Virus record (IMG/VR): IMGVR_UViG_3300038306_000030
Location: 1 to 37,973 of that record
Source of the DNA: a virus
DNA: 37,973 bases
Direction: 5' to 3' (one strand)
Part shown: positions 1 to 37,973 of the stretch, in pieces
Position numbering within the stretch: position 1 is the first letter of the stretch
How the letters are laid out: the number at the start of each line of letters is the position of its first letter
Position numbers and translations under genes: made by a program
The notes under the pieces: generated by a model
Databases searched by the model: none
Told to the model about the DNA's origin: nothing
The model's input: only the letters and a program-made list of their open reading frames with translations

Positions 1-127
1 ATATCAACGGAGATCAAATGCCGTTTCGTACATCAGCGGATTTGATGAACGCTCCTCCGGCATTGTTTACGGGTGATAAGAAGGTAATGAATTTAGGTTA
101 TGACAAAGACGGCTTTATCGAGATTAA
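1..127. repeat. Terminal direct repeat, left copy (circular closure)
   Basis: These 127 bases are identical to 37847-37973. The tail tube B reading frame that runs off the right end continues in frame here, so the repeat marks closure of a circular or circularly permuted molecule. The length of 127 is a common maximum k-mer size in de Bruijn assemblers, so the repeat is probably an assembly overlap and not a biological terminal redundancy. Confidence 0.95.
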
Positions 128-200
128 ACAGGAACAGCCACTCGATATGCATGTCGTAGCCATTGGCGGAGATATAAATACTGGTGAGCAGTTCACCTAA
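1..200 (+). CDS. Tail tubular protein B, C-terminal end (wraps from 35662)
   Basis: This is the 3' end of the gene that begins at 35662. Joining 35662-37846 to 1-200 keeps the frame (position 3 is the first base of a codon) and gives 794 residues, the same size as T7 gp12. The stop codon is at 198-200. The next gene begins at a GTG at 184, overlapping by 17 bases, which suggests translational coupling. The protein would form part of the tail nozzle below the connector. It is truncated here only because the circle was cut inside the gene. Confidence 0.85.
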   Translation, partial: INGDQMPFRTSADLMNAPPALFTGDKKVMNLGYDKDGFIEIKQEQPLDMHVVAIGGDINTGEQFT

Positions 201-645
201 ACGCTGGATACAAAAGTACGAGCCTTGGCACATGGATGCGATTCTTATGCGTCCTCGTGAAACCGAGATTTTTAAAGTTGTTGATAAGGAGTTGGACAGA
301 CTTATTAAAGACAATCATAAAGGTTGCAGCTTCACAGGCTTTACGACAGATAAGATCATCGGCTGCGCTGGCATTCTCCCAATATGGGGTGGTGTGGGAC
401 ATGCTTGGGTGGTTTTGGGAAATGATTACAAGAAGCATCGCATATGGATTCACAAGCAAGTCAAAGATATGTTTGTGAAAATTGCGGTGGGAATGAAATT
501 TAAAAGAGTTCAGGCAAATGTACAATGCGATTTTTATGAAGCGGTGCGCTGGATTGAGGCAATGGGATTTGAAAGTGAATCCATTATGCGTCAATACGGG
601 CCTGACGGGAAAGATCACTACATGTACACGAGGTTTTTTGATTGA
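184..645 (+). CDS. GNAT-fold phage protein, T7 gp13-like
   Basis: A 153-residue protein starting at GTG 184, or possibly at ATG 232. Segments such as IIGCAGILPIWGGVGHAWVV followed by helical K/R-rich stretches and a C-terminal EAVRWIEAMGFESE resemble the N-acetyltransferase fold of phage DUF2833 proteins (T7 gp13 family). The position between tail tube B and the internal virion proteins is the one T7 gp13 occupies. T7 gp13 is needed for normal internal core assembly. Whether this copy binds acetyl-CoA cannot be told: no clear R/Q-x-x-G-x-G/A loop is visible. It overlaps the next gene by 4 bases. Confidence 0.7.
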   Translation: MSSSPKRWIQKYEPWHMDAILMRPRETEIFKVVDKELDRLIKDNHKGCSFTGFTTDKIIGCAGILPIWGGVGHAWVVLGNDYKKHRIWIHKQVKDMFVKIAVGMKFKRVQANVQCDFYEAVRWIEAMGFESESIMRQYGPDGKDHYMYTRFFD

Positions 646-1253
646 AGATTAAAACGTGGAACATTGTCAGTGGGTGTGAACGCTTAACACCAGGATGCGA
701 CAATTGTCCGACGTATTGGGAATATAAAGAGAAGGGATGGAACTATCATCCAAAGGAACATGAAGATAGGTTGATTGAGCCATTGGCAAATTTAACGCCA
801 TCGGTGTACATGGTTGCAACTGGCAGTGACTTGTTTCACGAAGCTGTAAGCATGAAATTTATCAACGATGCTTTCGATGTGATGCGTCGCGCTGATTGGC
901 ATCAGTTTCAGATTGTAACGAAACGTGCAGAACGGCTGGAAGCGGTATCCAGGGATTTACAATGGCCTGCCAATTCAATTGCAGGGATTGCCCTGGAAGA
1001 AGGTAAATATAAATGGCGGATTGATTGTTTGCGAAACGTCGATGCAACAAGAATTATTTCTTTTGGCCCGATGACAGGAGCGATGGGAAAACTTGATTTG
1101 AGTGGCATCCATCAGGCAGGCGTTGTGGTTGAACATTGGGGGCCAAACCCTAGAGAGATTTTGCCAGAATGGATTGACGAAATACATCAACAGTGTGAGG
1201 AACAAGGTGTGACTATTTTAAACAAACATTGGCTTTCGCAGGGGGTTGCATAA
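642..1253 (+). CDS. DUF5131 (phage Gp37/Gp68) family protein
   Basis: A 203-residue protein that appears to start at TTG 642, coupled to the preceding stop (TTGA). The N-terminus has WNIVSGCERLTPGCDNC, matching the W-N-x-V-x-GC-x(6)-GC-x2-C signature of the Gp37/Gp68 family. The three cysteines (about residues 12, 19 and 22) suggest a metal or radical-SAM-like iron-sulfur site. Later segments ISFGPMTGAM and VVVEHWGPNPREI fit the family core. The activity of this family is not established to my knowledge. It is oddly placed, inside the virion protein cassette, and its stop overlaps the next ATG (TAATG). Confidence 0.75.
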   Translation: MKIKTWNIVSGCERLTPGCDNCPTYWEYKEKGWNYHPKEHEDRLIEPLANLTPSVYMVATGSDLFHEAVSMKFINDAFDVMRRADWHQFQIVTKRAERLEAVSRDLQWPANSIAGIALEEGKYKWRIDCLRNVDATRIISFGPMTGAMGKLDLSGIHQAGVVVEHWGPNPREILPEWIDEIHQQCEEQGVTILNKHWLSQGVA

Positions 1254-1720
1254 TGTCAGGAGCAGCAATAGCGGCAACAGCAACCGTCATCGGCGCTGGG
1301 GTTACAGCATACGGACAAGCTCAACAAGGGAAGACCGCCAATGCCATTGCACAGCGTAACGCTCAGATAATGAATCGCAATGCGACGATTGGCATGCAAA
1401 ACTCTGAGTTCAATGCAAAACTTGCAGAGAGAGAAGCTCTTCGTGATCAAAGAAGAAAACAAGTAAAGTCAGGTCAGGGTATTGAAATTTATGATGGCAC
1501 AAATCTGATCGCATTTGCAACTCAGGAATGGTCGGATGAGATTAACGCAGAACTGATTCGCCGTGGTGGGCGAAACGAAGCTGCTAATCTTCAAATGAAA
1601 GCTGGTGTGACCATTGCTGAAGGAGAGGCTGCGGAAAGCGCTGGATATACATCGGCTGGTGGGTCGTTATTAACTGGTGTGGGCAATGCTGCTCTAGGTT
1701 ACAAGGCGGCAACTAGATGA
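1253..1720 (+). CDS. Internal virion protein, T7 gp14-like
   Basis: A 155-residue protein starting at ATG 1253 inside the TAATG overlap. The N-terminus is a hydrophobic Ala/Gly helix (MSGAAIAATATVIGAGVTAY) followed by a long Gln/Asn/Ala-rich helical region with AQRNAQIMNRNATIGMQNSE. The C-terminus is Gly/Ala-rich (SAGGSLLTGVGNAALGY). This composition and the place directly before two very large proteins match the gp14 class of ejection proteins, which leave the capsid first and form a channel in the outer membrane. Confidence 0.75.
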   Translation: MSGAAIAATATVIGAGVTAYGQAQQGKTANAIAQRNAQIMNRNATIGMQNSEFNAKLAEREALRDQRRKQVKSGQGIEIYDGTNLIAFATQEWSDEINAELIRRGGRNEAANLQMKAGVTIAEGEAAESAGYTSAGGSLLTGVGNAALGYKAATR

Positions 1721-1746
1721 AACTTAAATCCATAGAATAAAAAATT

Positions 1747-4152
1747 ATGACAATACAACTTGGTCGTATCACTCCAGTTAATCAACGCGAAGGGTATAGC
1801 GATACTATAGATCCGTCTGGATTTGTTAATGCATTTCGCGGAACTATTCAAGCAGGACAGCAGTTGCAGAATTTTGCTTCAAAAGGGTTTGACATGGTGG
1901 TCGCAGAGAAGAGGGTGTACGACTCGACGCAAACGGATCTGTTAAATATTGAACGCAAAACTAAGATGAATGCGTTTTTGAATAATACTCGCAATGGTGG
2001 TAATCCTCAATATTTAGAACAGGACTACAACACTGCATACAAACAAATTAATAAGGATATCATTAAGAAGGCTCCCAATGACCGCATCAGGACTTTGGTT
2101 GAGGCTGAAGGACAGTCATACCTTGCATCCAACTTGCCATCCATCCAGAAAGAAGCTCGTGTCTATCGTTTGAATGGGTTAAAAACGGGAGTCATAACAA
2201 CTCTCAGGGGGTTGCGTGGCGAGATGATTCGCACAGATGATCCCGTACTAAAGCAAGACAACGCAGAAAGTATCAAAACCGTATTATCAAACGCAGTGGC
2301 TGGAGGAATTATGCTACCCAGCGAAGCTTCAGATGAACTGTTAACAATTGTCAAAGATAACGAAGCCGCATTCATACGCAGAAAAATGAATGCTGCTGGA
2401 ACGATGGATGAATTTGATAAGGCGTTAGCAACAACGCAACACATGAAGGACGAAACCAAAGAAATGCGCCGTGATCAGTTTCGTACTCGTTTGCGTGAAA
2501 GAAGGAGTTTGAAATTAGCAGAAGAAGCGCGGAATTTTAAAATAAGTAAACGTAATAGAGTCCAGGCTGAAAAAGAAGCTGGGGCGTTTGTTATTGTGGC
2601 TGCTGGCAAGGGTGAAATAACTAAGGCTACTCTTGATGACATGTATGAAGAGAATCAAATAACCAAGGCAGATTATAATCAGGCTGTAACAGATTTACAC
2701 AATCCCCCAGAGTCTGCTGTTGAAACCGATGGTGATGTATATCAAGGAATCCTCGATGATATCAATGCTGAAGGTGGCCCTGCAATCACGGCTGCTGGTA
2801 TTTTTAAGTTGAGGAGTTTTCTGGAGGATACCCATTTAAATAAATTATTATCAGCCTTAGATGAGGTGGAAAATGGCACGGTTGATCCTCGTGTGACTGA
2901 AGGTTGGAAAATCTTAGCCAAATCCATAGGTACGCCAGCCTCACTTACAAGGGCTGGCACATTGGGGTTGAGAAAACAAGTTTTGGTATTCAATCGAGAA
3001 TTCATTGATCGTTATCAAGCGGGAGAAAATCCCATCGAGGTAGCAAACGACATATCTAACCGCTGGCAAGAATCAAATGATGTGACGAGTGCTATCTCAC
3101 AGAATAGAACTGCCAGAAGTTTAAATCGTATCCCAGCGAAGTACAGGATGTCATCCAAAACAGATACACTTGACGTGATTCCCGATACTTTTGGGATGAA
3201 ACAAAAGATTAATGACGATTCCACACTTTCCTCCAAAGAGTATATTACCTTGATGGATGAAGTTAAGAATATTCAAGAAACATGGTCAATAGAATTACAG
3301 GAAAAGCATGGCGGGACAAAGAAAGCGGATACGATTGCGGCGGAAATAAAAAGATTGGCAGATGAAGCTGCATTAAAGAAACAACAAGCCGAGGATTTAG
3401 CGGCTCAGAAGGCGGAAGAAGAGCGCCTAGCTCAATTGGAAGAAGAGCGCAAGCAAGCCGAAATCCAGTATAAAAAAGAGATGGAAGCCAGGGAGGTTGT
3501 ACAGCAGCAAGAACGAGAGCAACTGGCTAGCAAGAAACAGAAGGCCGAAGTTGACAAACAAATGCGCCAAAGTCTTTCCCAGGTTAGCGAAATCGCCAAG
3601 TCTTTGAACATTGATCCTGACAGATTAGTTGAGTTGATCGAGCCTTTATTCCAAGAGATGGGTGGCTTAGAAGTAATCAACCAGGTATTAGGGCAGGCGG
3701 CGGAAGAACGTGATACAAAACAAGCTACCAAACAGGCTGAAGTACAAAAGCAAGATAAAAAGCGCGTAGCAAAACTTACTGGGCAGGGACAACAAGCAAC
3801 CGCACAAGTTGAGAAAGAAGTTGCCAGATTAGGCGAGGCAACCGGAAAACAAGAACGGCTGGCGGTAGCATCATCAGAAGCCAAGGTATTAGCGAAACGG
3901 GCAAAAGAAAAACAGGCGGGAAAAGAACGGCAAGCACAAAAAGAAAAACAGCGGGAGAAAAACTTGGCAGAACAGGCTAAAACTGGCTTGGAGGACAAGA
4001 AAAAATATCCTGATAAAAAACTCTTAAAACGATTAAGTGATTTGCAATTCAGAAATATCGATGAAAAATTAAGTTCGATTGAAACAAAAGAAATGGAAAC
4101 GATTGAGAAAGAAATCAAGAATCGTAAACTAACTCCTTTACCATTAGGTTGA
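1747..4152 (+). CDS. Internal virion (ejection) protein, T7 gp15-like
   Basis: An 801-residue protein, close to T7 gp15 in size (747), in second place among the ejection protein genes. The N-terminal third is globular and contains repeated Asn/Gln-rich helices. From about residue 515 to 760 it becomes a highly charged Ala/Glu/Lys/Gln coiled coil (for example AAEIKRLADEAALKKQQAEDLAAQ). No enzymatic motif is recognised. It probably forms the periplasmic part of the DNA ejection conduit. It is separated from the next gene by one base, indicating a single transcription unit. Confidence 0.7.
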   Translation: MTIQLGRITPVNQREGYSDTIDPSGFVNAFRGTIQAGQQLQNFASKGFDMVVAEKRVYDSTQTDLLNIERKTKMNAFLNNTRNGGNPQYLEQDYNTAYKQINKDIIKKAPNDRIRTLVEAEGQSYLASNLPSIQKEARVYRLNGLKTGVITTLRGLRGEMIRTDDPVLKQDNAESIKTVLSNAVAGGIMLPSEASDELLTIVKDNEAAFIRRKMNAAGTMDEFDKALATTQHMKDETKEMRRDQFRTRLRERRSLKLAEEARNFKISKRNRVQAEKEAGAFVIVAAGKGEITKATLDDMYEENQITKADYNQAVTDLHNPPESAVETDGDVYQGILDDINAEGGPAITAAGIFKLRSFLEDTHLNKLLSALDEVENGTVDPRVTEGWKILAKSIGTPASLTRAGTLGLRKQVLVFNREFIDRYQAGENPIEVANDISNRWQESNDVTSAISQNRTARSLNRIPAKYRMSSKTDTLDVIPDTFGMKQKINDDSTLSSKEYITLMDEVKNIQETWSIELQEKHGGTKKADTIAAEIKRLADEAALKKQQAEDLAAQKAEEERLAQLEEERKQAEIQYKKEMEAREVVQQQEREQLASKKQKAEVDKQMRQSLSQVSEIAKSLNIDPDRLVELIEPLFQEMGGLEVINQVLGQAAEERDTKQATKQAEVQKQDKKRVAKLTGQGQQATAQVEKEVARLGEATGKQERLAVASSEAKVLAKRAKEKQAGKERQAQKEKQREKNLAEQAKTGLEDKKKYPDKKLLKRLSDLQFRNIDEKLSSIETKEMETIEKEIKNRKLTPLPLG

Positions 4153-4153
4153 T

Positions 4154-7100
4154 ATGGCAGAAATAACAACGGTATTAGATGACTCAGATGATCGCGGCAG
4201 GGATATTGACACGCATGTGTTGAATGAAAAGGCACAGACATATCGTGATCAATTCAACGCCGAAATGGCAGAGCATAAATTAGCAGAGATGCCGCCAGAG
4301 GACGAAGAGGATGTTGCCGAAGTGGCATTGCCGCCGGAAACTGAATTTGAATTGCAACCCAATCTTGAATCTCCGACAGGCGGATTTGTCATGCGCCCAC
4401 AAAGTCGTGTTGCGCCTGCCGTGCCTGATGAAATAACTATTGAAATACCATCATCCAAATATCCTGATTGGACGACTGATTTGCCTGGAATGCAAATATT
4501 GGGTGGTGGAAGAGATGGGGTGGCTCAGTTATTTAATAGTATGCAGGATGTTGGCAACTCGGCTTTAGGTCGGGAAGACGCTGCCGCTGGGGAAGGATGG
4601 GGGGATGTAATACCGGATGTTCCTCCAAGCGAGTGGGGCATTAATCCTCAAGCTCGTGGTTTTGCTAGATTTTTAACGGATTTTTATTTCACCGGAAAAG
4701 CCACAAAGTTTTTGGGTTTTTTCAAAGGTATGGAGAAGACACGCAAGGGGTTTAATCCACTTAAAAAAGTCACCAAGGCAATGTTAGATGGAGCGATTGC
4801 AGATTTTGTCGCATTCGATCCTACTGAAGGTAATTTAAGTGCGATGATTCAGCAGCATCCTAAACTTGCCAATCCGGTGAATGAATTTTTATCCACACGG
4901 CGTGAGAATTCAAATGTCAGGAATCGCATCAACATGGCATTGGAAGGAGTGGCGGCTGGGGCTGGCATTGACGCATTCATTAAAGTGTTGCGTGTCTATC
5001 GGGATCGTAGATTTTTAAGTAAGTTAAAAACATATCGATCTCAACAAGGCTCTGCCAAGAAGAAAATTATTGAGTTCCCTAATGAAGGTGACTTGACACA
5101 TATAAAGGGCAAGATTAGCAGTGTTAAAAAAGGAAAACGAACAGGCTTTGTCAAAGATATTAAAAATAGATTTGGCATCAACTGGGACAGAATTGATTCT
5201 GACGATGATCTTAAAACAGCGTGGGCAAAGTTACGCAAACTGGATGAGGAACAACTCGCCAAGGCAGCGGATGATGTCAAACGTGTCGAAATCGCCAAGG
5301 GAGCGAAGGCAACCATTGCCAAGGATACCGATGCCGCCGTTATTAAAAATTTAGAGCAATCACCCGATGCGGCTACCAGAAAAGATCAATTCATTGCTCG
5401 TATCTTGGAAGCAACATCGGCACAAAATGTTTCAAGACTCTCAGACGGTGTGTTAGCTGGTGATGTACCTCCAGAAGAATTACAACGCGCCGTGTTAATG
5501 CATTTTAAATTAGGTCAGAAGAAACAGGCAATCACCGCCAATACATCACGCAAGTTTAGTGATCTACAGGAAGTGATCAGCCCATTGGATAAAGGATCGG
5601 CACAATTCTCAGATGATTTATTTGAGCGCTTGCGAGAAAACGGATTGGATGGCAATGAGTTTGACGGCAATCGGTTGGCATTAATGATTGCTTCTTTAGA
5701 TACGCCGCAAGCAAGGGCGCAGTTCTTTGAAGACTTGCAAGGCCCGTCTGGGTTACACATGATTCAGGAACTATGGTTGAACGGATTATTGTCAGGCCCC
5801 AAAACGCACTTGATCAACATGTCATCAAATACATTGGCAAACTTAAATGAGTTTGTATTGGAAAAATTTGTGGCAGCTACAATCAGTTCAGTCCGCAGAG
5901 CGCCAATGGATGAAAAAGTATTTCATGGCGAGGTGATAGCTTCGTTAAGTGGTATGCGGGATACCTTAACCGAATCCATTCGTTTATCAAAAATGGTATG
6001 GAAGAATCGCAAAAACACCAAGGCTATTGAAGAAGAACTTGCCAAGGGCGGTGTTTCCCAACGAGTCAAACTGGAGGGATTCAGAGAGCCTGCTGCCACG
6101 GTTGAGAATTTAAACAAAATGCTGCGCCGTAATCAACGTGCTTTGCATGGCAAGGAAGCGGCGTTGTCAGATATTACCGAAGGGACATTCATGGCGCGAA
6201 TGCTGGATGGTGCATTTCAACTCTACCGCAATTTTGGTGGTGCAGCCTTAATGACTGCGGATGCGTTTTTTAAATCGATGGCGTACCGTATGCAGATTCG
6301 CAGTTCAGCCTATCGCAAGGGGAAGGCGAAGGGTTTGGAAAACCATGAATTATCCGAATTTATTTTAAAACAAATCCAGAAGCCTGATCCATCGATTCGC
6401 ATGGAAGCACAGGACATGGCGGAATACCTGACATTTACCAAGGCATTAGGTAAGCGTGGTAAAGCCGTACAAATGGCGATTGAGGCAAACCCTGAGTTAC
6501 GTTTTGCATTGCCCTTTGTACGCACACCGCTGAATTTGAACAAATATACGTTTGAACGGTTGCCAGTATTAAACGGTTTTGTCAAGGAATCGAGGGAAGC
6601 ATTTACCAATGCAGCGAAGCCTGATGCCACGGCTGCTCATCGATTGGTGAGAGACAAACATCTAGCTCGTTTAGCTACGGGATCAATGGTTGCAACATGG
6701 GCTTATAACTTAGCGGAAAATCATATGATAACGGGTAGCGGCCCTGTTGGATCACAGGCAAAACAAGCACGGGATGTTTTAAGAGCCGCTAATATTCAAG
6801 AGAATTCCATAGTGGTCAAAGATGACCAGGGAAAAACACATTTTTATCAGATTAGCAGATTCGACGGCTTCGGCACAATCATGGGTTTGGTTACTGATTT
6901 ACACGCATTCAGTAGGGATGTGGATGAAGACACATGGGAACAGGGTAGTTTGGCGTTGAGTATTGCCATATCTCGGCAGTTGTTAAGCAAAACCTGGGCA
7001 ACCAATGCACGGCAAGTCTTTGATGGTGTGTTAGCGCCGGAGAGCAACAACGGACAATACTGGAAAAATTTATTTGGCTCGGTTGTTCCAAGGTTGGTTG

Positions 7101-7732
7101 TGGATATGGGCAATTTTATTGATCCCACTGTATTGGAAACCAGGACATATTTTGATCAGATTAAAAAAGGTTTGCCAAAGAAATCAGGTGAACAGAAATT
7201 AGACCTTCTGGCAGAGCCTATTAATAAAGATGCTTCTATTTACGGATTCCTGTCACCTATCAAACATAAGGTAAAAACGGATGACCCGTTGAAACTGGAA
7301 TTGGTGAAGATAGGATTGCCGCTTAATACTGTCGATAATGTGATTCAAGTTGGCGGCATTTCGCATCGGCTGACACCGCGTCAGGAAAATTTTATCAAGC
7401 GCAATATTATTAATGACACGAAAAATCCAATATCTGGTTTGAGTTTTCGCCAAACGATGGAGCATATAATTTCAGGCAAAAAAATACCACGTTTAGGTAT
7501 TCTCCCTTATGAAAAAGATTATGACGGCTCAAAGATGACGCATCATCAAAAGGGTGAAATGTGGCAAGAACAATACAACGCTTTTAAAGATTTGGTGATG
7601 GGGAGTCTAAAACTTCGCAATGAATTTCCTGGGTTAGTAGACAGTATCAAGCGAAAGCAAGCGGAAAAATTGTTGAGGGAAACAGGACAAACGGAATCAC
7701 CAACAGGCGGATTTAATTTACTACCGAGGTAA
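4154..7732 (+). CDS. Large internal virion (ejection) protein, T7 gp16-like by position
   Basis: A 1192-residue protein, third of the ejection set. After an acidic N-terminus of about 110 residues it is helical and mixed. The region around residues 780-800 reads LRFALPFVRTPLNLNKYTFE, a motif I recall from large phage polyvalent and ejection proteins. I see no lytic transglycosylase signature such as ESGGD, unlike T7 gp16. The peptide ESPTGGF occurs near both the N-terminus (codons at 4367-4387) and the C-terminus (7694-7714), followed by VMRPQ and NLLPR respectively. It likely lines the inner-membrane end of the ejection conduit. Confidence 0.65.
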   Translation: MAEITTVLDDSDDRGRDIDTHVLNEKAQTYRDQFNAEMAEHKLAEMPPEDEEDVAEVALPPETEFELQPNLESPTGGFVMRPQSRVAPAVPDEITIEIPSSKYPDWTTDLPGMQILGGGRDGVAQLFNSMQDVGNSALGREDAAAGEGWGDVIPDVPPSEWGINPQARGFARFLTDFYFTGKATKFLGFFKGMEKTRKGFNPLKKVTKAMLDGAIADFVAFDPTEGNLSAMIQQHPKLANPVNEFLSTRRENSNVRNRINMALEGVAAGAGIDAFIKVLRVYRDRRFLSKLKTYRSQQGSAKKKIIEFPNEGDLTHIKGKISSVKKGKRTGFVKDIKNRFGINWDRIDSDDDLKTAWAKLRKLDEEQLAKAADDVKRVEIAKGAKATIAKDTDAAVIKNLEQSPDAATRKDQFIARILEATSAQNVSRLSDGVLAGDVPPEELQRAVLMHFKLGQKKQAITANTSRKFSDLQEVISPLDKGSAQFSDDLFERLRENGLDGNEFDGNRLALMIASLDTPQARAQFFEDLQGPSGLHMIQELWLNGLLSGPKTHLINMSSNTLANLNEFVLEKFVAATISSVRRAPMDEKVFHGEVIASLSGMRDTLTESIRLSKMVWKNRKNTKAIEEELAKGGVSQRVKLEGFREPAATVENLNKMLRRNQRALHGKEAALSDITEGTFMARMLDGAFQLYRNFGGAALMTADAFFKSMAYRMQIRSSAYRKGKAKGLENHELSEFILKQIQKPDPSIRMEAQDMAEYLTFTKALGKRGKAVQMAIEANPELRFALPFVRTPLNLNKYTFERLPVLNGFVKESREAFTNAAKPDATAAHRLVRDKHLARLATGSMVATWAYNLAENHMITGSGPVGSQAKQARDVLRAANIQENSIVVKDDQGKTHFYQISRFDGFGTIMGLVTDLHAFSRDVDEDTWEQGSLALSIAISRQLLSKTWATNARQVFDGVLAPESNNGQYWKNLFGSVVPRLVVDMGNFIDPTVLETRTYFDQIKKGLPKKSGEQKLDLLAEPINKDASIYGFLSPIKHKVKTDDPLKLELVKIGLPLNTVDNVIQVGGISHRLTPRQENFIKRNIINDTKNPISGLSFRQTMEHIISGKKIPRLGILPYEKDYDGSKMTHHQKGEMWQEQYNAFKDLVMGSLKLRNEFPGLVDSIKRKQAEKLLRETGQTESPTGGFNLLPR

Positions 7733-7734
7733 AA

Positions 7735-10005
7735 ATGACCATATCAACTATCACAAGAACTAAGCAATACAATGGCAACAATAGCACCACTGTATTCGCC
7801 TACGATTTTAACATCCAGGCGGATAGCGAGTTGGAGGTCTACCTTGGTACTCCTGTAGGCGCTCCGACAACCTGGACGTTGCAGACAATTACGACACATT
7901 TTTCTATCAGCAATGCGGGAGTTGCAGGGGGTGGTGATGTTACCTTTGTCACAGCGCCTCCTACAGGAGTTGGCAATGTCTACATGCGCCGTGTGACTGC
8001 GAAGACGCAAGCCAGTAATTATGTAGAAAATGACCCATTCAGTGCGAATACTGTAGAAAATAATTTAGACAAATTAACGCAAATACAGCAAGACATGCAG
8101 GAAGAGATTGACCGATGTTTCAAACTCGGAAGCATCGTGCCGGATGCTGGAACGACAGAGGCATCCAGTGTTGTGGCGGATCGCAAGGACAAATTATTCG
8201 CCTTCGATTCCAGCGGAGATTTCTCTGTTACTTCTGAAATAGGGACTGTCAAAGGAAACTGGGCAGCGTCTACTGCATATGTGTTGCGTGACATTGTCAA
8301 AGATACAAACAACAATAATATTTACATCTGTATTACGGCACACACATCGAGTGGAGCAGTGCCAATTAGCACAAATACGGATGCGGCAAAATGGAGTTTA
8401 TTGGTGGATGCCGCGTCAGCGACAACTTCTGCGGCGGCTGCTGCAACGTCAGCGACGGCAGCGGCTACTAGTGCAACCACAGCAACGGCGAAATCTGTTT
8501 TAACTGCGGCAGATGTGGTGTCAACAAACGCAGATGTGGTGTTAACAAACGCAGATGTTGTTTTAACGGCTGCAGATGTTGTTTCGGCGGAAGCTGCAAA
8601 AGCATCAGCAGAAGGTGCTACAGGAGCATTAGCCTTTAAATTTACTTTTGATAGCTCTACTACGATGGCTGATCCAGGCACTGGGGAATTACGCCTGAAT
8701 CATGGCACGGTTGCCAGTGTGACTGCCATTGCTTTCGATGCGGTATCGGCTGATACCTCTAACCCTGATGTGAGTGATTACATAGCATCGTGGGACGATG
8801 GAACTAATAGCACACATGAAGGTTACATTACAATTCGCAAGTCTGGCACACCGGCAACTTATGCCGTGTTCTCGCTAACGGGAGCCGTGACTGATTCAAC
8901 TGGGTATCTGACCGCAGTCGTCACTCATGTTGATTCAAATGGATCGTGGACTAATGGCGATACCATGTATGTTTCGTTTGCTCGGTCTGGGGACAAAGGT
9001 GCAACTGGGTCTACTGGTGGAGTCGGAAATGAATTAGCCGATAATGTTTTCCGCATCCAAGATAACAGCGATGCCACTAAAGAGATTGCATTTGAAGCCT
9101 CTGGCATAACTACAGGAACGACTCGTACTGTCACCATGCCTGATAGTAACGTAACGCTTGTGTCAAGTGGTGCAATCGTCAACGCTGACATTAATGCGAG
9201 TGCCGCAATAGCAACTTCAAAATTATCAGGGGCAGTAACTTCAATTCCTTCTCACGGTCTTGGTGCGTTAGCTAGTTTAGCAACGGTTGGGAATAGCCAG
9301 ATAGATAATAATGCTGTAGATGAAGATAAACTTAAAGATGCGTTAGTTGGAGATTTCACGGATGCAACTGTAACAGCCTCAGATTATATACTTCACGGAG
9401 ATGCTACAGATAGCGGTAATACTAAAAAGGATACGGTGCAGGGTATTCTTGATCTTGTTCCTACTGCTGGTGGAGCGTGGAACTATATAGCAACGGCTAC
9501 TGCGAGTAGTTCTGCAAGTTTAGAATTTACCTCTAACATAGACAGTACTTATTCGGTTTACGTTTTTGTGTTAAAAAATATCTTATTTGCAACAGTATCG
9601 AATGGGAATTTGCACGTTACCCTATCAACTGATGCTGGTTCTTCCTATCACTCAACATCTTATTACTCTTCAACAAGTGGATATGACAATGGTGGAACTC
9701 TTCGATCTGCTTTTGTGTCAAACGGATCGGCTTTAAATTTAGCGGATAACCAATATGCTGAAACTCAGTACGGTGGACTTAGTGGTTGTGTGGAGTTGAT
9801 TGACCCAAGTCAGGCAAGTGGAATATGGACAACAATGAATTGGCAATTGGGCGGGCATACTTCAGTGTCCACAGGTGGGCCATGTCCCCAAACTGGTTGT
9901 GGATCACGATATGCAACTGGTGACATTGATGCAGTAAAATTTCTCGCATCAGAAGGGAATATTGAGTCAGGCGAAATCAGAATGTACGGAATTTCAGATT
10001 CATAA
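7735..10005 (+). CDS. Tail fiber / receptor-binding protein
   Basis: A 756-residue protein. The N-terminal 135 residues (TKQYNGNNSTTVFAYDFNIQ, YVENDPFSANTVENNLDKL) match the virion-attachment domain common to podovirus tail fibers. Next is a short W-x-A-S-T-A-Y...IYICITAHTS module resembling a carbohydrate-binding repeat (about residues 178-225). It is followed by an Ala/Thr-rich trimeric stalk with a seven-residue repeat (ADVVxTN) and a short collagen-like GDKGATGSTGGVG. The C-terminal 180 residues are Ser/Gly/Tyr-rich and probably form the receptor-binding tip. It ends at the next small gene with only 13 bases between. Confidence 0.85.
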   Translation: MTISTITRTKQYNGNNSTTVFAYDFNIQADSELEVYLGTPVGAPTTWTLQTITTHFSISNAGVAGGGDVTFVTAPPTGVGNVYMRRVTAKTQASNYVENDPFSANTVENNLDKLTQIQQDMQEEIDRCFKLGSIVPDAGTTEASSVVADRKDKLFAFDSSGDFSVTSEIGTVKGNWAASTAYVLRDIVKDTNNNNIYICITAHTSSGAVPISTNTDAAKWSLLVDAASATTSAAAAATSATAAATSATTATAKSVLTAADVVSTNADVVLTNADVVLTAADVVSAEAAKASAEGATGALAFKFTFDSSTTMADPGTGELRLNHGTVASVTAIAFDAVSADTSNPDVSDYIASWDDGTNSTHEGYITIRKSGTPATYAVFSLTGAVTDSTGYLTAVVTHVDSNGSWTNGDTMYVSFARSGDKGATGSTGGVGNELADNVFRIQDNSDATKEIAFEASGITTGTTRTVTMPDSNVTLVSSGAIVNADINASAAIATSKLSGAVTSIPSHGLGALASLATVGNSQIDNNAVDEDKLKDALVGDFTDATVTASDYILHGDATDSGNTKKDTVQGILDLVPTAGGAWNYIATATASSSASLEFTSNIDSTYSVYVFVLKNILFATVSNGNLHVTLSTDAGSSYHSTSYYSSTSGYDNGGTLRSAFVSNGSALNLADNQYAETQYGGLSGCVELIDPSQASGIWTTMNWQLGGHTSVSTGGPCPQTGCGSRYATGDIDAVKFLASEGNIESGEIRMYGISDS
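8509..8592 (+). repeat. Four 21-bp tandem repeats in the fiber stalk
   Basis: Four consecutive 21-bp units start with GCAGATGTKGT (8509, 8530, 8551, 8572). They encode ADVVSTN, ADVVLTN, ADVVLTA and ADVVSAE. The first two units differ by one base (C to T), so copy-number change by slippage or recombination could lengthen or shorten the stalk without breaking the frame. Confidence 0.85.
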
Positions 10006-10018
10006 TAGGAGATAAAAA

Positions 10019-10276
10019 ATGTCAAGAACTAAAGTTATAGCTAGTAAAGGGGGGGGGACAAGCGTTGCACTTACAGACGCTGAAGAAATTATTCGTGATG
10101 CAGAAGAAAAAGCAGTCGCAGATGCAAAGCCACACAATGATGCTCTTCGAGAAATTAAAGAATTAGAAAACACAATAACAAATAGAAGATTGCGTGAAGC
10201 ATTGGCAACAGACGATGGTAAGACTTGGGTTGCTGACGTTGAAAAATTAATAGAAGCTGAAAGGGTTAAACTATGA
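10019..10276 (+). CDS. Small helical protein after the fiber (possible fiber assembly or tail accessory)
   Basis: An 85-residue protein with ribosome-binding site AGGAGA 8 bases before ATG 10019. Residues 20-80 are strongly helical and charged (DAEEIIRDAEEKAVADAKPHND). Small proteins of this sort follow fiber genes in many podoviruses, but no family is recognised. A run of nine G residues (10049-10057) encodes Gly-Gly-Gly at codons 11-13. A one-base slip would truncate the protein, so either slippage or a sequencing error could matter here. Confidence 0.65.
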   Translation: MSRTKVIASKGGGTSVALTDAEEIIRDAEEKAVADAKPHNDALREIKELENTITNRRLREALATDDGKTWVADVEKLIEAERVKL

Positions 10277-10437
10277 GTACAATCAAAGTAACAGATGTAG
10301 TCCCTCAAGGCTGTCAACTATTAATGCGGAGCGATATTGGTAAAAACTATTGGCTTAATTTTATTTATGGCGCACATGATCGGATGCAACAGTGCGGTAC
10401 TTGGATACGTTATTGGCACAGCTTCAAACTTGACTAG
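10273..10437 (+). CDS. Hypothetical small ORF, 54 aa
   Basis: It starts at ATG 10273, overlapping the previous stop (ATGA), and ends at TAG 10435. The sequence begins MSTIKVTDVVPQGCQLLMRS and then runs in a different frame across the start of the better supported lipoprotein gene at 10337. The downstream part, read in this frame, has no recognisable features, so only the first 20 residues may be meaningful. It may be a remnant joined to a duplicated lipoprotein gene. Confidence 0.3.
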   Translation: MSTIKVTDVVPQGCQLLMRSDIGKNYWLNFIYGAHDRMQQCGTWIRYWHSFKLD

Positions 10438-10498
10438 CGACATGCTAATTCGGCACCTTCAACCTCACCAAGAAGATAGCAAGCGAGATAATGATTAA
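10337..10498 (+). CDS. Small lipoprotein, copy 1 (53 aa)
   Basis: It begins at TTG 10337 with GGAG five bases upstream. The N-terminus is a lipoprotein signal ending in HMIGC (lipobox I-G-C), followed by NSAVLGYVIGTASN and a polar tail. It is a paralogue of the gene at 10570: the two share VKTIGLIL, HMIGCNSA and an aliphatic GY-x2-G segment, and the DNA is similar over about 85 bases. A phage lipoprotein can be an outer-membrane lysis factor or a superinfection-exclusion factor; which applies is unknown. Confidence 0.55.
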   Translation: MVKTIGLILFMAHMIGCNSAVLGYVIGTASNLTSDMLIRHLQPHQEDSKRDND

Positions 10499-10562
10499 AT
10501 TAATTTTATACATAGCGGTACTACTTGGTGGAATGTATTTTCTTCTACCATCGGAATATTAG
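10491..10562 (+). CDS. 23-aa single-span membrane microprotein
   Basis: ATG 10491 overlaps the end of the preceding gene. The product MIKLILYIAVLLGGMYFLLP plus three residues is almost entirely one hydrophobic helix. It lies between the two lipoprotein copies, and its stop codon is part of the AGGAGG that serves the second copy. It is too short for certainty, but hydrophobicity and tight packing argue for a real gene. Confidence 0.45.
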   Translation: MIKLILYIAVLLGGMYFLLPSEY

Positions 10563-10569
10563 GAGGTAA

Positions 10570-10692
10570 ATGGTAAAAACTATTGGCTTGATTTTGTTTA
10601 TTGTACACATGATCGGATGTAACTCAGCAATTATAGGGTACTTGGTTGGTGCTACCACAAACGACACAAAGTTAGTTAGACAATTACAATGA
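10570..10692 (+). CDS. Small lipoprotein, copy 2 (40 aa)
   Basis: ATG 10570 is preceded by a strong AGGAGG (10561-10566). The product starts MVKTIGLILFIVHMIGCNSA, a signal peptide with lipobox I-G-C, and ends after a short polar tail (TTNDTKLVRQLQ). It is the shorter paralogue of 10337-10498. The mature lipoprotein would be only about 24 residues, a size seen among Rz1-like outer-membrane spanin subunits, though it is not Pro-rich. It overlaps the next start (AATGA). Confidence 0.6.
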   Translation: MVKTIGLILFIVHMIGCNSAIIGYLVGATTNDTKLVRQLQ

Positions 10693-10784
10693 TTAATTTG
10701 CAAAGCATATCAGACAAGATCGACAAACTGTTAGAGTTGATGCGCGAGTTAGTAAAAATGCTTGGACAGATAAGTAAAAAATAA
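10689..10784 (+). CDS. 31-aa amphipathic helix microprotein
   Basis: ATG 10689 overlaps the stop of the lipoprotein gene. The product MINLQSISDKIDKLLELMRE continues LVKMLGQISKK and shows a leucine/isoleucine heptad pattern typical of a short coiled coil. No family is recognised. Overlap on the upstream side and only 11 bases to the next start (10796) support membership of one translated string of tiny genes. Confidence 0.45.
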   Translation: MINLQSISDKIDKLLELMRELVKMLGQISKK

Positions 10785-10795
10785 AACAGGAAACT

Positions 10796-11113
10796 ATGGA
10801 GACATTTTTAAACTTTAGTTGGACACCATTTCTAGCAGTCTTTGCGTGGGTTGTTAATCGTGTGATGACAAGGCTAGATAGTTTGGAATCTGGGAAATCT
10901 GACAGTAGTGCAATCGCAAGACTAGACAGCGAGTTACATGAGATGGAAAAACGACAAGACAGATTACTCCATACTACCGTACCACGATCAGAGTTTAAGG
11001 CTGACATAGCCTGTCTCCATGCGAGATGCAATGAACTCTCTAATATCAAGGAGGATAAAATTAAAGACATTCGCCTGGTTAACTCTAAACATAAAGATAA
11101 AAAGGATGGATAA
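10796..11113 (+). CDS. Membrane-anchored coiled-coil protein (105 aa)
   Basis: ATG 10796 is preceded by AGGAAAC. Residues 4-24 (FLNFSWTPFLAVFAWVVNRVM) form one membrane span, followed by a charged helical region with coiled-coil character (LDSLESGKSDSSAIARLDSE). The topology of an N-terminal anchor plus a coiled coil resembles inner-membrane spanins or holin accessory proteins. The neighbouring gene at 11106 has the same topology. It overlaps that gene by 8 bases. Confidence 0.65.
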   Translation: METFLNFSWTPFLAVFAWVVNRVMTRLDSLESGKSDSSAIARLDSELHEMEKRQDRLLHTTVPRSEFKADIACLHARCNELSNIKEDKIKDIRLVNSKHKDKKDG

Positions 11114-11327
11114 AATTAACGAGATTATTACTGCTGTACTGATATCTGTCACCGGAGTATTTGTATTTCTTGCCAAACGCCTCTTTGCATCCATTGATCA
11201 TGCCAATAAACGCATTGATAGGCTAGAGGGAAAGTTGGTAGACCAACAATTTTTAGAGGGGCAAATTGCGCCTATTCGCGCTGATGTCCAATTAATCTTG
11301 AAGCACCTTCTTGCGGAGAAAAAATAG
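11106..11327 (+). CDS. Membrane-anchored coiled-coil protein (73 aa)
   Basis: ATG 11106 follows AAAGG. An N-terminal helix (ITAVLISVTGVFVFLAKRLF) spans the membrane. The rest is a coiled coil (HANKRIDRLEGKLVDQQFLE). It has the same layout as the preceding protein and probably acts with it at the inner membrane. It is the last rightward gene before the terminator that faces the repressor. No family name can be given. Confidence 0.65.
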   Translation: MDKINEIITAVLISVTGVFVFLAKRLFASIDHANKRIDRLEGKLVDQQFLEGQIAPIRADVQLILKHLLAEKK

Positions 11328-11414
11328 ACTTTAGAGGGATTTTACATCCAGCACAAGGTTTTGTACGATAGCACTTCGTCTTAAAACAAAACCAACCGGA
11401 GTTACTTTTATTTC

Positions 11415-11469
11415 GCCCCCTGATCACCCTCCGTTTTGTACTCGCTTGGATCGGGGGGCAGCTTTTTTT
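11415..11469 (+). terminator. Intrinsic terminator ending the late operon
   Basis: GCCCCCTGATC (11415-11425) pairs with GATCGGGGGGC (11449-11459), 11 bp with one G-U, and is followed by a T run (11463-11469) on the plus strand. The loop is 23 bases. It lies within the 3' end of the leftward repressor gene, so the rightward late operon and the repressor transcript converge here. Confidence 0.7.
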
Positions 11470-11792
11470 ATCCTTTCCTCCAGTTCAAATATTCGCTCAT
11501 CTCTTTCAACAATTTTCTCTAATAGTTTTTCGTACTTCAGTCTATACATATCCTCCTCCTCTTGAGTAAGAGTTTGTGCTTGAGTTTCATCTCCATACAT
11601 CAATCGCTTCATGTCCACATCAAGCGCTTTACAGATCGACTCCAGCAATGAGAGTTGACAGTTCCTGCCCCTGGCTAAACGCGTGTTCAGATTCGTTGGC
11701 GAGATATGTATCTCTTTTGCCAAATCCAACTGACTCATGCCACGCTCACGCAAAATGTTCTTTAAATTATACCTGAGATCCAAGTCTGCCAT
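11424..11792 (-). CDS. XRE-family phage repressor with C-terminal coiled coil
   Basis: A 122-residue protein starting at ATG 11792; a TTG at 11801 is less likely. Residues 8-65 form a Cro/C1-type helix-turn-helix (NILRERGMSQLDLAKEIHIS followed by PTNLNTRLARGRN). Residues 76-110 are a charged coiled coil for dimerisation. It has no S24 peptidase domain, so induction would not be by RecA self-cleavage as for lambda CI. It is divergent from the early operon across a 90-bp region with an operator-like repeat and a promoter, the usual lysogeny-switch arrangement. Confidence 0.8.
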   Translation of the reverse strand: MADLDLRYNLKNILRERGMSQLDLAKEIHISPTNLNTRLARGRNCQLSLLESICKALDVDMKRLMYGDETQAQTLTQEEEDMYRLKYEKLLEKIVERDERIFELEERIKKAAPRSKRVQNGG

Positions 11793-11795
11793 AAG

Positions 11796-11813
11796 ATTCA
11801 AAAATAATTGAAT
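11796..11813. promoter_or_regulatory. Operator-like inverted repeat at the repressor start
   Basis: ATTCAA-N6-TTGAAT is a perfect six-base dyad placed just upstream of the repressor ATG and next to the rightward promoter. It is a plausible binding site for the XRE repressor. A related half-site, ATTCA, lies in the promoter spacer at about 11828. Confidence 0.55.
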
Positions 11814-11819
11814 TAAGTG

Positions 11820-11849
11820 TTGACTTATTCACGTTCATTAGTATATAAT
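11820..11849 (+). promoter_or_regulatory. Rightward early promoter
   Basis: TTGACT (11820-11825), an 18-base spacer and a perfect TATAAT (11844-11849) make a good sigma-70 promoter. It is followed 32 bases later by the first rightward gene at 11882. It sits beside the repressor operator, so it is the likely lytic early promoter. Confidence 0.75.
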
Positions 11850-11881
11850 CGTTTTTATTAGGTATAGAAAGACTATAAGCT

Positions 11882-12124
11882 ATGAAAAATACTATGTCAA
11901 GTGAAATTAAGAATAATCCTACCAGGGCTGCTGGGTTAATCCCTTTTCCTAGCTTAACGGGCTGTCCCGATTCTCATGGATCTGGACAGTCTGGCCCTCC
12001 CTCTATAAGACAACGCATTGAAAACGAATTGGTTGGCGTTCCTTTGCATGTTCAGAAAGATGCACTTAAACATCTCCTCCATCTGCTCGGCAAGGAGAAC
12101 GCCAGCCATCTAAAAAAATTATGA
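11882..12124 (+). CDS. First early protein, 80 aa, unknown (Cro position)
   Basis: ATG 11882 is the first start after the early promoter. The N-terminal half is Pro/Gly/Ser-rich and probably flexible (IPFPSLTGCPDSHGSGQSGP). The C-terminal half is helical (IENELVGVPLHVQKDALKHL). The position is that of a Cro-like regulator, but no helix-turn-helix is evident. The stop overlaps the next ATG (ATGA). Confidence 0.6.
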   Translation: MKNTMSSEIKNNPTRAAGLIPFPSLTGCPDSHGSGQSGPPSIRQRIENELVGVPLHVQKDALKHLLHLLGKENASHLKKL

Positions 12125-12216
12125 ACTGGATAGAAATTATACTCTCAATATTTTTTATTGCATTATTTATTAAGATTACATTTTGTATGATTGAGGATTT
12201 TAACGATGTTGACTGA
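12121..12216 (+). CDS. 31-aa membrane microprotein
   Basis: ATG 12121 lies in an ATGA overlap with the previous gene, and the stop at 12214 overlaps the next gene's start at 12206. The product begins MNWIEIILSIFFIALFIKIT and is a single hydrophobic helix with a short acidic tail (MIEDFNDVD). Coupling on both sides supports translation. Function is unknown. Confidence 0.5.
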   Translation: MNWIEIILSIFFIALFIKITFCMIEDFNDVD

Positions 12217-13120
12217 AGAAATGAAAGCTAATCGATGTATCGCTCTTATGGGATCTCATGCCGCTATCATAGAAGGGGTGAGTCGATGGGGTGATGCACA
12301 CTGGCTCTTTAATGTATTGCAAGGCAATATTTCCGATGACATTAAAGAAACTATCCCAATGATGCTGGGCAATCAGAATGAAGAAGTTGCCCGTAAATTA
12401 TATACGGAAGCTACTGGCAATAAGGTGAGGCAAATTAGAAGAACACTTTGGCACAAGAATCACAAGTTTATTGGCGGACATCCTGACGGGATAGTCGTTG
12501 GCGACAAGAATCGAGGCATTGAGATTAAGTGTGTATTCCAAAGGGCAGAACGTGACTGGGAAGATGGTGTGCCAGAGTATTACATCAGTCAGGTGAAACA
12601 CTACGCTCTCGTCACTGGCAGACTGAAGTGGGACTTCTCTGTTTTATTCATGGCGCATGGCAGACATCAAATATATGAACTGGAATTTACCAAGAAAGAT
12701 TTAGACGATCTTTGCAGAAAAGAAGTGAAGTTCTGGATTGATGTCCAGGCAGGGCGTGAGCCGGAAGTAACGGATCGTTCTGCGCCTACCTTAAAAGAAC
12801 TATGGAAAACGACTGATCCGGAATCTATCAAGGTTGCAGATGATGCAATTGCCAATTATGTCCAATCGAGGAAGAGCTATAAGGAGATGTACGAGGGTGT
12901 TAAATCATCCATCGATCTCGTTGAAAATAGAATCAGAAAATATATGAAAGGGTCAGAAACATTAATCAATGCAAACGGTGACACGATTGCCACTTATAGA
13001 ATGAGTAAATCAGGCAGTCGTCGCTTTAACTTTAACATTAAAAAGGAGAAAAAAAATGGGAACCATAACGCAGATCAGTCCAGTCGGCAGGCTGGAGTGG
13101 GCGAAGCTGTTCACACCTGA
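12206..13120 (+). CDS. YqaJ-like recombination exonuclease
   Basis: A 304-residue protein starting at ATG 12206 with GAGG nine bases upstream. The PD-(D/E)XK core is visible: an upstream acidic residue in GNQNEEVARKL (about E60), GHPDGIVVGDK (D94) and IEIKC (E106, K108), then YYISQVKHYALVTGR. This is the pattern of YqaJ/lambda Exo-type 5'-3' exonucleases that prepare ends for single-strand annealing. The C-terminal third is helical. It overlaps the SSB-like gene by 65 bases, which implies the two proteins act together. Confidence 0.85.
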   Translation: MLTEEMKANRCIALMGSHAAIIEGVSRWGDAHWLFNVLQGNISDDIKETIPMMLGNQNEEVARKLYTEATGNKVRQIRRTLWHKNHKFIGGHPDGIVVGDKNRGIEIKCVFQRAERDWEDGVPEYYISQVKHYALVTGRLKWDFSVLFMAHGRHQIYELEFTKKDLDDLCRKEVKFWIDVQAGREPEVTDRSAPTLKELWKTTDPESIKVADDAIANYVQSRKSYKEMYEGVKSSIDLVENRIRKYMKGSETLINANGDTIATYRMSKSGSRRFNFNIKKEKKNGNHNADQSSRQAGVGEAVHT

Positions 13121-13748
13121 GAAGAAGTTTGCTACGGAACAAAAGCCTCACGGTGTTTATTCCATCGATCTAATTTTAAAGAAAGATGCCGCTACTCCGT
13201 TATTGAAACTTCTTAAAGAGATGGACGATGCTAACTACAAACAGGCTGCTGACGATGCCCTGAAAGCTCATCGAGAGAAGAATGGTAAGAAGGATTCTTT
13301 CAAGGATGGATTAGCATTCGCCAAGGCTAAAGGGTTGGAGCGCAATGATCTCCCTGGTAAACCAGTTAAGGATGAGAACTTCAATGAAACTGGCGAGATT
13401 AAGTTCAGCTTTAAGGAAGATGCTGTCTGGGAAAAACGAGATGGATCTTGGCGTAAAGAGATGAAGCCTAAAGTTGTCAATGCGGTTAACAAACCTTGGG
13501 ATAGAACGGTGGACATTGGCAATGGCTCTACTGGCAAGATTGCGTTTGAAATTAACCCTTACCAGAGGCCAGCATGTGGTGTGTCTGTTAAACTTCGTGG
13601 CGTACAAGTTTTAACTTGGGTTGAATTTGGAGGAAGCAAAAGTTCTTCTCCGTTTCAAGTAGAAGAAGGTGAGGATATCAATTCTGAAGATGCTGTTCTT
13701 GCTGCTGAAGGTATGTTTGCTAACGAGGATACCGATGTCCCGTTCTAG
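13056..13748 (+). CDS. DUF2815 single-stranded DNA-binding protein
   Basis: A 230-residue protein with a strong AAAAAGGAG before ATG 13056. The central region (KFSFKEDAVWEKRDGSWRKE, KPWDRTVDIGNGSTGKIAFE) fits the DUF2815 family, predicted to have a T7 gp2.5-like OB fold. The C-terminus is acidic and ends ANEDTDVPF, resembling the D-D-D-I-P-F tip by which bacterial SSB recruits partner proteins. Pairing with a YqaJ exonuclease is characteristic of phage recombination and replication modules. Confidence 0.8.
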   Translation: MGTITQISPVGRLEWAKLFTPEKKFATEQKPHGVYSIDLILKKDAATPLLKLLKEMDDANYKQAADDALKAHREKNGKKDSFKDGLAFAKAKGLERNDLPGKPVKDENFNETGEIKFSFKEDAVWEKRDGSWRKEMKPKVVNAVNKPWDRTVDIGNGSTGKIAFEINPYQRPACGVSVKLRGVQVLTWVEFGGSKSSSPFQVEEGEDINSEDAVLAAEGMFANEDTDVPF

Positions 13749-14061
13749 TTTAAAGCCACGTTTGATTCAACTGCCCGACGTATTAACTTACCTGGGCGTT
13801 AAAAAGCCCTTCTTTGACCAACGGTTAAGAAATCGATTGACCGAGGTTAAACTAGGGTATAGAACAATTGCTTTTGAAAAGGATGAGGTAGATCGTTTAA
13901 TTGATTCCATCAAAAAGGGAGAAACATCATGTCAAACAAATTGCCAGCAGGGCTACAGTATAAGAACGGAAGATACAAAGTTGACAAACGATACAAGCCA
14001 GCCCCAGGCTACCAGTCTGTCCGAATACAAGTCACTCTTGGGGAAACCTCCAAAACTGTAG
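13735..14061 (+). CDS. Excisionase / AlpA-like DNA-binding protein
   Basis: The most likely start is ATG 13735, overlapping the end of the SSB gene; the reading frame is open further upstream. Residues 1-60 include LIQLPDVLTYLGVKKPFFDQ and YRTIAFEKDEVDRLIDSIK, a winged or MerR-type helix-turn-helix like AlpA and phage excisionases. The last 45 residues are read out of frame with the integrase start and may be an incidental tail. The position immediately before integrase supports an Xis role. Confidence 0.65.
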   Translation: MSRSSLKPRLIQLPDVLTYLGVKKPFFDQRLRNRLTEVKLGYRTIAFEKDEVDRLIDSIKKGETSCQTNCQQGYSIRTEDTKLTNDTSQPQATSLSEYKSLLGKPPKL

Positions 14062-15107
14062 CTGTACAGCGTTACAATGATTTGATGACGGCTGAGTACA
14101 ATCGTCAAGTCAACGGTCATGCGAGTTCACCCAAGCAGTTTTGGACTTGGCATCAAGGGGTATTGGCATACCTGAAGGAAAAAAAGATTCTTAAGACCAG
14201 CGATACGATGCGTTATTTTAACGTACTGGATCGCTACATTCCTGCCAATATGCCACTCAATGATATCTGCAATGATACCTTTGAGAAGTTGCGTGATGAT
14301 TCAGCGAGTAAAGGCTTGCATGAGAATCGCAGAACAAAGGGGAACAAACAGTCTGCTACGAATCGATATATTCAAGTTGCCAGAGCCGTTTTATATTTCT
14401 GTAAAACGAAAGGCACGAATGATAATCGCTGGGTACAGCAAGACCCTAATTTAAGAACGCATGATGAGGAAGCAGAAAAGAGAATTCCGTGGGTATTAAA
14501 TCACGAAGAAGAAATCCGTTTGCTCGATGCGTTGCCTGATCACTTGGCAGATATTGCCAAATTTATTTTACATACATCTGTAAGGTCTGGCGAAGCACTT
14601 AATTTGAAATGGAAGCAATTGCATTCCATGCCAGACATTGGCAGCTTCTTTTTAATTCCTGCCAGTGAGCATAAAAATAAGGAAGCAAAGCCTGTTTACC
14701 TAAACGCTGTGGCAGAAGCAATCATTGCCAAGTGTCGTGGCAAGCATGAGGAATATGTTTTTACTTACAAAGGGAATCCGATTAAAAAAATGTCACGCAC
14801 CGCATGGCCCAACGCAATGCAACGGGCGGGGCTTTGGGATACATCATCTGAAGCATTGGCACATGCTACAAATCAAAGGGCGCATTACCCAATACCTCAT
14901 GATCTAAGGAAGACATGCAACACCAGGCTCAAGCATCTGGGGATTCCTTTGGGAACTCGCCAGATGATACTAGGGCATAAGTCAGGGCATATCACTGACG
15001 ATGTGTACACTGTGGCGACCTTAGAGCCTTTTAAGACTGCTTTAGATCAACTCGTTGAAAAGGTTGAGCAAGTTGAAAAATTAACTTTACTTCGAGCGCT
15101 AAAATAA
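13929..15107 (+). CDS. Tyrosine recombinase (phage integrase)
   Basis: A 392-residue protein with AAAGGGAG before ATG 13929. The catalytic set is complete: R219 (TSVRSGEALNL), lysine around 252-254, H324-x-x-R327 (HDLRKT), H350 (LGHKSG) and Y360 (DDVYTVA). The N-terminal 180 residues hold the arm- and core-binding regions. attP lies 75 bases downstream. It performs site-specific integration into, and with Xis excision from, a host tRNA-Pro gene. The length is normal and no residue is missing. Confidence 0.92.
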   Translation: MSNKLPAGLQYKNGRYKVDKRYKPAPGYQSVRIQVTLGETSKTVAVQRYNDLMTAEYNRQVNGHASSPKQFWTWHQGVLAYLKEKKILKTSDTMRYFNVLDRYIPANMPLNDICNDTFEKLRDDSASKGLHENRRTKGNKQSATNRYIQVARAVLYFCKTKGTNDNRWVQQDPNLRTHDEEAEKRIPWVLNHEEEIRLLDALPDHLADIAKFILHTSVRSGEALNLKWKQLHSMPDIGSFFLIPASEHKNKEAKPVYLNAVAEAIIAKCRGKHEEYVFTYKGNPIKKMSRTAWPNAMQRAGLWDTSSEALAHATNQRAHYPIPHDLRKTCNTRLKHLGIPLGTRQMILGHKSGHITDDVYTVATLEPFKTALDQLVEKVEQVEKLTLLRALK

Positions 15108-15181
15108 TGTATCCTAATTACTGTATTTTCACCTCCGAAACGAAGGCGCACTTGATGAATGTTCCTAACCTACTGAAAAAA

Positions 15182-15226
15182 TGGTCGGGACGAGAGGATT
15201 TGAACCTCCGACCACTCGACCCCCAG
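15182..15226 (-). other. attP core: 3' half of tRNA-Pro(GGG)
   Basis: Read on the minus strand, these 45 bases form tRNA positions 32-76. They give loop CTGGGGG with T33, anticodon GGG and G37, a T arm GGAGG-TTCAAAT-CCTCT, the acceptor strand CGTCCCG, A73 and CCA. Upstream of position 32 the anticodon stem no longer pairs, so this is not a whole tRNA. It is the tRNA-derived identity block used for integration. The T arm and variable region resemble those of E. coli tRNA-Pro(GGG). Crossover probably occurs at or near the anticodon loop. Confidence 0.85.
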
Positions 15227-15283
15227 CGTTTTACCCTCCATTGTAACACGTTTAAATCCAACATTAACAATCACCTAGTTTTT

Positions 15284-15320
15284 CCATTCGTTGCCATTCG
15301 TATGCATTCGTATGCCATGC
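15284..15320 (+). repeat. 10-bp phased CATTCGT repeats beside attP
   Basis: CCATTCG at 15284, CCATTCG at 15294, GCATTCG at 15304 and a degenerate GCCATGC at 15314 recur with an exact 10-base period, one per helical turn. They lie between attP and the methyltransferase start. They could be integrase arm-type sites or a regulator array for the methyltransferase gene. The rest of 15108-15353 shows no gene apart from attP. Confidence 0.7.
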
Positions 15321-15348
15321 GCCACTGGAATTCTACTAAAGGAGGAGA

Positions 15349-16434
15349 ATGATGTGGCTATACATCCCAAGAGAATATTGTCCTTGTTCGCCGGAATTGC
15401 TGGACTCGATCTCGGAATTCGGCTTGTTTTTCCAGAATCTAGAACTGTCTGTTTCGTTGAGCGGGAAAGCTACGCAGCGTCCGTACTCGTGGCGAGGATG
15501 GAAGACAAGACCCTGGATGAAGCTCCTGTCTGGAGTGACGTTACAACCTTCGACGGCAGCAAGTGGAATGGAGTTGTGGATACAGTCGCTTTTGGCTTCC
15601 CGTGCCAAGACCTCTCAGTCGCAGGCAAGCGCAAGGGAATCAAGGAAGGGACACGATCAGGGCTGTTCTTTGAAGCCTGCCGAATTATTCGCCAAATACG
15701 ACCAAGGTATCTTTTTATCGAAAACGTCACAGGACTCCTTTCTAACAAGTTCATGTCAGTCGTACTCGGAGAACTTTCCGAAATGGGGTTCGATGCACAG
15801 TGGGGAGTGTTTTCGGCAAGAGATGTGGGTAGCACCCATCTTAGAAAAAGAGTCTTTATCTTGGCCTACGCCAAACACAAGTGATCAACACAATCCGAAT
15901 ATGTCGGACAACCACGATGTAAAAAAAAGTTATCTGAGAGGGGTGGCTGCATCATGGCCTACGCCACGCATGAATGATTTTAAGGGACATTGTACAGACG
16001 CTACTACAAGAAAGGATGGCAAATGTCGGAACGATCAATTACAGAACGCAGTTATCCATACTGGCCCTTCGGCCCCGGTGAAACAGAACAATGGGAGCGA
16101 CTCCTCAAAGAGCGCCCCGATCTCGCCCCAGCCGTTGAAAAAGGCGACTTGGGCAACTCCAGTAAGGCCAGCACAAAAAGAGTCGGAAACATCACTTGGC
16201 AGATGGAGAAAAGAGAGAGCGAGTTACGGCAAGGAGCTTCAGACGCAGGCAACGGAATTAACGATGAACTTGCCAAAGCGGAGGCTCAATCCAAAATTTG
16301 TCGAACACCTGATGGGGATGCCCCCTGGCTGGAGCTTGCCAATACCTATCGATCAGAACGTCTTCAAGCGCTGGGAAACGGAGTCTGCCCGCTTACTGCG
16401 GCTCTTGCATTCTCGGTCTTATGGGAACGAATGA
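15349..16434 (+). CDS. Methyltransferase-associated overlapping ORF (WPTP / LNPKFVE type)
   Basis: This frame is open for 361 codons across both methyltransferase parts. From about residue 140 it shows a recognisable pattern: SWPTPNTSD, SWPTPRMND and ATPVRP repeats, then LNPKFVEHLMGMPPGW. I recall similar proteins overlapping Dcm genes in many phages. The last motif resembles cytosine methyltransferase motif IX (R-E-x-x-R-L-x-G-F-P), which the zero-frame products lack. The first 110 residues mirror the Dcm frame and may not be translated, so the true start is unknown and probably internal. Confidence 0.6.
   Translation: MMWLYIPREYCPCSPELLDSISEFGLFFQNLELSVSLSGKATQRPYSWRGWKTRPWMKLLSGVTLQPSTAASGMELWIQSLLASRAKTSQSQASARESRKGHDQGCSLKPAELFAKYDQGIFLSKTSQDSFLTSSCQSYSENFPKWGSMHSGECFRQEMWVAPILEKESLSWPTPNTSDQHNPNMSDNHDVKKSYLRGVAASWPTPRMNDFKGHCTDATTRKDGKCRNDQLQNAVIHTGPSAPVKQNNGSDSSKSAPISPQPLKKATWATPVRPAQKESETSLGRWRKERASYGKELQTQATELTMNLPKRRLNPKFVEHLMGMPPGWSLPIPIDQNVFKRWETESARLLRLLHSRSYGNE
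15354..15884 (+). CDS. Cytosine-C5 DNA methyltransferase, motifs I-VIII (N-terminal part)
   Basis: GTG 15354 is preceded by GGAGG eight bases away. The 176 residues contain motif I LFAGIAGLDLG (11-21), motif IV GFPCQ with catalytic C84, motif VI IENV (123-126) and motif VIII RKRVF (164-168). They then stop at TGA 15882. Two more in-frame stops follow before the same frame reopens at 16023 with motif X. Target-recognition and motif IX regions are absent from this product. Either the gene is broken or it is one subunit of a split enzyme. The methyltransferase would protect phage DNA from restriction. Confidence 0.85.
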   Translation: MAIHPKRILSLFAGIAGLDLGIRLVFPESRTVCFVERESYAASVLVARMEDKTLDEAPVWSDVTTFDGSKWNGVVDTVAFGFPCQDLSVAGKRKGIKEGTRSGLFFEACRIIRQIRPRYLFIENVTGLLSNKFMSVVLGELSEMGFDAQWGVFSARDVGSTHLRKRVFILAYAKHK

Positions 16435-16448
16435 AGGAGAACGAATGA
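16023..16448 (+). CDS. Cytosine-C5 methyltransferase, C-terminal part with motif X
   Basis: ATG 16023 has AAAGGA six bases upstream, so independent translation is plausible. The 141 residues begin with YPYWPFGPGETEQWERLLKE and RPDLAPAVE, typical of the C-terminal region of phage Dcm proteins. They end with motif X (GNGVCPLTAALAF, residues 118-130). It is in the same frame as the N-terminal part but separated by stops. It overlaps the next start by 4 bases (ATGA). It could be the second subunit of a split enzyme, comparable in principle to M.AquI or M.EcoHK31I. Confidence 0.7.
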   Translation: MSERSITERSYPYWPFGPGETEQWERLLKERPDLAPAVEKGDLGNSSKASTKRVGNITWQMEKRESELRQGASDAGNGINDELAKAEAQSKICRTPDGDAPWLELANTYRSERLQALGNGVCPLTAALAFSVLWERMKENE

Positions 16449-16759
16449 AGAAAGAAAATTACAGTACGGGTGCGACTAGAAACGCTATCCCTGTCCGCTA
16501 TGACTTGCTGTATTTCGATTTTATCAAAGCAATGGCAGAGGTGATGCTAGAGGGCAGCCTCAGTCATGGATCTCGCAACTGGGAAGCTGGAATGCCCGAA
16601 GGCACATGCATGAATCACCTGATGAATCACTTACAGCAGTATTTAGACGGCGATAGATCAGAGCCGCATCTCGCCAAGGTAGCTATCAACGCCATGTTCA
16701 TGCAGTTCTACGATGATCGCGGCATACATATAGAAGATGAGGATGTAGAGAATGGATAA
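16445..16759 (+). CDS. dATP/dGTP diphosphohydrolase-like (DUF5664) protein
   Basis: A 104-residue protein from ATG 16445, preceded by AAGGAGA. Helical segments LSHGSRNWEAGMPEGTCMNH, LMNHLQQYLDGD and LAKVAINAMFMQ match the phage family with an H-G-x-x-N-W-x-x-G core and H-x2-A/K-x3-N-A helix. This family was annotated as the N-terminal domain of dATP/dGTP diphosphohydrolases (MazG-like fold). Possible roles are adjusting nucleotide pools or excluding a base. Catalytic acidic residues are sparse, so activity is uncertain. Confidence 0.65.
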   Translation: MKKENYSTGATRNAIPVRYDLLYFDFIKAMAEVMLEGSLSHGSRNWEAGMPEGTCMNHLMNHLQQYLDGDRSEPHLAKVAINAMFMQFYDDRGIHIEDEDVENG

Positions 16760-16931
16760 CTTAATGAGATGTGAGTTTTGCCGATTTGTCGGGCAGATGG
16801 ATTATGTTCATAACAAATTTAAATGTCCCAGGTGCAAGCAGATACCGCCGATGGGCGATTGCTGTCAGGGTGAAACTATTTTTGGAGATGCACCGCAAGA
16901 TCCATGCGAGGGCGACGATGTCACTAATTAA
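16752..16931 (+). CDS. Zinc-ribbon small protein (59 aa)
   Basis: ATG 16752 overlaps the end of the previous gene. The product MDNLMRCEFCRFVGQMDYVH continues NKFKCPRCKQIPPMGDCCQG, giving CxxC-x14-CxxC, a zinc ribbon, followed by an acidic tail with two or three extra cysteines. This reading is far better than the longer overlapping frame starting at 16771. It may bind nucleic acid or a partner protein; the function is unknown. Confidence 0.65.
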   Translation: MDNLMRCEFCRFVGQMDYVHNKFKCPRCKQIPPMGDCCQGETIFGDAPQDPCEGDDVTN

Positions 16932-17175
16932 TACACTCGATTTCTGGATTCAATGCGTTGCCAGCCTGATTGCCATCATCAATATATGGCTACTGGCACA
17001 CGATCAAGTCAAGCTCGGCTGTCAGATTGGACTCTTCGGGCAGTTGATATGGATTTATATATTCATAGACAACCAGCAGTACCCGCTCATTGCGACCGAT
17101 GCCATTCTATTTGGAATTTACATTAAAAAACTCGTTGAAATTAGAAAATACAAATACAGGAGGATTCAGTTATGA
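16918..17175 (+). CDS. Small three-helix membrane protein
   Basis: The likely start is ATG 16918, overlapping the zinc-ribbon gene; a 134-residue extension back to 16771 would be out of keeping with that gene. The 85-residue product has hydrophobic helices near residues 8-27 (FWIQCVASLIAIINIWLLA), 34-50 and 58-73, then a basic tail KYKYRRIQL. The helix pattern recalls half of a PnuC or small integral membrane protein, without a firm match. It overlaps the next start by 4 bases. Confidence 0.6.
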   Translation: MSLINTLDFWIQCVASLIAIINIWLLAHDQVKLGCQIGLFGQLIWIYIFIDNQQYPLIATDAILFGIYIKKLVEIRKYKYRRIQL

Positions 17176-17498
17176 AATGCGGCGTATGTGGAGGCAGTGG
17201 AGAATTACCGGATGTGACCTCGGATACTTATACAAAAATTATTAATTACCTCAATGCGAAAGTCGGGGCAAATTTTCAGTCTTCATGTAAGAACACACGC
17301 AAGTTGATCAGGGCGCGAATGAATGACGGCGCTAAGTACGAAGATTTTATCTCAGTAGTGGATAACAAATGCAAGGAGTGGGGGTCAAAACCGGATATGT
17401 GCAGATACCTGACCCCTTCCACACTCTTTGGAACTAAGTTCAAGCAATACACTCAAACAATCACTCCCAAACCTATCGCTAACCAAGTTGCCTACTAG
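17172..17498 (+). CDS. Conserved phage C-terminal domain protein (replication accessory)
   Basis: A 108-residue protein. It opens with MKCGVCGGSGE, a CxxCxGxG zinc-knuckle half. Residues 22-95 (IINYLNAKVGANFQSSCKNT, LIRARMNDGAKYEDFISVVD, YLTPSTLFGTKFKQY) match the domain found at the C-terminus of phage replication initiators (Phg_2220_C type). As a stand-alone domain directly before the primase-helicase, overlapping it by one base (TAGTG), it may help load the helicase. Confidence 0.75.
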   Translation: MKCGVCGGSGELPDVTSDTYTKIINYLNAKVGANFQSSCKNTRKLIRARMNDGAKYEDFISVVDNKCKEWGSKPDMCRYLTPSTLFGTKFKQYTQTITPKPIANQVAY

Positions 17499-19171
17499 TG
17501 CAGAGTTTTAAAGATGTAGGCATAGACACCAACGGCAGAGAAGGCAGCTTCAAAATGCAATGCCCCAGGTGTGGAGGAAAAACAGATTTGTCAGTCAATA
17601 CTGAGAAGAAGGCATACCAATGCCACAAAGCCAAGTGTGATTTCAAGGGCTATCTGAAAGATGACCCACGCCCTGTCCAATGGCAGAAGAAGGATTATTT
17701 CAAACCCGTGTTTGAGAATAAAGGCTTAAACGACAAGGCAGAGGAGTTCTTTAAACAGCGCTGCATCAACCTGGAGATCGTCGCCAGAAATCAGATAACG
17801 ATAGAGCGAGGTGCGTTGGCATTTCCCTATATCTACGAGGGTGAAGTGGTGATGGTCAAGTACAGAGGCCCGAACAAAAAGTTCTGGACAACCAAGAATC
17901 CGATGAAGGTTTTTTATAATGCCAATAAGATTTCCAAGGATACAAAAACTATTGCTGTATGTGAAGGAGAGATTGATTGCTTGGCGCTTGAAGGTGTCGG
18001 GGTTACATCCGTCAGTGTACCTAATGGCGCTCCGGCAGTTAACGCTACCTCTTTCGCTGACCTTGATGAATCCTTCAGAAATAGTGGTGCTATTTTCGAC
18101 AACATCGAGAAGATCGTCCTGGCTACGGACGGTGATGCACCTGGACGCAAACTGGAGGAAGAACTAGCCAGAAGATTTGGCAAGGAAAGATGCTGGCGAG
18201 TGGTCTGGCCTGATGGATGCAAGGATGCCAACGCAGTATTAATGGAGCATGGAGAAGACATGCTGATTGAGTGTATCGACAACGCTCAACATTATCCTGT
18301 TGATGGTATTTATAGCGTCATGGGCTTTAGAGATAAGTTAATGAACTTGTATGAACATGGATTGCCTACCAGTTACTCGACAGGAAGTTTCGGACTGGAT
18401 CATTACTATACCGTTATGCCAGGTGAATTGACTGTCGTGACTGGTATTCCAGGGCATGGCAAAAGTTCATTCGTCGAATGGCTGATGATCAATCTTATTA
18501 AAGAACATAAATTTCGCTTTGGATTGTTCACGCCGGAACACGAGCCAGTAGAAACTCACATCGCACGACTCTCCGAATTAATCGATGGCAGGCCATTTAG
18601 CAAAGAAGTTCCATCTCATAAGCGTATGTCTAAGGTAGCAATCGACAACGCCGTCAATCTATTGGAAGAACACTGCCATTACGTTATTCCTGATGCACTC
18701 AATCGAAAAGTTGATGACATTTTAGATTTAGCAAGAGTGTTAGTGGCAAGAGAAGGCATTAAAGGGTTGATCGTAGATCCCTGGAACGAAATTTCTATGG
18801 AAGATATGGGGGGTAAGAACGAAACACATTTCATACGAGATGCATTAGGAAAATTCAGGCGATTCGCCAGGAGTCATCAGGTAGCCATCTGGATTGTCGC
18901 GCACCCTGCCAAACAGTTTAAAGATAAAACTACAGGAGCTTACAAACCTCCTAATTTGTACGATATATCAGGCTCATCGAGGTGGCGTGATATGTGCGAC
19001 AACGGTATTACGATCTTTAGAAAAGCGGAGAACGAAGGAGAAGACAGACACGCAGTCGAAGTACACGTTGGCAAAATTAAACATAAGTATGTCGGGCAGA
19101 TCGGCAAGGTTGACATGCGATACGTCTACGACAGTGGAAGATTTACAGATCAGTTACACGCAGTTCCATAA
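17498..19171 (+). CDS. Primase-helicase, T7 gp4-type
   Basis: A 557-residue protein starting at GTG 17498. The order is zinc-binding domain (C22, C25, C42, C47), TOPRIM primase core (CEGEIDCLAL at 155-164, ATDGDAPGR at 209-217), and a RecA-fold DnaB-type helicase with Walker A GIPGHGKS (316-323) and Walker B LIVDPWNE. Further conserved pieces are WIVAHPAK and ISGSSRWRDMCDNGI. The length fits T7 gp4 (566). It unwinds the fork and makes primers. With no phage DNA polymerase in the genome it must couple to the host replisome. Confidence 0.93.
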   Translation: MQSFKDVGIDTNGREGSFKMQCPRCGGKTDLSVNTEKKAYQCHKAKCDFKGYLKDDPRPVQWQKKDYFKPVFENKGLNDKAEEFFKQRCINLEIVARNQITIERGALAFPYIYEGEVVMVKYRGPNKKFWTTKNPMKVFYNANKISKDTKTIAVCEGEIDCLALEGVGVTSVSVPNGAPAVNATSFADLDESFRNSGAIFDNIEKIVLATDGDAPGRKLEEELARRFGKERCWRVVWPDGCKDANAVLMEHGEDMLIECIDNAQHYPVDGIYSVMGFRDKLMNLYEHGLPTSYSTGSFGLDHYYTVMPGELTVVTGIPGHGKSSFVEWLMINLIKEHKFRFGLFTPEHEPVETHIARLSELIDGRPFSKEVPSHKRMSKVAIDNAVNLLEEHCHYVIPDALNRKVDDILDLARVLVAREGIKGLIVDPWNEISMEDMGGKNETHFIRDALGKFRRFARSHQVAIWIVAHPAKQFKDKTTGAYKPPNLYDISGSSRWRDMCDNGITIFRKAENEGEDRHAVEVHVGKIKHKYVGQIGKVDMRYVYDSGRFTDQLHAVP

Positions 19172-19175
19172 TTGG

Positions 19176-19391
19176 ATTAGCGCCCCTGTTCCTCTTTTGT
19201 TAACGATTTTTTGTTTATGGTTTGATTTGAACTCATAAATAATAAGTCCTTTGTAATGAATGGCAATTAAAAAACTACCTAGCTAGCCAGTGAGTCGGTT
19301 ACTTGACAACCATATCTAGTGTCTTGGCAAGTTTGCAATCGACGTTTTACAGGTTTTGTATGTTTTTTGTTTTTCAGGGAGCAGGGGCGCT
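19176..19391. repeat. Long-range inverted repeat enclosing about 180 noncoding bases
   Basis: ATTAGCGCCCCTGTTCC (19176-19192) is the inverse of GGAGCAGGGGCGCTTAT (19378-19394), with 2 mismatches in 17, one of which becomes G-U in RNA. It lies entirely within the noncoding gap 19172-19412 and ends just before a ribosome-binding site. The inside is AT-rich. It could be a folded leader RNA, the terminal repeats of a miniature transposable element, or a protected regulatory domain. No clear target-site duplication is visible. Confidence 0.6.
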
Positions 19392-19412
19392 TATTTTTAT
19401 CAAGGAGAACAG

Positions 19413-19856
19413 ATGATCTACCCAGTGAAAGTAATGGACAAACATGGAAATCTAAAAAAGGAGAAGTGCCTCGATGCCAAGCAGGCCGTCGATGCGTATT
19501 GGATCTGCAAATATAACAAGAAATCTAACACTCCAATCTTTGTACTCAGTCAGGCGGAACGCCTCGCCTGGAAGAGGATGCCTGGCAACAAGGCAACCAA
19601 GACTGCCAAGGGCTGGACTTATCTTAGACCTCATCAGAAGCAACGCGAAGCAATTCACAAGATCATATGCCAACGAGAAGAGTGTGGCAAGAGTGCCATG
19701 AAGACTATGAAACGAGCTAAGTTCTGCTCGGTGAAATGCCAGGTCATCGCAAGCAGGAAAATTCAGTATGCCAGACATAAACAGAGAAAAATGGAGGCAA
19801 AAGCCAATGCAAGACTCGGCAAAGTTCTACCAAAAACACGGGTATCTGGAGATTGA
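19413..19856 (+). CDS. Hypothetical zinc-finger protein (147 aa)
   Basis: ATG 19413 follows AAGGAGA; the open frame upstream is not needed. The C-terminal half holds ICQREECGKSAMKTMKRAKF followed by CSVKCQ, a four-cysteine zinc finger (C-x4-C...C-x3-C), and a basic tail (ARHKQRKMEAKANARLGK). The N-terminus, MIYPVKVMDKHGNLKKEKCL, resembles short phage proteins with no assigned role. It probably binds DNA or RNA. It overlaps the next gene by 50 bases. Confidence 0.6.
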   Translation: MIYPVKVMDKHGNLKKEKCLDAKQAVDAYWICKYNKKSNTPIFVLSQAERLAWKRMPGNKATKTAKGWTYLRPHQKQREAIHKIICQREECGKSAMKTMKRAKFCSVKCQVIASRKIQYARHKQRKMEAKANARLGKVLPKTRVSGD

Positions 19857-20139
19857 GGCTAAGAAGTACAACTGTATTTTATATCTAGTTAAGGACGCAC
19901 AAATCAACGTGCCAAATAAAAACGTGTTGAGAGTTACGCAAAGGGGGCTTGACCAATTGAAAGGATTATTACCGGATGAAGTCAGGCAAATCTTCCACGC
20001 GGCGGAAATCTTCTGCAATAACCTGTATGACCCGCCGCTTAAAACCTCCCGCAAGCAACGAAAACAAAAGCGCGTGGATAGACCTCGGCAGCAGATACGA
20101 AAAGGAGTTCGTAAAACTACTCAGGAGGCATGGTGTTAA
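19807..20139 (+). CDS. Hypothetical protein (110 aa)
   Basis: ATG 19807 has GGAGG nine bases upstream, preferred over ATG 19768, which lacks one. The first 80 residues look folded (YLEIEAKKYNCILYLVKDAQ, LRVTQRGLDQLKGLLPDEVR). The last 30 are Arg/Lys/Gln-rich and overlap the next gene in another frame, so they may be a nucleic-acid-binding tail or incidental. No family is recognised. Confidence 0.55.
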   Translation: MQDSAKFYQKHGYLEIEAKKYNCILYLVKDAQINVPNKNVLRVTQRGLDQLKGLLPDEVRQIFHAAEIFCNNLYDPPLKTSRKQRKQKRVDRPRQQIRKGVRKTTQEAWC

Positions 20140-20539
20140 TGCCGAAATTAATCCTGCCAAGAAGACCAATCCCTATCTCCCAGACTTACTGGTGGAGGGA
20201 AGAGTGGCGGAACTCAAGACAAGACGCACTCCCTTCTTCAAGACAGAACAGTACGGAATCTCCCCTGATACAGCTACGACAATTAACGAGAAAGATATTG
20301 AAAGATACATCAGAACGAATCCGGGCATGGTGGTCTTCTTCTGGGTCTACTGGCCCAAGCAGGAACGATACGGAGTCGAAGTAAAAGAATGCTGCGGTGT
20401 GTGGTTTGCCCGAATGGACAAGCTTAAAAAGATATGCGACTCAGCGCCAGTAAAGACTTATGAAAATAGATCAGGTGAGGATGGCAACAAGTTAACCAGT
20501 TACATCATCGACTTAAACGATTTGAGGCAAATGTTTTGA
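20027..20539 (+). CDS. PD-(D/E)XK nuclease-like protein
   Basis: The likely start is ATG 20027, giving 170 residues; the frame is open from 19976. Active-site pattern: E25 in GSRYEKEFVK, PD at 52-53 (NPYLPDLLVEGRV), then E62-L-K64. This matches the restriction-endonuclease-like fold. The region after residue 110 contains FFWVYWPKQERYGVEVKECC. Candidates are a resolvase, a recombination nuclease or a restriction-type enzyme. A downstream VRR-NUC gene suggests a nuclease pair. Confidence 0.65.
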   Translation: MTRRLKPPASNENKSAWIDLGSRYEKEFVKLLRRHGVNAEINPAKKTNPYLPDLLVEGRVAELKTRRTPFFKTEQYGISPDTATTINEKDIERYIRTNPGMVVFFWVYWPKQERYGVEVKECCGVWFARMDKLKKICDSAPVKTYENRSGEDGNKLTSYIIDLNDLRQMF

Positions 20540-20700
20540 AACGACTTAAAGAAACATGGCAGAAAATCCGGCAGACCAACGCCAGGATTAAGGCGGACAA
20601 GAGGAATCGAGCGCTTGACGAATGGCGCAGGAGCCATCCGCAAGAGTATGCCAGTTGGTTAGCAGCAGGATGCCCGGACATTTTTATATATAGGGGTTAG
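20536..20700 (+). CDS. 54-aa basic protein with TTG start
   Basis: The frame opens at TTG 20536, overlapping the preceding TGA, and ends at TAG 20698, directly before the next ATG. The product KRLKETWQKIRQTNARIKAD continues KRNRALDEWRRSHPQEYASW and is a highly basic helix followed by LAAGCPDIFIYRG. It fills the gap between two nuclease genes exactly, which supports reality. Function is unknown; binding nucleic acid is plausible. Confidence 0.6.
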   Translation: MKRLKETWQKIRQTNARIKADKRNRALDEWRRSHPQEYASWLAAGCPDIFIYRG

Positions 20701-21144
20701 ATGAGCGAATCGACTGAACAGCAGGCGCTATTTGAATGGGCTGCAATCTATGCCAGGGAAACACCTGAGTTAGACCTGCTCTACGCCATTCCTAACCAGG
20801 GCGGAGCAGGCTACGGAGCAATGCGCCGTGGTATGAAAATGCGAAAAGAAGGCCAAAAAAAAGGGATACCCGATCTAGTTTTACCAGTTAGACGCGCCAA
20901 CTGGAATGCGTTGTACATCGAAATGAAGGATGTAAAGGGGGGTAGGATGAGTCCGCACCAGTTAGACTGGATGAGTAAGCTTTCCTTGCATCAGAATTGC
21001 TGCGTGTTGGCGCATGGATTCGAGGCTGCCAGGGAATCCATTATGGAATACCTATCGCTCAACGATGCCATAGGCGACGCAGGCGGCAACAACGGAGCGC
21101 ATGACGATCCATTTGGCGATGGGCCGTATCGAATATTTAGATAG
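20701..21144 (+). CDS. VRR-NUC domain nuclease
   Basis: A 147-residue protein whose ATG directly follows the previous TAG. The VRR-NUC signature is complete: E6-Q7-Q8 at the N-terminus, AIPNQGGAGYGAMRRGMKMR, GIPDLVLP (D58) and LYIEMK (E74, K76), then MSPHQLDWMSKL. This family consists of PD-(D/E)XK structure-specific nucleases common in phages, often next to replication helicases. It is the last gene of the rightward early operon and meets a leftward gene 2 bases later. Confidence 0.88.
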   Translation: MSESTEQQALFEWAAIYARETPELDLLYAIPNQGGAGYGAMRRGMKMRKEGQKKGIPDLVLPVRRANWNALYIEMKDVKGGRMSPHQLDWMSKLSLHQNCCVLAHGFEAARESIMEYLSLNDAIGDAGGNNGAHDDPFGDGPYRIFR

Positions 21145-21146
21145 CT

Positions 21147-21377
21147 TCAGTTAGACTTGTTGATAAGACTTTCGTTCCATACTTCAGAAAGAGGAACGTT
21201 TAGATCAACGGTCTGTAAACGAACATCGGTGCAACCGTGTTTTTTGCGCAACTGCTTCATTACATCTTCAGCTTGTTTTAAACTTTTTGCCTGGGTGTAA
21301 AGAACTTCCTCGCGCAAAGCCTCGATCTTTTCTTTATTGCCTTCGGGAACACCCCAAATAATATATTCATTTTTCAT
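21147..21377 (-). CDS. Hypothetical protein (76 aa)
   Basis: The start ATG (21377) is preceded on the minus strand by AAAAAAGGGAGAA, the leader type shared by this leftward gene group. The product has a short beta start (MKNEYIIWGVPEG), a helix (NKEKIEALREEV) and KKHGCTDVRLQTVDLNVPLS. No family is recognised. It ends 2 bases from the convergent VRR-NUC gene. Confidence 0.6.
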   Translation of the reverse strand: MKNEYIIWGVPEGNKEKIEALREEVLYTQAKSLKQAEDVMKQLRKKHGCTDVRLQTVDLNVPLSEVWNESLINKSN

Positions 21378-21424
21378 ATCAATTCTCCCTTTTTTAAAAC
21401 AACGCCAGTTAGACTGCTATTTAA

Positions 21425-21637
21425 TTACAGCAGCCCCTGGCGCTTGAAATTTTCCAGACCCTCCTCGACAAAGTGCCGGATAAGCTCGGAAATAGTATAA
21501 TTTCTTGTTACGCCATCCTGGTCAACGTAAGTTTGAGCTTTTGCCGCTTCCTGCAATGCTTTTAAATCAACGCCAGTTAGACGGAATTTTACGATCTCGC
21601 TTAGTCGTTTCTCTGGATCAAGCAAATGTGCTGGCAT
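21425..21637 (-). CDS. Ribbon-helix-helix-like small regulator (70 aa)
   Basis: ATG at 21637 with ACAGGAG upstream. After a short N-terminus, KRLSEIVKFRLTGVDLKALQ could be the beta strand and first helix of a ribbon-helix-helix fold. YTISELIRHFVEEGLENFKR gives the second helix with the usual S-E-L-I-R pattern. Such proteins bind short dyads as dimers. CAGTTAGAC sites flank and lie within this gene, so it is a candidate autoregulator of that array. Confidence 0.55.
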   Translation of the reverse strand: MPAHLLDPEKRLSEIVKFRLTGVDLKALQEAAKAQTYVDQDGVTRNYTISELIRHFVEEGLENFKRQGLL

Positions 21638-21658
21638 AGTGACTCCTGTTTTAAAATT

Positions 21659-21718
21659 CAGCGCCAGTTAGACTCGCCATTCGGCTCGTAAAAAAAACTC
21701 GCCAGCGCCAGTTAGACT
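21659..21718. repeat. Duplicated 16-mer flanking a segment repeated inverted at 24844
   Basis: Two exact CAGCGCCAGTTAGACT copies (21659-21674, 21703-21718) flank a spacer. ACTCGCCATTCGGCTCG (21672-21688) is exactly the reverse complement of 24844-24860. ACTCGCC recurs at about 21697. No gene lies in 21638-21786. A small hairpin, AAGGG-N6-CCCTT, at 21726-21741 may end the leftward gene 21787-22203. Confidence 0.7.
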
Positions 21719-21786
21719 GCGAAATAAGGGTTTAATCCCTTGCGCGGACGTATTGCAATGCTTGCCAATAACGCCCTGGTAAAGGA

Positions 21787-22203
21787 TTAATCGTTGATTA
21801 ATTCGATGGAATAATCTTTTATAGTGAATTCAAAGCCTTTTTCATACATTGTTATATTGTCGCAACCGTTTAATTTATTATTGAGTAATAGATTTGGCAA
21901 TTCGTTTGCGTCCCATTTATTAGTCAATCTAATAGTTGCTTCATTATTATCGCCATCATAAAAATTGATATAGTCTGTTTGCCTTGAAATATCATTTAAT
22001 CTATCGCGCAAACATTCTATATTTTTATTTAAATGCTGCATATCTGCGCCACGCTCTGGCAGCTGGTAAACATACGTTGCGCCAATATATTCATCTTTAG
22101 CTTTGTCGTATGCTCCATCCCTTGTTTTAAACTTTTTTTCAATATGCTTTTTAACAGTGTTCAAAGATTGTTTAGTCGTAACCTTAATTAAATATTCATT
22201 CAT
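21787..22203 (-). CDS. Hypothetical protein (138 aa)
   Basis: ATG 22203 is used in preference to a TTG nine bases upstream. AAAAAGGGAGC precedes it. The product MNEYLIKVTTKQSLNTVKKH has a charged helical N-terminal half, a central DRLNDISRQTDYINFYDGDN and a beta-rich end. AT content is high relative to the structural genes. No family is recognised; it is probably an accessory protein acting on the host. Confidence 0.6.
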   Translation of the reverse strand: MNEYLIKVTTKQSLNTVKKHIEKKFKTRDGAYDKAKDEYIGATYVYQLPERGADMQHLNKNIECLRDRLNDISRQTDYINFYDGDNNEATIRLTNKWDANELPNLLLNNKLNGCDNITMYEKGFEFTIKDYSIELIND

Positions 22204-22221
22204 AATATTCAAGCTCCCTTT

Positions 22222-22302
22222 TTAAATAAACATCATTAGTAAAGCGAATAAACAAATTAAAAACAGTACAAAGCAATCTATAAGGATTTGTTTTAAACTC
22301 AT
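22222..22302 (-). CDS. 26-aa membrane microprotein, coupled to the upstream gene
   Basis: On the minus strand the stop of the 22302-23000 gene overlaps this ATG (TAATG). The product begins MSLKQILIDCFVLFLICLFA and ends LLMMFI, one hydrophobic helix. It sits neatly between two genes and leaves the AAAAAGGGAGC leader of the next gene free. This is plausible but small. Confidence 0.45.
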   Translation of the reverse strand: MSLKQILIDCFVLFLICLFALLMMFI

Positions 22303-23000
22303 TATTCAAATCCTCCGGCACGTGCGCCATGCGCCGTGATAGTAATATCCGCAGCTTGTTTAGATCCATTGCATAAAAGACAATCAATGCATTGCTTCCC
22401 TTTATTTTCTGCCGGGCATGTAATCTCTCTATAATATTTTTCCATCCTATTAGAATTGCGAAATTCAGTTTTAGGAATAACGCGAAAAGTCCTAAAGCCT
22501 AGTTTTTTGGCCTTATCTTTTAAATCGTAACTTTCGACGCTTGCCATAAAATATTTGCTTAAGCCAGGAAAGCGCTTCCAGCTATGGGTATAGCCGGTAA
22601 AATCCTTGCAATTTTTAGTAATTGCATTTATTAGCCATAGTGGCAATGCTGCCGGATCACCATAAGCGCCGAAGCGGATAATAAGATTATAAAGATAACG
22701 CCAATAATCACTTTTATTCAATTGCCCATATACGCCGCGCTTATATGCGTTGTAAACAGATAATGGGCCTTGGAATAAAACAACATAGCAATTGTCTTTT
22801 ATAGGGCAATCGCCACAAACTGATATATCTTTACCTTGTTTTTTGGCAATGTGTGGCGGCGTATCTTCGCGCATAATCCATAGCTGCGCCATATTGCCTG
22901 TTTTAATATTTGTGGATTGCAATGTTAATATTACTACTATTGTTTCGCCGTCGATACGCGATGGGCCTTTGTATAGGACATAACCTTTAGGATGTGACAT
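22302..23000 (-). CDS. Conserved cysteine-rich phage protein (DUF7227-like)
   Basis: A 232-residue protein; ATG 23000 follows AAAAGGGAG. The N-terminus, GYVLYKGPSRIDGETIVVIL, is followed by cysteine clusters: VCGDCPIKDNCYV near residue 60 and CPAENKGKQCIDCLLC near 200. The motif RFGAYGDPAALP lies in the middle, and TGYTHSWK follows. This layout is common in phage and plasmid genomes, but no activity is known to me. The cysteines suggest metal binding, possibly iron-sulfur. Confidence 0.7.
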   Translation of the reverse strand: MSHPKGYVLYKGPSRIDGETIVVILTLQSTNIKTGNMAQLWIMREDTPPHIAKKQGKDISVCGDCPIKDNCYVVLFQGPLSVYNAYKRGVYGQLNKSDYWRYLYNLIIRFGAYGDPAALPLWLINAITKNCKDFTGYTHSWKRFPGLSKYFMASVESYDLKDKAKKLGFRTFRVIPKTEFRNSNRMEKYYREITCPAENKGKQCIDCLLCNGSKQAADITITAHGARAGGFE

Positions 23001-23025
23001 TGTTAAAATCTCCCTTTTGTGTTAA

Positions 23026-23114
23026 AAGGGAAATAGCAAGCGCTCAAAAGTTTGCTAAATCCCTTGTGGATTGCGTCGTCTATCTATTCAAAGTAGATAT
23101 GGCGACGTTTTTTT
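23026..23114 (+). terminator. Two hairpins; second is a plus-strand intrinsic terminator
   Basis: AAGGGAAATAGCAA (23026-23039) pairs with 23052-23065 (12 of 14), a hairpin just upstream of the 23000 gene's ribosome-binding site on the minus strand. Next to it, CGTCG-TC-TATCTA (23074-23086) pairs with TAGATA-TGG-CGACG (23094-23107), followed by seven T residues (23108-23114) on the plus strand. The second hairpin would stop rightward transcription although the genes on both sides run leftward. Confidence 0.55.
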
Positions 23115-23448
23115 ATTTGCAAAATTGAATATATTGAATAGTTCTAAAACCATAAATGCTACAATTTTCTTTAATAACTACGCCATTTTTTGCTTTGTAT
23201 ACTTGTTCGCCGTAATCAATAGCTTGTCCGTTTTTATGTGTTGATAAATGTCTACTTTTAATCTGATATCGTAAATCTTTTAAGCTTTTATATTTACTGG
23301 TAGGAATTTTTATTGTTTTTTGATGGAATACTCTTTTCGGTTTTTTGGCAACAATATCATTTTCTTTATAATATTTAGGCCATGCTTTGCGCCATGCTTC
23401 TACATGAAAAAACCTATCTACTAAATATTCATTTATTATTATTCCCAT
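23113..23448 (-). CDS. Hypothetical protein (111 aa)
   Basis: ATG 23448 follows the shared leader AAAGGGAGATTTAAAAC. The product is basic and Tyr/Lys-rich (RKAWPKYYKENDIVAKKPKR, TIKIPTSKYKSLKDLRYQIK), with a C-terminal VYKAKNGVVIKENCSIYGFR. No family is recognised. AT-rich codon use suggests an accessory gene acquired separately from the virion block. Confidence 0.55.
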   Translation of the reverse strand: MGIIINEYLVDRFFHVEAWRKAWPKYYKENDIVAKKPKRVFHQKTIKIPTSKYKSLKDLRYQIKSRHLSTHKNGQAIDYGEQVYKAKNGVVIKENCSIYGFRTIQYIQFCK

Positions 23449-23466
23449 TGTTTTAAATCTCCCTTT

Positions 23467-23745
23467 TTATTGATTTAAAAAATAAGCAAAGTTAATACAG
23501 CATTGTACTTTGTAGTCATAACCATAAAATTCCACATGCTTTGATAATTTTTCGCATGGGAAATTTGTTTTTCCAGCAAACAATTCAGTTGTTATAGATA
23601 AATTTCCGCGGATTTGGAACTTATCTAGTTCTTTGTGAATCAATTCTGGATTGTCAATTCCTATCACCTTGATAATGTCCCTTGCTAATATTTCAGATTG
23701 CTCTTCTCTCGTTCTATCCTCCAAATTGACTTGTAAATTTTCCAT
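23467..23745 (-). CDS. Hypothetical protein (92 aa), first gene of the leftward operon
   Basis: ATG 23745 follows AAAGGGAGATTTAAAAC, the same 17 bases used by the next gene. The N-terminus is acidic and helical (NLQVNLEDRTREEQSEILAR); the C-terminus is beta-like (VEFYGYDYKVQCCINFAYF). It lies about 55 bases downstream of a consensus-like promoter. Function is unknown. Confidence 0.6.
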   Translation of the reverse strand: MENLQVNLEDRTREEQSEILARDIIKVIGIDNPELIHKELDKFQIRGNLSITTELFAGKTNFPCEKLSKHVEFYGYDYKVQCCINFAYFLNQ

Positions 23746-23799
23746 CGTTTTAAATCTCCCTTTATAGTAGTGGTTTAAACTTGTGTTACAACTTCCATA

Positions 23800-23827
23800 A
23801 TAATAGTCTTAAACAAATATTTGTCAA
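23800..23827 (-). promoter_or_regulatory. Leftward promoter with palindrome in the -35/spacer
   Basis: On the minus strand a perfect TTGACA (23822-23827), a 16-base spacer and TATTAT (23800-23805) precede the leftward operon. ACAAATATTTGT (23813-23824), a perfect 12-base palindrome, covers the end of the -35 box and part of the spacer, a good place for a repressor to act. Confidence 0.7.
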
Positions 23828-23964
23828 GATAATTCGTAATATTTCTTTATATATAGGGATATTTTTTTGTCGCTGATTTGCCGATTTACCGGGAAGCTAG
23901 GATATGAGTTGTATTAGAATATGAGCTTAAAACGGATTTGAGAGCCTGGTATTTTGGGATTGAT

Positions 23965-23977
23965 GGCAATGTTTGCC
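23965..23977. repeat. GGCAA-TGT-TTGCC dyad, related copy at 21755
   Basis: GGCAATGTTTGCC is a five-base dyad. The surrounding 40 bases resemble 21755-21793 (GCAATGCTTGCCAATA, then CCTGGTAAAGGATTAATCG against CCTATAAAAGGATGGATCG). Nothing else is recognised in the noncoding gap 23828-24020, which is AT-rich. Confidence 0.45.
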
Positions 23978-24020
23978 AATATTCCTATAAAAGGATGGAT
24001 CGGTGAATTGTACGGCTATT

Positions 24021-24350
24021 CTATATGGTAGGATTTTCCGGAGGATTGTCGGAGGATTGCTGCAATGCGGATTGTTGGCCCGCTTCAAAGGATGCCTGGT
24101 GAGCCAGTTGATCAAGGTGATTAGTAATGAGATATGCCATTATGTCGGACATTGATACGCCAAGCTTCAATGCTAATGCCTGGAATTTCTGATGCTCAAT
24201 TGAAGTAAGACTGCAAATTACCTTGCGAGGATATCGGCGAGATACCTTGTCTTTTAATGTTAGACTTCGCATACCCGGCTTAAATCTTCCCATTGAATCT
24301 CTTTGATCGCCGTATGGGTTGCCCCTGGATCTTCGCCGTTGCGTTGTCAC
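24021..24350 (-). CDS. CopG/ribbon-helix-helix-like regulator (109 aa)
   Basis: The product starts with a basic arm (MTTQRRRSRGNPYGDQRDSM), followed by RRYPRKVICSLTSIEHQKFQ, a beta strand plus helix, and GVSMSDIMAYLITNHLDQLA, the second helix with the S-x-S-D-I pattern of CopG-like DNA binders. The polar C-terminus is rich in Gln/Ser. It lies downstream of the divergent control region at 25191-25303 and could be one of its regulators. Confidence 0.6.
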   Translation of the reverse strand: MTTQRRRSRGNPYGDQRDSMGRFKPGMRSLTLKDKVSRRYPRKVICSLTSIEHQKFQALALKLGVSMSDIMAYLITNHLDQLAHQASFEAGQQSALQQSSDNPPENPTI

Positions 24351-24382
24351 TGAAATGTTACTGGCTCCATAGGGTAGGGTAG

Positions 24383-24413
24383 GCTAACTCATTGTTAGCG
24401 TGGATGCTATAAT
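24383..24413. promoter_or_regulatory. Perfect dyad GCTAAC-N5-GTTAGC with adjacent TATAAT
   Basis: GCTAAC (24383-24388) and GTTAGC (24394-24399) form a perfect six-base dyad, 33 bases upstream of the 24350 start. TATAAT lies at 24408-24413 on the plus strand without a good -35 box, so it is not called a promoter. The rest of 24351-24596 shows nothing recognisable. Confidence 0.4.
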
Positions 24414-24596
24414 GTAAGCGAACGTGCTTATAAATGAAGTGATTGATATTTTTTGCCGCTTTGAAATGTGAATTTTAAAATGATGACCCCAAAGAAATTT
24501 TTTTCATCATCGATAAATGGTTCCCCCACACGTATTAAACCAATTTCCAAGCCGTGCCACAGCATAGCCCTGTAGGGTTGCAACACATCGTATCAT

Positions 24597-24833
24597 CTAG
24601 TCCTCTGCTATTAAGTCGCAGCCATCGTCCATAACGCGCTTGAAGAAATCCCTCAGTGTATCGTCATTCATCTCTTTGAAGCATTCGGCAAAATCGTACA
24701 CCAGAGGCTCGCCATCGATATCCAGTATTTTGCCAAAGGTAATAGACGCTGTCAGAAAATGAGTATGCCCTGATTTGATGGCATCTTTGATGGAGAGATC
24801 ATCTGGATCGTCGGTAAAGGGGTCTTCAAACAT
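24597..24833 (-). CDS. Very acidic small protein (78 aa)
   Basis: ATG 24833 has CGGAG upstream. The product contains 21 Asp/Glu against 7 Lys/Arg, net about -14 in 78 residues, beginning MFEDPFTDDPDDLSIKDAIK. Strong acidity is typical of DNA-mimic anti-restriction or anti-repressor proteins, but no such family is recognised. It is the first leftward gene beyond the divergent control region. Confidence 0.55.
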   Translation of the reverse strand: MFEDPFTDDPDDLSIKDAIKSGHTHFLTASITFGKILDIDGEPLVYDFAECFKEMNDDTLRDFFKRVMDDGCDLIAED

Positions 24834-25190
24834 AGCGTAGCTCCGAGCCGAATGGCGAGTTTTTTAATTTTTTTTTATGGCATTCTTTTGCTTTTCCCGC
24901 TGAAGCGGGCAAGTTAACGAAGTTCTAATCTATTGATAGATAGACTGCTCCGCAGGAGTGTAACATCAAAGACATAAACAACAAGCTTGGAAAACCTCGT
25001 AAAAGACACTCGGTTTTCGGGAGTGAGTAAAATATTTGTCTTGTTAAACTCCGTTTGTAAATATGTCTTGTGAAGAATATTACAAGTAATAGTTTATCAT
25101 ACTTTGAGTGAAATGTCAAGGATATAATGCACCTTGCAGTATATTAGTTTCTATGGCATGTACTATACCTGATTATCCATAATCTCGCTA
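24834..25190. other. Noncoding region with several small hairpins
   Basis: No credible gene is seen in this AT-rich stretch. Small hairpins are CCCGCT-GA-AGCGGG (24896-24909), CTCC-GCA-GGAG (about 24947-24957) and CACTC-N8-GAGTG near 25008-25025. 24844-24860 is the inverted copy of 21672-21688 and reaches the ribosome-binding site of the acidic protein gene. It may be an untranslated leader of the leftward transcript starting near 25213. Confidence 0.45.
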
Positions 25191-25299
25191 CACCATATGT
25201 TGTGGTATCTGTTGTGGTAGGTATACCATATGTAGTGGTATGATGTCAATGTATACCATATATGGTATTAGTGCTTGACAAACACCACTATATGTGGTA
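25191..25299. promoter_or_regulatory. Operator array TACCA-N7-TGGTA (four sites)
   Basis: Sites: 25191-25207 (CACCA-N7-TGGTA), 25224-25240 (TACCA-N7-TGGTA), 25254-25267 (TACCATATATGGTA, a perfect palindrome with N4) and 25283-25299 (CACCA-N7-TGGTA). An extra half-site TGGTA lies at 25215. The sites occupy the spacers of two divergent promoters, so one bound dimeric protein could control both directions. Confidence 0.75.
25220..25249 (-). promoter_or_regulatory. Leftward promoter of the divergent pair
   Basis: On the minus strand TTGACA (25244-25249), an 18-base spacer and TATACC (25220-25225). The spacer contains the operator 25224-25240. It would transcribe the acidic protein and the CopG-like regulator genes. 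Confidence 0.5.
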
Positions 25300-25303
25300 T
25301 AAT
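25275..25303 (+). promoter_or_regulatory. Rightward consensus promoter of the late region
   Basis: TTGACA (25275-25280), 17 bases, TATAAT (25298-25303): a perfect sigma-70 consensus. The operator 25283-25299 fills the spacer and touches the -10 box. Transcription would enter the block holding lysis, terminase and head genes. A consensus promoter this strong is expected to be tightly repressed. Confidence 0.8.
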
Positions 25304-25351
25304 GGTTGTGCAAGTATATAATGGGATATTTATAAGTTATGGCAAGCATGA

Positions 25352-25603
25352 ATGAAAAGTTCGCGACTGGTAGTACGCAGGGAACTCACAAAGCCTTGCC
25401 TGAGAGAAATTGTACACGATGCAGACACCTGGCTTAAAGAACATTCATCGGATGTGTCGATTCCATCCAGTTGGCCTGAGCCTTGGCAGTTCTCAGCGCA
25501 TTACATTGGGGTTCGTGAAATTCCTTATGGATTGATCAAGGTCGATCCGCCCAATGAGGACGACAGCGAATTGCCAAACATGCGGACACCTCAACCTGAT
25601 TGA
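25352..25603 (+). CDS. Hypothetical protein (83 aa), first gene after the late promoter
   Basis: ATG 25352 lies about 45 bases after the predicted transcript start and lacks a clear ribosome-binding site. The product has LREIVHDADTWLKEHSSDVS and WPEPWQFSAHYIGVREIPYG, plausible for a small globular protein. An alternative frame from ATG 25339 gives a 32-residue peptide ending NCTRCRHLA. Which one is made cannot be decided from sequence alone. Confidence 0.4.
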   Translation: MKSSRLVVRRELTKPCLREIVHDADTWLKEHSSDVSIPSSWPEPWQFSAHYIGVREIPYGLIKVDPPNEDDSELPNMRTPQPD

Positions 25604-25742
25604 CAAGGAGGTGATCTTTGGATCTGTTTTTGACTGGTATGTCTGCGCTCAATGCGATGACGTTTATGTCAAATCCCAGTATGGCGAGTGGATCGAATCG
25701 AATCCGTATCAGGAATACATACAAACTTTAAAACCTTGGTAA
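25554..25742 (+). CDS. Small zinc-ribbon protein (62 aa)
   Basis: The product carries NCQTCGHLNLIDKEV, then WYVCAQCDDVYVKSQYGEW: two CxxC pairs separated by 22 residues, a zinc ribbon with aromatic residues. It overlaps the preceding frame by 50 bases. Candidates are a transcription regulator of the late genes or a packaging accessory; position alone suggests the former. Confidence 0.6.
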   Translation: MRTTANCQTCGHLNLIDKEVIFGSVFDWYVCAQCDDVYVKSQYGEWIESNPYQEYIQTLKPW

Positions 25743-25746
25743 AGAA

Positions 25747-26079
25747 ATGACTGTAAAGAAAAACCCAAACGCTGATTCACCAGGGGACTTTGTTGGACGA
25801 GGGGGTCTAGGCGCTGGTGGAGGCAGAACTTACACTGGCTCTACGGGTGGCAAAAGTATCGTCACTGGTAAGAAGAGTTCTGTTTCAGATAAGACTAAAG
25901 AGAAGTTGAAGGAGAAGAAGAAAGAGGAAAAACTATCTAAAGAAGAAGCTAAAAAATTAAAAAAAATTTTAGATCGTAGAGATAAAGAATGGAGAGATTT
26001 AGCTAAAAAAGAAGAAAAATATGCGAATAGGAAACCTGGTGAATTGAATAAACTTTTTCCAGGGAAAAAATCTTGGTAA
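25747..26079 (+). CDS. Lysine-rich low-complexity protein (110 aa)
   Basis: The N-terminal 45 residues are Gly/Ser/Thr-rich (GRGGLGAGGGRTYTGSTGGK). The remainder is a Lys/Glu helix (KEKLKEKKKEEKLSKEEAKK). The stop overlaps the endolysin ATG (TAATG). No family is recognised. The K/E helix may bind DNA or the cell envelope. Confidence 0.6.
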   Translation: MTVKKNPNADSPGDFVGRGGLGAGGGRTYTGSTGGKSIVTGKKSSVSDKTKEKLKEKKKEEKLSKEEAKKLKKILDRRDKEWRDLAKKEEKYANRKPGELNKLFPGKKSW

Positions 26080-26444
26080 TGGGCGACTTAACAGAACATT
26101 TCTCCAGAAAAGAATTCGCATGTCAATGCAATTGCGGCTCGGACAAGATATCAGCAGAACTGGTATCGAAGCTTGAGATAGTCCGCCTGATGTATGGCAA
26201 ACCCATGAAGGTAACATCCGGCATACGCTGCGATACGCATAATAAAAATGTGGGTGGCAGGGATGATTCTGCACACCTGGATGGATTAGCGGCGGACATT
26301 GCTGTTAACGGATGCTTTGAGAGAGATCAGTTGGTAGGGTTTCTCAGGACTCATTTTTCAAGAATGGGCATAGCAAGGAATTTTATTCACGTTGATGTAG
26401 CGGATGAGGCGGGTAAGCCGTCACCGTGTTTATGGGTGTATTAA
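26079..26444 (+). CDS. Endolysin, peptidase M15-type D,D- or L,D-endopeptidase
   Basis: A 121-residue protein from ATG 26079. The zinc site of the M15A family is visible: S64-x-H66-x2-G-x3-D73 (SAHLDGLAADI) and H104-x-D106 (FIHVDV), after VTSGIRCDTHNKNVGG. The N-terminus, LTEHFSRKEFACQCNCG, is also typical. It cuts peptide cross-links in peptidoglycan at the end of infection. There is no signal peptide, so a holin is needed for release; a candidate lies two genes downstream. Confidence 0.88.
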   Translation: MGDLTEHFSRKEFACQCNCGSDKISAELVSKLEIVRLMYGKPMKVTSGIRCDTHNKNVGGRDDSAHLDGLAADIAVNGCFERDQLVGFLRTHFSRMGIARNFIHVDVADEAGKPSPCLWVY

Positions 26445-26725
26445 GAAAGCAGATCAAAGAGCTTGTGCCGGAGCAGCCGATTCAAATTGAATGGGAAGAC
26501 GCTGGCGATATTGAGGGCGAGAACGCCTGGGCTGATTTGAGTGATGTGAAGAAGTACAACGAGATCCCTGTCAGAACCGTAGGCTTTTTTCTGAAAGCGA
26601 CAAAGAAGACGATTTACTTTTGCAACAATATTGAAAGCAGTGACAAGGACAATAAGTGTACGGCAATACGGGGGCAGATCCCCATAGGGTGCATTAATAA
26701 AATTAACAAACTAGAGGTGCAATAG
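26432..26725 (+). CDS. Hypothetical lysis-region protein (97 aa)
   Basis: The start is ATG 26432 or GTG 26426, overlapping the endolysin end. The product contains IQIEWEDAGDIEGENAWADL and VGFFLKATKKTIYFCNNIES, suggesting a small beta-barrel. It resembles short phage proteins of unknown role often found among lysis or packaging genes. Its stop is directly before the next start. Confidence 0.6.
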   Translation: MGVLRKQIKELVPEQPIQIEWEDAGDIEGENAWADLSDVKKYNEIPVRTVGFFLKATKKTIYFCNNIESSDKDNKCTAIRGQIPIGCINKINKLEVQ

Positions 26726-26914
26726 ATGGTCAAGGTATTGATCGAGATGATTGACAAGGTAGCTCCTGGGTATAAAACCTATGCGTTGATGGCAATAGGT
26801 TTTGGCATGATGGTTTGCCAGATGCTTGGGTATCACCAGTTTCCACAGGAAGCATGGGGATTACTTGGTATTGGCGGAGCAGCGACTTGGAAGATGGGGC
26901 AAGACCGTAAGTGA
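26726..26914 (+). CDS. Holin candidate (62 aa)
   Basis: Residues 17-36 (KTYALMAIGFGMMVCQMLGY) form one membrane span, and a second short hydrophobic stretch (AWGLLGIGGAATWKMG) follows. The end is charged (GQDRK). Size, topology and the position just after the endolysin fit a small class II or III holin. It overlaps the next gene by 4 bases. Confidence 0.6.
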   Translation: MVKVLIEMIDKVAPGYKTYALMAIGFGMMVCQMLGYHQFPQEAWGLLGIGGAATWKMGQDRK

Positions 26915-27126
26915 CAACGCTGATCATTACTCTGGTGATCGGAGTAGGGGCAGTAATTTATCTAATCAGAATTGGCAGACAACTTGAAAAATCTGGAAGC
27001 TATAGAGCGGCATTGGGGATTCATGGAAAAATCAACAAGGTGCGCGACGCAATACGCAAAAAACGCAACGATAAGATTAAGCGCATGGATGATGACCCTC
27101 GTTCTGTTTTTACTTCTGACGAGTAG
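26911..27126 (+). CDS. Inner-membrane spanin-like protein (71 aa)
   Basis: GTG 26911. Residues 3-20 (TLIITLVIGVGAVIYLIRIG) form a signal anchor, followed by a basic helical region (IHGKINKVRDAIRKKRNDKI). It overlaps the lipoprotein gene at 27089 in another frame, as i-spanin genes overlap o-spanin genes. It is shorter than most i-spanins, so the assignment is tentative. Confidence 0.5.
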   Translation: MTTLIITLVIGVGAVIYLIRIGRQLEKSGSYRAALGIHGKINKVRDAIRKKRNDKIKRMDDDPRSVFTSDE

Positions 27127-27322
27127 TTGTCAATCGTTCCCTGGGGAAGGTATTAATGTTGCCTATCCCTTGCGCCCCGTAGACCCGGAGTTATCGTTTG
27201 AGGATGTCGGAGGGCATTGCATCGATGACGGGGAACTAAGAAGGCTGGGGATATTTTACATCGATAGTAAGGCGTATTTTGATGCAACAGAAGCCATACT
27301 CGATGCGGTTAATGGTAAATAA
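27089..27322 (+). CDS. Lipoprotein, possible outer-membrane spanin (77 aa)
   Basis: The likely start is ATG 27089 (MMTLVLFLLLTSSCQS): a short signal peptide with lipobox-like T-S-S-C, then a periplasmic domain (FPGEGINVAYPLRPVDPELS) with one more cysteine. An upstream in-frame extension to 26972 would destroy the signal. Embedded overlap with the inner-membrane protein gene supports a spanin pair that fuses inner and outer membranes. The lipobox lacks Leu at -3. Confidence 0.5.
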   Translation: MMTLVLFLLLTSSCQSFPGEGINVAYPLRPVDPELSFEDVGGHCIDDGELRRLGIFYIDSKAYFDATEAILDAVNGK

Positions 27323-27791
27323 CATCGCGGCACACATACTAATACTCGCGTTGGCCTTGCCAGGAGCCGCACTTGCAGACTGGATACATGACGAGGGTGT
27401 TGTTGAACCTCCACAGGAAATGATCCTCGGATGGAATGTCAATGAAATCCCTGGCAACGTAACGATTTACTACGATGTCAACGGGGATCGCAAACCTGAT
27501 ATCGTTTTCGCACATTCGATCAGGTATATGAATAGCGGGGTGCAATGTGATGCTAAGAAGGTTGGGAATGAACATTACTGGATCTATACCACATGTCCGG
27601 CAGATCACGCCGCCGATTATTTTATTTATAAGAAGTGGACACTATACAAATTTATAGGCAGCGGATGGAAGAGAGTGTATCAACATGTTGAACGAAATGA
27701 GCGAGACGGAACGTGCCGCATTCAACAAGACAAACAAGGCTCTGGGAATCAGGACTTACAAGGAGCAGGAGAAAGCTGTACAGGAAACTGA
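27303..27791 (+). CDS. Secreted protein with signal peptide (162 aa)
   Basis: Starting at ATG 27303 the protein has a Sec signal (MRLMVNNIAAHILILALALP then GAALA-DW, with an A-L-A cleavage site). The mature part contains VTIYYDVNGDRKPDIVFAHS, a calcium-binding-like D-x-N-G-D loop, and three or four cysteines (QCDAKK, TTCPAD). It overlaps the terminase small subunit gene by 107 bases, so its C-terminal 35 residues may be dispensable. Secretion from the host suggests envelope modification or superinfection exclusion. Confidence 0.6.
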   Translation: MRLMVNNIAAHILILALALPGAALADWIHDEGVVEPPQEMILGWNVNEIPGNVTIYYDVNGDRKPDIVFAHSIRYMNSGVQCDAKKVGNEHYWIYTTCPADHAADYFIYKKWTLYKFIGSGWKRVYQHVERNERDGTCRIQQDKQGSGNQDLQGAGESCTGN

Positions 27792-28038
27792 AGACCTTGG
27801 AGTTGCTGGAACTATCAAAAAAGCGGTTGCTAACATTGGAGGAGTGGAAGAGCTTACCGCCTGGGCAAGATCCTCAGATAGAAATCGCAGAGAACTTTTT
27901 GGATGGTACGCAAAATTAGCGCAGAAAGAAGAGAACGACGTTGGCTTAAAAGTTCAAGTGAACATCGTAAATTATAATGGCGACCCTGACACTACCACAC
28001 AAGTTTACACCGAGGAAGTACCAGCTCCCTCTGTTTGA
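27685..28038 (+). CDS. Terminase small subunit (putative)
   Basis: A 117-residue protein immediately before, and overlapping, the terminase large subunit. LGVAGTIKKAVANIGGVEEL followed by TAWARSSDRNRRELFGWYAK matches the G-G-V-x-x-L-x-x-W-A...Y-A-K-L pattern seen in small terminase-like phage proteins. The N-terminal 40 residues would contain the DNA-binding helix. Assignment rests mainly on position and this motif. Confidence 0.6.
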   Translation: MLNEMSETERAAFNKTNKALGIRTYKEQEKAVQETEDLGVAGTIKKAVANIGGVEELTAWARSSDRNRRELFGWYAKLAQKEENDVGLKVQVNIVNYNGDPDTTTQVYTEEVPAPSV

Positions 28039-29299
28039 AGCCTTTGATAATGGTATCAAGCGGGCGGTACTCGTTTGGCATCGACGCTCAGGAAAAGATA
28101 AATGTTCTCTCAACCTCTGCGTCAAAGAAATGTTTCAAAGAGTCGGACAGTATTACCATCTGTTCCCGACAGCAAGACAGGCAAGGAAGGCCATATGGGA
28201 TGGCATTGATAAGGCTGGTTTAAAAGTCATGGATCATTTCCCAAAGGAATTGATCAAGAGCAAGAATGAAACGGATATGAAGATAACTCTCTCAAACGGG
28301 AGTATCTATCAGTTGGTTGGGACAGACATGGGACTCGATTGGCTCGTCGGGACAAATCCTGTCGGGCTGATCTTTTCCGAGTATCCGATTATGACACCGA
28401 AAGCCTGGGATTTAATGCGCCCTATTGTAAGAGAAAATGGCGGATGGGCTTTATTTATTTATACACCGCGTGGTCAGAATCATGGTCATAAGATGTATGA
28501 AATGGCGGATAAGAATGATCAGTGGTTTTGTTCACGGTTGACAGTGGATGACACGAGGCGTGATTCGGTGGGTGAAGACGGATCGCCAGTAGTCAGCCCA
28601 GAAGACATTATTGATGAGGAACGTGAAGGACTTAGTCCAGAGCTAATACAGCAAGAGTATTTTTGCAGCTTCCACGCGGCAATCCCCGGAGCGTACTTTG
28701 CCAGGGAGATGACGAGGGCGGAAGATGATGGAAGATTTTTAAATATACCGTGGGAATCGAAGATAGATGTCGAGACAGCATGGGATCTTGGTATTGATGA
28801 TGCCACGGCAATTATTTTTTACCAGACGGTAGGTAATGAAATTAGATTGATTGATTATTACGAGGCCAACGGTGAGGGATTACCACACTTTATCAACGTG
28901 CTTAAAAGCAAGCCTTACGTTTATGGGGCGCATCATGCGCCGTGGGATATTGAAGTGCGAGAACTTACTACAGGCAAGAGCCGCAGGGATACGGCACGGA
29001 GTCTGGGAATCATTTTTACAGTCGGTAAAAAAGTACGAGCAAAAGAAGAAGCAATCGAACAGGGACGACAAATAATTTCCAAGTGTTGGTTTGACAAGGT
29101 GAAATGTGAAAAGTTGATTTCATCGTTACGCAATTACCATAAAGAGTTTGACAACAAGATGGGAGTCTATAAGAAAAACCCAGTTCATAACTGGGCCTCG
29201 CATGGGGCTGATGCTTTCATGCAAATGGCAATGGATTACAGAACGCCGAGGACATCCGCATTACAAACCGTGGCAGAACAGGAGTTTGATATTTTCTAA
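27977..29299 (+). CDS. Terminase large subunit
   Basis: A 440-residue protein. The ATPase has a Walker A variant WHRRSGKDK (34-42), Walker B VGLIFSEY (about 129-136) and coupling motif FIYTPRG. The RNase H-like nuclease starts with AWDLGIDDAT (268-277) and ends with HGADAFMQM. Length and motifs fit terminases of podoviruses with small genomes. It packages the concatemeric genome into the procapsid. The stop overlaps the next ATG. Confidence 0.92.
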   Translation: MATLTLPHKFTPRKYQLPLFEAFDNGIKRAVLVWHRRSGKDKCSLNLCVKEMFQRVGQYYHLFPTARQARKAIWDGIDKAGLKVMDHFPKELIKSKNETDMKITLSNGSIYQLVGTDMGLDWLVGTNPVGLIFSEYPIMTPKAWDLMRPIVRENGGWALFIYTPRGQNHGHKMYEMADKNDQWFCSRLTVDDTRRDSVGEDGSPVVSPEDIIDEEREGLSPELIQQEYFCSFHAAIPGAYFAREMTRAEDDGRFLNIPWESKIDVETAWDLGIDDATAIIFYQTVGNEIRLIDYYEANGEGLPHFINVLKSKPYVYGAHHAPWDIEVRELTTGKSRRDTARSLGIIFTVGKKVRAKEEAIEQGRQIISKCWFDKVKCEKLISSLRNYHKEFDNKMGVYKKNPVHNWASHGADAFMQMAMDYRTPRTSALQTVAEQEFDIF

Positions 29300-29544
29300 T
29301 GAATATTCTTGATACTTATTTCACAATCATGGGTGGCTCTCCTCCGCCAAGACCCGTTTACAGTCCTCCTCCCCCTCCAAAGCCTGCGCCAGTGGATAAC
29401 TCTGCGGCAATGCGACAGAAGGCAGCAGAAAATAAAAAGCGTGGCAGGACTGCATTAATTACTAATAAAGATGGAGCATCTGGGTTGGGTGGCGAAAGCG
29501 GCTCAAATGCTTCTGGTGAAAAGAAAACGCTGGGGGGCTATTGA
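29299..29544 (+). CDS. Tandem head-region small protein 1 (LITN/LGGY motif)
   Basis: An 81-residue protein: hydrophobic start MNILDTYF, a proline-rich middle (PPPRPVYSPPPPPKPAP) and the C-terminal KRGRTALITNKDGASGLGGE ending KKTLGGY. The G-R-x-x-L-I-T-N...T-L-G-G motif recurs in the next two genes and in small proteins between terminase and connector of other podoviruses. The function is not established. Confidence 0.75.
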   Translation: MNILDTYFTIMGGSPPPRPVYSPPPPPKPAPVDNSAAMRQKAAENKKRGRTALITNKDGASGLGGESGSNASGEKKTLGGY

Positions 29545-29786
29545 TGAACATACTTGATTTTATTTTTACAGGATGTTTTGGGTCGCCAACTCTTCCGCCG
29601 ATGCCTCCTCCGCCTGCTCCATTACCGGATGTGAGTAAAGAGCAAGAAGAAAAGGAAGCTAAAGCCCGCGCTGATAAAGCAAAAGATAAAAAACGTGGCA
29701 GAGCTTCGTTGATTACCAATGAAGGTGGCGCGGCTGGATTAGAAGAGGATGGCAATACTGCTAAACAAAAATTAGGCGGATATTGA
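29544..29786 (+). CDS. Tandem head-region small protein 2 (LITN/LGGY motif)
   Basis: ATG 29544 in a TGATG overlap. The 80 residues begin MNILDFIF, continue with a proline-rich segment (LPPMPPPPAPLP) and a charged helix, and end KKRGRASLITNEGGAAGLEE...KLGGY. It is clearly a paralogue of the preceding gene. The shared MNILD start and LGGY end make a tandem duplication the simplest explanation. Confidence 0.75.
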   Translation: MNILDFIFTGCFGSPTLPPMPPPPAPLPDVSKEQEEKEAKARADKAKDKKRGRASLITNEGGAAGLEEDGNTAKQKLGGY

Positions 29787-30127
29787 TGGGAGCCGCAATG
29801 CCTCAAATGATGCTTGGTATGGCAGGCCCAAGTTTCCCTAAACATCAAGAAGCAATTGGGGCAAAGTATGAAGGCGATCCAGACATGAAGTATGAAAAAC
29901 AATCCGAGTTCGCTAATGCTATCGAGAATTGGGAGAGAGATGGCCCTGCTCAAAATTTAGGCTTATATAGCAAAGGGCTTCGTGCAACGGCGGAGAAATC
30001 TAAACCTGGGGATTCATTAATCACAGGAAACGACAAGCCAAAAAGAAAACGAATATACGGAATGGGTAAAAGTTCAGGCGAAGAAAAATCAGGCACGGTA
30101 AAGAAACCAACATTAGGTGGCGAATAA
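29786..30127 (+). CDS. Tandem head-region small protein 3 (SLITG/LGGE motif)
   Basis: A 113-residue protein from ATG 29786. The N-terminal 75 residues are unrelated to its neighbours (AAMPQMMLGMAGPSFPKHQE). The C-terminus again carries GDSLITGNDKPKRKRI and ends KPTLGGE. The same tail on three different bodies suggests that the tail is a targeting or docking signal. Confidence 0.7.
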   Translation: MGAAMPQMMLGMAGPSFPKHQEAIGAKYEGDPDMKYEKQSEFANAIENWERDGPAQNLGLYSKGLRATAEKSKPGDSLITGNDKPKRKRIYGMGKSSGEEKSGTVKKPTLGGE

Positions 30128-31795
30128 ATGGCAGTCAATGCAAAGAGCTTAATCAAGCGTAATGAAACACTAAAAGAAGACCGCAACCTCTGGGACAGTT
30201 TTTACAGGGATGTTGTGGACTATATTCGTCCACGCAAGCAAACCGCAGAGGAAAGCCGTGTGCCTGGAGTCATTCGGCACAAGCATTATGATTCGACTGC
30301 GCCTCACGCTGCTAATACATTAGCGTTAGTCATGGCGGATACCTTAACGCCGAAAGCCATCCAGTGGTTTGGCTTCAAGATTCCCGAAGCATCTCCGTTC
30401 AAGCAATTCAATGATAACCAGAACGTAATGAACTGGTTTAAGACGGTTGAGGATGGAGTTCGCTTTGCTCTTGATCAAAGTAATTTCTACCCTGTCGTCA
30501 ACGAAATTTACCTCGATTTTAATTCATTTGCAACGATCTGTTTATATGTAGAAGAGGCAGAACTGAAGCAAAAAGGTTTTAACGGATTAACATTCAGAGC
30601 CTTGCCCATTGCTTCTTATGTATTTGCCGAGGATGATGCTGGCATTGTTGATACGGTCATGCGTGAGTACGAATTAACGGCACGGCAATTTGTCCAGAGA
30701 TTCCCAGGAACAACCGTTCCAGGTGAGATTGCAAAATCATTAGAACAAACTCCAGACGATAAGTTTAATTTTTTGCGGGTGGTCGCACCAACCAAGGAAT
30801 TGAGTTCCAAGGTTAAGTTCCCTTACGCATCGGTTGACATCTTGGTTGACAAACAACTCGTAGTCGATGAACGGGGATACAAGGAATTCCCTTACATGGT
30901 TGGCAGGTGGGACAAAGCGTCTGGCGAAACAAGAGGTCGTGGCCCTGCCGCGATTGCGCTCGATGACATCAAGTCACTCAACCAGTTGCGTAAACTTGAA
31001 TTGATAGGTTTGGAGAAAGCAGTCAATCCTCCTATCTTAGCTCCCGAAGATGGATTCATCGGTACGGTGAAACTGGGAAGCAATTCAATTATCTATTCAC
31101 GCAATCCCAACGATGTAAGAACACTGCCGACAGAATTACGCCTGGATTTATCTTCATTGAAAGCGAATGATCTCAAACAATCTATTCGCGACATCTACCT
31201 GACAGATCAATTAAACATTCCAAGAACAAAACAGATGACAGCTTCAGAAGTCTCTGTACTCCGTTCAGAAATGGAACGACTGCTCGGCCCGACGATTTCA
31301 AGATTTGAATCAGAAGTGTTAGGGCCAATGCTAAACAGAACAGTCGGTATCATGCACAGGACAGGAGCATTGCCTCCGCCTCCCCCAGAAATTCAAGATT
31401 TAGATGCTATTGATATCGAGTATGTCGGACAACTGGCACGATCTCAAAAGATGGTGGAAGTTGAATCGATACAGAACTGGATTAGTTTGATCGGGCAATT
31501 CGGGCAGATTGATCCAAGAGTATTGCAGTTACCTGATCTCATGGCAGCCGGAAGAATTATCGCGCCTGTTTTAGGTGTTCCTAAATCAGTTGTCAAGGGC
31601 GCTGCACAAATGGAAGAAGATGTTGAGCGAGAACAACAGAAACAAGCTGAAGCAGAACAAATGCAGAAGATGGGCGCTATGGCAGAATCGGCTGGTAAAG
31701 CAGCGCCTGCAATGAAAGTCATGCAAGATGGAGCGGCAAACCTAAGTGAAGAAGACAAAGCGGCGCTTATCCAGCAGTTCACAGGAACTAACTGA
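30128..31795 (+). CDS. Portal / head-to-tail connector, T7 gp8-type
   Basis: A 555-residue protein, near T7 gp8 in size (536). The N-terminus, LWDSFYRDVVDYIRPRKQTA, and later RGRGPAAIALDDIKSLNQLR and SFEVxL-type segments (ASEVSVLRSEMERLLGPTIS) are typical of head-tail connecting proteins. The C-terminus is Gln/Glu/Ala-rich. It forms the dodecameric ring at the packaging vertex, directly after terminase and before scaffold and capsid as expected. Confidence 0.92.
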   Translation: MAVNAKSLIKRNETLKEDRNLWDSFYRDVVDYIRPRKQTAEESRVPGVIRHKHYDSTAPHAANTLALVMADTLTPKAIQWFGFKIPEASPFKQFNDNQNVMNWFKTVEDGVRFALDQSNFYPVVNEIYLDFNSFATICLYVEEAELKQKGFNGLTFRALPIASYVFAEDDAGIVDTVMREYELTARQFVQRFPGTTVPGEIAKSLEQTPDDKFNFLRVVAPTKELSSKVKFPYASVDILVDKQLVVDERGYKEFPYMVGRWDKASGETRGRGPAAIALDDIKSLNQLRKLELIGLEKAVNPPILAPEDGFIGTVKLGSNSIIYSRNPNDVRTLPTELRLDLSSLKANDLKQSIRDIYLTDQLNIPRTKQMTASEVSVLRSEMERLLGPTISRFESEVLGPMLNRTVGIMHRTGALPPPPPEIQDLDAIDIEYVGQLARSQKMVEVESIQNWISLIGQFGQIDPRVLQLPDLMAAGRIIAPVLGVPKSVVKGAAQMEEDVEREQQKQAEAEQMQKMGAMAESAGKAAPAMKVMQDGAANLSEEDKAALIQQFTGTN

Positions 31796-32003
31796 ACGGC
31801 AGATAGCAAGCGCGTTTTACAATACATTTACGAGTGGAGATGGAGGGTTAGTGTATGAGTGGTTGCAAAACCAATACAATAACACATCCAGTTTTGTCCC
31901 AGGAGAGCCGGAAACAACAGCCTACAATGAAGGATGTCGGGCCGTGTTCCTGCAAATCAAAAAAAACCTGGACTACTGGGAAACCAAAGGAAAGGAATTA
32001 TGA
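31746..32003 (+). CDS. Bbp19-like small head protein
   Basis: An 85-codon frame with a possible GTG 31746 that overlaps the connector end; a start nearer 31790 would avoid this. The core AFYNTFTSGDGGLVYEWLQN then SSFVPGEPETTAYNEGCRAV fits the Bordetella phage Bbp19 family (F...G..V...L, F-x-P-G-d-x..T-a-x-x-E-G-x-R). The stop overlaps the scaffold ATG (ATGA). The role in head assembly is not defined. Confidence 0.65.
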   Translation: MKKTKRRLSSSSQELTERQIASAFYNTFTSGDGGLVYEWLQNQYNNTSSFVPGEPETTAYNEGCRAVFLQIKKNLDYWETKGKEL

Positions 32004-32860
32004 GCGAAGAAACGACTGCAACCTCGGAAGAGGTAGTCACAGAAGAAGTAGAAACAACAGGAGTTGAGTCACAAGCAGAAGAACAGAAAGAAGAAACATG
32101 GCGGGATGGTTTGCCCGACGATTTGCAGGGAGTCAAAACTCTTGAGAAGTTCAAGGATGTTGACGCACTTGCGAAGGGATATGTCCATTTAGAGAAATAT
32201 TTCGACGGCACAATAAAGATTCCCGGCGAGAACGCAACGGCAGAAGAGGTTGAGAGATACCATGCCAAGTTGGGAAGACCTGACACTCCCGACGATTACG
32301 ATTTTGAAAAACAGGAAGTCCCTGACGGGATGAATTACGACGAACACATGGAAGGTGAGTTCTTAAAGAAAGCTCACGGCATGGGTTTGAACAGTAAGCA
32401 GGTGGGTGACTTGTATAGTTGGTACAGTTCACAAACCAAAGATATGTTTGTGCAGCATCAAGTCGCACAGGAAAACAATATCCAGAAAGCCGAGATAGAA
32501 CTTCGGGCGGACTGGGGCAGACAGTACGAAGAGAAACTGGCAGGCATTCAAAGATTAGTGGATCAGTATGCCAGTGGTGAGGAAAAGCAATACCTGGATA
32601 CATCGGGATTTGGTAATGATCCTCATGTCGCTAAGTTTCTCGATAAGATCACAAAGGATTTTGGTGAAGCAAAACACTTAGGTGATCCCAAGATCAATGC
32701 GTTTACTGATCCAGATTCTGCACAACGAGCTAAAGATTCTTTCTATAGAGATACAGAAAGTGATGATTACAAAGCGTATTTCAGCGAGACGCATCCCCGC
32801 CATAATGAGGTGGTCAAGATGCTGGATCGATGGAATAACACGATTCATGGAGATGAATAA
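32000..32860 (+). CDS. Capsid scaffolding protein
   Basis: A 286-residue protein starting at ATG 32000 after AAAGGAA. The N-terminal 35 residues are nearly all Glu/Thr/Ser/Val. Then come WRDGLPDDLQGVKTLEKFKD, GYVHLEKYFDGTIKIPGENA and a long helical C-terminal half, the usual organisation of podovirus scaffolds (T7 gp9 position). It guides procapsid assembly and leaves during packaging. Confidence 0.85.
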   Translation: MSEETTATSEEVVTEEVETTGVESQAEEQKEETWRDGLPDDLQGVKTLEKFKDVDALAKGYVHLEKYFDGTIKIPGENATAEEVERYHAKLGRPDTPDDYDFEKQEVPDGMNYDEHMEGEFLKKAHGMGLNSKQVGDLYSWYSSQTKDMFVQHQVAQENNIQKAEIELRADWGRQYEEKLAGIQRLVDQYASGEEKQYLDTSGFGNDPHVAKFLDKITKDFGEAKHLGDPKINAFTDPDSAQRAKDSFYRDTESDDYKAYFSETHPRHNEVVKMLDRWNNTIHGDE

Positions 32861-33084
32861 TGCCCATGCACAAAGATATAAAGTGTGTGGATTGCATTCA
32901 TCTCGTACCGCAGACGCAAGTCTGTATGGAATACAAGGCATCAGTGGAAGCCGAGGAAACGCGTAACTGTTATTTCTTTAAAGAAGGCAAGTACGCAGAA
33001 CCAGTGGCAGAGATTGTGCCGATTAGGAAGGGAAGAAGAAAAAAGAAACTCCCTTCCGTATTCCCAGAGGGACAACCCGCATAG
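32860..33084 (+). CDS. Small cysteine-rich protein (74 aa)
   Basis: ATG 32860 overlaps the scaffold stop. The product, MPMHKDIKCVDCIHLVPQTQ then VCMEYKASVEAEETRNCYFF, has CxxC-x(10)-C-x(14)-C, a likely zinc site, and a basic tail (RKGRRKKKLPS). It lies between scaffold and capsid genes. No family is recognised. Confidence 0.6.
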   Translation: MPMHKDIKCVDCIHLVPQTQVCMEYKASVEAEETRNCYFFKEGKYAEPVAEIVPIRKGRRKKKLPSVFPEGQPA

Positions 33085-33133
33085 GATAATTGTTTCTTAC
33101 AAATTTTTAGTCCTGGTAATCCGCAAGGATCAG

Positions 33134-33177
33134 GCGTTTTAACGCAACCAGGAGAGTCCAAGGTTGGGCAACTCTCC
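33134..33177 (+). promoter_or_regulatory. Structured leader of the capsid gene
   Basis: GCGTT-TT-AACGC (33134-33145) and GGAGAGT-N13-ACTCTCC (33151-33177) are two hairpins in the 122-base gap before the capsid gene. Neither is followed by a T run, so they are not terminators. They may protect or mark a processed 5' end of the abundant capsid message. Confidence 0.5.
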
Positions 33178-33206
33178 GCACAATGATTTATTAACAGGAG
33201 AGTAAA

Positions 33207-34079
33207 ATGTCTACACAAATTAATAAGGCGTTTGAAACCTCTTTTAGTGACAACTTCATACACTTGGCGAGTCAAAAGCAATCCAAGTTGGGTGGGGCTG
33301 TACGCTATGAGCAGGTTAACGATGCGAAGCAGTTTATGTTTGACCGCATGGACACGGTAAGTATGGTTCAAGCGGTCAGTCGTCACGAAGATACTCCGTT
33401 AACGGAAGTACCTTTTTCCAGACGACGCGTTACATTTAACACTTACAGGGCGGTTGATTTAATCGACAATCCTGACCGTGTGAAGATGGCAAAAGATCCA
33501 ACGTCACCGACAATGAAACAATTGACGGCGGCAATGAATAGACAGAAGGACGATGTAATTATCGCCGCAGCTTTGGGGAATGCCTATAGTGTTAGTTCCG
33601 CTGATGCTGCGTCTACGGTTGCACTTCCTTCTGGACAAGCCATAGCAAATGGTGGAACTGATTTAACATTAGCAAAATTGTTGCAAGCTAAGAAGATTCT
33701 TCTAAGCAATGATGTAGATCCAGGGGAAGAGCCGATGTATGTAGTGGTTGGCCCTGACCAGTTGGAAGCATTGTTGAGTGTTACCACTAATACCAGCGTG
33801 GATTTTAACAGTGTGAGAGCGCTTATGAATGCAGAGCTTGATACTTGGTGTGGATTTAAATTCATCATTTCAACACGCCTTGCAAAAACGGGCAACATTA
33901 GAAGTTGTTTTGCATGGGCAAAATCAGGAATTGGTCTTGCTATGAACGGTACTCCTAATATTCGCATCTCTGAGAGAAGCGATAAAAATTATAGTACACA
34001 GTGCTTCGTGGAATGTTCTTTAGGCGCAACTCGTATAGAAGACGAGAAAGTTGTAAAAATTGATTGCGACGAGTCCTAA
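33207..34079 (+). CDS. Major capsid protein
   Basis: A 290-residue protein with a strong AGGAGAG before ATG 33207. The sequence (KQSKLGGAVRYEQVNDAKQF, FSRRRVTFNTYRAVDLIDNP, MYVVVGPDQLEALLSVTTNT) resembles capsid proteins of the BPP-1 type (Bbp17) with an HK97-like fold inferred. It follows scaffold and precedes a decoration-type gene. The C-terminal VECSLGATRIEDEKVVKIDC is typical of this group. Confidence 0.85.
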   Translation: MSTQINKAFETSFSDNFIHLASQKQSKLGGAVRYEQVNDAKQFMFDRMDTVSMVQAVSRHEDTPLTEVPFSRRRVTFNTYRAVDLIDNPDRVKMAKDPTSPTMKQLTAAMNRQKDDVIIAAALGNAYSVSSADAASTVALPSGQAIANGGTDLTLAKLLQAKKILLSNDVDPGEEPMYVVVGPDQLEALLSVTTNTSVDFNSVRALMNAELDTWCGFKFIISTRLAKTGNIRSCFAWAKSGIGLAMNGTPNIRISERSDKNYSTQCFVECSLGATRIEDEKVVKIDCDES

Positions 34080-34125
34080 GTGAGGCTAACTGAATCTTAA
34101 TTTTATTTTTTAAGGAGTATTAATC

Positions 34126-34680
34126 ATGGGAACAGCTTATTCAACTGAACTGACCAATCTTGAGGCAACCCCTCAAGTGATGGTGAGTCCTGGTAGTGCT
34201 ACCGGCAAGATTCGTGTGTGGTCTGACACGATTGCTGCTGGTACAGGGGATATCGACGACGACGATATTCTAATGATGGCGGAAATTCCGTCGAATGCAA
34301 AAATCAAGTCTATCAAGTTGTACAACGATGACTTGGATTCAAATGGATCTCCGGCGTTGGTTACTGACGTTGGAATCTATAACGGTAACGTCAAGTTTAA
34401 TGACACCGATGGCAGTGCGACTGCATATGCCGCTGAAGGTGTGATTGACCGTGACTGTTACGGAACAGTGAGTACCGTTCTTCAAGCCGCTGTAACGGCT
34501 GGAACGGAATTTCGTTACGAAACCCTCGGTATTGAAACCGTTGGCAACTTTATGTGGGAAGATGCCGGATTGACTTCTGATCCCGGCAGAATGCTTCGCA
34601 TAGCGTTGACAATCGAAACAGTTGCGGCTACCGCTGCTGCTGGTGATATTACGATGGTTGTTGAGTACATAGTCAACTAA
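34126..34680 (+). CDS. Capsid decoration / cement protein (Bbp16-like)
   Basis: A 184-residue protein after AAGGAGT. It is beta-rich and acidic (IRVWSDTIAAGTGDIDDDDI, NAKIKSIKLYNDDLDSNGSP) with a hydrophobic end (GDITMVVEYIVN). Position and pattern fit BPP-1 Bbp16, the cement protein bound on the outside of the shell. It is followed by an intrinsic terminator. Confidence 0.7.
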   Translation: MGTAYSTELTNLEATPQVMVSPGSATGKIRVWSDTIAAGTGDIDDDDILMMAEIPSNAKIKSIKLYNDDLDSNGSPALVTDVGIYNGNVKFNDTDGSATAYAAEGVIDRDCYGTVSTVLQAAVTAGTEFRYETLGIETVGNFMWEDAGLTSDPGRMLRIALTIETVAATAAAGDITMVVEYIVN

Positions 34681-34686
34681 CTGATT

Positions 34687-34717
34687 GGGGGCAGTCCAAA
34701 AGGCTGCTCCCTTTCTT
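34687..34717 (+). terminator. Intrinsic terminator after the head genes
   Basis: GGGGGCAG (34687-34694) pairs with CTGCTCCC (34704-34711), 8 bp with one G-U, followed by TTTCTTTAT. Its place right after capsid and decoration genes parallels the T7 terminator after gene 10. Partial termination would keep head proteins in excess over tail proteins. Confidence 0.7.
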
Positions 34718-34820
34718 TATCAAATGAGAAAGTAAAAAAAGTTTTTAAAAAAGTGTCACAAACTAGGTGTCTCAAGTGACTTATATGTAATAGCAACAAA
34801 ACATATAAGGATCTTAAAAA

Positions 34821-35045
34821 ATGCAAAAGAGATATAGAAAATTCAGGAGTATTTTAAAAACAAGAGAAAAGGTTAAATATCCACTAAGAAAAATTATAGA
34901 AAAGACCAAACTTGCTGATGGTTTTTTTGATAAACAGCACGTTATTTTACAATGTGGGCATGAGATAAGATGTTCAAGTGGAGCAATTTACAAGGCAAGG
35001 TGCTATAGGTGTCCAAAAAAAAATATGGATTCAGAAGAGGATTAG
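34821..35045 (+). CDS. Small AT-rich Com-like zinc protein (74 aa), possible moron
   Basis: ATG 34821 follows AAGGATC. The product is very basic at the N-terminus (MQKRYRKFRSILKTREKVKY). Then come VILQCGHEIRCSSGAIYKARCYRC, whose four cysteines give a zinc site like those of Com-type translational regulators. It is AT-rich compared with its neighbours and is preceded by a terminator and a noncoding gap, the classic layout of an inserted moron gene. No clear promoter is seen. Confidence 0.6.
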   Translation: MQKRYRKFRSILKTREKVKYPLRKIIEKTKLADGFFDKQHVILQCGHEIRCSSGAIYKARCYRCPKKNMDSEED

Positions 35046-35085
35046 CACAGTTTAGTAAAATTGTGAATCATACAAGGAATTCTTT

Positions 35086-35661
35086 ATGGCAAGTTTTGTA
35101 GAAATTTCATCTAACGCATTACGTTTACTGGGGGACGATCCGATTACATCGTTTGGCGATGATACGGAACGCGCTCGTTTAGTGAACGCTATCTATGAAG
35201 AGATGCGTGACGAAGTAACAAGGGCAGCGGTGTGGAACTGCTGTAAGTCAAGACAAGTATTGGCATCACTCAGTGAAACGCCAGCATTCGGTTGGGCTTA
35301 TTATCACCAGTTACCAGCGGACTGTTTGCGGGTTGTGGATGTATTGTCGGGCGACACAAGGATTGATCACACGATTGAAGGCAGACGTTTAATGACAGAT
35401 GTTAGTTCTGTCAATCTGATCTTTTTAAAACGAGTGACAGATCCTAACGAATTTGATTCATTATTTATTTCAGCCTATACCGCAAGGATTGCCGCTGAAT
35501 TGGCATTGCCGATTTCTGGTAGCAATACAGTTGCAACGGCTATGTGGACAGGCTATGACAAGAAAGTCAAGGAAGCAAGAACGATTGATTCACAGGAAGG
35601 AACGCCTGCCAACCTGGATGCACAGTCGATCATGGATGCACGTGCAGGGAGTGTTACATAG
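35086..35661 (+). CDS. Tail tubular protein A (T7 gp11-like)
   Basis: A 191-residue protein, near T7 gp11 in size (196). The N-terminus, EISSNALRLLGDDPITSFGD followed by ERARLVNAIYEEMRDEVTRA, and the later FGWAYYHQLPADCLRVVDVL are the diagnostic pattern of this family. It forms the dodecameric adaptor between connector and nozzle. Its stop is immediately followed by the ATG of tail tube B. Confidence 0.92.
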   Translation: MASFVEISSNALRLLGDDPITSFGDDTERARLVNAIYEEMRDEVTRAAVWNCCKSRQVLASLSETPAFGWAYYHQLPADCLRVVDVLSGDTRIDHTIEGRRLMTDVSSVNLIFLKRVTDPNEFDSLFISAYTARIAAELALPISGSNTVATAMWTGYDKKVKEARTIDSQEGTPANLDAQSIMDARAGSVT

Positions 35662-37973
35662 ATGGCAAAAGCCCATGCAATGTATTCGACTTTCACTACG
35701 GGGGAGGTCACCGAGCGATTATCCGGCAGAGTTGATCTGGCAAAGTATAAAGACTCGCTTGCCACTTTAGAAAATGGAATTGTTCTGCCTCATGGCGGAA
35801 TCAAACGAAGAGGCGGTTTGAATTACGTTGCTGATGTCAAGGCTGCGACAACTGGCTCGGAGTTGGTGACTAACGGCACGTTTACCAGCGACATTGCAAG
35901 TTGGACAGATAAGTCGGTTGGCAGTGGATCATCGATTGCTCATTCTACCAACTTGATGAACATTGTTTCAGTGGATACCAGTAATTATGGCTGGGCAGAG
36001 CAAAGCATCACGGTAGTCAAAGGGCAACGATATATTTTGACGTTTACGATTGGCACGGGCGCAATCAGTGTCCAAGTCGGAACAACAACGGGTGGCGAGG
36101 AAATTTATGCGTCAACTAGCATGGCGGCTGGAACACATACGATTGAGTTCACCGCAACGAGTGCCACTTCGGCGTTTATAGGATTTAAACATACGACAGG
36201 AGCAACGCATACATTAGATACGGTGACATGTAAAGCGGGAACGCAAAGTGCGAAGGTAAGATTAATTCCATTTGAGTTCAGTGTTACGCAACCTTACATG
36301 TTGGAGTTTGGTAATTTATATATTCGTGTTTACAAAGATAATGGGCAGATTACAAATAATGGCAAGCCTGTAGAGATTGCGACAACTTATACAACCGCAG
36401 ATTTATTCGACATTCAGTATTCCCAAAGTGCAGATACATTATATTTGGCACATAAAGGAAGAGCGCCTACAAAATTAACTAGAACATCAGATACAGCCTG
36501 GACATTAACGACAATCAGTTTTACTGGCTCAACCTTCCCATCGACGTTTTGTGCTGGCTCTGCTGGAACAGGAACGGATGGCAATGACAAAAACCCAGGC
36601 GCTGTTACATTTTATAATCAGCGTTTGTACTGGGGTGGTAGTAATGATGACCCTCAAAAGATTTGGGGAAGTACGGTAGCCGAGTTTGAGAACATGCATC
36701 AAGGATCTGCAACGGCAACCGACAGTGTTGAGTTTACACTCGTGGCAAATGAAGTAAACGCCATTCAGTGGCTGGCAGAATCCACAGATATGCTTTGCGG
36801 AACATTGGGCGGAGAGTTCACTATTTCTGGTGGTATCGATGACAATATTACAGCAACCAATATTAAAGCAGTACGCCAAGCAAGTTTTGGCAGCAATAAA
36901 GTAACGCCACTTAATGTTGGTAATTTACTTTTATTCAATCAGCGAGCTGGCAGAAAAGTTCGTGAACTGGTTTTTAACTTTGATGTTGATGGATATTTAG
37001 CGCCTGACATTACTTTGTTGGCAGAGCATGTTACAGCATCTGGCATTACTGATATGGCATACCAGCAGGAAGAAGATGCAATTGTCTGGGCGATTACTGC
37101 CGACGGAGCATTGATTGGCTGCACTTATTTAAGAGATCAAAATGTAGTGGCATGGCATCGACATCCAGTGGGGGGAGAATTGCCATTGGTTGAATCAGTC
37201 GCTGTTATACCAAGTGCCGATAGTCTTCGTGATGAACTTTGGGTCACTGTCAAACGACGAGTCAATGGAATCACAAAAAGATTTATAGAATATCTCAATC
37301 CAAGTATTTTTGTAGATAGCGGATTGGTATTAAACAGTCCCATTACTATCACTGGTGCGACGGCTGCTAATCCGGTAGTCATCACCGCAGCATCACATGG
37401 ATTTTCAAATGGTGATTTAGTTGACATCAAAAGTGTCGTTGGCATGACAGAAATCAATGGCAACCGCTACAAGGTGGCAAATCAAACAACAAATACTTTT
37501 GACTTAGCAAACCAAACTACTGGTGTAGATATCAACGGCACAAGTTTTACCGCTTACGATTCAGCCGGAGAAGTTCGTAAGGGGATTACAACCATCACAG
37601 GATTGAGTCACCTGGAAGGAGCGACGGTACAGATTGTTGGTAACGGAGCCGTATTTCCTAACGCCACGGTAACAAACGGCGAAGTCACGGTATCCAGTGA
37701 AATATCAGAAGCCTATGTTGGATTAGGTTACACGACGACTTTAAAACCATCACGCCCAGAGTTTGGATCGCCACAGGGAATTACACAAGGCAAACCGAAA
37801 CGATGGAATCATATTTTTGTAAGATTAGTTAATACACTTGGAATTAATATCAACGGAGATCAAATGCCGTTTCGTACATCAGCGGATTTGATGAACGCTC
37901 CTCCGGCATTGTTTACGGGTGATAAGAAGGTAATGAATTTAGGTTATGACAAAGACGGCTTTATCGAGATTAA
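35662..37973 (+). CDS. Tail tubular protein B (T7 gp12-like), continues at 1-200
   Basis: ATG 35662. The N-terminus, FTTGEVTERLSGRVDLAKYK then LENGIVLPHGGIKRRGGLNY, is the hallmark of podovirus nozzle proteins. About residues 66-193 are an insert beginning ELVTNGTFTSDIASWT, a galactose-binding-like sandwich (CBM4/9 type). About residues 570-635 read SHGFSNGDLVDIKSVVGMTE, then the FCCH-like domain often found in phage tail proteins. It is truncated here only by the cut in the circle; the complete protein has 794 residues. Confidence 0.9.
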   Translation, partial: MAKAHAMYSTFTTGEVTERLSGRVDLAKYKDSLATLENGIVLPHGGIKRRGGLNYVADVKAATTGSELVTNGTFTSDIASWTDKSVGSGSSIAHSTNLMNIVSVDTSNYGWAEQSITVVKGQRYILTFTIGTGAISVQVGTTTGGEEIYASTSMAAGTHTIEFTATSATSAFIGFKHTTGATHTLDTVTCKAGTQSAKVRLIPFEFSVTQPYMLEFGNLYIRVYKDNGQITNNGKPVEIATTYTTADLFDIQYSQSADTLYLAHKGRAPTKLTRTSDTAWTLTTISFTGSTFPSTFCAGSAGTGTDGNDKNPGAVTFYNQRLYWGGSNDDPQKIWGSTVAEFENMHQGSATATDSVEFTLVANEVNAIQWLAESTDMLCGTLGGEFTISGGIDDNITATNIKAVRQASFGSNKVTPLNVGNLLLFNQRAGRKVRELVFNFDVDGYLAPDITLLAEHVTASGITDMAYQQEEDAIVWAITADGALIGCTYLRDQNVVAWHRHPVGGELPLVESVAVIPSADSLRDELWVTVKRRVNGITKRFIEYLNPSIFVDSGLVLNSPITITGATAANPVVITAASHGFSNGDLVDIKSVVGMTEINGNRYKVANQTTNTFDLANQTTGVDINGTSFTAYDSAGEVRKGITTITGLSHLEGATVQIVGNGAVFPNATVTNGEVTVSSEISEAYVGLGYTTTLKPSRPEFGSPQGITQGKPKRWNHIFVRLVNTLGININGDQMPFRTSADLMNAPPALFTGDKKVMNLGYDKDGFIEI
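37847..37973. repeat. Terminal direct repeat, right copy
   Basis: Identical to 1-127; see the left copy. Bases 37847-37973 are counted twice in this window. Confidence 0.95.

Follow-up and report, generated by a model that had tools for sequence, protein, structure and literature searches.

In the two-polypeptide cytosine-5 DNA methyltransferase (C5-MTase) M.EcoHK31I the second reading frame is nested in the first gene, and the motif X segment of C5-MTases folds back onto the catalytic domain. M.EcoHK31I (recognition sequence YGGCCR) carries motif IX on its smaller subunit, with the target-recognition domain (TRD) predicted in the larger one, and both natural and artificially split C5-MTases are active (PMC3404938). 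Nested pairs are also found in phages, for example in Paenibacillus phage Likha (gp51/gp52), Acidovorax phage Alfacinha1, Synechococcus phage Ssp-JY39 and Acinetobacter phage ABMM1, the Likha pair being already annotated as such in GenBank (345 aa, with the second frame at +1). Mycobacterium phage Alma (gp83/gp82) represents a third form, in which motifs I-VIII are followed by TRD, IX and X together in the +1 frame. The overlap, two-subunit C5-MTases and phage methyltransferases are therefore already known, and the new part of the locus described here is the fission of alpha, the frame-A protein; our search of open-licence papers found no earlier three-piece C5-MTase or alpha fission.

The locus lies on the + strand of a marine phage record of 37,973 bases, which was analysed as a whole and is referred to as the window, and it comprises three ORFs in two frames (Table 1). 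As the original prediction had it, frame A encodes motifs I-VIII, runs into stops and reopens at an ATG with its own ribosome-binding site and motif X, an arrangement confirmed by direct reading and by the PF00145 match described below, and a second frame (frame B, at +1) is open from 15349 to 16434 as one 361-aa ORF. Frame B is a single ORF without stop from 15340, its first ATGs being those at 15349 and 15352; it overprints motifs I-VIII and then encodes a variable, putative target-recognition region (which up to 16022 is readable in frame B alone) and motif IX, the C-terminus consisting of LNPKFVEHLMGMPPGW, at the place expected for motif IX, plus a tail. What the prediction had not included is that the B and A-N start codons overlap and have one AGGAGG in common. 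Relatives, even distant phages, conserve the first residues of B, 'MWLYIP', and the stop codon of A-C overlaps the ATG of the next gene (ATGA, 16445-16448), as it also does in the related viral contigs L003 and L004. Within the scanned part of the window ORFs, a look for the cognate restriction endonuclease gene of a Type II system showed, next to the locus, an integrase as well as a dATP/dGTP diphosphohydrolase N-terminal domain. A stretch at 15184-15226 (- strand), between the integrase (13929-15107, PF00589) and the methyltransferase, resembles the 3' part of a tRNA gene and is likely attP.

Table 1. Features of the three-ORF methyltransferase locus, in coordinates of the window.
Feature	Frame	Position (strand)	Description
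Shine-Dalgarno of B and A-N		15340..15345 (+)	AGGAGG, read directly; spacing 6 nt to B ATG 15352 and 8 nt to A GTG 15354
B	+1	15352..16434 (+)	360 aa (361 from ATG 15349); stop TGA 16432-16434
A-N	A	15354..15884 (+)	176 aa, GTG start, TGA 15882-15884; C5-MTase motifs I-VIII (FAGIAGLD, PCQ, ENV, HLRKR); SAM-binding catalytic domain without TRD, IX and X
Variable region of B between VIII and IX	B	15862..16278 (+)	three W-x-T-P modules: WPTPNTSD, WPTPRMND, WATPVRP
Stop-bearing gap	A	15882..15983 (+)	TGA 15882-15884, TGA 15975-15977, TAA 15981-15983
Shine-Dalgarno of A-C		16012..16016 (+)	AAGGA (within AAAGGA), inside the B coding sequence; 6-nt spacer; duplex -7.2 kcal/mol
A-C	A, reopened	16023..16448 (+)	141 aa from ATG 16023; YWPFGP...RPDLAPA plus motif X (RSERLQALGNGVCPL)
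Motif IX	B	16282..16332 (+)	RLNPKFVEHLMGMPPGW

Profile searches, which the original prediction had suggested for each product, matched A-N to PF00145 (E 6e-38, profile positions 2-163 of 324) and TIGR00675 (E 4e-32), and B to PHROG 1008, 'DNA methyltransferase' (E 8e-23), and also to phrog_27243. A-N contains the catalytic and SAM-binding motifs of a C5-MTase (I, IV with PCQ, VI with ENV, and VIII), and its structural model (pLDDT 87) matches M.HhaI (E 3e-13) and M.HaeIII (E 1e-12) in Foldseek, while the PHROG 1008 match places frame B in an existing phage family. When A-N, B and A-C of the window are read in DNA order, the joined sequence matches PF00145 over positions 2-315 of 324 with 148.5 bits, compared to 130.5 bits for A-N alone and 136.2 bits when the middle is taken from the third frame (frame C), in support of the earlier suggestion that the end of B resembles the missing motif IX. 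The joined pieces of L003 gave 147.6 bits over 2-313, and those of L002 matched in two stretches with 134.6 bits versus 124.8 bits for L002 A-N. The nearly full-length match of the joined pieces indicates that the motif order is canonical in the DNA (I-VIII, TRD, IX, X) with the frame changing A-B-A, motifs IX and X each residing on a separate polypeptide. Modelled alone, B is mostly disordered or of low confidence (pLDDT 55) and confident only in a C-terminal part over motif IX, as would be expected if B folds on its partner; a structure search with this model returned no PDB match, and neither did a PDB profile search with B.

We asked how many stops are expected in one frame when the codons of the overlapping frame are permuted and that frame is kept. 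With frame A of the window kept, 4.2 stops are expected in frame B over motifs I-VIII and none is present (zero-stop P = 0.005). Across 248 distinct loci from viral contigs, phages and bacterial genomes (defined by motif IX at +1 and motif X in frame A, those obtained with frame B as seed being enriched for the overlap), B over I-VIII contains 45 stops versus 559 expected, whereas the third frame, used as control, contains 1477 versus 1448 expected. Alpha is likewise depleted of stops between VIII and IX once the loci named as split in this test are set aside: the remaining 241 contain 23 versus 830 expected, and 233 of them have none. This avoidance of stops in both frames indicates that the standard phage form is a pair of overlapping proteins that are both kept open, the M.EcoHK31I architecture. 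Of the 80 loci obtained with frame A alone as seed, about 50 have motif IX at +1 and several of the others are truncated. A genome scan with the close alignment A6 gave no loci, and one with alignment A2 gave a set of 80. The amino-acid identity of B over I-VIII is hardly above the level forced by frame A, so that only openness, not sequence, is demonstrated there. Taken with the openness of the frame, this suggests that B must be translated through I-VIII, or from near the common start, and that its sequence there is loosely constrained.

Seen against these forms, the comparison with M.EcoHK31I made in the original prediction is apt in that motif IX lies on a second polypeptide whose frame is nested at +1, with I-VIII and X in frame A; what the prediction did not know is that an overlapping pair of ORFs is the norm in phages, only the break in alpha being unusual. 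Unlike in M.EcoHK31I, stops divide the alpha of the window into two ORFs, and a single alpha with I-VIII and X is found neither there nor in the five relatives described below. Moreover, the TRD of M.EcoHK31I is predicted in alpha, whereas frame A of the window is stop-filled from VIII to X and the variable region is readable in the open frame B only. The nested phage pairs have the same +1 overlap and a beta of the same motif IX-bearing family, and Alfacinha1 and Ssp-JY39 the same overlapping starts, but their alpha reads through motif X without a break. M.AquI and Alma resemble the window in that the first polypeptide ends after VIII and, in Alma, in that the second polypeptide is in the +1 frame; in both, however, the second polypeptide carries IX as well as X, whereas in the window IX is in B and X in a third ORF, in frame A.

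The three-ORF layout recurs in five further viral contigs, with different stop positions and with frame-A identities to the window over A-N of 85% (L002), 78% (L003), 66% (L004) and 59% (L172 and L186). These relatives contain 3-28 frame-A stops between VIII and X (3 in the window) and an open B throughout, the middle of which measures 71 to 305 aa, and all six genomes retain the catalytic motifs and motif X in intact, conserved form. Between VIII and IX, the stops in frame A of the split relatives amount to 10, 3, 28, 14 and 20 versus 10.7, 3.7, 23.4, 13.2 and 19.5 expected, and the stop-filled middle of their frame A thus behaves as unconstrained; the same test gave 2 stops versus 8.3 expected in the window, a low count because the tested stretch takes in most of the motif-X ORF of the window. 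In a quick tree of alpha (with SH-aLRT support only), the window and its five relatives form one starred clade. A second split clade (L100, L105, L300, L303 and L307, from viral contigs and alphaproteobacterial MAGs) resembles the window in having frame-A stops between VIII and X, an open B and a retained motif-X piece with a conserved ATG, but it is a separate starred clade with weaker start signals before A-C, and the openness of A-C is not significant there. Since the two split groups stand apart among intact members, two changes are needed, and the tree indicates that the fission of alpha has two independent origins. The split set excludes five loci that resemble copies in decay or with frames disordered by indels: L189, L191 and L193 have motif IX and A in one frame, and L192 and L197 have stops in B. 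In L214 (1901-3300), motifs I-VI, TRD and IX are in one frame and VIII and X in another, which could be due to an indel or represent yet another type of split.

Several lines of evidence suggest that A-C is a gene. It is stop-free in all six genomes of the first split clade, although 4.1-6.3 stops are expected when B is kept and its codons are permuted (zero-stop P from <0.0005 to 0.0055, thus at most 0.006 in each; in the window none versus 6.3 expected, P < 0.0005). Its amino-acid identity is above that forced by B (for example 0.76 versus 0.64 and 0.83 versus 0.73), a difference that simulations with B and its changes held fixed place at p ≤ 0.008 for five of the six pairs and at 0.07 for the remaining one. 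An ATG with a Shine-Dalgarno sequence directly precedes YWPxGP in all six genomes (p = 0.0015 for five tested jointly), the sequence being weak in L003 and the signal significant for the set only. A tblastn search with A-C in phages gave no match.

Frame A being unreadable between VIII and the motif-X ORF, the predicted target-recognition region must lie in frame B, not in alpha. The number of W-x-T-P modules in the B middle ranges from 0 to 9 across the family and tracks the length of the region (r 0.79). In L172 (2009-3361) and L186 (1811-3361) the flanks of B are near-identical, whereas the middles differ in the number (5 versus 7) and kind of modules, and this likeness in flanks and unlikeness in modules suggests module exchange in the recognition region. 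It is possible, though we hold this view only tentatively, that B acts as an independent specificity subunit, assembled from W-x-T-P modules and open to exchange, with a role like that of HsdS in Type I systems, and that splitting alpha lifts the dual-coding constraint on the recognition region such that modules may be gained or swapped freely, with possibly several targets per enzyme. An insert is seen in the viral contig L208 (IMGVR 3300039216_000224), where a LAGLIDADG-like sequence (PF00961 E 7e-4, below the Pfam cut-off) occupies frame B inside the methyltransferase at about 1500-1970, with frame A open across it too; an out-of-frame HNH insert in phage ShiLan (PMC11855218) can be compared to it.

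Together, these features lead us to propose that the locus probably encodes one cytosine-5 DNA methyltransferase made of three separately initiated polypeptides. A-N would bind SAM and hold the catalytic Cys (motifs I-VIII), B would contribute target recognition and motif IX, and A-C would close the catalytic domain by supplying the motif X segment, the three assembling into one enzyme. Such a three-piece mechanism is plausible, as the fragments of artificially split M.HhaI, M.SssI and other enzymes complement one another (PMC3404938). By methylating phage DNA, the enzyme would probably serve to protect it from host restriction. We envisage that the ancestor had the usual phage form, in which an alpha running through I-VIII, a filler and X was overlapped by beta (B). 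The filler, the frame-A stretch over the recognition region of B, would have gained stops in the split clade, and translation would have restarted before motif X, whereby alpha became two proteins.

It is unlikely that A-N and B suffice for an active two-piece enzyme, with A-C as a by-product that is retained on other grounds. Conservation is highest in B and A-N, and natural two-piece enzymes exist (PMC3404938), but motif X is absent from both of these polypeptides, whereas A-C retains it, is conserved beyond what B forces, and is open and preceded by a start signal in six genomes; moreover, Alma, another case of an alpha that ends after VIII, has X on the second protein. We consider it quite improbable that programmed frameshifting fuses A-N to B, and perhaps back to A, into one chain. 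The pieces do follow the order of a single-chain enzyme and, once joined, match PF00145 over nearly its full length, but the position of the A-N stop differs among the relatives, no shared slippery site was seen by eye around these stops, B has its own conserved start and A-C its own ATG and Shine-Dalgarno sequence, and alpha of the usual relatives simply continues in frame A.

The original prediction had left a choice between an enzyme of several polypeptides and a methyltransferase gene in decay, overlapped by a partner (B) that is retained for some other function. The stops in frame A speak for decay, and real decay does occur in the family: L378 (1500-2261, the E. coli PCP07014 prophage) is a genuine nested-pair pseudogene. 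There, however, the stop, in the motif VI-VII region, breaks both frames in a conserved region, whereas in the split clade stops occur at the unconstrained rate in the middle only, the segment that is filler in relatives, while in the window and the five further viral genomes the whole of B and both flanks of A, with the catalytic motifs and motif X, have stayed intact and conserved. Decay is thus very unlikely and was rejected on the six genomes and the stop statistics, which favours the multi-polypeptide alternative. Sequencing or assembly errors might have created the stops, the window being a metagenomic virus record, but six records each have their own stops, L172 and L186 are near-identical in the flanks and different in the middle, and a second, separate clade is likewise split; this explanation, rejected on the same grounds, is extremely improbable.

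If the three pieces are translated and assembled as proposed, this would be a natural three-polypeptide C5-MTase. Naturally separate recognition subunits may be useful for targeted methylation, for which split methyltransferases already serve. Two-frame coding over about 1 kb is routine in phage methyltransferases, for which public records usually give a single ORF, sometimes in the wrong frame, or a hypothetical protein. The split clade would then amount to a natural experiment in which alpha is freed from dual coding and the unconstrained stretch reveals the frame of target recognition, frame B.

Follow-up and report, generated by a model that had tools for sequence, protein, structure and literature searches.

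Genomic context of the locus

Between two diverging gene blocks of an uncultured virus lie divergent promoters with four related inverted repeats in and around them, which raises the question of what these repeats do and which protein, if any, recognizes them. The window (the whole stretch of DNA analysed, positions 1 to 37,973 of IMG/VR record IMGVR_UViG_3300038306_000030, 37,973 bp) encodes an integrase, a RecE-like exonuclease, a gp2.5-like annealing protein and a primase/helicase, as well as an M15 endolysin, a terminase, a portal-type protein, a major head protein and an internal virion protein. It is the genome of a temperate, podophage-like virus. An XRE-type repressor gene (11424-11801, minus strand) faces the rightward early block. 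A leftward gene block extends from about 25.1 to 21.1 kb and the late genes, read in the rightward direction, start at 25.35 kb, with the dyad and promoter region between both. The first gene on the late side, R83 (25352-25603, plus strand), has no family assignment. The M15-peptidase endolysin (26073-26444, plus strand) is the first recognizable late gene, and the terminase large subunit is found at 27977-29299 (plus strand). No late activator was recognized in the window among the proteins scanned.

An open reading frame after the integrase (15107-15352, plus strand) reads WSGREDLNLRPLDPQ, the kind of peptide typically encoded where a reading frame crosses a tRNA-derived attachment site. The region is a possible attP, although tRNA calling gave no tRNA.

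Promoters and dyads

The late promoter PR (25275-25303, plus strand) faces the lysis and structural genes. It had been described as a perfect TTGACA-17-TATAAT promoter, and it indeed matches the consensus at 12 of 12 positions with an extended TGG before the -10 element. No other 12/12 sigma-70 match (spacing 16-18) exists in the 37,973-bp window, and the mean in 50 shuffles is 0.02. The match is also 12/12 in the related contigs L006, L008, L009, L012, L028 and L025, and 11/12 in L011.

The original prediction also included a leftward TTGACA-18-TATACC promoter. This sequence is present (PL1, 25220-25249, minus strand) and is a possible promoter that agrees with the consensus at 10 of 12 positions, the final T of the -10 element being missing. 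Its TTGACA is kept in six close sequences (the window, L006, L008, L009, L011 and L012, the last with a 17-bp spacer), and a pattern with the 18-bp spacer did not find it in L028 or L025. PL1 is probably not the main leftward promoter because it is confined to this close group, whereas PL2 (25091-25119, minus strand), which the original prediction lacked, is present in all 11 sequences examined with 8 to 12 of 12 matches (8/12 in three). PL2 reads TTGACA-17-TAAACT with an extended TATGA (extended -10 TATGATAAACT), and its aligned register is TTTACT-17-TAAACT in L011 and TTGCTT-17-TAAAAT in L025. It leads into a structured leader RNA, and no dyad lies over it.

Four TACCA-N7-TGGTA dyads had been proposed, one within each promoter spacer and two adjacent. 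Four related dyads do occur at 25191-25299, but the exact form is found in D2 only: D1 (CACCATATGTTGTGGTA, 25191-25207) and D4 (CACCACTATATGTGGTA, 25283-25299) begin with C, and D3 (TACCATATATGGTA, 25254-25267) has a 4-bp spacer, giving TACCA-N4-TGGTA. The placement holds for D2 (TACCATATGTAGTGGTA, 25224-25240) in the PL1 spacer and for D4 in the PR spacer, each of which also overlaps the first two bases of its -10 element. The right arm of D4, TGGTA, doubles as the extended -10. D1 lies outside both promoter cores and D3 between the two -35 elements. The centres of D1 to D4 are 33, 28.5 and 30.5 bp apart in the window, and about 30 bp corresponds to three helical turns.

Scanning the whole window for TACCA-N7-TGGTA with at most one mismatch, plus the exact N4 form, yields seven sites, four of them within 120 bp. 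Dinucleotide shuffles (200) have a mean of 0.88 sites and a maximum of two within 120 bp, so that no such cluster appears in any of them; this statistic overstates the cluster because the motif was picked after the site was seen. The scan of the rest of the window, a check asked for earlier, finds three further matches (6436, 19828 and 26149), all intragenic. There is no such site at the XRE repressor region (11796-11849). A motif-blind count of dyads in 25180-25310 was compared with 2000 local shuffles. With 6-bp arms and at most one mismatch there are 17 dyads against a mean of 8.4 (reached by 56 of the 2000 shuffles), with exact 6-bp arms 2 against 0.77 (reached by 398), and with 7-bp arms 8 against 3.1 (reached by 103). 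Counted in this motif-blind way, dyads exceed local shuffles only moderately, and conservation in relatives is stronger evidence for the dyads than shuffle counts.

Conservation of the array

Scans of viral contigs recovered the whole dyad region in five related contigs (L006/L019, L008, L009, L011 and L012), and gene order is kept in further contigs (L025, L028, L055, L027, L038 and L037). All four dyad positions can be recognized in the close group. Mean pairwise identity was calculated over four sequences (the window, L008, L012 and L011), with L006 and L009 left out because L009 hardly differs from L008 across the switch and L006 is close to the window. D1 to D4 have identities of 0.82, 0.81, 0.85 and 0.80. 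The values around them are lower: 0.41 upstream, 0.64 in the D1-D2 interval, 0.60 after the PR -10 element and 0.68 at the start of the next gene. Part of the conservation of D4 is due to the extended -10 TGGTATAAT, and the value for the PL1 -35 element is too low because L012, although it does have TTGACA, is shifted there in the alignment.

D1 and D4 show symmetric double changes. D1 reads ACACCA..TGGTGT in L006 and ATACCA..TGGTAT in L008. For D4, the window has CACCAC..GTGGTA and L012 the perfect dyad TACACT-ATAT-AGTGTA. The 6-bp arms of D1 are perfect in L006, L008, L009 and L011 and weak in L012 (4/6 arm pairs), D2 is weak in L008/L009 (4/6 arm pairs), and only in the window and L006 does D3 have good symmetry. 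The distance between dyad centres stays at 27.5-33 bp across the window, L006, L008, L012 and L011. Other dyads accompany the 12/12 PR of two further contigs. L028 has TACACTTTATACTGTA in the spacer and the dyad TACTACA-AGA-TGCAGTA upstream. In L025 PR is immediately preceded by a perfect AATACAC-GGGTTA-GTGTATT, and a TACAC or GTGTA arm is common to these sites and D4 of L012. No TACCA-type dyads were found at PR in L038, L037, L055 or L027. Synteny and conservation together lend good support to the original view that a second regulatory region, distinct from that of the XRE repressor, faces the late genes. The array is real and conserved as a regulatory element, ordinary in kind and somewhat unusual in target and layout.

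A candidate repressor in the leftward operon

The leftward operon encodes a 109-aa ribbon-helix-helix (RHH)-like protein (24021-24350, minus strand, GTG start), which we propose as the repressor. The original prediction gave no coordinates for its CopG-like protein; among the three products that it named for gel shift, 24021-24350 is the best candidate regulator, rather than 21425-21637 or the XRE protein. A profile search finds relatives in 10 of 16 related records: nine contigs (L008 and L039, where it is cut, and L011, L012, L025, L028, L038, L046 and L055) and L037, where it is at the other contig end, as expected of a circularly permuted record. Six of the 16 records give no match. G003, G005 and G007 end before its place, G012 is a 12.8-kb, more distant relative, and in the two long records G013 (36 kb) and G016 (40 kb) the profile search found no relative. 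Since the L037 contig starts near the switch region and ends with the gene of the RHH-like protein, its map may be circular or permuted.

The RHH assignment is uncertain, combining weak-to-moderate profile matches with a modest structure model and consistent structural neighbours, none of which is a strong match by itself. Alone, the window protein has no match to Pfam or PHROGs at E 0.1, and its match to ParG (E 0.15) is below the cut-off. The family profile against PDB sequences gives ParG at E 0.03, a DUF1778 antitoxin at 0.31 and MazE7 at 0.89. In Pfam, the NikA-like family matches two of seven members, and the best values for any relative are 2.6e-6 (NikA-like) and 1.1e-4 (TacA1). RHH proteins have a strand-helix-helix core of about 45 residues, and their dimers read paired half-sites through the strand pair. 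The AlphaFold model (pLDDT 74, pTM 0.40) places helices at 50-63 and 67-100 after an extended stretch at 43-48, with the strand not formed in the monomer. Its structural matches are mostly RHH proteins (AtaR, TacA, CopASO, PutA, MatP, AmrZ, CopG and ParG; Z 3.5-6.5), and Foldseek gave no match below E 0.001.

The residues that we take, by analogy with CopG, to contact DNA are K43, I45 and S47 in the window, R, Y and A in L012, R, Y and S in L011, and R, Y and A in L028. Because they vary within the dyad group and L028, which has a different operator, shares R, Y and A, operator and protein do not track cleanly. The distant relatives L038 and L055 have the 109-aa protein yet lack TACCA dyads at PR.

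Proposed mechanism and alternatives

We favour the reading, with a probability of roughly 0.6, that D1-D4 are the operator array of this phage-encoded RHH protein and that PR is shut until the repressor falls. From the sequence we infer promoter activity, binding of the 109-aa protein to the dyads, repression by that binding and the trigger of its relief. Occlusion is the natural reading because D4 fills the late-promoter spacer. With its right arm serving as the extended -10, D4-bound protein and RNA polymerase should exclude each other, and since D2 lies over PL1, protein bound there and polymerase at PL1 should likewise do so. By analogy with Arc and Mnt of P22, PR and the near leftward promoter of the repressor's own operon would most likely be repressed in this way.

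The 109-aa protein would be expressed from PL2, the unobstructed upstream promoter, which is free of dyads, so that its synthesis could go on with PR shut. Its dimers would occupy the TACCA/TACAC half-sites of D1-D4, dyads that follow one another along the same face of the DNA at intervals of about three helical turns. Occupation of D4 would fill the PR spacer and keep a very strong late promoter closed, and occupation of D2 would shut PL1 so that the repressor limits its own synthesis. Once the repressor drops, through dilution by replicated phage DNA or through an antagonist, PR would fire at once with no activator needed. An extended version is tentative: the late operon of this clade may be timed by de-repression, combining an ideal sigma-70 promoter, a dedicated RHH repressor, cooperative four-site binding and a new, single-copy structured leader RNA in the repressor's operon that tunes repressor supply, and replacing a Q-like activator or a phage RNA polymerase.

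Another protein might use the same sites. A host regulator or a different phage product is an unlikely binder; hosts are known, in general terms, to control phage promoters, and the product of 21425-21637 (minus strand) belongs to the same left operon and has a 77% identical relative in L011, but it lies at the far end of the operon and was found in only 1 of 16 records, many of which end before the gene. Still less probable is that the dyads are operators of the CI/Cro-like XRE repressor (11424-11801), in which case a single immunity system would also keep the late promoter silent in the lysogen. Its HTH_26 match (E 1.9e-9) fits this idea, as XRE proteins often bind dyads of 14-17 bp and the operators of lambda, 17 bp long, have a comparable outer arm. 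However, the XRE promoter region lacks such a dyad, which an autoregulator would be expected to have, and a relative (31% identity) occurs in 1 of 16 related records, most of which do not reach the gene.

Least probable is that no protein is involved and that the dyads are a by-product of facing AT-rich extended -10 promoters, which give TGGTATA/TATACCA echoes. The TGGTA arms of D4 and D2 are also extended -10 elements, and the motif-blind excess is moderate. D1 and D3, on the other hand, are outside both promoter cores and equally conserved (0.82 and 0.85), which favours an array over a promoter echo; nor does a promoter require the left arms and the double changes, and the regular spacing is kept. 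The 21425-21637 product is a second small protein that looks RHH-like by eye and has no significant family match.

Comparison with known systems

The repressor array proposed here recalls the immunity I region of P22 (Arc, Mnt, ant and the sar antisense RNA) in three features, all putative here: a small RHH repressor of the phage encoded close to late genes, control of its own synthesis, and operators over promoters. The operator in P22 Pant lies over the promoter. The P22-type arrangement of a repressor candidate beside a divergent promoter pair with dyads over the promoters is seen here, the RHH assignment and PL1 being uncertain. Unlike in P22, rightward transcription from the array would enter the late operon rather than a recognizable antirepressor gene, there are four dyads, and the RNA is a structured leader, whereas sar is antisense. 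No ant homologue was recognized, the first gene right of the array (R83) having no family match in Pfam or PHROGs, and Arc and Mnt are not among the matches of the 109-aa profile to PDB sequences. Arc and Mnt exemplify phage RHH repressors with autoregulation and the P22 immunity region also has a small RNA (PMC2629481).

As in ParG, the strand-helix-helix part of the 109-aa protein is predicted to come after an N-terminal tail that is basic and probably loose, and in this respect the protein resembles the ParG/CopG/AmrZ group. The operator sequence differs from theirs, and no par ATPase partner was recognized among the proteins scanned. Binding by RHH proteins involves dimers and higher assemblies, and the majority of these proteins act as repressors (PMC3325190).

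Lambda OR/OL likewise has several related dyads between divergent promoters that overlap promoter cores. The candidate regulator here is probably not of the helix-turn-helix class, unlike in lambda, and the promoters face late and accessory operons instead of two early ones. In a lambda-type OR the repressor gene adjoins the operators and its promoter carries the same ones; here, the XRE gene is 13 kb away, and there is no such dyad at 11780-11905.

Distribution and significance

A collection scan with a loose PR+D4 pattern gave at least 118 new loci. Among the matches listed, only L205 and L267 have a TACCA array with the neighbouring genes, and these are contigs of L011 and L009; L254, also among those listed, has a weak endolysin match alone. 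DNA similarity searches found nothing for 24000-27500 in 50,697 phage records or for 24900-25400 in 72,556 plasmid records, and the 109-aa protein has no match in the phage records. When bacterial genomes were scanned for the terminase, 80 loci were obtained, many in Alphaproteobacteria. No host is assignable because these loci have at most 55% identity and a profile search at E 1 found the 109-aa family at none of them.

Searches of open-access literature listed no account of this arrangement. As a switch the array is credible and conserved in evolution, and its general type is a familiar one. If the proposal is true, it offers a simple scheme for late-gene timing in uncultured temperate podophage-like viruses and ties uncharacterised RHH-like proteins to defined operators.

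Leader RNA and P78

The region from PL2 to the first leftward gene (24838-25085, minus strand) folds better than shuffles (z -3.6). Its structured leader RNA (24892-25022, minus strand) has hairpins at 24990-25018, 24917-24953 and 24896-24909. Across eight sequences, 95.4% of 237 cells are paired, compared with 34-45% when the partners are slid, and nine cells show double changes against a shuffle mean of 2.3, a number reached by 0 of 500 shuffles. Rfam has no family for this RNA in 20500-28000 and gives one sub-threshold match elsewhere (23545-23625, E 0.74). The leader RNA model occurs once per record in 8 of 16 records (E 2.2e-16 or better), with three further matches in these records (E 0.1 to 0.5) on the opposite strand at the same place. 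Searches with the model, one of them over 43 loci, gave no further copy in the window and no match in records outside the clade. The HK022 put RNA is a thinkable analogue.

The first gene of the left operon encodes P78 (24597-24833, minus strand), a conserved 78-aa protein with no family match and no convincing structural match for its model. P78 is acidic, with 21 D/E against 7 K/R residues.
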